IMG/VR virus record: IMGVR_UViG_3300049057_000066
Coordinates: 1 to 37,732 of that record
Source of the DNA: a virus
Strand: one strand, 5' to 3'
Length of the DNA: 37,732 nucleotides
Both the position numbers and the translations under genes were made by a program. The notes beneath the pieces were generated by a model. The model was not told the origin of the DNA. It ran no database searches and saw only the letters and a list, made by a program, of their open reading frames with translations. Numbering within the stretch: the first letter of the stretch is position 1; each line of letters starts with the position of its first letter. Positions 1 to 37,732 of this stretch are shown in pieces.

Positions 1-22
1 TTTTTTTCATTTATTTTAACAT

Positions 23-51
23 CCGCTATTAACTTAGCGGTTATTTATTTT
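23..51 (+). terminator. Intrinsic terminator upstream of the lysis cassette
   Basis: A perfect 6-bp stem (CCGCTA at 23-28, TAGCGG at 35-40) with a 6-base loop is followed by the T-rich run TTATTTATTTT. It lies just before the first lysis gene. It would end a transcript entering from the left, plausibly the tail fibre operon if the genome is circular or circularly permuted. Confidence 0.65.
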
Positions 52-65
52 CAGAGGGGATAACC

Positions 66-263
66 ATGGAAAAGATTAAGTCGCTACTGCTACCGCTTTT
101 AGCTCCGCTAATTGCGCTCTTAAAGCCGCTCATTAAAAAAGAAATTGAAGAAAAGCTTTTAGCGCCAAAAGAAAAGCAGATCAAAGAATCTACTAATCAA
201 ATTGACGATGCGCTCGGGCTTCCTGGCATTGAAGCTATTCGCAAATTTTTAGCTACGTGGTAG
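66..263 (+). CDS. Small membrane protein, candidate holin
   Basis: A 65-residue protein with one hydrophobic N-terminal segment (about residues 5-24, Leu/Pro rich) followed by a charged Lys/Glu helix. A strong Shine-Dalgarno (AGAGGGG) lies 6 bases before the ATG. One membrane segment plus a charged tail, directly ahead of a spanin-like pair and an amidase, fits a small one-segment holin or pinholin. No family signature is recognised, so the holin role is inferred from size, topology and position. It could equally be an unrelated small virion membrane protein. Confidence 0.55.
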   Translation: MEKIKSLLLPLLAPLIALLKPLIKKEIEEKLLAPKEKQIKESTNQIDDALGLPGIEAIRKFLATW

Positions 264-266
264 CGC

Positions 267-470
267 TTGGCGTTTGCACAAGCTGTCGCTGCTAAAATTA
301 TTCAATGGCTTTTAGTGAAAATTGCGCGCTTTTCGTGGGCGTGGCTCAGATACGTTTGGGCTACGAACAAAGATCACGCGCAGCTAAAAGCTAAAATTGA
401 TGCGTTAGAGAAAGCGGAAACTCCCGATGACATTAAAAAAGCTACTGACGATTTGGCTAATCACTTTTAG
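267..470 (+). CDS. Small membrane protein with coiled-coil tail, candidate i-spanin or second holin
   Basis: A 67-residue protein starting at TTG three bases after the previous stop; no better start is seen. Residues 8-31 form a hydrophobic and aromatic segment (Trp-rich), and residues 35-65 form a charged amphipathic helix suited to a coiled coil. This is the layout of an inner-membrane spanin (Rz-like): an N-terminal anchor and a periplasmic helix. The next gene starts inside its 3' end in another frame and encodes a lipoprotein, as in Rz/Rz1 pairs. At 67 residues it is short for an i-spanin, so a holin remains possible. Confidence 0.5.
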   Translation: MAFAQAVAAKIIQWLLVKIARFSWAWLRYVWATNKDHAQLKAKIDALEKAETPDDIKKATDDLANHF

Positions 471-756
471 CGTTAGCGCATGCAAGCAGCTACCGACTAA
501 GCCGCAGATAGAGCTTTGCGTGATAGACGCAAAAGAGCAGAAGTGCTTTTGCTCAATCACGAACATGCGAGAGATGAATGCGGCTGAAGACGTTACTTAT
601 GAAAAAACGGTAGCGATGATTCACAATGCAACGTGGGCGGAAGAAAAGCCCATTGATTATTGTCATAAGGCGGTCGCTTTTCGGCCATTTGGTTGGCAGA
701 TTTTGCAGGACTACGTCCACGATTTAGAAAACTACATAAAATACAAATGTAAGTGA
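427..756 (+). CDS. Lipoprotein overlapping the upstream gene, candidate o-spanin
   Basis: A 109-residue protein with an N-terminal signal (residues 1-18) ending in a lipobox, SVSAC with Cys19, so it is predicted to be lipidated and sent to the outer membrane. It starts 44 bases inside the preceding gene in another frame, the overlapping arrangement typical of Rz/Rz1 spanins. The mature part has several Cys residues and ends in a helical segment. It is longer than classic proline-rich o-spanins and is not proline rich, so the o-spanin role rests on lipobox, overlap and position before the amidase. Confidence 0.6.
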   Translation: MTLKKLLTIWLITFSVSACKQLPTKPQIELCVIDAKEQKCFCSITNMREMNAAEDVTYEKTVAMIHNATWAEEKPIDYCHKAVAFRPFGWQILQDYVHDLENYIKYKCK

Positions 757-771
757 GGCAAATTGATTGAA

Positions 772-1359
772 ATGCGACTCGCAATTATACCAGGACACAC
801 TGTTAAAGCGCCTGGCGCCATGGGCGCTCAACCTATTAATCGCCACGAGCATTTTTTTTGCGTTGATTTATGCAACGTCGCCTATAGGTTTGCTAAAGAG
901 TGCCTTATAGACGCTCGTGTTTTTGTCAGAAAAGATGACCAAACCATTCAATCGCTATACCAAGAAGTAAACGATTGGGCCAAAGATTCGGGTGTATCGG
1001 TTGAGGTGCATTTTAACGCCAGTCCAGAGAAAAACGCCGATGGCACAGAGACACTTTTTTATGGCGACAATGACATAGAGTTTGCACGAGAAATTCACGA
1101 CGCTATTTGTAGCGTGCTCGGTAGAAAAAATAAAAAAAATCGCGGTCTAAAAAAACTAGTCGATGGCGACCGGGGCGCAGCAAATCTAAAAGCTAAGAAA
1201 GTGCCCGGCTGTCTTATAGAGCCATTTTTTGGAGATAACCCAATAGACGCCAACCTAGGACACATGAAAAGCTGGGAGATTGCTCAAGCCATTGCGCGCG
1301 CTACACTTAGATATTTCATTCAAAGAGAAAGCGAAAATCCGCTACTAGACGCGACGTAA
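772..1359 (+). CDS. N-acetylmuramoyl-L-alanine amidase endolysin (Amidase_3)
   Basis: Cleaves the amide bond between muramic acid and the peptide stem of peptidoglycan, releasing progeny at lysis. From the ATG at 772 (195 residues) the Amidase_3 signatures appear in order: IIPGHT with zinc ligand His9, Glu26 within NRHEH, VEVHFNAS with His80, and CLIEPFF with catalytic Glu150. It fills a single catalytic domain, with no binding domain, typical of Gram-negative phages. An in-frame TTG at 763 is a possible earlier start, only 4 bases from the GAGG sequence; the ATG has longer spacing but begins the conserved first strand. It follows the holin and spanin-like genes. Confidence 0.85.
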   Translation: MRLAIIPGHTVKAPGAMGAQPINRHEHFFCVDLCNVAYRFAKECLIDARVFVRKDDQTIQSLYQEVNDWAKDSGVSVEVHFNASPEKNADGTETLFYGDNDIEFAREIHDAICSVLGRKNKKNRGLKKLVDGDRGAANLKAKKVPGCLIEPFFGDNPIDANLGHMKSWEIAQAIARATLRYFIQRESENPLLDAT

Positions 1360-1409
1360 ACAAGCGAGGTCTTATTAGCAATATCGGGCAAGGACGCCAG
1401 GCAGAGTAT

Positions 1410-1766
1410 TTGGTAGCTGCGCACATGTGCGAGCAAGGTTTTGCAATTAGCTTTGCGCACGGGCAATGCCGCTATGATTTGCTGGCGGAAAAAGACGGTA
1501 AAGTTTATCGCGTGCAAGTGAAATCTAGCATCGGCGTGCGCGATGGCGGCTATAGCTTTTGGGCGGTCAAAAAAAACAGATACAAGCGAACTGACTTTGA
1601 TCTGATCGCGTGCGTTGCTTTAGATATTAAAATGATTGCGTTTTTACCGTCGATTGATTTTGAAAACAAGTGCCGCATTTATTTGCGTCCCCCCGGCGCA
1701 AAGATAAATAAACGCGGATTACTCATTTCAAACTGTCCTTTAAATAAAGCTTTAAAGAAAATTTAA
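1410..1766 (+). CDS. PD-(D/E)XK endonuclease, homing-endonuclease type (PDDEXK_5-like)
   Basis: A small nuclease-fold protein. The core RYDLLAEKDGKVYRVQVKS carries the metal-binding Asp23 and the Q-x-K motif (Gln36, Lys38) typical of the family containing the cyanobacterial intron endonuclease I-Ssp6803I. No intron or intein is visible around it, so it would be free-standing. The only standard start is TTG at 1410, yet family-like sequence (GQGRQAEYLVAAH) continues upstream in frame to about 1383. A non-standard start (ATT 1374 or ATC 1383 after GAGGT) is therefore plausible. It lies between the endolysin and the sugar operon and may mark an insertion boundary. Confidence 0.7.
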   Translation: MVAAHMCEQGFAISFAHGQCRYDLLAEKDGKVYRVQVKSSIGVRDGGYSFWAVKKNRYKRTDFDLIACVALDIKMIAFLPSIDFENKCRIYLRPPGAKINKRGLLISNCPLNKALKKI

Positions 1767-1791
1767 TAATTTACTTGATTTTGTTTTCTGA

Positions 1792-1816
1792 TTTCGGCAA
1801 TCGTCCCGCGCCGAAA
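1792..1816. promoter_or_regulatory. Inverted repeat before the sugar operon
   Basis: A perfect 7-bp inverted repeat (TTTCGGC and GCCGAAA) with an 11-base spacer lies in the short gap before the first small gene of the sugar operon. There is no T-tract after it, so it is more likely an operator or an RNA hairpin than a terminator. Function is unknown. Confidence 0.3.
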
Positions 1817-1830
1817 GAGATTTATACAAC

Positions 1831-2046
1831 ATGGAATTATACATTATTGTTATTTTGAATTTATTTATTCTATCGCTTATCGCAAACGTCTATTTATATA
1901 GACGCTCTAAAAACACCGTTAAAAAACAAATCACTTATGACGCTCGCCTGCTGATGCAAGATCTAACTGCTGGCGCGGCGATGGTGCGCATTACGCGCAT
2001 AGATCCAAACTCTATATTTTTAAAATCACCAAAGGATATGGGATGA
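1831..2046 (+). CDS. Small single-span membrane protein
   Basis: A 71-residue protein with an N-terminal transmembrane segment (about residues 3-22), then a basic stretch (YRRSKNTVKKQ) that would stay in the cytoplasm by the positive-inside rule. Its 3' end overlaps the dehydratase start by 4 bases, so it is translationally coupled to the sugar operon. No family is recognised. It could anchor or regulate something in that operon, but nothing in the sequence states this. Confidence 0.55.
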   Translation: MELYIIVILNLFILSLIANVYLYRRSKNTVKKQITYDARLLMQDLTAGAAMVRITRIDPNSIFLKSPKDMG

Positions 2047-2921
2047 GTTTACCTAGTGATATTCCCTTTAGGGTTTTTGTAACTGGCGCGACCGGCAGCC
2101 TAGGAAAAGCGGTCATCCGCCAATTAATTAATGATCCAAAATGGGTTTATGAGGTGACTGGTTTTTCACGCTGTGAACATCGGCAAAAACAAATGCCGTT
2201 TAAAGAAAATGTAACTCTTTATCTGGGTGATATTCGCGACCGTGATCGGCTAGTCGAGGCCACGCGCGACGCGGATATTATTTTTCACTTCGCAGCGCTT
2301 AAGCATGTTGATCTGTTAGAGGTAAATCCAGAGGAAAGTATTTACACGAACATTCTTGGCACGATGAATGTGCTTTACGCTCAACGTGTAAATAAAATTA
2401 AGCGTGTGGTTTTATCAAGTACTGACAAATCAGTTGAGCCCATAAATGTTTATGGCGCTAGTAAAATGATCGCCAATAAACTCGTCCTTAGAAATCCAAA
2501 CAACACGGTCTGTCTTTACGGAAATGTTATTGCTTCAAATGGCTCTGTGATCCCACTTTTTGTTAAATCTTTAAAAGAGGAAAAAGCCGTCAGCATAACC
2601 GATAAAAATATGACGCGCTTTTTGATTCGCTTAGAAGACGCTGCCAAATTTGTAATTGACGCTGGCTTTGCAGAAAACGGCGGGCTTCACGTCCCTCAAA
2701 TGAAATCATGCAAGGTAACCGATCTAGCTAAAGCGGTCGCTAGCATAATGAAAATACCGCGCTATAAGGTGAAGTATGTTGGCATCAGGCCAGGCGAAAA
2801 AATACATGAATGGCTAAAGTCAGCGCATGACGGCAAAGAAATTTGCTCGCTAACTGCTGAGCGCTTCAAGCCGCGTGAGCTAATCGAACTTATTCGCCCT
2901 TCAGTTGAGGCGCTACTATGA
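2043..2921 (+). CDS. NAD-dependent nucleotide-sugar 4,6-dehydratase/epimerase (PseB/CapD-like SDR)
   Basis: A short-chain dehydrogenase of the Polysacc_synt_2 family, to which UDP-GlcNAc 4,6-dehydratases (PseB, LegB, FlaA1) belong. It has the Rossmann motif TGATGSLG at 14-21, FHFAALKHVD at 81-90, the active-site stretch SSTDKSVEP at 125-133 (Asp128, Lys129) and YGASK at 137-141 (Tyr137, Lys141). At 292 residues it is slightly shorter than PseB and lacks the membrane domain of long CapD proteins, so it is soluble. In pseudaminic or legionaminic acid synthesis this is the first committed step, making the 4-keto-6-deoxy sugar. It overlaps the next gene by 4 bases. Confidence 0.88.
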   Translation: MSLPSDIPFRVFVTGATGSLGKAVIRQLINDPKWVYEVTGFSRCEHRQKQMPFKENVTLYLGDIRDRDRLVEATRDADIIFHFAALKHVDLLEVNPEESIYTNILGTMNVLYAQRVNKIKRVVLSSTDKSVEPINVYGASKMIANKLVLRNPNNTVCLYGNVIASNGSVIPLFVKSLKEEKAVSITDKNMTRFLIRLEDAAKFVIDAGFAENGGLHVPQMKSCKVTDLAKAVASIMKIPRYKVKYVGIRPGEKIHEWLKSAHDGKEICSLTAERFKPRELIELIRPSVEALL

Positions 2922-3532
2922 AGCATGACGTACTAATCATTGGCGCTAACGGCTCTATGGGCAGACGCTACCAAGCGATATTAAAATATCTGCAAAAGCG
3001 CGTGCTGCTTGCCGACATTGGCGATAGCGAGACTGATGTTTACATGAAAGCTGAGTGCGCCGAGGGCGTAATCGTGTGCACGCCCACAGACACGCACTAC
3101 AAAATTCTAAAAACGCTGGCGCCGCTAAATAAATATATGCTTTGCGAAAAGCCGGTAACTACAAGCTTAACCGAGCTAGCTGAGATTTTAGAGCTATACA
3201 AAAATCAACGCTTAAAGATGGTGATGCAGTATGCAGAGCTTAACACTGGCGATGGCGGACATAGCTTTTATGATTATTACAATCACGGGCGCGATGGTTT
3301 GCTATGGGATTGCATCCAAATTATTGGCTTGGCTCGCAGCTCTTGGAAAGTGGGCGAGGACTCGCCTGTTTGGAAATGCGCGCTAAACGGTAAAGAGCTC
3401 TCGCTTTCAGACATGGATATTGCGTACATCAGCATGATTAGAAAATGGTTTTTCGCGCCACGCGAGGAGCTTTTAAAAATTTACGACATACATAAGAAAG
3501 TTAGCGAGGCTATCAGTGCAACAAAGGCATGA
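2918..3532 (+). CDS. Gfo/Idh/MocA-family oxidoreductase, short form
   Basis: An NAD(P)-dependent sugar oxidoreductase. The N-terminal Rossmann domain is intact: GANGSMG at 9-15, TPTDTH at 55-60 and the family hallmark CEKP at 76-79. At about 204 residues it is much shorter than the usual 320-350; most of the C-terminal substrate-binding sheet is missing or reduced. The frame is clean and overlaps both neighbours, so this looks like a compact gene, not a broken one. Gfo/Idh proteins occur in many nonulosonate and surface-sugar clusters, where they oxidise or reduce a nucleotide or free sugar. The exact substrate here is unknown. Confidence 0.8.
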   Translation: MKHDVLIIGANGSMGRRYQAILKYLQKRVLLADIGDSETDVYMKAECAEGVIVCTPTDTHYKILKTLAPLNKYMLCEKPVTTSLTELAEILELYKNQRLKMVMQYAELNTGDGGHSFYDYYNHGRDGLLWDCIQIIGLARSSWKVGEDSPVWKCALNGKELSLSDMDIAYISMIRKWFFAPREELLKIYDIHKKVSEAISATKA

Positions 3533-4256
3533 GCAAAAAAGCGTAGTGATTGGTGTTCAAGCGCGCTCTACATCGAAACGCTTTCCGGGGAAAGTTTACG
3601 CCACACTTGGCAACGGCACAGTGCTTAGCAAAGTGCTAAGCGCAGTTAAAGGCGCAGCTGTGTACATTAACCAAAACGAAAGTAAGCGCGGAGTGCGCTG
3701 TAGCTATTGCTTGCTCGTGCCCTACGAGGACTCAATAGCGCAAAACTTTAAAGTGAACGTGCTAGAGGGGCCAGAGGATGACGTGCTCACGCGCTATAAG
3801 ATGATGGCGGATAAGTTTACGCCAGACTATATCGTGCGCATTACGGCTGATTGCCCGATGATACCAAGTCCAAGCATAACGAAAATTATTAAAACCGGGG
3901 TGAAATGTGGATATGACTATCTCGCAAACTTCTTTGAACTCAAAGAACAAAATAAACTCTATCGCTTGGTGCCTGATGGCTTTGAGTGTGAGTTTTTTTC
4001 TCGGCGGATGCTTGATTGGGCTGATAGCGAAGCAAAGAGTCAGAGCGATAGAGAGCATGTTACTACAATCATGCGAACCTATCCCAGTTGGGGAACGTAT
4101 GGCGTTGTTTTGCCTTATGAGAATAGAGAGACAAAGAAACTAAGCGTTGATACGGAAGAGGATTTGGCGCGCGTGCGTGCAGAGGTAAATTCGATTGATC
4201 AAGCGCAAATGGTAGCTGAACAATTGTTTGGGAGGACGCGTGTCCACAGGTACTAA
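3516..4256 (+). CDS. Cytidylyltransferase (SpsF / acylneuraminate cytidylyltransferase-like)
   Basis: Transfers CMP from CTP to a sugar, the activation step before transfer. Signatures: VIGVQARSTSKRFPGK at 11-26 (nucleotide-binding loop with Arg17, Arg22 and Lys26), RITADCP at 108-114, PDGFECEFFS at 153-162 and REHVT at 179-183. The length of 246 residues matches SpsF, KdsB and PseF-type enzymes. Start is GTG at 3516 with GCGAGG just upstream, overlapping the previous gene by 17 bases. With the NeuB-type synthase at 18338 it is the natural maker of a CMP-nonulosonate, though the exact sugar cannot be read from sequence. Confidence 0.85.
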   Translation: MQQRHEQKSVVIGVQARSTSKRFPGKVYATLGNGTVLSKVLSAVKGAAVYINQNESKRGVRCSYCLLVPYEDSIAQNFKVNVLEGPEDDVLTRYKMMADKFTPDYIVRITADCPMIPSPSITKIIKTGVKCGYDYLANFFELKEQNKLYRLVPDGFECEFFSRRMLDWADSEAKSQSDREHVTTIMRTYPSWGTYGVVLPYENRETKKLSVDTEEDLARVRAEVNSIDQAQMVAEQLFGRTRVHRY

Positions 4257-5457
4257 GAGCGCGTTTGATATCGAAACATATGTAAGAGCTAAGGAATGTA
4301 TCGCGCAAGACGGCGCACTGACTAACTCAAAACGACCAAGCTGTTTTGTTGAAGGAATTTACCCAACGCATTTGACCAGAGGACAAGATTGTTATGTGTG
4401 GGACACAAGAAATAATAGGTATTTGGATTTTTGCGGCGCTCTTGGTAGTAATTTACTCGGTTATGGAAACCACGAAATTGGAGCCGCTATTGCGGAGACT
4501 TACAGGATTGGTGCTACTTTATCTTTGGGTACAAATACTGAAATTGAGTTTGCTCAAGAGCTAAAATCAATCATCCCGTTTATAGACTTAATCAAAGTTC
4601 TAAAATCAGGCTCTGAAGCCTGTAATGCCGCGATTAAAATTGCACGCACTTATACCGACCGAGAGTTGGTTTTGTCAGAAGGATATCATGGAATCGGTGA
4701 CGACTTTATCTCCCTCACTCCGCCGGCGCTCGGCATTCCTAAGCGCCACTGGATGGGCGAGCTAAAGCATTGCCCGATTGACGAAAGAGTTGCCGCTGTA
4801 ATCGTTGAGCCGATCATGACAGAGATAACGCCAGAGCGTATCGAATGGCTAAAGAGCTTACGCGAGCAGTGCACGAAAGCTGGCGCGCTACTTATACATG
4901 ATGAAATTATAACGGGTATGCGCTTTCCGCAGTGGACGGCGAGCACATACTTTGGCATTCAGCCTGATCTCATTTGCTTGGGCAAAGCTCTTGGCGGTGG
5001 CTTGCCTATTTCAGTTGTTGGCGGAAAAAAAGAGATCATGAATTGCGGCGAGTATTTTGTGTCGAGCACATTCGCTGGCGAACGCTGCTCAATGGCAGCT
5101 GCGCTTAAAACTATACGCTTACTAAAAAATAAGTTTCGCATCGCTCATCTTTGGGAAAAGGGCGAGCGCTTTCAGAAAAAGTTTAACGAGATATATCCAG
5201 AGGGGGTACGCATTGAAGGCTACGCAACACGAGGAGTTTTCAAAGGAGACGAACTTGTTAAGGCCCTGTTTTGGCAAGAGGCGTGTAGAGCCGGGCTGCT
5301 CTTTGGTCCGAGTTTTTTCTTCGCGTTTCCTCATTGCTTGCTTGCTGATGATGTACTTCATGCTTGCACTGATATTTTAAATAGAATTAAGCGCGGCGAG
5401 GTAAAGCTATTGGGGCAGTTACCAAAATCGCCTTTTGCGCAAAAACAAAGGGAGTAA
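4240..5457 (+). CDS. Class III PLP-dependent aminotransferase (glutamate-1-semialdehyde aminomutase-like)
   Basis: A 405-residue PLP enzyme with SGSEA at 123-127 (phosphate and cofactor binding), GYHG at 148-151, IHDEIITG at 219-226 (Asp221 for the pyridine nitrogen) and the cofactor Lys249 in LGKALGGGLP. It resembles glutamate-1-semialdehyde 2,1-aminomutase. In this operon it more likely aminates a keto-sugar than makes tetrapyrrole precursors. GTG at 4240 is preferred over TTG at 4228 because GGGAGG ends 4 bases before it. It overlaps the cytidylyltransferase by 17 bases. Canonical Pse and Leg pathways use a DegT/StrS-family aminotransferase, so this is a variant. Confidence 0.85.
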   Translation: MSTGTKSAFDIETYVRAKECIAQDGALTNSKRPSCFVEGIYPTHLTRGQDCYVWDTRNNRYLDFCGALGSNLLGYGNHEIGAAIAETYRIGATLSLGTNTEIEFAQELKSIIPFIDLIKVLKSGSEACNAAIKIARTYTDRELVLSEGYHGIGDDFISLTPPALGIPKRHWMGELKHCPIDERVAAVIVEPIMTEITPERIEWLKSLREQCTKAGALLIHDEIITGMRFPQWTASTYFGIQPDLICLGKALGGGLPISVVGGKKEIMNCGEYFVSSTFAGERCSMAAALKTIRLLKNKFRIAHLWEKGERFQKKFNEIYPEGVRIEGYATRGVFKGDELVKALFWQEACRAGLLFGPSFFFAFPHCLLADDVLHACTDILNRIKRGEVKLLGQLPKSPFAQKQRE

Positions 5458-5458
5458 A

Positions 5459-5677
5459 ATGGAAACAACAAAAAAGGAAATTGATACAGCTACAGAAAAG
5501 GCGTGGGAGTGCTGGGAGAAAGTAAAGGACATGGATTTAAAAACTATGGATTATGCTTTCTACATTTTAAATCAACTAAAATACGAAAAACAAAACGCAC
5601 ATTGGGTGGCGCAAACGCCAGTCTCTACGGGTGTCGGCACCTCAATTTACTCCGCTACCCCATTGCGAGGTAACTAA
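5459..5677 (+). CDS. Small unrecognised protein in the sugar operon
   Basis: A 72-residue protein, charged and helical at the N terminus (Glu/Lys rich), with an Asn/Gln/Ser/Thr-rich C-terminal third. The ATG at 5459 follows GGGAG at good spacing; an upstream ATG at 5435 lies inside the aminotransferase gene and is unlikely. Its stop overlaps the next ATG (TAATG). Such helix-plus-small-residue proteins are common in phage structural regions, so it could be a minor virion protein. No function can be assigned. Confidence 0.55.
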   Translation: METTKKEIDTATEKAWECWEKVKDMDLKTMDYAFYILNQLKYEKQNAHWVAQTPVSTGVGTSIYSATPLRGN

Positions 5678-5970
5678 TGGTCCACATACTCGGTCAAAAC
5701 ACTTTCGCTGACAAGCTCGCGTACTTTCGCGCGTGGCAAAAGCGCATAACTGACGCTAACGCTGAGCTTGAAAAAGCTGATCAAGACTTTCAAGCTTGGA
5801 TGCGCACAACGCCAGAATTTAAAGCTGTAGCTGAAAAAGAAGCTGCACTAAAAGCTGACGCGGAAAAATATAAAGCTGAGCTAAAAGCATGGGCTGGCTT
5901 TACTGATGGCGAGCGTTCAAGCGTGCTTGATATGGTTGAAGCTATAAAAAAGGTGCAAGCGCTTGATTGA
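5677..5970 (+). CDS. Helical coiled-coil protein, unknown
   Basis: A 97-residue protein, nearly all predicted helix, with alternating Ala/Lys/Glu heptads from residue 20 to 75. It sits between the aminotransferase and acetyltransferase and is coupled to both (TAATG before; 8-base overlap after). No enzyme motifs are visible. It could be a scaffold or chaperone-like partner, or a passenger gene. Confidence 0.55.
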   Translation: MVHILGQNTFADKLAYFRAWQKRITDANAELEKADQDFQAWMRTTPEFKAVAEKEAALKADAEKYKAELKAWAGFTDGERSSVLDMVEAIKKVQALD

Positions 5971-6502
5971 TTTTGGCTTTGATCGCGTATTTCTGACGCC
6001 GTTTGATTCGGACGCAAATGCGTATGCGCTTCATTGGCGAAACGATCCGCGCATCTATAAGTGGTGCCGTCAGAGTGATATCATAAGTGATATCGCTCAA
6101 GACGAATGGTTTGCGCGCATGAGCAAAGATCCAAGCATAAGAATGTACGTAATTAACGCCGAAGTTTCAGAGGGCACTTTGACGAGATTCCCGTGCGGCG
6201 TGTGCGGCCTAACAAGCATAGACTACATCAATCGCCGTGCAGAGTTTAGCTTGTACATAGATCCGATTGCGCAACGTAAGGGCTACGCTAGAGCAGCACT
6301 CAAAACGCTGCTTAAGCATGGCTTTGATAACTTAAACTTAAACTTAATCTGGGGCGAAACTTTCGACGGCAATCCAGCTGCTAAAATGTTTGAGAGCTTA
6401 GGCTTTGTTAAAGAGGGCACGCGCCGCGAGTTTTACTTTAAAGAGGGGCGCTATATTGATGCGCACTTGTACAGCGTGAAGCGTGAGGAGGTCGTGTGGT
6501 AA
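5963..6502 (+). CDS. GNAT-family N-acetyltransferase (PseH/RimJ-like)
   Basis: Transfers an acyl group from acetyl-CoA to an amine. The N terminus (HWRNDPRIYKWCRQSD) resembles PseH and other sugar-amine acetyltransferases of the Acetyltransf_3 type. The acetyl-CoA loop is IDPIAQRKGYARAAL (residues 98-112, Q/R-x-x-G-x-A pattern), followed by the typical NPAAKMFESLGFVKEG near the C terminus. Length 179 is normal. The TTG at 5963 overlaps the previous gene by 8 bases. Lying after an aminotransferase, it would acetylate the amino group just installed, as PseH does at C4 of the Pse precursor. A protein N-acetyltransferase is the alternative. Confidence 0.82.
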   Translation: MIDFGFDRVFLTPFDSDANAYALHWRNDPRIYKWCRQSDIISDIAQDEWFARMSKDPSIRMYVINAEVSEGTLTRFPCGVCGLTSIDYINRRAEFSLYIDPIAQRKGYARAALKTLLKHGFDNLNLNLIWGETFDGNPAAKMFESLGFVKEGTRREFYFKEGRYIDAHLYSVKREEVVW

Positions 6503-6684
6503 GCGTATTAGCTTTTATCGTTGGCTTTTTATTCGGCGAGTGGGCGTCACGTAGAGCGCCAGGCGTAGTCAGCGAGGCGCCAAAAGTGCTGAGCATGCTC
6601 GGTGTAGCGAAAGCTGAAAAGCGTAAGCCCAAGGTTAACGATGACGCTAAAGCGGTAAAGCTAGAGCGTGAGCGCTCTACTTAG
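6496..6684 (+). CDS. Small single-span membrane protein at the end of the sugar operon
   Basis: A 62-residue protein with an N-terminal transmembrane segment (VLAFIVGFLFGEW, residues 4-16) and a long basic cytoplasmic tail. GTG start; it overlaps the acetyltransferase by 7 bases, so it is the last gene of the operon. Its 3' end runs 8 bases into the convergent lipoprotein gene. No family is recognised. Confidence 0.5.
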   Translation: MVSVLAFIVGFLFGEWASRRAPGVVSEAPKVLSMLGVAKAEKRKPKVNDDAKAVKLERERST

Positions 6685-6922
6685 AAGCTGTTAGCTCTTC
6701 TTTGCACGCGGTTTGCGTAGAGTAGCCAGCTTGATTGTTGGCGCACACAAAGCGCTTGCCGCGACACTCAGCGGTCCACGTCCAGTCGCCGCCAACGTGC
6801 CATTCTTTATCTATAATTTTAAGCTCGCTTGAGGGGCAGCCAATTTGGCCAACGGTCATTGTCTCAAGCGACGAGCAGCCGGATAAAATATAGCAAATTG
6901 CAATTAGTAATAATTTCTTCAT
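6677..6922 (-). CDS. Leftward lipoprotein, candidate lysogenic-conversion gene
   Basis: An 81-residue lipoprotein: signal MKKLLLIAICYILSGC with lipobox LSGC (Cys16), then a small mature domain with several Cys that could form disulfides. The start has AAGG six bases upstream. It is transcribed leftward, opposite to the flanking operons and in the same direction as the repressor, so it may be expressed in the lysogen. Small phage lipoproteins in this position often block superinfection or alter the envelope, but that role is only inferred. No named family is recognised. Confidence 0.7.
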   Translation of the reverse strand: MKKLLLIAICYILSGCSSLETMTVGQIGCPSSELKIIDKEWHVGGDWTWTAECRGKRFVCANNQAGYSTQTACKEELTASK

Positions 6923-6953
6923 ATCTACCTTATCGGTTTATAAGCTAGATAAC

Positions 6954-7008
6954 TTTAGGGCCGTTAATTTTGCCTAAAGCTTTTTAGGTATTTACCGACA
7001 ATTTTAGG
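6954..7008. promoter_or_regulatory. Cluster of TTTAGG repeats between the lipoprotein and repressor genes
   Basis: TTTAGG occurs at 6954-6959, 6983-6988 and 7003-7008, with its inverse CCTAAA at 6973-6978. The inverted pair 6973-6988 forms a 6-bp hairpin with a 4-base loop. The spacing suggests either protein-binding sites upstream of the leftward lipoprotein or a weak terminator downstream of the repressor gene. Confidence 0.35.
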
Positions 7009-7061
7009 CGGGGTGTGGATGAAAAAGTTGAATCGACTGCGGGAGTTACTAAAGGCTGCTC

Positions 7062-7442
7062 TTATTGCGACTTACGAGGTTTCCGAGGAGAAGTTTCAGA
7101 GCGTGGCTCAACGTGATCGGAAGGCTTTAAAAGATCGAAAGCGGCCTGGCGTTGCTTCGGTGTTGCCTTTTCAAAGACCTCCAAAAAAGCCATGACGTTT
7201 CTTAGCGAATTGTCTTTTTGATCTCCAAAAAAGTAGTCCTCATTAAGATCTAGTAGCGCGACAATCTTTGGCCAGAGTGATTGCCCGGGAAAATAACCCC
7301 CGGTCTCCCATCTTGACACTTTTGACGGGTCTATTTCGAGAGCTTCGGCCAAATCTTTTTGGTGGGTAAACCCCATTTCGATGCGCCGATTCTGCAATTT
7401 TTGCGCTACCCATAGCCTACATATTTTCTGAATAGATTCCAA
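7062..7442 (-). CDS. XRE-family transcriptional repressor (CI-like)
   Basis: A 126-residue protein with an N-terminal helix-turn-helix (about residues 11-65, core QKDLAEALEIDPSKVSRWETG), followed by a helix with ATPKQRQAAFDLL as in many small phage repressors, and a low-complexity Pro/Ser/Arg tail. There is no peptidase (LexA/CI C-terminal) domain, so release would not be by RecA-stimulated self-cleavage. Start is TTG at 7442, seven bases after GGAG. It is divergent from a small Cro-like gene across an AT-rich region with a perfect palindromic operator. Confidence 0.82.
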   Translation of the reverse strand: MESIQKICRLWVAQKLQNRRIEMGFTHQKDLAEALEIDPSKVSRWETGGYFPGQSLWPKIVALLDLNEDYFFGDQKDNSLRNVMAFLEVFEKATPKQRQAAFDLLKPSDHVEPRSETSPRKPRKSQ

Positions 7443-7453
7443 AACTTACTCCA

Positions 7454-7472
7454 ATACGTAATTTATACGTAT
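7454..7472. promoter_or_regulatory. Operator between the repressor and Cro-like genes
   Basis: A perfect inverted repeat, ATACGTA / ATTTA / TACGTAT: 7-bp arms with a 5-base spacer, just upstream of the repressor start and of the rightward -10-like TATAGT at 7475-7480. It is the likely binding site of the XRE repressor and/or the Cro-like protein. Only one full copy is seen in this region. Confidence 0.65.
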
Positions 7473-7547
7473 TTTATAGTATTAAAAATGTCCCAAAATC
7501 TCTTTTCAGCCTTGCAAAAAATGAGAAAATGGGGCATATTGTGCCTT

Positions 7548-7760
7548 ATGGACGTAAAGATCATGAAAAAGTGGACTGAAAAGGTGGGCGTGAGAATGGC
7601 TGTAGCCCAAATAATTATGAAGCTAGACTGCTGTGCATCCAAAGCAGAAAAGCTAGCGTCTGGGCGATACCCCAGCGTGCCAAGCACTCTTGAACAGATA
7701 GCGCTGGCGGAACTTATTGGCTGTGAAAGACACGTGCTTTTTCCGAAGCGCGTAGCTTAG
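7548..7760 (+). CDS. Cro-like small DNA-binding protein
   Basis: A 70-residue protein from the ATG at 7548, with a compact helix-turn-helix-like core (VGVRMAVAQIIMKLDCCASKAEKLASG) resembling Cro or YdaS-type antirepressors. It is divergent from the repressor and first in the rightward early operon. The frame is open from an ATG at 7488, but codons there look non-coding. Other in-frame starts are at 7521 and 7563, and none has a good Shine-Dalgarno. If 7488 is used the message would be nearly leaderless, because TATAGT is only about 8 bases upstream. Confidence 0.6.
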   Translation: MDVKIMKKWTEKVGVRMAVAQIIMKLDCCASKAEKLASGRYPSVPSTLEQIALAELIGCERHVLFPKRVA

Positions 7761-7770
7761 TCACATCTTA

Positions 7771-7790
7771 GGAGCTTTTCGCGAAGCTCT
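7771..7790 (+). promoter_or_regulatory. Hairpin after the Cro-like gene
   Basis: GAGCTT (7772-7777) and AAGCTC (7784-7789) form a 6-bp stem with a TTCGCG loop. It is immediately followed by a second structured element. It could be an antitermination or processing site in the early transcript. Confidence 0.35.
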
Positions 7791-7805
7791 TATAGGTGCG
7801 ATTAA

Positions 7806-7872
7806 ACACAAATGATTTAACTCAATATCGAGTAGCGATGTTAGCTCGAAATGGATTTGTGTAATTTTTTTT
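7806..7872 (+). terminator. Long stem-loop ending in eight Ts, probable early terminator
   Basis: ACACAAAT (7806-7813) pairs with ATTTGTGT (7855-7862), enclosing a 41-base branch that itself has short pairings, and is followed by AA and TTTTTTTT. This is terminator-like and lies between the Cro-like gene and the recombination genes, the position where lambda-like phages have a terminator overcome by antitermination. The stem is AT-rich, so efficiency is uncertain. Confidence 0.5.
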
Positions 7873-7888
7873 AGTTAAGGATTTGTTA

Positions 7889-8746
7889 ATGTCTGAATTA
7901 GAAACCGACTCAAGTATACCAACGGCAACGCTGCAAATATACGATTACATCAATGAGTTTCTACACCGTGAGGACTCTAACGTTAACCGCTGTAGCGCCG
8001 CCAACAATTGCGTGCGCCGTCGGTGGTATCAAAACAAAGGATTAGCTGGCGAGAAAATCACGCCACGCGCTCGCGTAAACTTTCTGCTTGGCGACCTCTC
8101 AGAGCGCACGATGGTGTATTTCGTTACTCACGGCTGCGTTGGCCCTGGCAAGCTTTACAGTGAGGTCTACTTCGGCGAGCCTGACGGCACTATTGAGTAC
8201 CAAGGCAAGTCGCTAACTAAATATAAGCAAATAACTACAAGCTTTACTATTGAAACTGAAAACGGCCCGCTGACTATTACTGGTCACTTTGACGGCCTTG
8301 GCAAGCGAAACTCTGACGGGCTGTGGGAGTTAATCGAGTTTAAAAGCTCTAGCAATAATGGCTTTAGGATGTTTTCAACTTCCGGCGATGTTGGCGACTA
8401 CCTCAAGCAAGCGCATGCGCTAATGCTAACAGACCTATGTAAAGAGAAAGACGTTAAGGGCGTGCGCTTTTTCTACTTGCGCAAAGAGACTGGCCATATG
8501 TGGGACGCTTACTTTAACTGGGACACTGACACCGAGGCTCAAGTTATCGCTGAGTTTAAAGCGGCGATAGCTCAAGAGGAGCCAGCGCGCCCTTATATAT
8601 TAAAGCGAAAACTAACGGGCGAGTTCGTGTTTCAAGACTGGCATTGTGGCTATTGCCCGTACACGGCGGAATGCTACAAGGAATACAAAATCGACACCGT
8701 TTTTAAGAGCGGTAAACCTTCATATATTTTAACGGAGAAAAAATGA
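7889..8746 (+). CDS. Cas4/RecB-like PD-(D/E)XK exonuclease with iron-sulfur cysteines
   Basis: A 285-residue nuclease. Active-site residues are Asp135 in TGHFDGLG and Glu150/Lys152 in WELIEFKSS. A C-terminal cluster Cys253-x2-Cys256-x5-Cys262 plus an N-terminal Cys (Cys35 or Cys41) matches the 4Fe-4S arrangement of Cas4 and AddB-type nucleases. ATG at 7889 is chosen (AAGGA 7 bases upstream) over TTG at 7883. It is followed by a single-strand binding protein, forming a phage recombination or end-processing module. No CRISPR array or cas1/cas2 is present, so this is a stand-alone phage nuclease. Confidence 0.82.
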   Translation: MSELETDSSIPTATLQIYDYINEFLHREDSNVNRCSAANNCVRRRWYQNKGLAGEKITPRARVNFLLGDLSERTMVYFVTHGCVGPGKLYSEVYFGEPDGTIEYQGKSLTKYKQITTSFTIETENGPLTITGHFDGLGKRNSDGLWELIEFKSSSNNGFRMFSTSGDVGDYLKQAHALMLTDLCKEKDVKGVRFFYLRKETGHMWDAYFNWDTDTEAQVIAEFKAAIAQEEPARPYILKRKLTGEFVFQDWHCGYCPYTAECYKEYKIDTVFKSGKPSYILTEKK

Positions 8747-9249
8747 ATTTTAGAACTAGAGAAAAAGGAAATAGCGTTGGATCGGCTAATTTTTTAAAGC
8801 TTGGCAATAACGAGAGCGCAAGCGGTATGTTTATGGGCGACGTGCATGAGTTTTTTGTTGTATGGAATGAAAGTGAGCGTCGCTCGTATCCCGCCGAGCC
8901 CGGCACGCCTAAATCTAAATTTCGATTTAGAATAAACTTTGTAATGAAGGAAAATGGCGCCTTTGTGGCTAAGGTTTTTGAATCGGGCGGCCCAACCTAC
9001 GACATGCTAGAAATACTTCACAATGAGTATGGTCTTGATAAAACTGCGGTTAAAATCACTAAGACTGGATCTGGTAAGGACACCAAGTTCCATATCATGG
9101 CTCTGTCACCGAAATCGCAACCAAGTGAAGCGCAGAAAAAGGCAATGAGAGAAGTGCCTTTACATGACCTTGGGAATGGAAGCCCAGCTCAACCTAATCA
9201 AAACGATAACCAAGACGCCGACTCTGACGGCGACGATTTACCATTCTGA
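8743..9249 (+). CDS. Phage single-stranded DNA-binding protein
   Basis: A 168-residue protein with a beta-rich N-terminal two thirds and a Pro/Gln/Asn linker, ending in the acidic tail DSDGDDLPF. This closely matches the C-terminal interaction tip of bacterial SSB (DDDIPF). The tail recruits replication and repair partners in SSB. The OB-fold part is divergent, so assignment rests mainly on the tail, size and position 4 bases into the nuclease gene. Confidence 0.75.
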   Translation: MNFRTREKGNSVGSANFLKLGNNESASGMFMGDVHEFFVVWNESERRSYPAEPGTPKSKFRFRINFVMKENGAFVAKVFESGGPTYDMLEILHNEYGLDKTAVKITKTGSGKDTKFHIMALSPKSQPSEAQKKAMREVPLHDLGNGSPAQPNQNDNQDADSDGDDLPF

Positions 9250-9256
9250 GGAGCTT

Positions 9257-9529
9257 ATGCAAGTAACTAATCGCGAGATACCCGAGCTAAAAGCTTTAGA
9301 AGTAGAGTTTGAAGTTAAAAACGGCGACGTGTGCGTGGAAAAAGTTGAAGCGTTTATCGAGTACCTCTACGACTACGTTGACGTGACTGAGCTTTTTGCT
9401 GCCAACATTAAAGCGATGATGCGCTTAGAGCGCGTCATTCAAAGTTGGTTTGATGAGAGTCGCGAGCTTGTAGCTGAAAGCGCCCGCGAGAATCAGGGCA
9501 TGCTTGATGCTAAGGAGCTGGGCGCGTGA
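9257..9529 (+). CDS. Small acidic protein of the early operon
   Basis: A 90-residue, Glu-rich helical protein from ATG 9257, preceded by GAGGAG at good spacing. A longer reading from 9164 would overlap SSB and is unlikely. It overlaps the next gene by 4 bases. No family is recognised; small acidic early proteins are often host-takeover or DNA-mimic factors, but nothing here proves that. Confidence 0.6.
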   Translation: MQVTNREIPELKALEVEFEVKNGDVCVEKVEAFIEYLYDYVDVTELFAANIKAMMRLERVIQSWFDESRELVAESARENQGMLDAKELGA

Positions 9530-9744
9530 AAACAAAAAACGCCACTGGAATGTATGATGCTTTTGTTGACCTGATTAATAATTCTATCAATCAGCGCGCT
9601 GGCAAAAAGCCAAGGGGCATGACAGATGCTTCATGGAAAAAATATAAAGACGAATTAGCTTTCGCTATGGGCGCATGCGGCGGTTATCCAGACATTAAAG
9701 ATTACATGCCAAAAAAGAAAAGCAGAAAAGCGAAGGACACATGA
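9526..9744 (+). CDS. Small basic protein, unknown
   Basis: A 72-residue protein with a Lys-rich C terminus (KKKSRKAKD), possibly nucleic-acid binding. ATGA overlaps couple it to the genes before and after. No domain is recognised. Confidence 0.55.
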   Translation: MKTKNATGMYDAFVDLINNSINQRAGKKPRGMTDASWKKYKDELAFAMGACGGYPDIKDYMPKKKSRKAKDT

Positions 9745-9992
9745 TTAAACTCCTAGCTCTCGCACTACTACTTTCCGCTTGCGGTGGAGCGCCCACGCCA
9801 GGCTTGCATCGCGATGAGAAAACTGGCGCATGCTACATTCATCCCGCGCAAACCACTTGCGACGGCGTAGTAACTAAATGCGCTGACGGCAGCTTAGGGC
9901 AAACATGCTCGCTAGTTTACATTGATGGCTTTCGCGAAACGTTATGCACGCAAGAGCCGCGCGGCGTGCGCAGAACTGTGAGCTGCTCGTGA
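9741..9992 (+). CDS. Cys-rich lipoprotein in the early operon
   Basis: An 83-residue protein: signal MIKLLALALLLSAC with lipobox LLSAC (Cys14), then a mature part with seven or more Cys and small residues, suggesting a disulfide-tied fold at the envelope. Early expression of a lipoprotein suggests an envelope or superinfection-exclusion role, but no family is recognised. It overlaps the genes on both sides by 4 bases. Confidence 0.65.
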   Translation: MIKLLALALLLSACGGAPTPGLHRDEKTGACYIHPAQTTCDGVVTKCADGSLGQTCSLVYIDGFRETLCTQEPRGVRRTVSCS

Positions 9993-10165
9993 GTGCGCTT
10001 GCTCACCTTACCCGCGATCAGCTTTGGAATGCTTGTGAATGTGTTGCGCCTTACGCGAGCTGCGACGCTTGCAATGAAATGGAAAAACGTGACGAAATGG
10101 ACGGGCCAGAGTGCATGCGCTGTGAAGGCGCTTGTAAGTGTTTAGCTCCAGCGGAGAATGAATGA
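9989..10165 (+). CDS. Small Cys-rich, probably zinc-binding protein
   Basis: A 58-residue protein from GTG 9989 (GTGA overlap with the lipoprotein stop), with Cys pairs CEC, CDAC and CMRCEGACKC. This pattern suggests one or two zinc-binding knuckles. A start at 9944 would read through the lipoprotein gene in another frame and is disfavoured. Confidence 0.55.
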   Translation: MSALAHLTRDQLWNACECVAPYASCDACNEMEKRDEMDGPECMRCEGACKCLAPAENE

Positions 10166-10431
10166 GTAACACCTGTGACGTCTGCTACCAAGATTTTGAG
10201 GCGGAAGAAAAACATGAACGCGAATATACAAAGTTGCGGTTGAGGTTGGAAATTGCGTTAGAGGCGTTGGAGTTTTATGCCGACCCCGATAATAAGCCAA
10301 TTTATTACGAGCATGAAAATGATTACTACGAGCGCACGCCGGAAGGTCACGTTAAGTTTGGAACGAAAGCCCGCGTAGCTTTAAAAAACGAGAGGGGGAG
10401 TGGTGGTCTGGATATTATTTCTAATAATTGA
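10162..10431 (+). CDS. Small protein with CxxC motif and helical core
   Basis: An 89-residue protein with an N-terminal CDVC motif and a helical Glu/Arg/Leu middle (heptad-like at residues 15-40). ATGA overlap with the previous gene. The 3' end overlaps the next gene's start by 29 bases, so the last residues may be variable. No function is assigned. Confidence 0.5.
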   Translation: MSNTCDVCYQDFEAEEKHEREYTKLRLRLEIALEALEFYADPDNKPIYYEHENDYYERTPEGHVKFGTKARVALKNERGSGGLDIISNN

Positions 10432-10552
10432 TGGCGTGAGCTTTCACACTAAAGAATTTCCTTCTAAAGAATTATGCGAAAAGCAGGCCGCGTACTTTCG
10501 TAAAACTGAAAGCGATAAAAGTTTCAAATTTAAATGTTTGGAGAGCAAATGA
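10403..10552 (+). CDS. Short protein of 49 residues, unknown
   Basis: GTG at 10403 (or 10400) follows a strong GAGGGGG. The product begins with a hydrophobic stretch (VWILFLII), then SFHTKEFPSKELCEKQAAYF and ends FKCLESK. A Phe-x-Thr-x-x-x-Cys-x-x-Ala pattern with a late Cys is common in small phage proteins with one disulfide or metal site. It fills the gap between its neighbours and ends in ATGA with the next gene, which supports it being real. Confidence 0.6.
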   Translation: MVWILFLIIDGVSFHTKEFPSKELCEKQAAYFRKTESDKSFKFKCLESK

Positions 10553-10755
10553 ACACGCTACGTAACTTACTCGCGATCACGTCAGCTGGCGAAATTGTGC
10601 AGCATCCGCACGTTCGCGCCGCAAGCCTTGAGCGCTTTGCTGGCGTTGGCATGTGCTCTAAGTGCGGCGAGTTTACCGCTCTCGACAATCCATGCTGTAG
10701 CGCGCTTGTGTGGTACGAAGGCGATCTAGTAGCGCCGGAGCCCGACGATGAATGA
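10549..10755 (+). CDS. Small zinc-ribbon-like protein
   Basis: A 68-residue protein from ATG 10549 (GGAG upstream, ATGA overlap) with CSKCGEF and a later CC pair, forming a likely zinc ribbon. Acidic C terminus (PEPDDE). An ATG at 10534 is disfavoured because it precedes the ribosome site. Confidence 0.55.
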   Translation: MNTLRNLLAITSAGEIVQHPHVRAASLERFAGVGMCSKCGEFTALDNPCCSALVWYEGDLVAPEPDDE

Positions 10756-10948
10756 GCGCAGAGAAGTCTACGAGAAATGCGTGATGAGCTTAAACTATAT
10801 CGCGCAAACTAAAGGGAAAACGCAAGCGTATGAGTACTTGCGCATGATGGTGGATAAGCTCGCGCTGTCAGATCAAGAGTTCCAGTTTTGCATGGAAATA
10901 ATTAAAATGGCCAACGGGGGCGATAGTGAGAAAGAAAAGCAAGGATGA
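10748..10948 (+). CDS. Small helical protein, unknown
   Basis: A 66-residue all-helical protein (Met/Leu/Glu/Lys rich) overlapping both neighbours (8 and 23 bases). Such proteins are frequent upstream of excisionase genes. No family is recognised. Confidence 0.5.
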   Translation: MNERREVYEKCVMSLNYIAQTKGKTQAYEYLRMMVDKLALSDQEFQFCMEIIKMANGGDSEKEKQG

Positions 10949-11051
10949 GTCAGAGGGCATGTTTGACGCTCACGCAGAGATGCTACGGCGTCGGCGTATC
11001 AAGCGCATGCTAGCTACAAAGCGCAAGAGGGCGCGGAAGAAAAAGAAATAG
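10926..11051 (+). CDS. Very basic 41-residue protein
   Basis: GTG start at 10926 after a run of Gs; about half the residues are Lys or Arg (RRRRIKR and KRKRARKKKK), so it probably binds nucleic acid. It fills the space between the previous gene and the excisionase-like gene. Low-complexity composition makes this a cautious call. Confidence 0.45.
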   Translation: MRKKSKDESEGMFDAHAEMLRRRRIKRMLATKRKRARKKKK

Positions 11052-11060
11052 GGGGAGTGA

Positions 11061-11246
11061 GTGGGAGAGAGAAAACAACTAGACGAACTGTTAACCGTTG
11101 AAGAGGTTTTAAAGATTCTTAAAATACCTCGAACAACTTTCTTGCTCCGCGTTTCAACCGGGGAAATACCGTCACTAAAAATTGGCCGTCATCGTAGATT
11201 TTTGCAAGAGGACATTTATAAATGGCTCAAGAAAAAAACAGCGTAG
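11061..11246 (+). CDS. Excisionase-like helix-turn-helix protein
   Basis: A 61-residue MerR/HTH_17-type DNA-binding domain: LLTVEEVLKILKIPRTTFL, then a short wing SLKIGRHRRF and EDIYKWLKKK. Excisionase-family proteins with this pattern steer the integrase toward excision. It ends 25 bases inside the integrase gene, so both are co-translated. GTG start with GGGGGAG upstream. Confidence 0.75.
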   Translation: MGERKQLDELLTVEEVLKILKIPRTTFLLRVSTGEIPSLKIGRHRRFLQEDIYKWLKKKTA

Positions 11247-12304
11247 TTTGGGCACCGACAAAAGACAAAAGAATAAAAAAGCGTGGTGATGTTTACTGGG
11301 CGCGCTTTGAAAAAAAGGGTGTAGTAGTGCAGGAGTCGCTGCACACTGGATCATTCGCCATTGCCGAGCGTCTGGTTGAAGAGATAGAGTCATGTATTTT
11401 ACTCGGCGTTAACTACAAAAAAGAAAAAGAGCTTTTTGAAACGGCTTGGCCTGAATTTCTGTCAGATAAAAACAAAGGCATTAAAACAAAAAAAGTTAGA
11501 GAGAGCACGCTAGAGCAATATATTTGGATCGGCGAAAAATGGTTTATGCCTTTCTTTAAAGACAAACGCTTAACTGAAATTGATGAATCGCTCTGGGAAA
11601 AATACGTAGACCATGCTCGCTCTGAGCAATCTGACATGGTCATGTTTAATCATCGTAAATATATCAAAGCATTTTTGCTATGGGCTTTTAAAAAAGGAAA
11701 GCTCCGCGAGCGTCCAGACCTTTACGATCCAGATCAAGGCGAAAAAGATAGTGATGAGGACGAGAGTGGGCCTGGCAAGTGTTATACCATGGATGAGCTT
11801 AGAGCTTTGCGTGATGGCGCGGAGATGCCATTTAAACTTGCGGTATACATGGCTCAGTATATGGCAATGCGGTCACGGGAGATTACTGGACTTCACAAAA
11901 AGCGCATTGATTTTTCTAAAGGCATAATTAACTTAAAACCAGTCGATACCAAAATCGGTCGTGGGCGCAAGGTCCCGATCCATGAAAAAGTCCTGATACA
12001 CCTCCACACACAAATTTTAGAAAGCGAAGGGTCGCCATATTTATTCCCCAATCGTGATGATAAGAACAGGCCGATGGACAAGGGCGGATTCAAGGGAACA
12101 TGGGACAGGTTACGAACGGCTAAAAAAATCGAAGGCCGTTTTCACGATTTCAGACATACTTGGATTACTAATGCTCTAGCCTCTGGAATGAATCCCGTCG
12201 TGGTGTCTGAGATAGCTGGCGTGTCGATGAAAGTTATCCAGTCTACTTACCTACACTTAAGCGAAATAGATTTAACAAAAGAACTTGGAAAGCTGAGTTT
12301 ATAG
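11222..12304 (+). CDS. int: Tyrosine recombinase (phage integrase)
   Basis: Cuts and rejoins attP and attB to insert the prophage. A 360-residue protein with an N-terminal arm-binding region (about 1-65), a SAM-like core-binding domain (about 70-165) and a catalytic domain. Catalytic residues: Arg217 in AMRSREITGL, Lys250 in GRGRKVPI, the HDFRH box (His308, Arg311) and Tyr343 in STYLHLS. The usual second His (LGH) is replaced in IAGVS, an unusual but tolerated change. The attP containing a tRNA-Arg 3' half lies immediately downstream. Confidence 0.92.
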   Translation: MAQEKNSVVWAPTKDKRIKKRGDVYWARFEKKGVVVQESLHTGSFAIAERLVEEIESCILLGVNYKKEKELFETAWPEFLSDKNKGIKTKKVRESTLEQYIWIGEKWFMPFFKDKRLTEIDESLWEKYVDHARSEQSDMVMFNHRKYIKAFLLWAFKKGKLRERPDLYDPDQGEKDSDEDESGPGKCYTMDELRALRDGAEMPFKLAVYMAQYMAMRSREITGLHKKRIDFSKGIINLKPVDTKIGRGRKVPIHEKVLIHLHTQILESEGSPYLFPNRDDKNRPMDKGGFKGTWDRLRTAKKIEGRFHDFRHTWITNALASGMNPVVVSEIAGVSMKVIQSTYLHLSEIDLTKELGKLSL

Positions 12305-12319
12305 ATGACCAAAAACCAT

Positions 12320-12337
12320 GCTGTACAAAATCCGTAC
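12320..12337 (+). repeat. 18-bp direct repeat, left copy, putative integrase arm site
   Basis: GCTGTACAAAATCCGTAC is repeated exactly at 12561-12578, so the two copies flank the tRNA-like attP core. Each copy also holds an imperfect inverted GTAC. The arrangement fits arm-type integrase or excisionase sites. Confidence 0.65.
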
Positions 12338-12384
12338 GTCCGCCGATTGAAAGAATTACATGGTCTAGTATCTTATTGTAATTG

Positions 12385-12430
12385 TGGCGACTCCGGCTGG
12401 ATTCGAACCAGCGACCCTCAGCTTAGAAGG
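12385..12430 (-). other. attP core: 3' half of tRNA-Arg(TCT)
   Basis: On the minus strand this 46-bp stretch reads as the 3' part of a tRNA: anticodon loop CTTCTAA (anticodon TCT, Arg), T-arm GCTGG TTCGAAT CCAGC, acceptor strand CGGAGTC, discriminator G and encoded CCA. The 5' half is missing: the sequence beyond 12431 cannot form the anticodon or D stems. A tRNA 3' half beside an integrase is the classic attP, restoring an intact host tRNA after integration. Confidence 0.85.
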
Positions 12431-12521
12431 ACAATTCGCGCCCTTTTTAGCAATTCACGAAGGTCGTTGAATTTACGCCATTTATTAGTGTCTACAAATA
12501 CTTACGCATTCAAAGTCTATA

Positions 12522-12547
12522 CAGCAAACACCAGCAAAACCCAGCAA
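12522..12547 (+). repeat. Three helically phased CAGCAA repeats in the attP region
   Basis: CAGCAA occurs at 12522, 12532 and 12542, exactly 10 bp apart, so all three lie on one face of the helix. They sit between the attP core and the right 18-bp repeat and are candidates for accessory-protein or excisionase binding. Confidence 0.45.
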
Positions 12548-12560
12548 CTATCGAAAGTGA

Positions 12561-12578
12561 GCTGTACAAAATCCGTAC
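12561..12578 (+). repeat. 18-bp direct repeat, right copy, putative integrase arm site
   Basis: An exact second copy of the repeat at 12320-12337, in the same orientation, 131 bp right of the tRNA fragment. The remaining non-coding sequence from 12305 to 12605 shows no credible gene; a long reading frame here is the well-known false translation of an antisense tRNA. Confidence 0.65.
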
Positions 12579-12605
12579 AAAATTCTCAGTACTGTAGGAG
12601 TCAGT

Positions 12606-13316
12606 TTGGACTACGTTGAAATACAAATTAGAGACTTTACGAAACTCGTTAAGCGAAGCCGCGAAATAACTCATCCGCAGTGGTTTGCGATGCCGAACGA
12701 TATTCTCTTGCATCCGGACTTTATGGTTATCACTGGCGCCGAGTTTAAGGCCTACATTTGGATTTGTGGGGTGGCGAGTAAACTCAACCAAGATAAGATT
12801 CGCGTGTACCCAGACCTTTGTGCCCGACAAGTGAACATCACTAAAAACGATGTTTTGAGGTGCATTGAAAAACTAGAAGAAAAACGATGGGATAGAGTAG
12901 CGTGTGTTTCGCGTGACACACAGGAAACACACGAGTCACACACCACAAGACAAGACAAGACAAGACAAGACAAGACAAAATACAAACTGCTATCCGCCGT
13001 GGCGAAACTCGCCCCGCCGGAAAACAGTCCAGATGAATTGCTTAATTCTATACCACTAGAGACCAGGTCCAGATGGGTTGCTCTTTACCAGGATGAATTG
13101 TTTTTAAAAAGGGAGCTCATAAAAGCCCACGGGTACTACGTGACCGACAACCCAGCCAAATGTCCTAAGTCGGTTAAGGGTTGGCAAAGAGCCCTGAGTA
13201 TGTGGTTTGAGCGAGCCTGGACCTGGCAAGCCAAAAACACCAAAGGCAAACCCAAGGAAGTTACCACCGAAGACATTTTAAAATCGCTAGAGGATAACCC
13301 CAATGACGTTGCATGA
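12606..13316 (+). CDS. Replication initiator-like protein (phage O / DnaD-type organisation)
   Basis: A 236-residue protein. The N-terminal 90 residues resemble a winged-helix DNA-binding domain (FMVITGAEFKAYIWICG, then VNITKNDVLRCIEKLEEK). A low-complexity linker encoded by a pentanucleotide repeat follows (residues 114-123, RQDKTRQDKT). The C-terminal half has a Trp-rich helical region similar to phage replication proteins. TTG start five bases after AGGAG. Position before RusA and an internal repeat and palindrome cluster fit a lambda O-like initiator with the origin inside its gene. No direct family signature is certain. Confidence 0.6.
   Translation: MDYVEIQIRDFTKLVKRSREITHPQWFAMPNDILLHPDFMVITGAEFKAYIWICGVASKLNQDKIRVYPDLCARQVNITKNDVLRCIEKLEEKRWDRVACVSRDTQETHESHTTRQDKTRQDKTKYKLLSAVAKLAPPENSPDELLNSIPLETRSRWVALYQDELFLKRELIKAHGYYVTDNPAKCPKSVKGWQRALSMWFERAWTWQAKNTKGKPKEVTTEDILKSLEDNPNDVA
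12901..12979. repeat. Inverted repeat plus six ACAAG repeats, candidate replication origin
   Basis: A perfect 10-bp inverted repeat (CGTGTGTTTC 12901-12910, GAAACACACG 12924-12933, 13-base spacer) is followed by six tandem ACAAG units from 12945 to 12974 and ACAAAA. All of it lies inside the initiator-like gene, as lambda's origin lies inside gene O. The 5-bp unit is not a multiple of three, so a change in copy number would shift the reading frame. Confidence 0.5.
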
Positions 13317-13776
13317 GTTTGCTATCGAAGTAAAAGAACTCTACCAGCTTTTTGATAAAGCTACTAACGAGGCGTTAAACAAGCGCTTATTCCAAAAGCT
13401 TGAGTGCTTAGAAGCGTCTGAGTTCCGCGCGATGAAAACGCGCATACTTGACGAGTGCGAGCATTTCCCGCGTCTTGCGAAATTTCAAGCGCTCAAAGAA
13501 TGGATTCTCACGAAGCGTGCGCCAGCGGAAAAGCTTGAGTGCCAGCGCTGCATGGGCGTTGGCTACTTTGGCGCCGTGTGTTTACTTCCGCTCACGTATG
13601 ACGGCGACAAGCCAGCGCTTGGCGAGACGTTTTACTTTCGTTGCACGTGCGCGAATTTGCCAAGCGATAAGCGCGCGACGTATGCGTGGCGCGAGCAGCA
13701 TTTAGAGTTTTACGCGCCTGAATGGTCACGCGATTACTTCAAGCGCATCGAGGAGGCGAAAGCATGTACAGCTTAG
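13303..13776 (+). CDS. Zinc-binding replication-region protein, unknown
   Basis: A 157-residue protein with a helical N-terminal 80 residues, then CQRCMGVGYFGAVC and FRCTCANL, which provide four or more Cys for a zinc-binding knuckle. It overlaps the initiator-like gene by 14 bases and RusA by 13. It may be a helicase-loader or initiator partner, but no nucleotide-binding motif is present. Confidence 0.6.
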   Translation: MTLHEFAIEVKELYQLFDKATNEALNKRLFQKLECLEASEFRAMKTRILDECEHFPRLAKFQALKEWILTKRAPAEKLECQRCMGVGYFGAVCLLPLTYDGDKPALGETFYFRCTCANLPSDKRATYAWREQHLEFYAPEWSRDYFKRIEEAKACTA

Positions 13777-14129
13777 AGTTTACCATCACGGGCTTGCCAA
13801 AGATTATCTCAAACGCATCGCGCGGGCATTGGGCTGTTAACTACAAGCACAAGAAAACGTGGGCCAAGCTTGTGCGCATAGCGATTGGCGCAAAGCTACC
13901 GCGCGCGCCGCTGAAAGTAGCGAGCGCAGAGTTTACGCGATACTCAAGCGTAGAGCCAGATTTCGACAACAATGTCAGCTCATGGAAAGCGGTGATTGAC
14001 GCTATTGTGAGAGCGGGCGTGCTGGAGAATGATCGCCCGAGCAATTTACCGAACGCAAAGTTTAATTGGCAGTACGCCAAGCGAGGACAGGGACGCATTC
14101 ACGTAAAAATCATGGAGGTATCAGCATGA
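13764..14129 (+). CDS. rusA: RusA-like Holliday junction resolvase
   Basis: Cuts four-way DNA junctions formed during phage replication and recombination. At 121 residues it has the RusA size. Acidic catalytic residues are Asp66, Asp68 and Asp90, with Lys75, in EPDFDN, SWKAVIDAI and GVLENDRP, matching the E. coli RusA layout (Asp70, Asp72, Asp91, Lys76). ATG at 13764 has AGGAGG 7 bases upstream, so an upstream start at 13722 is rejected. Confidence 0.88.
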   Translation: MYSLEFTITGLPKIISNASRGHWAVNYKHKKTWAKLVRIAIGAKLPRAPLKVASAEFTRYSSVEPDFDNNVSSWKAVIDAIVRAGVLENDRPSNLPNAKFNWQYAKRGQGRIHVKIMEVSA

Positions 14130-14401
14130 CAGACATTTCGCATTTAACGCTTGAGACGCGCGCTTGCATTTGCGGGTGCGCCAACACTTTTCGCTGCTTG
14201 CCAACGAGCCCGCAGCGCTTTTGCATGCTCACGCACAACAAAGCGTACAACGAAAAGGGTTTACGCTTTGACGAGGACTTTGAGCAGCCGCACTGGACGC
14301 CGGAGCATAGGCGGCGAATGCAAGAGACCGTGAAAGCAGCTCGGCGCAAAACAGCAGTATGGCGAGCGTACTTAGCGGGCATCAGAAAGAAGGCAGCATG
14401 A
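14126..14401 (+). CDS. Small Cys/Arg-rich protein, possibly zinc-binding
   Basis: A 91-residue protein: CICGCANTFRCLPTSPQRFC supplies five Cys typical of a zinc finger; the C terminus is basic. ATGA overlap with RusA and a strong upstream GGAGG. Similar small HNH-less zinc proteins occur in phage replication modules. No function is assigned. Confidence 0.55.
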   Translation: MTDISHLTLETRACICGCANTFRCLPTSPQRFCMLTHNKAYNEKGLRFDEDFEQPHWTPEHRRRMQETVKAARRKTAVWRAYLAGIRKKAA

Positions 14402-14913
14402 GTAAGCTGCGCGTCATGCTTTTGCGTATTTTTACGCCAATTTCAAAGCTTATTTCGCATTTAGGTAAACCCGAGCCTAGACGCACTAAAAGCGATTATG
14501 AAAAGATTTTGGCGTTAGCGCTACCTGGGGATGTTTTTTTGTCCCGCGAGGACTGGCGGCTCTCTAATTTGCTTATACCGGGATTCTGGTCGCATGCCGC
14601 GATCTACTTGGGTCAAGATGTCCTAGAAGCCGTACCACCTCGCGTTAGGAAGCAAGACCTTGCTGAGTTTGTGTACAGCGTGGACAGCATCGCGCTTTTA
14701 CGTCCACGCTTACCGTTTACATTCGCTGATCACGCTAACCTTTACCTAGGGGCTGAGTACGATTGGATCTTTAGTGAGGATGGCGCTTGGTTTTGCAATG
14801 AGATGGTGCGCGACTATCTCTCGCGCTGCGGGCTACTCATGAGCGCACTTAAAACACCACAAGAGTTCTACAACAAACGTGACGAGTTCACACTTCTATA
14901 CGAGGCACGCTAA
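14398..14913 (+). CDS. Permuted NlpC/P60 papain-like enzyme (YiiX/YaeF type)
   Basis: A 171-residue protein with the circularly permuted catalytic order: PGDVFLSREDW (43-53), SHAAIYLG with His66, VLEAVPPRV (76-84), then the catalytic Cys133 in GAWFCNEMV. Family members act as cysteine peptidases or amidases on peptidoglycan or lipids. Its place among replication and regulatory genes, far from the lysis cassette, is odd. ATG at 14398 has an ATGA overlap; an earlier start at 14359 lies inside the previous gene. Confidence 0.75.
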   Translation: MSKLRVMLLRIFTPISKLISHLGKPEPRRTKSDYEKILALALPGDVFLSREDWRLSNLLIPGFWSHAAIYLGQDVLEAVPPRVRKQDLAEFVYSVDSIALLRPRLPFTFADHANLYLGAEYDWIFSEDGAWFCNEMVRDYLSRCGLLMSALKTPQEFYNKRDEFTLLYEAR

Positions 14914-15149
14914 TGACAATAGGGCAAACAATTAGACAATACAGAATAGCAAAAAACCTAACGCAAATTCAGCTAGCGAAAATGGTGGGCACTGAGAGCA
15001 TAACAGTGCACCGCTGGGAAACTGGCATCTCGGGCGTGCGCTTTGAGTACGCCGTACGCTGTGCACAAGCACTTGGCTTTAGCTTAGACGCCGTCGAGCT
15101 AGCACCTAAGCTGCCAGTGGGAGCGCAAGCACAAGAGGAGTCAGCGTGA
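14913..15149 (+). CDS. Small XRE helix-turn-helix regulator
   Basis: A 78-residue single-domain regulator: IRQYRIAKNLTQIQLAKMVGTESITVHRWETG is a textbook XRE helix-turn-helix, followed by a helical dimer region. It is one of three XRE-type proteins in the window. Placed just before the TerS candidate, it may time the late-gene switch. ATG overlaps the previous stop by one base. Confidence 0.8.
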   Translation: MTIGQTIRQYRIAKNLTQIQLAKMVGTESITVHRWETGISGVRFEYAVRCAQALGFSLDAVELAPKLPVGAQAQEESA

Positions 15150-15580
15150 ACGACAAACCGCGTAATAAACCGACGAAGCCTAAAGGCGCAAAGAGCATGG
15201 CCGCTGAAATGCGCAAGCAAAAGATCATTGAGGGCGTGATGGCTGGCAAGACGGCGACAGCGGTCGCAAAAGACGTTGGCATGTGCAGGCAGCAAGTAAG
15301 CAAGATTCTAAACGCCGAGGAAACGAAAGAGTTTTTGCGCGCACGTAAACAACGCGTGCTCGATCTCGTTGACGCCGCTCTTGAGGGCGTAGAGCTAGCA
15401 ATACAGACTGGGGATGCTGATCTCACGAATAGCTTAAAGGCGTGCTTAAGCGTGCTGAAAACGCATAGCTTAATTAACGAAAAGCAAACGCTAGAGATAG
15501 TGCCGCCTAAGCCCACGATTATCGAGCGTGCTGACGGTAGCCAAGTAATACTAACAACCGAAGACGAGGAGAAAAAATGA
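15146..15580 (+). CDS. Candidate terminase small subunit
   Basis: A 144-residue protein: an N-terminal basic arm, a helix-turn-helix (residues 26-58, KTATAVAKDVGMCRQQVSKIL), a helical central domain and an acidic C terminus. This is the plan of many phage small terminases, which bind the packaging site and load the large subunit. It is 3.9 kb from the large terminase, farther than usual, so a regulatory DNA-binding protein is an alternative. GTGA overlap with the previous gene. Confidence 0.5.
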   Translation: MNDKPRNKPTKPKGAKSMAAEMRKQKIIEGVMAGKTATAVAKDVGMCRQQVSKILNAEETKEFLRARKQRVLDLVDAALEGVELAIQTGDADLTNSLKACLSVLKTHSLINEKQTLEIVPPKPTIIERADGSQVILTTEDEEKK

Positions 15581-15768
15581 CCCACTTTCAAAAGCGATTT
15601 AATAAACGCGTACGCGAAATGTGCCGCGACGAAAAAGGTAAGAGCCAAGTTAAGCGCGGAGACGCGCAAACAGTGCTTGTGAACTTTGCTAAAGCTTTCG
15701 CGAAAAATCCCCTACGCGAGAGCAAGTTTTTATTTAAGCTCGCAGCAAAGCATGGGAGTAAGCGATGA
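15577..15768 (+). CDS. Small basic protein, unknown
   Basis: A 63-residue, Lys/Arg-rich helical protein coupled by ATGA to the TerS candidate. Probable nucleic-acid contact; no family is recognised. Confidence 0.5.
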   Translation: MTHFQKRFNKRVREMCRDEKGKSQVKRGDAQTVLVNFAKAFAKNPLRESKFLFKLAAKHGSKR

Positions 15769-15854
15769 CGCCAAAAGAGGTCGCGTACTTTTTCGCGGGA
15801 GCGCTAGTGGGTATAGTGCTAGCGCATATGCAATTCATGGGCGGTATGGCGTGA
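15765..15854 (+). CDS. 29-residue single-span membrane peptide
   Basis: A tiny gene, ATGA-coupled at both ends, encoding MTPKEVAYFFAGALVGIVLA then HMQFMGGMA: one transmembrane helix. Tight overlap with both neighbours argues it is translated. Confidence 0.5.
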   Translation: MTPKEVAYFFAGALVGIVLAHMQFMGGMA

Positions 15855-16189
15855 GCACGCAGCTCTTCACCCCAGCGGATTTTGAAGACATCGTCATGCC
15901 CTCGAACATGGCCCTCCGAGCCAACCGCCTCCTGCAAGAGCGCGGCGTGCGGGTGACTGGATATAAGTGTATCGATGGCTGGAATATGTCAGAGGCACGC
16001 GGACCGCAAGATGAAGTGCAAGCCCTCCTCGTCTGCATCGAACCGCTCGCGAAAGCGTGCGTGGAGCATGAGCCTGAAGAAGGCACGCTCAAATGGACTG
16101 TGGATAATGGAGTAGTATTAGCGTGCAACAACGTATGCAAACACTGCGGCGTCAAGCTGCGCGCGAAATGGGAAGAGGTGAAGGAGTGA
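15851..16189 (+). CDS. Unrecognised protein with a CxxC motif
   Basis: A 112-residue protein from GTG 15851 (GTGA overlap), not from an upstream start at 15686. A helical N terminus, several central Cys and a CNNVCKHCG knuckle near the C terminus suggest zinc binding. No function is assigned. Confidence 0.55.
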   Translation: MSTQLFTPADFEDIVMPSNMALRANRLLQERGVRVTGYKCIDGWNMSEARGPQDEVQALLVCIEPLAKACVEHEPEEGTLKWTVDNGVVLACNNVCKHCGVKLRAKWEEVKE

Positions 16190-16467
16190 GAGACATCGAG
16201 TTAACAGTAGAGAATATCGTCGGCCTCATTGGCAATTTTGGCAACAGACCCGATATGCGAGAAACGCAAAATATCCAAAGAGCTAAGATCAGAGAAATAT
16301 TAATAGCGAACGAGCAAGCGCACACTCGCATTCTGGAGTTGGAGGCGGCGTTGGAGAAACTCGCGAACGTGCAAGGTCACCATGACAAGATAGTTTTACT
16401 GTCAACGCTATCGTGGGTAGCTGAGACGGCCCGCGCCGCGCTTGGCACGAAGGAGGGGGAAGGGTGA
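16186..16467 (+). CDS. Small helical protein, unknown
   Basis: A 93-residue protein from GTG 16186 (GAGG seven bases upstream), with a central coiled-coil region (ILELEAALEKLANVQGHHDK). Similar ead/Ea22-like small early proteins occur in lambdoid phages. Coupled to both neighbours. Confidence 0.5.
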   Translation: MRDIELTVENIVGLIGNFGNRPDMRETQNIQRAKIREILIANEQAHTRILELEAALEKLANVQGHHDKIVLLSTLSWVAETARAALGTKEGEG

Positions 16468-16703
16468 GCAAGGAAATGCTAACGAGACTTGGTGAATTTC
16501 AAAAAGAACTACAAACATTAATCAATAGCTATTCAATTGATAATTACTGTCAGACTCCCGACTTTCTATTGTCATCTTATCTCGTAGAAAACTTACGTGG
16601 GATTAGGCGTTTAGTCGTAAGCCGAGAGCAATGGCACGGTCGCTCTGTTCAACCTCAATTATTAGAGGACCCAAAACAAAAGGACCGCGCCGATGGGAAA
16701 TGA
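16464..16703 (+). CDS. Small unrecognised protein
   Basis: A 79-residue, mixed alpha protein; GTGA overlap before and 11-base overlap after. No motif seen. Confidence 0.5.
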   Translation: MSKEMLTRLGEFQKELQTLINSYSIDNYCQTPDFLLSSYLVENLRGIRRLVVSREQWHGRSVQPQLLEDPKQKDRADGK

Positions 16704-16884
16704 GATAAGAGAAGTGGAACGCATCAAGTGCCAGCGTTGTCGCCTTAGCACTGACAAATTTGACGTTAGTAAATTTCATTTTTGCGGCGAAAATGGTTGC
16801 GACATACACGAGTATCCAGTTTGTCCATACTGCGGCTCAATGAGAGTCATGGAAATTTTAGCAGATTCAAAGGATGAAAAATGA
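16693..16884 (+). CDS. Small zinc-ribbon protein
   Basis: A 63-residue protein with two Cys pairs, CQRC (residues 13-16) and CPYCG, plus CGENGC between them; a two-knuckle zinc ribbon is likely. ATG at 16693 lies in the previous gene's end. Confidence 0.55.
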   Translation: MGNEIREVERIKCQRCRLSTDKFDVSKFHFCGENGCDIHEYPVCPYCGSMRVMEILADSKDEK

Positions 16885-16946
16885 CAAGTATATTTTATAT
16901 TAAGCGGTTTAAAGTAAACTATAGTTTACACGCGGTGCGCCGATGA
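16881..16946 (+). CDS. 21-codon mini gene carrying a palindrome
   Basis: ATGA overlaps at both ends frame a 21-residue basic peptide. It contains a perfect 16-bp palindrome (16914-16929), so the stretch may matter as a regulatory site more than as a peptide. Confidence 0.3.
   Translation: MTSIFYIKRFKVNYSLHAVRR
16914..16929. promoter_or_regulatory. Perfect 16-bp palindrome, operator candidate
   Basis: GTAAACTATAGTTTAC reads the same on both strands. The TATAGT inside it also resembles a -10 box. It could be bound by one of the small XRE proteins encoded nearby (14913 or 17497). Confidence 0.45.
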
Positions 16947-17500
16947 CCGAAAATAAAAAGACGCCGACGCGTGAGCAAATAGACAAAGCACTTTATTCAT
17001 ACACAGCTGGCTCAAGCGTCCACGAAGAAGAGCATTTTATCCAGGGCTATCGCGCTGGCTACGACGCCTTGGCGGCTGAAAATGAGGAGTTGCGGGCGGA
17101 GCGTGATAGTGCATTTCAAGCTGCTTACAAAGAGGTAAGCGAGAAAATGAGCGAGCCGTTAGGCCAACTCCGCTCTGAACTGCGCGAGACTAGTGAAGCG
17201 TACTGGAAAGAAATCACAGAAAAGGACTTAGGAATGCAACAACTCTCACTTAGCAATATCTCCCTGCGCGAAAAGCTTGGCGTGGCGAGAGCCGAACTAG
17301 AGCGCATGAGAAGCTGCTGCTATCACTCGCTACTCGAGGCGACAGCGTGGATGGGAATACCAGAAAAGAAACGTGAGAGTTTTATTAAAGCACAAATGAG
17401 CAACGCGAACTTTATTGTGGATGAAGCGCTCGCAAAACTCGAAGGGTCGACGTCAGTCGATTCAGTATCATCGACAGAGGATACGGGCGGTGGGGAGTGA
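16943..17500 (+). CDS. Coiled-coil protein, ead/Ea22-like organisation
   Basis: A 185-residue protein: an N-terminal helical part with RAGYDALAAENEELRAERDS, then a long coiled coil (about residues 40-120), a CCYHS segment and a Ser/Thr/acidic tail. This plan is typical of phage accessory proteins such as Ea22, whose role is unclear. Overlaps neighbours by 4 bases. Confidence 0.55.
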   Translation: MTENKKTPTREQIDKALYSYTAGSSVHEEEHFIQGYRAGYDALAAENEELRAERDSAFQAAYKEVSEKMSEPLGQLRSELRETSEAYWKEITEKDLGMQQLSLSNISLREKLGVARAELERMRSCCYHSLLEATAWMGIPEKKRESFIKAQMSNANFIVDEALAKLEGSTSVDSVSSTEDTGGGE

Positions 17501-17724
17501 GTAAACCACACTTAAAAGAGTTAGCTGAAATTATTAAAGGTAAGCGGCAAGAGCTTGGTTTAAATCAATTGGAGTTTTCAAAATTAATAAAAGTAAATAG
17601 GCCGCAAGTTTCAAACATTGAAAATGGCCGCAGTGACATGTCTGCATCTAAGTTGTTGTTTGTAATGAAGCTCAAACGCAAAGATTTTAGAATAGAACTT
17701 AAAACCCCACCCGCGAAAGGATGA
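17497..17724 (+). CDS. Small XRE helix-turn-helix regulator (third)
   Basis: A 75-residue single-domain regulator: IIKGKRQELGLNQLEFSKLIKVNRPQVSNIENG is a clear XRE helix-turn-helix. It lies ahead of the late promoter region and could control the switch into the synthase-terminase operon. GTGA overlap. Confidence 0.78.
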   Translation: MSKPHLKELAEIIKGKRQELGLNQLEFSKLIKVNRPQVSNIENGRSDMSASKLLFVMKLKRKDFRIELKTPPAKG

Positions 17725-17727
17725 GTA

Positions 17728-17847
17728 ATGGATTCAACAAAGGGACAACAAGTAATTTTAGTTTTACTTTTTATACTCGCCGCAGTCGGATCATTCGTTA
17801 TGTATGCGCTTGGCTGTGATGTTTGCGTATCGTGGCTGGGCTTATGA
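17728..17847 (+). CDS. 39-residue single-span membrane peptide
   Basis: Encodes one transmembrane helix (VILVLLFILAAVGSFVMYAL) with two Cys near the C terminus. It starts three bases after the previous stop and shares ATGA with the next gene, supporting expression. Confidence 0.55.
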   Translation: MDSTKGQQVILVLLFILAAVGSFVMYALGCDVCVSWLGL

Positions 17848-18080
17848 CCTCCTTACCCGAAATAATCAAGCAGTTGCGCGAGCGCCTGGACTTTGGATAT
17901 TACCACGCGCCCGAAGATATCGCCGAAAGAATACTCGACGCGCTGGAGCTCTGTATGTGTCAACGTGATTGGTGGATAAGCGAGTATAGCGAAAACTATC
18001 CTGACGATGACGCAAGCGAAATTGTTGAACGTGAAAACGCCAAACTCGCCGAAAAATTGGAGGGGAAATGTATCGAATGA
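17844..18080 (+). CDS. Small acidic helical protein, unknown
   Basis: A 78-residue protein from ATG 17844 (ATGA overlap), with DWWISEYSENYPDDDASEIVEREN in its centre, strongly acidic. An upstream start at 17823 would overlap the membrane peptide. No family is recognised. Confidence 0.5.
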   Translation: MTSLPEIIKQLRERLDFGYYHAPEDIAERILDALELCMCQRDWWISEYSENYPDDDASEIVERENAKLAEKLEGKCIE

Positions 18081-18307
18081 GTGATCTAAACGAAACAAGT
18101 GAGAAAAGATGTATCGGGAAAGTGTATGAAATTTTAGTAAAAATTCATGCAGCACTTATCAAATTTGACATGCCAAAAGTGTCAAGTTTTAAGTCAAAAA
18201 AACTGGACATGATAATCCACGTTATACTTATGAAAATGTGTAGCGTTTGTGTGTACGACAAAGTAGTACGATTGTATGGTCTATGCATACATAGACAAAT
18301 TAAATAG
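18077..18307 (+). CDS. Doubtful small protein over a promoter-like region
   Basis: A 76-residue frame coupled by ATGA to the previous gene. Its second half has composition unlike its neighbours and overlaps a promoter-like site. Either the real product is shorter, or only the first part of this region is coding. Confidence 0.35.
   Translation: MSDLNETSEKRCIGKVYEILVKIHAALIKFDMPKVSSFKSKKLDMIIHVILMKMCSVCVYDKVVRLYGLCIHRQIK
18165..18193 (+). promoter_or_regulatory. Putative promoter with overlapping inverted repeat upstream of the synthase gene
   Basis: TTGACA (18165-18170) is a consensus -35 box, with TTTAAG 17 bp later as a weak -10. TTGACA and TGTCAA (18180-18185) form a 6-bp inverted repeat, so a regulator could cover the -35 box and spacer. 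It would drive the neuB-like gene and large terminase. Confidence 0.4.
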
Positions 18308-18310
18308 AAA

Positions 18311-18328
18311 GTCCACGCTTATGTGGAC
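18311..18328 (+). promoter_or_regulatory. Hairpin next to the ribosome binding site of the synthase gene
   Basis: GTCCAC (18311-18316) and GTGGAC (18323-18328) form a 6-bp stem with a 6-base loop, ending at the GGGGGAAG that precedes the ATG at 18338. Such a hairpin can control ribosome access. Confidence 0.4.
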
Positions 18329-18337
18329 GGGGGAAGC

Positions 18338-19345
18338 ATGAAAATAATCGCTGAAGTTGGCTCTAACTGGCACTCGCTCGCTGACTGCTTAAACTCAATC
18401 GCTTTAGCTAAAAACTGCGGCGCTGACGCCGTGAAGTTCCAGCTCTACGACCGCAAAGCTTTGTACGGCATGAATAAGTCACCGCTAGGACTTTCGCGCA
18501 TGGCGCTTGACGGTAGCGTTGAAACTAGCGACGAGCTAATCCGTTGCGATCATATTGCTGGCGCTCTCGATCCCGACTGGCTCCCACAGCTAAAAGCTAA
18601 AGCCGATAGCGTGGGCATTGAGTTCATGTGCTCAGCTTTCAGCGTGCCCTTGCTAAACGAAGTAGACAAGTACGTTAGCACGCACAAAGTCGCAAGCGCT
18701 GAGCTAACTCACGTGCGTATGCTTGAGCGTTTGCGTGAGATCGGTAAGCCCGTGATCTTAAGCACAGGCGCAAGCAGCATGAATGACATAAGCATTGCGC
18801 TAAAAGTTTTAGGCGATACGCCTGTTACGCTTTTGTATTGCGTGGCGAGCTATCCGGCGAATTACGTGAACTTTGCTAAAATGGTAGAGTTATTTAACCG
18901 CTTCGGTAAACCTATCGGTTTTTCAGATCATACGTTAGATGTTTTAAACGTCCCGCTTGCAGCACGCAATCTTGGCGCAAGCGTAATCGAGAAACATGTT
19001 AACTTGGTTGGCGTAAAAGACACGCCCGATGCCCCACACTCCCTAAGCCTCGACCATTTTAAGCATATGTGTAAATACTTGAGGTATAGTGACAATAGCG
19101 TCCCGCTCGAAGACGATAGCGAGCGCGATATGTACACCACGCATAACCGCCGCTTGATCGCCACGCGTGACATAAAAGCTGGCGACAAATTAATTGAAAA
19201 CGAAAACTTTGGTATATTTCGCGCGCTTAAGCCAGATACTAGCGCTCTTAGCCCTTGGGCTATTGACAAGGTTAATGGGCGTGTGTGTAAAATAGATATC
19301 AGAGCCGGATCTGGCATTACGCCTGCAAGTATAGATTTAAATTAG
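18338..19345 (+). CDS. N-acetylneuraminate/pseudaminate synthase family (NeuB/PseI/LegI-like)
   Basis: Condenses phosphoenolpyruvate with a six-carbon amino sugar to form a nine-carbon nonulosonic acid. A 335-residue protein (ATG 18338): IIAEVGSNW at 3-11, AVKFQLYD at 31-38, ILSTGASS at 140-147, GFSDHTL at 194-200 and VIEKHVN at 216-222 mark the NeuB TIM barrel. A C-terminal SAF antifreeze-like domain (about 265-330, TRDIKAGDKL) closes the active site in the dimer. It completes the pathway begun by the genes at 2043-6502 but sits 12 kb away, directly before the large terminase. Sequence does not tell which sugar is made. Confidence 0.9.
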   Translation: MKIIAEVGSNWHSLADCLNSIALAKNCGADAVKFQLYDRKALYGMNKSPLGLSRMALDGSVETSDELIRCDHIAGALDPDWLPQLKAKADSVGIEFMCSAFSVPLLNEVDKYVSTHKVASAELTHVRMLERLREIGKPVILSTGASSMNDISIALKVLGDTPVTLLYCVASYPANYVNFAKMVELFNRFGKPIGFSDHTLDVLNVPLAARNLGASVIEKHVNLVGVKDTPDAPHSLSLDHFKHMCKYLRYSDNSVPLEDDSERDMYTTHNRRLIATRDIKAGDKLIENENFGIFRALKPDTSALSPWAIDKVNGRVCKIDIRAGSGITPASIDLN

Positions 19346-19348
19346 CAT

Positions 19349-19373
19349 ATTAATCCATTCACTTTGGATTAAT
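19349..19373 (+). terminator. Stem-loop between the synthase and large terminase genes
   Basis: A perfect 9-bp stem, ATTAATCCA / TGGATTAAT, with a 7-base loop, just after the synthase stop, followed by CTTTATC. The T-run is poor, so it may be a weak terminator or a translational control element for the terminase, whose start lies at or just after it. Confidence 0.45.
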
Positions 19374-19455
19374 CTTTATCGCTGACGTTAATAAAATTAT
19401 CCCGCACTCTGTAAAACAAGAGCGCGCCATATTTTCTGATAAACGCATCACGCTT

Positions 19456-20703
19456 GTGGGCTGTGGTACGCAATGGGGTAAAACTCTCGTTGGCGGCTTG
19501 CGCATGAAAATTAAAATGCACAAGTATAGCTCGGCTAACGACGCGCACATCATCACCGCGCCTACATATAAAACTCTACATCAATCAACACTGCCAGCCT
19601 TTCTAAAGCTCATGGAAGGCTACGGCAAATATAACTCTAAGCATGACATTTTTGAAATGTACTCTGGCGCAATCGCTTACTGTCGTACCGAAACTGATCC
19701 TGACTCTGTCGTTGGTATCACAAACGTGCGCCATATTTGGGGCGATGAAGCCGGAAAATATCGCTTATATTTCTGGGAAAACTTGCAAGCGCGTGCGGAT
19801 GCATTTGGCGCGACCATTGATCTAACTACATCGCCTTACGCTTACAACTGGATCGCTAAAGATTTAGTTAAAGGCGCACTTAAAGGTACACGCCCTGACA
19901 TTGAACTTATTCAAGCCTCAAGCTGGGAGAATAAATACCACAGCTTGCACGATGAAAAAGCGCGAGAGTTTAAGCGCGCGACAATGGATGAGCGCAGATT
20001 TAACATGATCTATGGCGGTGAGTTCGGGCAAATGATAGGTCTTGTTTACGATAGCTTTGATCAAGACGTAAACATTGTTTCGCCCACGCAGCTGCCAGCA
20101 GGGACGAAATACTACGCTGGCATTGATTGGGGATTTACCGAGCCATTTGTTTTAGTCGTTCGCGGCGTAACGCCTGCAGGCGATCACTTTCAAGTTTCAG
20201 AATACTACAAAACAGGGCTTACGATTTCAGATATTATCCGCGTTGCTAAAAGTAAAAAAGAAACCTGGAACATTCAGACATTCTATTGCGGTAAAGATCA
20301 GCCGGGCTACATCGAAGAGTTTAACCGCGCAGGGCTATCCGCGATCAGCGCTGACAATGACGTGCGCCGTGGAATAGACGCGCACTACGAACTCATCCGC
20401 ACACGCAGATATAAAATCTTTCGCGACACTTCTCCGCACACGCTTGATGAGCTTGAAACATACCACTACCCAGAGCCAGAAGACATTGCGCCTGACGATA
20501 AAGCTAAAGATCAGCTGCCTGTGCAAAATAATGATCACGCGCTAGATGCTAATCGCTACGTTACTATGGGCACGTATCGCACAGTGGAAAAGCGCGCACC
20601 TATAGTTCACGACGAGAGCACAAAGCCCAAGCCAGTACATGATTTAAATAAATTTTTTAACTCGCTTAAAAAGAAAAAAGCAAACGCGGGAGTTATGTAT
20701 TGA
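19456..20703 (+). CDS. terL: Terminase large subunit (packaging ATPase/nuclease)
   Basis: Powers DNA entry into the procapsid and cuts the genome. From GTG 19456: Walker A GCGTQWGKT at 2-10 (Lys9), Walker B IWGDEAG at 94-100, then an RNase-H-like nuclease with AGIDWGF (Asp224) and HALDANRY (Asp364). Walker A normally lies 30-50 residues into the protein, and homologous-looking residues (IIPHSVKQERAIFSDKRITLV) continue upstream in frame to about 19384. There is no ATG, GTG or TTG in frame back to the stop at 19351, so the true start is probably a rare ATT or ATC. About 415 residues as listed. Confidence 0.9.
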   Translation: MGCGTQWGKTLVGGLRMKIKMHKYSSANDAHIITAPTYKTLHQSTLPAFLKLMEGYGKYNSKHDIFEMYSGAIAYCRTETDPDSVVGITNVRHIWGDEAGKYRLYFWENLQARADAFGATIDLTTSPYAYNWIAKDLVKGALKGTRPDIELIQASSWENKYHSLHDEKAREFKRATMDERRFNMIYGGEFGQMIGLVYDSFDQDVNIVSPTQLPAGTKYYAGIDWGFTEPFVLVVRGVTPAGDHFQVSEYYKTGLTISDIIRVAKSKKETWNIQTFYCGKDQPGYIEEFNRAGLSAISADNDVRRGIDAHYELIRTRRYKIFRDTSPHTLDELETYHYPEPEDIAPDDKAKDQLPVQNNDHALDANRYVTMGTYRTVEKRAPIVHDESTKPKPVHDLNKFFNSLKKKKANAGVMY

Positions 20704-21872
20704 TACTGCACGGTGATTGTTTACTTAAACTAAAAGAGCTAGAGCCAAATAGCGTTGACGCTATCGTCACCGATCCACCATACGGCTTAAAGTTCATGGG
20801 TAAAAAGTGGGACACGTCAGTGCCAAGTGTAGAGTTATGGCGTGAATGTTTACGCGTACTAAAGCCCGGCGGTCACGTTTTAAGTTTTGGCGGGACGCGC
20901 ACGTATCATCACATGGCGATGAACATTGAACTCGCTGGCTTTGAAATACGCGATCAGCTGCAATGGATTTACGGGAGTGGATTTCCGAAAAGCACAAACG
21001 TAGCTTTAAGGATTGATAAGGAAGCCGGAGCCATCGGAAACCGTGGCAAAGGATTCAATGCCGCAGGCCAAGGGATCAGCTTAAATCAAAATAAAGAATT
21101 ACGTTCGGATCATCCCGAATATGTTCCGCCGGAGTTTAAAACCGACGCCGCCAAAGAATGGCAAGGCTGGGGCACAGCCCTCAAACCCGCTAACGAGCCG
21201 ATTGTTTTAGCGCGTAAACCCTTAAGTGAAAAAACTGTAGCTGAGAATGTTTTGCGCTGGGGAACGGGTGCGATAAATGTAGATGCTGGGAGGATAGCTG
21301 CGAGCATTGAGGATATTAAAAGAACAAATCGCTTGAATCATAAAGGGAATTTCGACTGGAAACATTCGGAAAATACGGCTTTCAAAATGGGTCAAGGGGC
21401 TGATATTTCCCAGGGCCGCTGGCCGAGTAATTTACTTCTCGATGAAGACGCGGCAAAAATGTTGGATGCGCAGAGTGGTGTAAGTAAAAGTACAGGCGGT
21501 AAAGGCCGCGCCACTCAAAAAGCTACGCTTTCTTTTGGCGGCGGTGAGCGCGTTGGCGGGTACGAACCAAGGCTTCGCGCAAACGCTGGCGGGCTTGGGG
21601 ACTCCGGCGGCGCCTCACGTTTTTTCTATGTAGCGAAAGCCTCAAAGCATGAACGCGGCGAAGGCAACGCGCACCCCACTGTCAAACCAATAAAGCTCAT
21701 GCAGTATTTAATTAAACTTATCACACCGCCAAAAGGCACTGTGCTTGATCCATTTATGGGCTCAGGCTCAACGGGAGTAGCGGCGAAAAGCTTGGGCTTT
21801 GAGTTTATCGGCATAGAGCTTGAGCCACAGTATGCGCAAATTGCCGAGCGTAGAATCGAGGCTACAGCATGA
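20700..21872 (+). CDS. Site-specific DNA methyltransferase (N6-adenine or N4-cytosine, beta class)
   Basis: Methylates phage DNA using S-adenosylmethionine, probably protecting against host restriction. The catalytic DPPY is at residues 25-28, before the AdoMet site DPFMGSGSTG (350-359), which is the beta-class order. A long middle region (about 95-330) would hold the target recognition domain. Codon style there (about 20990-21440) differs from the ends, suggesting a swapped specificity segment. TTG start overlaps the terminase stop by 4 bases, with GGGAG upstream. No partner restriction enzyme is visible. Confidence 0.88.
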   Translation: MILHGDCLLKLKELEPNSVDAIVTDPPYGLKFMGKKWDTSVPSVELWRECLRVLKPGGHVLSFGGTRTYHHMAMNIELAGFEIRDQLQWIYGSGFPKSTNVALRIDKEAGAIGNRGKGFNAAGQGISLNQNKELRSDHPEYVPPEFKTDAAKEWQGWGTALKPANEPIVLARKPLSEKTVAENVLRWGTGAINVDAGRIAASIEDIKRTNRLNHKGNFDWKHSENTAFKMGQGADISQGRWPSNLLLDEDAAKMLDAQSGVSKSTGGKGRATQKATLSFGGGERVGGYEPRLRANAGGLGDSGGASRFFYVAKASKHERGEGNAHPTVKPIKLMQYLIKLITPPKGTVLDPFMGSGSTGVAAKSLGFEFIGIELEPQYAQIAERRIEATA

Positions 21873-22198
21873 TCTATGAATACGCGTGCGATCAATGCGT
21901 GCGCCAGTTTGAAGTCGTTAAAGCTATGAGTGAGAGTGGGCGCATTGAAGTGTGTGAGAAGTGCGGCGCTCAAGCTAGGCGCCTTTGGAGTGCTGCTATT
22001 GAGCACGTAGGCGCGAAAGTTAAAGACGCTGAGTACTATCACTCGCTCGGGCGCGTGGTTAAAAATGATAGAGAGCGAAAAGAAATAATTAAGCGCTATG
22101 GATTAGTAGAAGTCGGTAACGAGCGCCCCGAGCGTGCCCGCTATCACATGGAAAAAGATCGCAAAGAGCGCATACGTAAGCGCTGGGAGGACGAGTGA
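21869..22198 (+). CDS. FmdB-like zinc ribbon protein
   Basis: A 109-residue protein beginning MIYEYACDQCVRQFEVVKAMSE, with CDQC and CEKCG pairs, the signature of the FmdB/CxxC zinc ribbon family. The C-terminal half is charged and helical. Such proteins are often found between terminase and portal in phage genomes; role unknown. Coupled by ATGA. Confidence 0.75.
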   Translation: MIYEYACDQCVRQFEVVKAMSESGRIEVCEKCGAQARRLWSAAIEHVGAKVKDAEYYHSLGRVVKNDRERKEIIKRYGLVEVGNERPERARYHMEKDRKERIRKRWEDE

Positions 22199-22389
22199 GT
22201 AAGTTTACTAAAGTTACTATATCAGTCGAGGGTAAAACATATTTCGACTCTTTTTATAGAGATGTCTACCTAAGCAAAATAGCTGTTTCGTCAGCCAAAG
22301 ACGGCGAAGCATTTATTAAACATGCTCTTTATACAGCGTTTTTAGAATTACAAAAAAAACAAAAGGATTTTTCAAATGGAACTAAATGA
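22195..22389 (+). CDS. Small protein preceding the portal, unknown
   Basis: A 64-residue protein with a short beta-rich start (TKVTISVEGKTYFDSF) and a helical end. GTGA overlap upstream and a 14-base overlap with the portal start. No family is recognised. Confidence 0.5.
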   Translation: MSKFTKVTISVEGKTYFDSFYRDVYLSKIAVSSAKDGEAFIKHALYTAFLELQKKQKDFSNGTK

Positions 22390-24355
22390 ACTAGCAGGAT
22401 CACCGCTTTTAAATGAGCATCAAGCGCCAATGCAAACCGAAGGCGAGTTAAAAGATACGCCCGAGCAAGATGAAAAAGAGCTCGTCGCTAAAGTTAATAA
22501 GCTTTTTGATAAAGCTCGAAAGCATAGAAAAAAATATGACTCTAAATGGATGGACTACTATAAGTTCTTTCGCGGTAAGCAGTGGAAAGAGGAGCGCCCG
22601 GCATATCGCGCCAGCGCTGTCTTTAACAAGATATTCAGAGTGCTACAATCAAACGTGGCTATCCGCACAGATGCGCGTCCTAAGTTTGAGTTTTTACCGC
22701 CAGAGCCAGGCGATAGAGAGTTTTGTCAGATATTAAACGAGCTTGCGCAAGCAGACTGGGAGCAAAAGAATTGGCTCCTTGAGCTAACCACAAACTTATT
22801 TGACGATGAAATCTACGGGACAGCTCACGCCGAAGTAGGCTTTGACCCCGAATATAACGATGGCGTAGGCGATGTATGCTTTAAAGGTTTAGACAACTTT
22901 TATTGCTTTCCTGATCCAAACTGCTTTGACGTAAATGATCCTAGATGTGACTTTTTTATTTACGCTGAGCCTATTGATGTAAATGTGCTAAAGCGTGAGT
23001 ACCCAGAGAAAGCCGGAAAGCTAAAAGCTGATCTTGGCGAGTTCGTTGGCTCTGATAAAACAAGTATTTCAACTGACGTAATGAAAGCGCCAACGGAAAA
23101 CCTAGCCTACACTGATGAAAGCTATGATGGCTATAGCGTCAAAGAAGACAAGGCGCTAAAGATTACGTGCTGGCTTTATGATGATGAGGTGCTAGAGGAT
23201 GAAAAAGAAGAAACTCAAGAAGACGGCTCTGTGGTTAAGAAATCAACTAAGCGCTTAAAGTATCCTAATGGGCGCAAAATTGTAATGACCTCTAAAGTTT
23301 TGTTAGAAGATAAGCCAAACGAATTTGATGATGGTAAAATCCCAGTAATAAAGAAGCAAAACTATTTACTTCCACATGAATACTGGGGCATTTCAGAGCT
23401 AGAAAACTTAGAAGGCCCACAAACACATTTTAATAAAGTGATGAGCTTTACGTTAGATGTACTGCACTTAATGGGTAACCCTATTTGGGTTGTTGATAAT
23501 GCCTCTGGCGTTGATACCGATAATTTATTTAACCGCCCCGGCATGGTAGTTGAGAAAAATCCCAACACCGAAGTGCGCCGCGAAGAGGGCGTGCAGCTTC
23601 AGCCTTACGTTTTAAACTTAGCGCAAATGATTGAAGCTGAGTTTGATGAGCTTGCTGCAACATCAGAAGTGTCTCAAGGCATACGCCCAGAAGGTGTGAC
23701 CGCTGCTAAAGCTATTGAGGCGCTACAAGATACTGCGCAAACACGCTTACGTTTAAAATCGCGCGTGCTTGATGCGTACTTACAGCAGTTTGGCCAGATG
23801 TACGTTTCACGCGTGATGCAATTTAAAACTGCGCCGCAAGTGTATCGTATTACTAATAGCCAAGGCGCGATGAAGTACTTTAAGTTTCACGTAGAGGACG
23901 TGCCCGTGATGGGCGAGCCGAGCATTGATCCGATGACTGGCGCACCACTTCCGCCGCAGCCCATGGTTGACGAAATGGGCCAGCCTGTAACTGAAAAAAT
24001 CGGACGCTATCGTGAGATGACAGCCGACCCCATGAGTGGCGGCACTGTCGCGGGTGATGAGAAAGTGTTTAAGCTTCAAGCAAAATATGATGTGCGCGTG
24101 CAAACAGGATCCGCTTTACCTTTTGCAAAGACTGAGAAAGTTAACACAAGCTTTCAGCTATTTGATCGCGGCATAATTGACGCCGAAGAGGTGTTAAAAG
24201 CTACCGATTATCCAAACTGGGAAGCGGTACTCGCGCGCATGCAAATGAAGGCTGAGCAGCAAGCTATGGCACAAGCGCAAATGGCTATGCCACAGCCCGC
24301 GCCCGGTCCAGATATGGGTGGCGGCGACACATTAAGCGCAGGCGTGCCGATGTGA
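22376..24355 (+). CDS. Portal protein (P22-type)
   Basis: Forms the dodecameric ring at the capsid vertex through which DNA enters. The 659-residue length and order (N-terminal helical wing, DYYKFFRGKQW near residue 57, a beta-rich stem, then a Gln/Met/Ala-rich helical barrel tail) match P22-like and related podovirus portals. It lies just upstream of the promoter, scaffold and coat, the standard order. ATG 22376 follows AAAAGGA. Confidence 0.82.
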   Translation: MELNELAGSPLLNEHQAPMQTEGELKDTPEQDEKELVAKVNKLFDKARKHRKKYDSKWMDYYKFFRGKQWKEERPAYRASAVFNKIFRVLQSNVAIRTDARPKFEFLPPEPGDREFCQILNELAQADWEQKNWLLELTTNLFDDEIYGTAHAEVGFDPEYNDGVGDVCFKGLDNFYCFPDPNCFDVNDPRCDFFIYAEPIDVNVLKREYPEKAGKLKADLGEFVGSDKTSISTDVMKAPTENLAYTDESYDGYSVKEDKALKITCWLYDDEVLEDEKEETQEDGSVVKKSTKRLKYPNGRKIVMTSKVLLEDKPNEFDDGKIPVIKKQNYLLPHEYWGISELENLEGPQTHFNKVMSFTLDVLHLMGNPIWVVDNASGVDTDNLFNRPGMVVEKNPNTEVRREEGVQLQPYVLNLAQMIEAEFDELAATSEVSQGIRPEGVTAAKAIEALQDTAQTRLRLKSRVLDAYLQQFGQMYVSRVMQFKTAPQVYRITNSQGAMKYFKFHVEDVPVMGEPSIDPMTGAPLPPQPMVDEMGQPVTEKIGRYREMTADPMSGGTVAGDEKVFKLQAKYDVRVQTGSALPFAKTEKVNTSFQLFDRGIIDAEEVLKATDYPNWEAVLARMQMKAEQQAMAQAQMAMPQPAPGPDMGGGDTLSAGVPM

Positions 24356-24357
24356 GC

Positions 24358-24387
24358 TTGATTTTTTTAAAAGTTTAGAGTTATAAT
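24358..24387 (+). promoter_or_regulatory. Strong promoter for the scaffold and coat genes
   Basis: TTGATT (24358-24363) and the perfect -10 TATAAT (24382-24387) are 18 bp apart, in the only sizeable gap of the late region (24356-24461). Transcription would start near 24394. It is suited to the extra coat-protein transcripts a capsid needs. Little else is seen in the gap. Confidence 0.65.
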
Positions 24388-24461
24388 TGCGGTAGAGCCT
24401 AGTCTTACCACGCCAATACTGATTTAAATTTCTTACAAATTCTAAAAAAAAGAGTTCTATT

Positions 24462-24707
24462 TTGGAAAATCCAAGAGATTCACTTGGCGTTATTGACTCT
24501 GAATTTGAGAAATTTAAACAGCTACTAGAAAAAACCACAGGCATTACTCCTAGAGACAAAGAAGCTTTCCAGAAAGTCGTAAAGAGCTGGGAAGCTACCA
24601 AAGAAAATCTAAATCAAGAGCCCGATCAAGATTTAAACACAGAAATACCTCAAGTCATTGGCCTTCCAGAGCATGCTGGCGCTGGCGACGTTGAGCCATG
24701 TTTATAG
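24462..24707 (+). CDS. Small acidic protein before the scaffold
   Basis: An 81-residue, Glu/Asp-rich helical protein, TTG start after AAGAG. Its composition and position immediately before the scaffold suggest a head-assembly helper, but no family is recognised. Confidence 0.5.
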   Translation: MENPRDSLGVIDSEFEKFKQLLEKTTGITPRDKEAFQKVVKSWEATKENLNQEPDQDLNTEIPQVIGLPEHAGAGDVEPCL

Positions 24708-24715
24708 GAGAATAA

Positions 24716-25588
24716 ATGTCAGAAGAAATTAGTGATCAACAAGTAGATTCAATGCTCGCGGAAATGGAAGGCTCTGGCACGACCGAGATTCCTATGGGTG
24801 ATGAAGCTCCCGCTGAAAGTGCAGCGCCCGCCGCTCAAGCTCCCGCACAAACACAAGCGCCTGCGCCTACGCAAACATACAAATTAAAAATTAATGGCCA
24901 AGATATTGAAGCAACTCCAGAGCAGCTCTACCAATGGGCGCAGCGCGGATACGATGCTCCAAATAAAATTGGCGAAGTAAATAAAAAGCTACAAGAGTAC
25001 GAGTCAAAGTATAAGCCCTATCAAGAGATCGACGCGTTTGCGCGCGAAAATCCAGAGTGGTGGCAGAACGTACAAGAACTCTATGCTCAGCGCGAGGCTT
25101 TGCGAGCTAAAGCGGATCCGAGCAATCCGCTAACGCAAGAATTATTGCAAGTTAAAGATCAGCTATCACAATTACATCAATTTAAAGATTCAGTTCTTGA
25201 ACAACAAACGCGTGCTAAACACGCCCAAGAAGACCAAGCCCTTGATCAAAGCATTAAATCCATTCGGGAGAAACACCCGAATCTAGATTGGAATGCTGCC
25301 GATCAGAATGGTTACAACTTAGAAAAGCAGATTTTAAAATTTGGCTCCGAGCGCGGACTACCAGATTTTGACTCCGCATTTAAGCTGTACTGCCATGATA
25401 AGCTTTTGTCGCTTGAGGCTGAGCGCGCCAAAGAAGCAATGACTAAAGACATTCAAAAGAAAACAAAGCTGGGACTACTGAAAGAAAATTCAGCTCCTAA
25501 GACAAATCGAGAGAATGTCAAAGCTAAGTCATATAACAACCTTGAGGCTGACATTCTAGAAGAGTGGAAATCTCAAGGAGTAATATAA
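24716..25588 (+). CDS. Capsid scaffold protein
   Basis: Directs coat assembly and leaves before maturation. A 290-residue acidic protein with an Ala/Pro/Gln linker (residues 34-58), a TYKLKINGQDIEATPEQL domain common to podovirus scaffolds, then long coiled-coil helices (about 85-240) and a basic coat-binding C terminus. Placed between portal and coat as in P22. AGGAG upstream. Confidence 0.8.
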   Translation: MSEEISDQQVDSMLAEMEGSGTTEIPMGDEAPAESAAPAAQAPAQTQAPAPTQTYKLKINGQDIEATPEQLYQWAQRGYDAPNKIGEVNKKLQEYESKYKPYQEIDAFARENPEWWQNVQELYAQREALRAKADPSNPLTQELLQVKDQLSQLHQFKDSVLEQQTRAKHAQEDQALDQSIKSIREKHPNLDWNAADQNGYNLEKQILKFGSERGLPDFDSAFKLYCHDKLLSLEAERAKEAMTKDIQKKTKLGLLKENSAPKTNRENVKAKSYNNLEADILEEWKSQGVI

Positions 25589-25617
25589 ACAATTTTTTAT
25601 TCATGGAAGGATAAAAC

Positions 25618-26544
25618 ATGCCCTCTTTAAGTTATAATAACTTGAGTGCTGTTACGGAAAGAAAATTTATCCCAAAGATGGTTGATAATATTTTCGATTC
25701 TATGGTGCTCTTAAAAAGATTAAAAGATGGTGACAGCTACGAGAAACTCGACGGCGGTACCACTATCATGCAACCCCTTAACTACGCTATTCCCGGCGCT
25801 GGCGGATGGTTTCAAGGCTCTGACACAATGGATACTTCTGACTCAGAAGTTATCACAAGTGCGGAGTATGCTTGGGCGCAAGCTTACTACACTATCGCTA
25901 TCACTGGACAAGATGAGCGCAAAAACTCTGGCGCGCCAGCAGTTCTAAAGCTTATCAAAGAAAAAGTGAAAATTGCTGAGCAAGCAATGATGCAGCTTTT
26001 AGGTACTGGCGTCTATAATGCTGGCTCGACTACTAACGCAATCGTTGGTCTTCGCGCTATCGTTGGAACTGGTAACACTATCGGCGGTATCTCGCAAAGC
26101 TCATACTCATGGTGGCAAGGTCAAGTAGATAGCACGACTACTACTTTAACACTCGCTGCAATGGCATCACGCATGAGCGCTTGTCGTGTTGGCTCTGATC
26201 GTCCAAGTGTTATTACAACTGATAGCACTAACTGGGACCGCTACCACAATTTGCTACAACCGCAGCAACGCTTCCAAGATGCTCAGTCTGCTAAAGGCGG
26301 ATTCAGCTCATTGATGTTCCAAGGCATCCCGGTGCTTGACGATGCTCAATGTCCTTCGAGCCATATGTTCTTCTTAAACGAAGACTACTTGAAACTCTAC
26401 GTCCATAAAGACGCTGATTTCAAATTTGAGCCATTTGCTAAGCCCGTAAACCAAGACGTCAAAATAGCCAAGATTTTACTTATGTGCTCTTTTGGGTCTT
26501 CTAACAATCGCATGCACGGCAAACTCAGTGCATTAGCGGCTTAA
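25618..26544 (+). CDS. Major capsid protein
   Basis: The icosahedral shell subunit. A 308-residue protein of the HK97-fold type, judged by size, order and composition. N-terminal helix SLSYNNLSAVTERKFIPKMV, then LKDGDSYEKLDGGTTIMQPL and a long central helix KLIKEKVKIAEQAMMQLLG, with a C-terminal FKFEPFAKPVNQDVKIAKIL strand. Strong ribosome site GGAAGGAT. Immediately after the scaffold and before a decoration-like protein. Confidence 0.85.
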   Translation: MPSLSYNNLSAVTERKFIPKMVDNIFDSMVLLKRLKDGDSYEKLDGGTTIMQPLNYAIPGAGGWFQGSDTMDTSDSEVITSAEYAWAQAYYTIAITGQDERKNSGAPAVLKLIKEKVKIAEQAMMQLLGTGVYNAGSTTNAIVGLRAIVGTGNTIGGISQSSYSWWQGQVDSTTTTLTLAAMASRMSACRVGSDRPSVITTDSTNWDRYHNLLQPQQRFQDAQSAKGGFSSLMFQGIPVLDDAQCPSSHMFFLNEDYLKLYVHKDADFKFEPFAKPVNQDVKIAKILLMCSFGSSNNRMHGKLSALAA

Positions 26545-26556
26545 GAGAGGTGACGA

Positions 26557-27018
26557 ATGGGATTTTACGGTAACGGACCACATTCATTAGACGCAATTTC
26601 TGGCGTAACATCATCTCCCGTTGTTGAACTCGGCACACGCCGATGGGTTAACGGCGAGGAGTATGTTTACTGCTACAACAACACAGGTTCAGCGGCTACA
26701 GCTGGCGCGGCGATGGTAACATCGGGCATAAGCGGGTTTTCATTTACTCGCTCAAGCACAGCGTCACTTGATTTGCCAATGTGCTTTGTGAAACACGCAG
26801 CGCCTGACGTTGGTCAGTACTTTTGGGGACTCGTTCGCGGGTCAGTAAACGTACTGTCAGCAACGATTTCAGCGGGCAATCCAATTACTATCGGAAATAA
26901 CGGCGCGGTAGCTAGCTATCTTGCTGGCTCATTCCCGACGGGCGTTGTTTTCGGCAAAATGCTGGAAGCCGCTTCTGGATCTACTGCGTCGTTAGCTTAC
27001 GTTAAGTGCTACGGCTGA
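26557..27018 (+). CDS. Candidate capsid decoration protein
   Basis: A 153-residue, Gly/Ser/Thr/Ala-rich beta protein directly after the coat gene. Repeated short strands and a pattern like DUF2190/head-fibre proteins (ISAGNPITIGNNGAV) fit a decoration or cement protein on the shell. It precedes the Maf-like gene, so it is one of the possible glycan acceptors. Confidence 0.6.
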   Translation: MGFYGNGPHSLDAISGVTSSPVVELGTRRWVNGEEYVYCYNNTGSAATAGAAMVTSGISGFSFTRSSTASLDLPMCFVKHAAPDVGQYFWGLVRGSVNVLSATISAGNPITIGNNGAVASYLAGSFPTGVVFGKMLEAASGSTASLAYVKCYG

Positions 27019-27045
27019 TAATTATTATTTAATCAAAGGAGAATT

Positions 27046-28065
27046 ATGAGTAGAAAAGTTGAAATTACATTAGATTTGCAAAACTATATTGTTAATCCGC
27101 CGATTGAGCCGGAAAACTTGTACATTAACTCAACAAGAAACGACGGTCCAACCGTTAAAGCTTGGAAGGGCACATGGATAAGTCAAATCAAGGCCAATAA
27201 GGCAAAATATAAAAGCTTTGCAGAGAACGGTGTAGGACAGCTTTTTAACTTAAATTCAAAGCGTCCCGCGATTATCGCGGGCGCTGGCCCTTCGCTAAAA
27301 CATAACGGCGCTTTGTTAAAAGACCGTGGAGATATTCCTTTAATATCATGCTTACACAATTTCCATTTCTTCGAGGATAACGGTGTTACCCCTGATTACT
27401 ACGTCACGCTTGATGCGGGCGATGTAACCGTAGGCGAAGTCACCGAGGGTGGTAAACACCCGCCGGAATGGTATTGGGAGCGCACAAAAGATAAAACGCT
27501 TGTTGCATTTATTGGCACAAGCCCACTGCTATTAGAAAAATGGCTTGGGAAAATTTTATTTTACAATGCGCCCATGCCTGACCCAGAAATAAAAAAAGAA
27601 ATTGCAGAGCTTGAGGAGTTTCACACTTACATTTCAACTGGCGGCAATGTTTTAGGCGCATGCCTTTATTTAGCAAAAGCTATTTTGGGCTCTAATCCGA
27701 TTGCCTTTGTGGGCGCTGACTTTTGTTTTAGCTATGACAAAAAATTTCATGGCTGGGACTCAAAGTACGACGCTAACTTAGGAAACGTCATGAGATTAAA
27801 TGACATTTACGGCAATAAAGTGTTGTCGTGGCAATCTTACTTAGGTTTTAAACAATGGTTTGAATACATCGCAATGCGAGTGCCCGGCATCTACATTAAT
27901 TGTAGTGAGGGCGGAACTTTTGGAGCATATCCAGAGGGAAATCTCATGGCGATTAAGCAAATGGAGTTAGCAGAATTTTTCGATATGTATGATTTAAACC
28001 GACACATTAAAGAGCAATGCTTATACCCGAGTAAGAAAACCGACATGGGCGTTGTATTATTTTAA
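27046..28065 (+). CDS. Maf/DUF115 (MptE-like) family protein, putative nonulosonate transferase
   Basis: In motile bacteria, Maf proteins attach pseudaminic or legionaminic acid from the CMP-sugar to flagellin Ser/Thr. The 339-residue product has the MAF_flag10 core: RPAIIAGAGPSL at 73-84, GVTPDYYVTLDAGD at 113-126, STGGNVLGACLYLA at 197-210 and PIAFVGADFCFS at 218-229. It lacks the extra terminal domains of long Maf proteins. It lies between decoration and Ser/Thr-rich structural genes, with a strong AAAGGAG. Other DUF115 members are pterin kinases, so the transferase role leans on the co-encoded nonulosonate genes. Confidence 0.78.
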   Translation: MSRKVEITLDLQNYIVNPPIEPENLYINSTRNDGPTVKAWKGTWISQIKANKAKYKSFAENGVGQLFNLNSKRPAIIAGAGPSLKHNGALLKDRGDIPLISCLHNFHFFEDNGVTPDYYVTLDAGDVTVGEVTEGGKHPPEWYWERTKDKTLVAFIGTSPLLLEKWLGKILFYNAPMPDPEIKKEIAELEEFHTYISTGGNVLGACLYLAKAILGSNPIAFVGADFCFSYDKKFHGWDSKYDANLGNVMRLNDIYGNKVLSWQSYLGFKQWFEYIAMRVPGIYINCSEGGTFGAYPEGNLMAIKQMELAEFFDMYDLNRHIKEQCLYPSKKTDMGVVLF

Positions 28066-28082
28066 CAACAAGAGGTAAATAA

Positions 28083-28352
28083 ATGGCTTTCACTATTTCA
28101 GTAATTCAAAAAACAGTTTGGGGTGATAACAAAGTACACACTCTGTCGTGCACAGTCGATTCAGCTTCCGGCAATATCGACACAGGTCTTTCAAACGTTT
28201 ACGGTCTTACTCACGCGTGTGCATCTATGGCGACAGCTGGCATCCGTTTGCAGCGTAACCTTGGCTCTAACTCTACAGCCATTCCGGGTTATGTTAACGT
28301 AAACTCTGCCGCTGCCGGTGACGTTTTCATTTTAACCGTTTACGGGAAATAA
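28083..28352 (+). CDS. Small Ser/Ala/Thr-rich virion protein
   Basis: An 89-residue, beta-rich protein with many Ser, Thr and Asn (residues 18-80), between the Maf-like gene and structural genes. Probably a capsid or head-fibre component and a plausible glycan acceptor. AAGAGGT upstream. No family is recognised. Confidence 0.6.
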   Translation: MAFTISVIQKTVWGDNKVHTLSCTVDSASGNIDTGLSNVYGLTHACASMATAGIRLQRNLGSNSTAIPGYVNVNSAAAGDVFILTVYGK

Positions 28353-28705
28353 TGCGAAAGCTGTTAGCTTGGCTTAAGTACCTTTTGCCGCTTGCAATTG
28401 TTTTCTTGTTTAAGAAGTCAAAAGCAAGCGAGCTTACGTACAGTCATTTTTTAGATCCAGCTGAAGCTGAGAAGCGCGACGAGTTTCTCGCCTCGGCCAA
28501 GCGTCCTGACTGGAACGAGGACGATTGCTATAGCGCAAAGCTATTTGTGCAAGAGCTATTTAACGCGCGCGCAATCGTTGATCTGAACGATCTACCGCTG
28601 CATTACTTTCACTTAGTCGATGATACCTTTCTGCTTGGCGCTAAAGCTAGCGTTGATGGTTTAGCAAAAAAACTTGCTGACGAAAAAGTTAGAAGGGGTA
28701 TCTAA
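28352..28705 (+). CDS. Structural-region protein with an N-terminal membrane or signal segment
   Basis: A 117-residue protein: hydrophobic residues 4-20 (LLAWLKYLLPLAIVFLF), then charged helices. It overlaps both neighbours by one base (TAATG). It could be an ejected protein crossing membranes or a minor head protein. No family is recognised. Confidence 0.5.
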   Translation: MRKLLAWLKYLLPLAIVFLFKKSKASELTYSHFLDPAEAEKRDEFLASAKRPDWNEDDCYSAKLFVQELFNARAIVDLNDLPLHYFHLVDDTFLLGAKASVDGLAKKLADEKVRRGI

Positions 28706-29580
28706 TGGCAATTGTTTTCGCTGTACACGGAGATAGTTTAGACGCTAGATACTCAAGCGGCGGTAAGACTGGCACACGCACAAGTTCCACACTTGTCGTA
28801 CCAAACACTACAACCTCCGGCGCGCTTGGCGGCGTAGCGATTGACTTTAACACTGTCGCTAGCTCTAAAGCGGCTACGTGGAACGCACAGCTTAACACGC
28901 CAAATGGGCGCACGCTTTCTGTTAATCACGGCTACATCCCGCAATACTCTGGCGCCCCATCATCACGCCGCGCGATCATAAACTTGTCAGCAAACTCTGG
29001 GCGCTTAGGCGAAATAGAGCTAACGCACGAGACAACAACGGGAAATATCAACGTCACAGCGGTAAACGCGGCTGGGACTGTGTGTATCAACGCGGTGAGC
29101 GCTGGCGCATACTCGCCAACATCAGGCACAAGAAACGATATTGGTTTTTCTTGGGACGGCACTACTACAGCGAACTCTTTTAAAGTCTATGTAGATTCCG
29201 TGCTTCTCGGTAGCATCACGCCGGGCACAGCGTTTGAGGCTGGCTGGACTAACACATATTTTAAAGAAATTATTTTAGGCGTTTCGCGTGCGGCGAGCGC
29301 GGCACTACACCGCACAGATGAGCTCGTGATTTGGGATACAGTCGTAGACTTTACCGCCAACGTAACGCTTGAATCTGGCCCCGGCCTTTTAAACGGCGCC
29401 AGCAGATCAAGTTACGTGAGCGTTTCAGCGTTTGACGGTTTACAAAACACAAGCCCGGGCGATTCAAACGTGAAAAACGGCACGACTTGGTATCTAAACG
29501 GAGTTTTACAAACAGGCACAGAGGTCGCAGCTAGCGGCGACGGTTCACATTGCGCGAGCAACTTAAGTTGGAGCAATTAA
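28705..29580 (+). CDS. LamG/concanavalin-like head-fibre or decoration protein
   Basis: A 291-residue, Ser/Thr/Gly-rich beta protein. Residues 60-215 resemble a LamG jelly-roll: IGFSWDGTTTANSFKVYVDSVLLGSI and FKEIILGVSRAASAALHRTDELVIWD are typical end strands of such domains, which often bind sugars. It would project from the capsid or tail and is a candidate receptor-binding or glycosylated surface protein. Confidence 0.6.
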   Translation: MAIVFAVHGDSLDARYSSGGKTGTRTSSTLVVPNTTTSGALGGVAIDFNTVASSKAATWNAQLNTPNGRTLSVNHGYIPQYSGAPSSRRAIINLSANSGRLGEIELTHETTTGNINVTAVNAAGTVCINAVSAGAYSPTSGTRNDIGFSWDGTTTANSFKVYVDSVLLGSITPGTAFEAGWTNTYFKEIILGVSRAASAALHRTDELVIWDTVVDFTANVTLESGPGLLNGASRSSYVSVSAFDGLQNTSPGDSNVKNGTTWYLNGVLQTGTEVAASGDGSHCASNLSWSN

Positions 29581-29594
29581 AAAAGGAGTTTTAA

Positions 29595-29951
29595 ATGTCT
29601 CACGGTCCTCAATCAGTTTTCGGTCCATATGTGATCGCATCAGGAGCTTCTACTTGCTCTGAGATAGTTTTCGATCGCTCATGGAAAAGCATTTATCTAC
29701 AAGTTGGCACTATGTCCACTGGCGTAAACTTAAACGTTCACGCTAAGGGACTATCTACCAACAACTACTACACGGTTTTTCATCCGAGCATTAACTCAAG
29801 CACTGTCACTAACAATCCGTTTGTGATTTCTGCTGGCGTTGGCTCTGGCGGTGGAGTTGTTCCATTTCCAAACGGCCTGCCCAATGTGCGTGTCGTTGGT
29901 ACCGGCGTGATCTCTGGCGGATGTAGCTTCTACGTAATTTGCTCAGACTAA
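29595..29951 (+). CDS. Small Ser/Thr/Gly-rich structural protein
   Basis: A 118-residue beta-rich protein with strong Ser/Thr content (STNNYYTVFHPSINSSTV). AAAAAGGAG upstream. Likely a virion surface component; possible acceptor for the Maf-like enzyme. Confidence 0.55.
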   Translation: MSHGPQSVFGPYVIASGASTCSEIVFDRSWKSIYLQVGTMSTGVNLNVHAKGLSTNNYYTVFHPSINSSTVTNNPFVISAGVGSGGGVVPFPNGLPNVRVVGTGVISGGCSFYVICSD

Positions 29952-29988
29952 ATAATTTTTAACGTAATTTTTTTGTAAAGGAGATTTT

Positions 29989-30354
29989 ATGGCAATAGTT
30001 AGAGTGTGGAATGACAATGAATATCCATATAAGGAAATTTTTCAAGACGAGGAGATAAGAATCCCGGCTAAAAAGTTTATTGAAATGGATGAGAAAAAAG
30101 CAATTCTCTTTAAAGGGACGTTTGCGCCGATGAAACTAGACGCGCAAAAAAAGCCAATGCCTGAATATTTTAAAATGATTCGCATTGAAGACAAAGGCAC
30201 GCCCTTAAAAGAAGAAAAGCAGAAATTTGTTTGTCAGCAAGACGGTGTGGAATTTGATACTCAAGTAGAGCTAGACGCTTGGATTGAGGCAAATCATCTA
30301 GACAAAATTCTAGACCCAAAAGTAGCTGACGATATGAAAAAGAAAAAGAAATAG
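29989..30354 (+). CDS. Small charged structural-region protein
   Basis: A 121-residue protein with an N-terminal beta part (VRVWNDNEYPYKEIFQDEEI), a charged middle and a Lys-rich end (DDMKKKKK). It is last before the terminator, so it closes the capsid transcription unit. Resembles small head-completion proteins in position only. Confidence 0.55.
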   Translation: MAIVRVWNDNEYPYKEIFQDEEIRIPAKKFIEMDEKKAILFKGTFAPMKLDAQKKPMPEYFKMIRIEDKGTPLKEEKQKFVCQQDGVEFDTQVELDAWIEANHLDKILDPKVADDMKKKKK

Positions 30355-30372
30355 CGCTCAAGGATGAGCGTG

Positions 30373-30434
30373 CTCTAGAGCCGGTTGGAAACCCACCGAC
30401 GGCTCTCGCCAACGGGCTCTAGAGTTATTTTTTT
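30373..30434 (+). terminator. Intrinsic terminator with a long stem and alternative inner hairpin
   Basis: A 16-bp stem with one mismatch (30373-30388 with 30409-30424; outer 8 bp CTCTAGAG) is followed by TTATTTTTTT. An alternative inner hairpin pairs GAGCCG (30378-30383) with CGGCTC (30400-30405); the two cannot form together. It separates capsid from tail genes. Confidence 0.8.
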
Positions 30435-30446
30435 ACAAGGAAGTTT

Positions 30447-31097
30447 ATGACGCCAGCACAGATAGCGACCGCTGCCCGCGAAGAGTATAACTCCATAGGC
30501 GATACGTTCTTTAGTGACGCTAGCATTTACAACCTTATCACTAAAGGCTGTAACGAGTTTGCTCAGCGTGCATTTCTTATCGAAAGCGTTGACACAAGCA
30601 CTACGACTACAGCTGGCACTGAGACGTATAACTTTCCCACGTACGCGCAAACGATTAAGCGCGTAGAATATAACGGCGTAAAGCTTGACCCGATAGACTT
30701 TAAAGAAAAAGACGTTGTCACTCTTTATCCCGCTACCACTACCACGGGCACGCCACGCTTTTACTCGCAGTGGAATAGGCAGCTTTATTTAAACCCTATC
30801 CCTGGCACAAGCTCGGTCACTATTAAAATATACTACTACGGCACGCCAGCAATCATTGATGACGCCACCGACACGATTGAAATCCCGCTGATTTTCCACT
30901 GGAACTTAGTCGATTACGTTTTAATGAATATGGTCGCTAAAGATGAAAACACTAAAATGCTTAACTTTTACAAAGCGCGCTGGGATGAGGCCATCACTTA
31001 CGCCGTACAATGGAAAGCTAAGCAAAAGCGTACTGACGGCCCGGCGCAAGTTAAAGACGAAGACGTAATGCGTAGAACTGTTTTAGGAGCTAGATGA
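30447..31097 (+). CDS. Head-tail adaptor protein (P22 gp4-like)
   Basis: A 216-residue protein; the helical N terminus (MTPAQIATAAREEYNS) and a beta-rich middle (KLDPIDFKEKDV, FYSQWNRQLYLNPIP) match the podovirus adaptor family that sits on the portal and begins the tail. AAGGAA upstream; overlaps the next gene by 4 bases. Confidence 0.72.
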   Translation: MTPAQIATAAREEYNSIGDTFFSDASIYNLITKGCNEFAQRAFLIESVDTSTTTTAGTETYNFPTYAQTIKRVEYNGVKLDPIDFKEKDVVTLYPATTTTGTPRFYSQWNRQLYLNPIPGTSSVTIKIYYYGTPAIIDDATDTIEIPLIFHWNLVDYVLMNMVAKDENTKMLNFYKARWDEAITYAVQWKAKQKRTDGPAQVKDEDVMRRTVLGAR

Positions 31098-32989
31098 GGA
31101 CGATTTACCCGGCGAAAGTTCCAGCGCAGCTTGATGGCGGCAAAAACAATAAGTTTGCAGCGTCAACTATTTTGGATAACGAGTCGCCAGATTGTTTAAA
31201 CGTAGTGTTTAGCGACGGCACGTGCGGCACGCGCTCTGGCATGCAAAAGCTAAACACTGCCACCGTTGGCTCTTACGCTTGCGATGGGCTGTACGTGCGC
31301 CATGATCAAACGACCGCGCAAACTATGATCGCTTTCTTTGGCGGTACGGCGTACACAAATAACGGTACAAGCTTTTTAGCTATCGGTAGCGGCACAAGTG
31401 TGTATACGGCTGGCGTAAGATTTGGCTCTACAGAATATCAAAACCAAATTTATTTCGGAAATGGGAATATCATTCCTTACAAATGGAACGGCACCGACTG
31501 GACACGCCACAGCGTTTACCCGCCAACGACAACGGCAACGGTAGCGACAGCGCCGACTGGCGTAGGCTTGACTGGCGTTTACAGCTACAAAATAACTTAC
31601 GTAAATAGCTACGTCGTGCAAGGTGACGTGAGCCCAGTGACGAACACGCTCACAGTTTCAAATCAAAACATACGGCTAACGAGCATTCCAGTAGCGCCGC
31701 AAAGTTTTGGCGTAAGCGCAAGGCGTATTTATCGTACGGCTACTAGTGGAACGGTGTACAAGCTACTTACTACAATTAACGACAACACGACTACGACGTA
31801 TGATGACGCCATAGCTGACGCAGCACTAGGTGCGACAGCGCCAACGGATAACGGTGTAGCGCCAAAGTATAACGCTTGCGTTTATCATCAAAATAGATTG
31901 TGGGTAAACGATCCATCAAACTTAAACTACGTTTTTTACTCTAATCTAGGCGAGCCGCACACATTCCCAACGACTAACTTTATTAAAGTTGGCGATAACT
32001 CAAGTGATTTGGTCAGAGGTTTTGCGGTCGGCGATAACGTCGTTTATGTTTTCTGTGATAAATCAGTGTGGGCTATTTACATCACTGACCCAAGCGATGC
32101 GACAACATGGAAAACGATTAAAGTTAATTCTAACTATGGCTCAAAATCACCTTACGGAATAGTAAACGTAAACCAAGAGGTCTTTTTTCCAGCAATGGAA
32201 AACGATAAGTTTGTCGGTTTTGCGCTTGTTGCTGGAGCATCGACAAAACCAGACTCAACGCTTTTAACCGTAAGCGCTGCTGGCTCTGATCTTATTTCTA
32301 ATCGCATTCAGCCAGATATGTACTCAGTACAAAAAGACTATGCGGCCAACATCTCAAGCATTGTATTTAAAAATAAATGCTACACCACCTTAACGTATGA
32401 CACCGGCAACACGACAAATAATCGCGTTTACGTTTACGATTTCTCTATTGATAATTTAAGTAAAAAACAGAAAGCCGTATGGGTTCCGTACACTGGCTGG
32501 AGTCCAGCGCAATTTTGTATCTGGAATGGCTCGCTATATTTTGGCTCAAGCACCGCTAATGGCTATGTGTACCAAGCCGAAAGCTCTCAGTATAACGATG
32601 ACGGTGCGGCTATTAATTCTTATGCCTGGACCAAAGAATTCACGGGCTATGAAGGCGAATTTAGCTTTAATAAAGATTATAGATATTGTAGAATGTTAGT
32701 AGATCTCGCTGGCGCATATTCCATGGACGTTACTTATCTGATTGATTCAGATAAGGGTTCGGGAAACACGGAGCAAGTTGATTTAGACCCAGGTGGCTCG
32801 GTGTGGGGTGTGATGGTTTGGGGCGTCGATATTTGGGGCGGCGGATCTTATCAAGATGAGAAGCAGATTTATTTAGCCGGTGCTCGTGGACGGCGAATAC
32901 AATTTAAATTTTCTAATCAAAATACAGTAAATCAAAGATTTAAAGTCCATTGGTTTAGTTTCGCATATAACTTAAAAGGATTTAGGTAG
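31094..32989 (+). CDS. Packaged-DNA stabilisation/tail hub protein (P22 gp10-like)
   Basis: Plugs the portal and links it to the tail needle and fibres. A 631-residue, beta-rich protein with propeller-like repeats. The N-terminal LDNESPDCLNVVFSDGTCG is typical of this podovirus family, and the C-terminal VWGVMVWGVDIWGGG repeats are Trp-rich strands. It follows the adaptor directly, as in P22. Confidence 0.75.
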   Translation: MRTIYPAKVPAQLDGGKNNKFAASTILDNESPDCLNVVFSDGTCGTRSGMQKLNTATVGSYACDGLYVRHDQTTAQTMIAFFGGTAYTNNGTSFLAIGSGTSVYTAGVRFGSTEYQNQIYFGNGNIIPYKWNGTDWTRHSVYPPTTTATVATAPTGVGLTGVYSYKITYVNSYVVQGDVSPVTNTLTVSNQNIRLTSIPVAPQSFGVSARRIYRTATSGTVYKLLTTINDNTTTTYDDAIADAALGATAPTDNGVAPKYNACVYHQNRLWVNDPSNLNYVFYSNLGEPHTFPTTNFIKVGDNSSDLVRGFAVGDNVVYVFCDKSVWAIYITDPSDATTWKTIKVNSNYGSKSPYGIVNVNQEVFFPAMENDKFVGFALVAGASTKPDSTLLTVSAAGSDLISNRIQPDMYSVQKDYAANISSIVFKNKCYTTLTYDTGNTTNNRVYVYDFSIDNLSKKQKAVWVPYTGWSPAQFCIWNGSLYFGSSTANGYVYQAESSQYNDDGAAINSYAWTKEFTGYEGEFSFNKDYRYCRMLVDLAGAYSMDVTYLIDSDKGSGNTEQVDLDPGGSVWGVMVWGVDIWGGGSYQDEKQIYLAGARGRRIQFKFSNQNTVNQRFKVHWFSFAYNLKGFR

Positions 32990-32990
32990 T

Positions 32991-33560
32991 ATGGCTTTCA
33001 TGCAAAACGGTTTCAAACCGCCTCGGCCCCCTGGCGCGCCACAAGTTAACCCTTACAACACGTTTCGCCAACAAGCCGAGCAGCGAGCGGGCGCGCAAAT
33101 ACAGCAAAACCAAAACGCTTTACAAAGACGTTTCGCACAGCTTGGCGGCGGACCTAGTGGTGCGCAAATGAAAATGGAGCAAGAAGTTCAGCGCCAAGGC
33201 AATGAGGACTTAAACAACCAAATTGGCTCTATCAACGCGCAAGAAGCACAAACCAATACGCAAGCTGATCAGTTCAATCGTCAGTTTGGTTTAGAGCAAA
33301 TGAAAACTCTTGGCGGTTTAGATTTAGCTCGCCGTCAGTCAGCGCTTGACGAACAAGGACAGTTCTTTAACCAAGCGCAAGCACAGCTAAGCAGTGGTTA
33401 CAATGCGCCAAGATACGAGCAAGAAATTGCGCGCTATCAAGGTTTGCTAAACAACCAAGGCGATTTCGGCGGTTATGTAAATCAATTACAAACCTTAACA
33501 AACCCAATGCTAAGACGTCTTCAAGCGCCGCAAGCTTTGCCAGAGGTGAGTAATGGTTAA
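32991..33560 (+). CDS. Gln/Asn-rich helical protein, candidate ejection or assembly protein
   Basis: A 189-residue protein dominated by Gln, Asn, Ala and Arg in helical repeats (QQNQNALQRRFAQLGG and similar). Such composition is common in podovirus internal and ejected proteins (P22 gp7/gp14 position). No signature is recognised. Confidence 0.6.
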   Translation: MAFMQNGFKPPRPPGAPQVNPYNTFRQQAEQRAGAQIQQNQNALQRRFAQLGGGPSGAQMKMEQEVQRQGNEDLNNQIGSINAQEAQTNTQADQFNRQFGLEQMKTLGGLDLARRQSALDEQGQFFNQAQAQLSSGYNAPRYEQEIARYQGLLNNQGDFGGYVNQLQTLTNPMLRRLQAPQALPEVSNG

Positions 33561-33888
33561 CATCACACAAAGACCAAAAATTGATGAGGGCACAAATAAC
33601 GGCGGACTTGGCACACTACTTGGCGCGGCTGCTGGAGCGGCGCTTGCCCCTTTCACGGCTGGCGCAAGTGTTCCAGCTATGATGGGATTGGGCGCAAGTC
33701 TTGGTGGTGCGGCTGGCGGAATGTTATCAAAACCGGGCTCAGTTAGCGAAATGCCACAAGTACAAAATAGCACTCAAGGTGGGGCAATGGCGCGAAAGCT
33801 TTTAGCTGAAAGCAATCCAATGTTTCAGATGCCGCAAGCTCCACAACCACAAGACCCAATGCAACGCAGACTAATGGGGATAGCATAA
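33553..33888 (+). CDS. Gly/Ala-rich protein with membrane-like middle segment
   Basis: A 111-residue protein: residues 18-55 are almost all Gly, Ala, Leu, Met and Pro (LGTLLGAAAGAALAPFTAG), then a Gln/Met-rich tail. Possibly inserts in the host membrane during DNA ejection. It overlaps both neighbours. Confidence 0.55.
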   Translation: MVNITQRPKIDEGTNNGGLGTLLGAAAGAALAPFTAGASVPAMMGLGASLGGAAGGMLSKPGSVSEMPQVQNSTQGGAMARKLLAESNPMFQMPQAPQPQDPMQRRLMGIA

Positions 33889-34883
33889 TGGCTGTAGCAA
33901 TTAATCAAGTTCAAAGGCCGCAAGAAAATAAAGAGAGCGATTTAGATAAGCTCGCGAAGTTTATCCAGCTTGGAGCTAATGTCTACGGCGTGAAAGACTC
34001 TTACGATAAGGGTCTAATAGCGCAAGACCACGCAGCTCGCGAAAAGACTGTGTTCGATCAAGGGCAAGAGCAGATTGCGCAGCTAAAAGATGTTAACTCG
34101 CCAATGGCACGCGCTTACGCGAAAGCTTTTAATCAAGCTGGCGTGCAAGTTGATCCGAGCATGTCGATGTATCAAAACAAACAAATCTATGGCGACCCGA
34201 GCGAGCTATTGAAAGCAAAAATTTCCGCGCAATCACGCCACACTGGGCTTGAAGGCATGATAGCAGAGGAACGGTTGAATGCAATGAAGCGCGCTGCTAA
34301 AGAGGCGCAAATGCCGTCGCAAAAACAGCTAGACGAAATACAACAATTTGACGATTCAATAAATGCTCTTAAAGATATTATGGGCTCGGCTCGCGAAAAT
34401 TATGTAGGTCCGCTTTCTGGTCGAACGCCAGAAATGTTGGTGTCGGGCGATGAATCAGCTTTTAGGTCAAAATCCGGAAGGTATAGTGACATTTATAGAA
34501 AAAACATTACTGGCGCTGGCGCGGGCGATAAAGAGCTTGCAAGACTAGAGGGCCGCTTGCCAAATGTTACTGACTTGCCAGAAAATTTTATGGGCAAGGG
34601 CAACGACATTTTAAAAGCCACATTGGCTGCAAAAGCTAGATATTTAGAAAATTTATCCAGGACTGGAAAAAATGTTGCAGATTACAAGTCACCTGACTTT
34701 GCGCCAATAACAATGTTTGGTCTAAAACCTCAGCCAAAACCAACAATGGTTAACGGTGCGCCAAATTTCAATGTACCGACTGCAAATGCAGGCCAAGGTC
34801 CGCAGCCAGGCACAGTAGAAAATGGCTACAGATTTAAGGGCGGCAATCCAGCTGATCAAAACAGTTGGGAGAAAGTAAAATAA
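33888..34883 (+). CDS. Internal virion/ejection protein candidate
   Basis: A 331-residue, mainly helical protein (residues 20-260), ending in a Pro/Asn/Gly-rich tail. It sits between the small Gly-rich protein and the large ejection protein, corresponding in position to P22 gp20-type injection proteins. No enzymatic motif is seen. TAATG at both ends. Confidence 0.62.
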   Translation: MAVAINQVQRPQENKESDLDKLAKFIQLGANVYGVKDSYDKGLIAQDHAAREKTVFDQGQEQIAQLKDVNSPMARAYAKAFNQAGVQVDPSMSMYQNKQIYGDPSELLKAKISAQSRHTGLEGMIAEERLNAMKRAAKEAQMPSQKQLDEIQQFDDSINALKDIMGSARENYVGPLSGRTPEMLVSGDESAFRSKSGRYSDIYRKNITGAGAGDKELARLEGRLPNVTDLPENFMGKGNDILKATLAAKARYLENLSRTGKNVADYKSPDFAPITMFGLKPQPKPTMVNGAPNFNVPTANAGQGPQPGTVENGYRFKGGNPADQNSWEKVK

Positions 34884-37207
34884 TGGCGGCACCGTGGGAA
34901 AAGTATCAACAAGCTAACGCCGCTCAAGTGGAGCAAGAGCCACCACCATGGGAGAAATACGCCCCCGCCCCCGAGTCACGCATGATAGAGGCTGGCATCG
35001 AGGGCTTAGGAAAAGGCGCAACCTTTGGCGCTCTACCGTACCTGCAAGCTGCCGCAGAGAAAGCAATCACTATTGGCGGAAGCATGGGGCGCGACATGGG
35101 CTCGCCGATGAGTGAGCTCGTGCGCCAATATCGTGAGCGCGGCGCTGGCCTACGTGAGCAACATCCTGGTATTACGCTAACGGGTGAGCTCGTGGGTGGG
35201 TTTGCGCCAGGGCATGCGATTTCTAAAGGCGTTGGCTTGGTAGCAAGCGCTATTCCTAAAGCGCAAGCGATCGCTACTGCTGCGCCAACGGTTGGAAAAA
35301 TCGCTCGCGGAGCGACCGAGGGCGCGGTTATGGGCGCTGCTTACACGCCTGACGAGGGCGCTGATTTAGAGCGGCGTTTGGAGCAAGCTAAATTTGGTAC
35401 GCTTGTCGGCGGGGCAATTCCCGCAGCGATAGCAGGTGTCGGCGGAGCTGGTAAGATCGTGAAAGCCGGAGCCACAAAAGCCTTTTCCGCAGTTACGGGT
35501 GTAAAAGAAGACGTGCTGCGAGAGTTTGCTAGCGATCCGCAAAAGTATTTGAATGCACCTTCACGCCAAGAGATTGTCGCTAACGTTACCAAAGTAGTTA
35601 ACGATCTAGACGATAAGGTTAGACAAGGGCAAATAGCTGTAGAGGACGCGAAACAAATTTACCGCGAGTCAATCGCAAGCTTAAAGAGCGAACGCACTGA
35701 CAAATACAAAGAGGCAAGCGAAGCTTTGCGCTATGGCTTACGCAATTTAGATGAGGCGTATAAAGGTGTAGTTAACGATTTGAAAGCCAAGCCAGCGCCA
35801 ACAAGTTTACAACCACAAGTTAGCAGCGCCATCAGTGATCTAAAAAACTTAGTGCAACAAGGCAGTGACGAATCATACAAAATTTTAGAAAACGATAAAG
35901 GGGCTTACGGCATTCGAAGTGCGGGCAAAGTTTTGCGTGACATGGCCGATCAAATGGATATTCAGCCATGGACCAACGAGGCGGCCTCAACCGGAAAAGA
36001 TTTAGCGGCACGAGTAAACCATGCTGGCCCAGTTATGCAGGCGAGCCGCCCCGTTACCGCTGAGTCACGAGGCGTGCAAAACACTATTAGAGCTTTTGCC
36101 AAAATGCTTGAGCAAACTCCCGAGGCGGTTCCAGCAAAAGAGCTTAAAAAGATTTTACAACAAATTGATAATTCAGGCCGCGCGCAATACGGCCAGCCGG
36201 GTTTTGATAGCCGAGTATCGCAAGCCTACAAGCTTGTTAGAAAAGTAATTGATGAGGGCATTAAGAGTAAAAACCCAGAGTATCGGGCCAAGATGATTGA
36301 AGTTGCACAAAACACTGGTCTGCTTGATGAGTCGATAGCGGCATTCGGTAGCCCCGATAAAGCCATTTCAAAACTTGCAAGTATAGCTTCGCCGAAGGGA
36401 AAACTCACTGCCGAGACGCTTAACAAACTAGGCCAAGCCACCGGCAATGACTTTGACTCCCCAATTCGCGACTATATAGAAACTCAAAGTTTGTTAAAAA
36501 ATCCTCAAAAGCTTGAGGGCATTAAGCGCGGGCTTCCTGAATTTGTCGAAAGTCAAAAACTTGCAAAGGCCGCTAAACAAGCTGAGTTTGCAAAAGATCC
36601 GCGTGAAATAGTACGCCTTTCTAAAAACAGCATGGAAAAACGGAGTCTTGATTTCGCGGGCAATGAACTAAATTTAGCAAAAGAGATCAAAGGCAAGGCG
36701 ATTGGCTGGACTGAGGGCAACGTAAACGAAAAGATTAACGCCGTAATGCGCGGAAAAGATTTCATCAAAGGTCAGCTGTCAGAGCTTGGTAAGCTTGGCA
36801 ATCAAGATTTTGTAGACCAAGTCAATAAGCTAAGGGTTAACGAAGCGTTTACAAAAACAAACATGAACGGCTCACGTAACGTAAACTTTTGGTCGCTCAT
36901 GGGCTTTGGCGCCGCCGGCGGCGGTGGGCCTGGCGCTATGATTGGCGCGGCTACTGGCATGCTTATGGATAAGTACGGCCCAGCGGTAGCTAAAAACGTA
37001 ATCTTGGGCATTAGCAAAATAAAGAGCCAGCCTACGGTGCAATCACTTATGAAAGCTGGCATCACTTCGCAAAAAGTAGCGCAAGAGTTAGCGGATGATT
37101 TCGCTAAAGCCGTGGGCGTGCCCGCACAATCGCTAAACGCTGACGCAATTACGCGTAGGTTAATTGGCGAAAATGAAAAAGGCGAAAACAATTTCGCAAG
37201 CAAGTAA
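34883..37207 (+). CDS. Large DNA-ejection protein (P22 gp16-like position)
   Basis: A 774-residue protein from ATG 34883 (TAATG with the previous stop), not the TTG at 34865. Two APWEKY/PPWEKY-type motifs occur in the first 40 residues, as in other podovirus injection proteins. A Gly/Ala-rich segment (about 125-200) could be a membrane-active helix pair, and long coiled-coil helices follow. Another small-residue segment (FGAAGGGGPGAMIGAATGML) lies near 680. No lysozyme motif is seen. Confidence 0.7.
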   Translation: MAAPWEKYQQANAAQVEQEPPPWEKYAPAPESRMIEAGIEGLGKGATFGALPYLQAAAEKAITIGGSMGRDMGSPMSELVRQYRERGAGLREQHPGITLTGELVGGFAPGHAISKGVGLVASAIPKAQAIATAAPTVGKIARGATEGAVMGAAYTPDEGADLERRLEQAKFGTLVGGAIPAAIAGVGGAGKIVKAGATKAFSAVTGVKEDVLREFASDPQKYLNAPSRQEIVANVTKVVNDLDDKVRQGQIAVEDAKQIYRESIASLKSERTDKYKEASEALRYGLRNLDEAYKGVVNDLKAKPAPTSLQPQVSSAISDLKNLVQQGSDESYKILENDKGAYGIRSAGKVLRDMADQMDIQPWTNEAASTGKDLAARVNHAGPVMQASRPVTAESRGVQNTIRAFAKMLEQTPEAVPAKELKKILQQIDNSGRAQYGQPGFDSRVSQAYKLVRKVIDEGIKSKNPEYRAKMIEVAQNTGLLDESIAAFGSPDKAISKLASIASPKGKLTAETLNKLGQATGNDFDSPIRDYIETQSLLKNPQKLEGIKRGLPEFVESQKLAKAAKQAEFAKDPREIVRLSKNSMEKRSLDFAGNELNLAKEIKGKAIGWTEGNVNEKINAVMRGKDFIKGQLSELGKLGNQDFVDQVNKLRVNEAFTKTNMNGSRNVNFWSLMGFGAAGGGGPGAMIGAATGMLMDKYGPAVAKNVILGISKIKSQPTVQSLMKAGITSQKVAQELADDFAKAVGVPAQSLNADAITRRLIGENEKGENNFASK

Positions 37208-37235
37208 CGATTTATTTTTAAAGGAGAAACGTAAA

Positions 37236-37250
37236 ATGAAAAGCGAATAA
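37236..37250 (+). other. Four-codon mini ORF (MKSE) before the tail fibre gene
   Basis: AAGGAG at 37221-37226 is correctly spaced for ATG AAA AGC GAA TAA, not for the tail fibre ATG at 37255. The tail fibre could be translated by re-initiation after this mini ORF. It may be an upstream control peptide. Confidence 0.35.
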
Positions 37251-37254
37251 ATAA

Positions 37255-37732
37255 ATGGGTTACACTACAGTCACGTATAGTTTCGCGAACTCGACCACGT
37301 CAGACGCCACGCAAGTTAACCAAAACTTCACTGACATACTAAACGGTTTAAGCGATGGCACTAAAGATCTAAACGTCAGCGCTATCACTGCTGCTGGCGC
37401 CGCCACATTCAATGGCGCAGTTACGCTTGGTAACGGCACGCCTGACGATATTACTATCGGCGGCTCGCTTGCTAGCTCAATCGCGGTCAAAACTACATTT
37501 AGCTATGATCTAGGCTCTAGCACGGTTGGCTGGAAAAGCTTTTACTTAGGCTCTAACGATAGCGCGGCTCGTACTGTGCGCTTGATTGCTGGCGCTGTCG
37601 GCTCAAGTTACACAATGACGCTGCCAACTGGCGCGGGCTCAGCTGGGCAAGTGGTTAGAAACTTGGGCTCTGGCTCTCTAGCGTTTTCAGATGACGCTGG
37701 CGAAACTATAAATTTAGGGCTCGCCGCAAGCG
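37255..37732 (+). CDS. Tail fibre or tailspike protein (partial, N-terminal part)
   Basis: Runs off the window end after 159 codons. The N terminus (NSTTSDATQVNQNFTDILNG, then DGTKDLNVSAITAAG) and the repeated Gly/Ala/Thr/Ser strands resemble the virion-attachment domains of phage tail fibres. A TAA stop immediately precedes the ATG in frame, so this is the earliest start. The receptor-binding end lies outside the window. Confidence 0.75.
   Translation, partial: MGYTTVTYSFANSTTSDATQVNQNFTDILNGLSDGTKDLNVSAITAAGAATFNGAVTLGNGTPDDITIGGSLASSIAVKTTFSYDLGSSTVGWKSFYLGSNDSAARTVRLIAGAVGSSYTMTLPTGAGSAGQVVRNLGSGSLAFSDDAGETINLGLAAS

Follow-up and report, generated by a model that had tools for sequence, protein, structure and literature searches.

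The locus and its surroundings

The window, that is, the whole stretch of DNA analysed here (37,732 nucleotides), is a 37.7-kb virus record belonging to a lineage of uncultured aquatic phages. Its landmark genes and its capsid block are as follows.

11222: integrase
19456: TerL
22376: portal, P22/SU10-type
25618..26544, + strand: major capsid protein (MCP; phrog_9953, E 7.5e-60)
26557..27018, + strand: decoration protein by model fold, S/T-rich, candidate acceptor
27046..28065, + strand: Maf-core/MptE-like protein, 339 aa, predicted nonulosonate transferase (GT; PF01973, fold, conservation)
28083..28352, + strand: 89-aa S/T-rich protein (p89), downstream neighbour in a conserved order, S+T mean 21.0%, candidate acceptor
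28705..29580, + strand: 291-aa S/T-rich protein (24%), no Pfam match
29595..29951, + strand: 118-aa S/T-rich protein (p118), lineage-wide, S+T mean 22.5%, candidate acceptor
30447: adaptor, SU10-type

A DNA methyltransferase gene (N6_N4_Mtase, 20700-21872) is flanked by TerL and the portal region, a Peptidase_C92 protein (permuted papain-like amidase) is encoded at 14359-14913 and an Amidase_3 lysin candidate at 763-1359. Tail genes reach the end of the window and a sugar cassette comes near its start. When its ends (1-427 and 37207-37732) were compared with the relative G001, the window appeared circularly permuted, and no end repeat of at least 20 nt was found in it.

GT lies two genes 3' of the major capsid protein. 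It is an ATG ORF with an AAAGGAG ribosome-binding site directly 5', separated by 27 nt from the 5' gene and by 17 nt from the 3' gene. The original prediction had placed it between a decoration-like protein (26557) and Ser/Thr-rich proteins (28083, 28705 and 29595), and the ORF, the fold and the Ser+Thr contents agree with this arrangement; its list of neighbours had passed over an ORF at 28352-28705, between p89 and the 291-aa gene, whose 117-aa product is not S/T-rich (6.8%). The 117-aa protein has a hydrophobic N-terminus, and both it and the 291-aa protein, neither of which matches Pfam, are restricted to the window and its closest relative (L002). The further statement that GT is under the capsid promoter was not borne out, as promoter-like sites (16 versus 13.4 +/- 3.3 in shuffles) and terminators (11 versus 10.6 +/- 3.3) are both at chance level. 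Judged by gene spacing only, co-transcription of the capsid block is plausible.

GT corresponds to the core of Maf glycosyltransferases

The GT product matches PF01973 (MptE-like; E 5.5e-23, 82 bits versus a cut-off of 34.6), the domain common to Maf glycosyltransferases and archaeal MptE. An AlphaFold model of GT (pLDDT 86) was compared with PDB structures. The best match was Maf 5mu5 (Z 21.4, 238 residues, 2.8 A), above archaeal MptE 8sd5 (Z 14.2) and mammalian sialyltransferases (Z about 9.5). Published work on Maf describes a core resembling the sialyltransferase Cst-II, with a Rossmann-like domain on its N-terminal side and a helical domain on its C-terminal side (PMC11339370). GT gave no Pfam match to the N-terminal Maf_flag10_N domain (PF20157), for which a genuine Aeromonas Maf scores 1.6e-47, and its length leaves no room for either flanking domain. 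The phage protein is thus the Maf core alone; since the N-terminal domain is missing, we call it Maf-like and do not count it as a canonical Maf. The gene had been described as a glycosyltransferase-like Maf gene; its ORF, Pfam family and fold bear this out, but it lacks Maf_flag10_N, and it adjoins capsid genes, with no linkage to flagellin or flagellar genes. It is linked to nonulosonate biosynthesis genes (see below).

Across 85 lineage sequences, 51 positions of GT are at least 97% conserved, including G79-x-G-P, S101, H104-N105, D123, H235 and W237. GT had no match in PHROGs or in 50,697 GenBank phage records (tblastn), and peptide patterns revealed no cellular or prophage relative in 84,980 species genomes. 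The phiX174 spike G matched the GT profile at E about 0.02, which we took as chance.

Membership of PF01973 and the match to MptE also fit a different function, in which GT is an MptE-type 6-hydroxymethyl-dihydropterin pyrophosphokinase or another nucleotide-binding enzyme of this family, unrelated to the sugar genes. We regard this as highly improbable, since Maf is clearly the better structural fit, GT co-varies with sugar enzymes (see below) and a pterin kinase would have no obvious reason to lie among capsid genes.

A nearly complete nonulosonate pathway is predicted in the same genome

The donor pathway went unseen in the original prediction, and it is the stronger part of the finding. 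The following genes were identified.

2043..2921, + strand: PseB/FlaA1-like UDP-GlcNAc 4,6-dehydratase (PF02719, 4.4e-72)
2918..3532, + strand: short Gfo/Idh/MocA-type oxidoreductase, 204 aa (PF01408, 4.8e-12)
3516..4256, + strand: SpsF/NeuA-like cytidylyltransferase (CTP), predicted CMP-nonulosonate synthetase (PF02348, 2e-12)
4228..5457, + strand: class-III (GSA-type) aminotransferase (AT3; PF00202, 2.1e-46)
5963..6502, + strand: PseH-like GNAT N-acetyltransferase (TIGR03585, 9.7e-20, under the equivalog cut-off)
18323..19345, + strand: NeuB/PseI-like nonulosonic acid synthase with a C-terminal SAF domain, 5' of TerL (PF03102, 7.3e-51; SAF, 2.1e-5)

Dehydratase, aminotransferase, acetyltransferase, synthase and cytidylyltransferase classes are therefore all present, the aminotransferase being of class III and not DegT. 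NeuB carries SDHT and EKH motifs and has the pseudaminic acid synthase 8h2c as its best PDB profile match (2.4e-47). The dehydratase matches TIGR03589 PseB (9.6e-69, under the equivalog cut-off) and has the catalytic motifs STDK and YGASK when aligned to FlaA1 (2gn4); the cytidylyltransferase matches the PDB cytidylyltransferase 6oew (2.9e-13), and the aminotransferase has the PLP-lysine motif LGKALGGG. The GNAT gene is the conserved final gene of the cassette. With about 200-240 aa in most relatives, the Gfo-type oxidoreductase is far smaller than usual. Scores stayed below the NCBIfam equivalog cut-offs for PseB (231.8 of 407.75 bits), PseI (157.3 of 340.25) and PseH (71.2 of 93.1), so that these matches do not name the exact sugar, which may be other than pseudaminic acid. 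No PseG-type hydrolase was matched by Pfam or NCBIfam among the window proteins scanned, which represent part of the ORFs.

Among cellular proteins, the closest relatives of the aminotransferase sit in clusters with PseB, cytidylyltransferase and NeuB, and in Aeromonas rivipollensis such a cluster adjoins FliD and a Maf of full length. This matches the published Group I islands for flagellin glycosylation, which combine a class-III aminotransferase with maf-1 and some of which are without PseG (PMC7874193). Independently of the phage data, these cellular clusters link the genes found in the phage to protein glycosylation with nonulosonates.

Conservation of GT and of the pathway

Two GT searches and one capsid-protein search of IMG/VR retrieved about 110 related contigs. 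GT has the same place in about that many contigs, so its position is not due to chance. Among the 80 contigs retrieved by the capsid protein, 78 carry GT and the other two end too early; GT is a core gene of the lineage. The order MCP, decoration protein, GT is constant, and the 89-aa protein comes next wherever it was detected. The proposed comparison of relatives with and without the gene could be made only with an outgroup: no member without GT occurs among the lineage contigs long enough to judge, and in seven distant phages whose capsid protein is related, no homologue of GT, of the sugar genes, of p89 or of p118 was detected, although proteins as short as the last two diverge fast, which makes this comparison weak.

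In 35 related records, NeuB was found in 30, the aminotransferase in 30, and the cytidylyltransferase and dehydratase in 28 each; among records of at least 33 kb, 21 of 22 have NeuB. All five cassette genes keep one order in 15 of 20 cassette regions, and CTP-AT3-GNAT is kept in 19 of 20. The background frequency is low: tblastn against the 50,697 GenBank phage records found NeuB in two, and GT and CTP in none. With NeuB as the sole query, 15 virus contigs were retrieved. Ten of them belong to the lineage, and GT is present in each of the seven that continue beyond the capsid genes; most of these lineage contigs also came from the GT search, so not all are independent. In an unrelated virus contig (L280, 7818-10603), the gene for a 651-aa MptE-like protein overlaps NeuB by 4 nt, which is a second viral instance of the transferase-synthase pairing.

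One near-complete relative (G008, contig L166) has lost NeuB, the cytidylyltransferase and the dehydratase and retains a degenerate aminotransferase remnant (L166:10141-11091, 316 aa) without the PLP-lysine motif. Its GT is intact, with every conserved position kept. The local pathway is thus not indispensable, because this phage keeps an intact GT without most sugar genes; it may depend on host nonulosonate or be losing the system.

GT co-varies with the sugar genes

Co-variation was assessed from pairwise distances across 63 contigs after removal of the signal shared with portal/p631, with 1000 permutations. GT correlated with AT3 (partial r 0.45, 0/1000 permutations), GNAT (0.42), NeuB (0.39, 0/1000) and CTP (0.38, 10/1000), and weakly with the PseB-like dehydratase (0.24, 83/1000), as against 0.21 for p89, 0.16 for the decoration protein and 0.09 for MCP, its physical neighbours. 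The cassette values were obtained from 15-18 contigs, and pairwise distances depend on one another, so the sizes are rough and it is the ranking that matters. GT, though embedded in the capsid block, behaves like a member of the sugar module.

Candidate acceptors

The model of the 26557 protein (pLDDT 83) has only phage decoration and head-fibre proteins as its best matches, namely the HFTV1 decoration protein (Z 14.2), the phi29 gp8.5 base (Z 11.4) and TW1 (Z 9.6). Ser+Thr makes up 19.6% of this protein, 20.2% of the protein at 28083, 24.4% of that at 28705 and 21.2% of that at 29595, compared with about 10-12% of most other proteins of the window. The same holds for lineage means, which are 20-22.5% for the decoration protein, p89 and p118 and 10-11% for portal, TerL, GT and NeuB, with MCP, the adaptor and p631 intermediate at 16-18%. 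Capsids are put together in the cytoplasm. Maf, too, acts there, before export (PMC4065374). The decoration fold, the Ser+Thr contents, the outgroup and the shared compartment together favour decoration proteins as acceptors. Co-variation singled out none of the candidates, the GT signals for the decoration protein, p89, p118 and p121 all being small and close to one another (0.16-0.21).

The sugar might instead be placed on another part of the virion, such as the tail, an adhesin or the major capsid protein, or on phage DNA. The cassette adjoins tail genes in G001, and the MCP, adaptor and p631 are moderately S/T-rich as well; against this, GT is invariably beside the decoration gene, and we know of no precedent for Maf-type enzymes modifying DNA. 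These acceptors seem quite improbable to us.

The late-operon location does not exclude an acceptor on the host surface. The same pathway and transferase could modify host LPS, capsule, pilin or flagellin, thereby blocking superinfection or altering adsorption, and this would accord with the usual action of Maf enzymes on flagellin, with the existence of phage genes that alter host nonulosonate glycans (epaA/epaB, PMC12053666) and with the integrase, which makes lysogeny possible. However, GT is fixed among capsid-region genes in the about 110 contigs and does not occupy a moron position, it lacks the N-terminal domain of Maf and has no space for the C-terminal one, and late expression would probably come too late for exclusion. 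We therefore consider modification of the host surface unlikely.

A model for glycosylation of the virion

The observed gene identities, fold, conservation of the set, cellular counterpart and co-variation suggest an activity, a sugar and an acceptor for GT. We propose that the phage makes a sialic-acid-like nonulosonate of the pseudaminic-acid family and glycosylates Ser/Thr of its virion, most likely on decoration proteins, and put the probability of this reading at roughly two in three. The dehydratase (2043) would act on UDP-GlcNAc, followed by amination by the class-III aminotransferase (4228) and N-acetylation by the GNAT (5963). UDP would be released by a hydrolase, perhaps that of the host, NeuB (18323) would condense the sugar with PEP, and the cytidylyltransferase (3516) would activate the product to the CMP-sugar. 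Finally, still in the cytoplasm, the stripped-down Maf-type enzyme (27046) would attach the sugar to Ser/Thr of virion proteins, most likely of the decoration proteins whose genes flank its own.

That GT acts on virion proteins during assembly, and not on host flagellin, was the core of the original prediction. The invariant gene order, the decoration fold, the missing Maf N-terminal domain and the co-varying pathway make this the best-supported reading, in which the activity, the exact sugar and the acceptor are inferred. For the lineage as a whole we lean towards the broader picture that a widespread group of uncultured phages has as core genes a near-complete pathway to a pseudaminic-acid-like nonulosonate and a minimal Maf that stems from flagellin glycosylation, with which decoration proteins would be coated in a self-made, dedicated nine-carbon sugar. 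If so, machinery for flagellin glycosylation has been reused for the virus particle, and capsids of aquatic phages can present sialic-acid-like sugars, which bears on adsorption, particle stability and recognition. GT provides enzymology with a minimal Maf of a single domain, and with the about 110 known contigs the presence of virion glycans can be put to the test.

Comparison with known systems

Virion glycosylation itself is already known, from few phage systems; what is new here is above all that the phage encodes a donor pathway and that this pathway is coupled to the transferase. A literature search, with most subscription papers and all of bioRxiv outside its scope, gave no match on phage nonulosonate pathways or phage Maf. 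In mycobacteriophages, capsid proteins reportedly undergo phage-encoded glycosylation. According to Freeman et al. 2023, as cited in PMC12691614, phage virion glycosylation is known in this group. The arrangement characteristic of virion glycosylation, a phage-encoded transferase within structural genes, is found here too; unlike in the mycobacteriophages, the phage is predicted to make the sugar itself, a nonulosonic one, and the transferase is of Maf type. In an Acinetobacter prophage, epaA/epaB epimerise the nonulosonic sugar of the host capsule (PMC12053666). These phage genes likewise act on a nonulosonic acid, but there is neither a full pathway nor a transferase in the capsid operon.

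Archaeal MptE (HPPK, 8SD5) shares the PF01973 family and fold with GT but is a weaker structural match with another gene context. Maf (PseD), as represented by Magnetospirillum 5MU5, Aeromonas caviae Maf1 and Clostridium botulinum Maf, has a PF01973 core and fold like those of the phage GT and, as in the phage, is partnered by a pathway to a CMP-nonulosonate. Maf proteins are about 630-700 aa long, compared with 339 aa for GT, and only they have Maf_flag10_N and the C-terminal helical domain; they are encoded beside flagellin, whereas GT is encoded among capsid genes. The Group I islands of Aeromonas contain a PseB-like enzyme, cytidylyltransferase, class-III aminotransferase, acetyltransferase, NeuB/PseI and Maf, the same set as in the phage. 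The Aeromonas cluster in L183 additionally has a DegT aminotransferase and an aldo/keto reductase, both absent from the phage set, and, unlike in the Group I islands, the phage sugar genes are spread over three genome sites and are not accompanied by flagellin.
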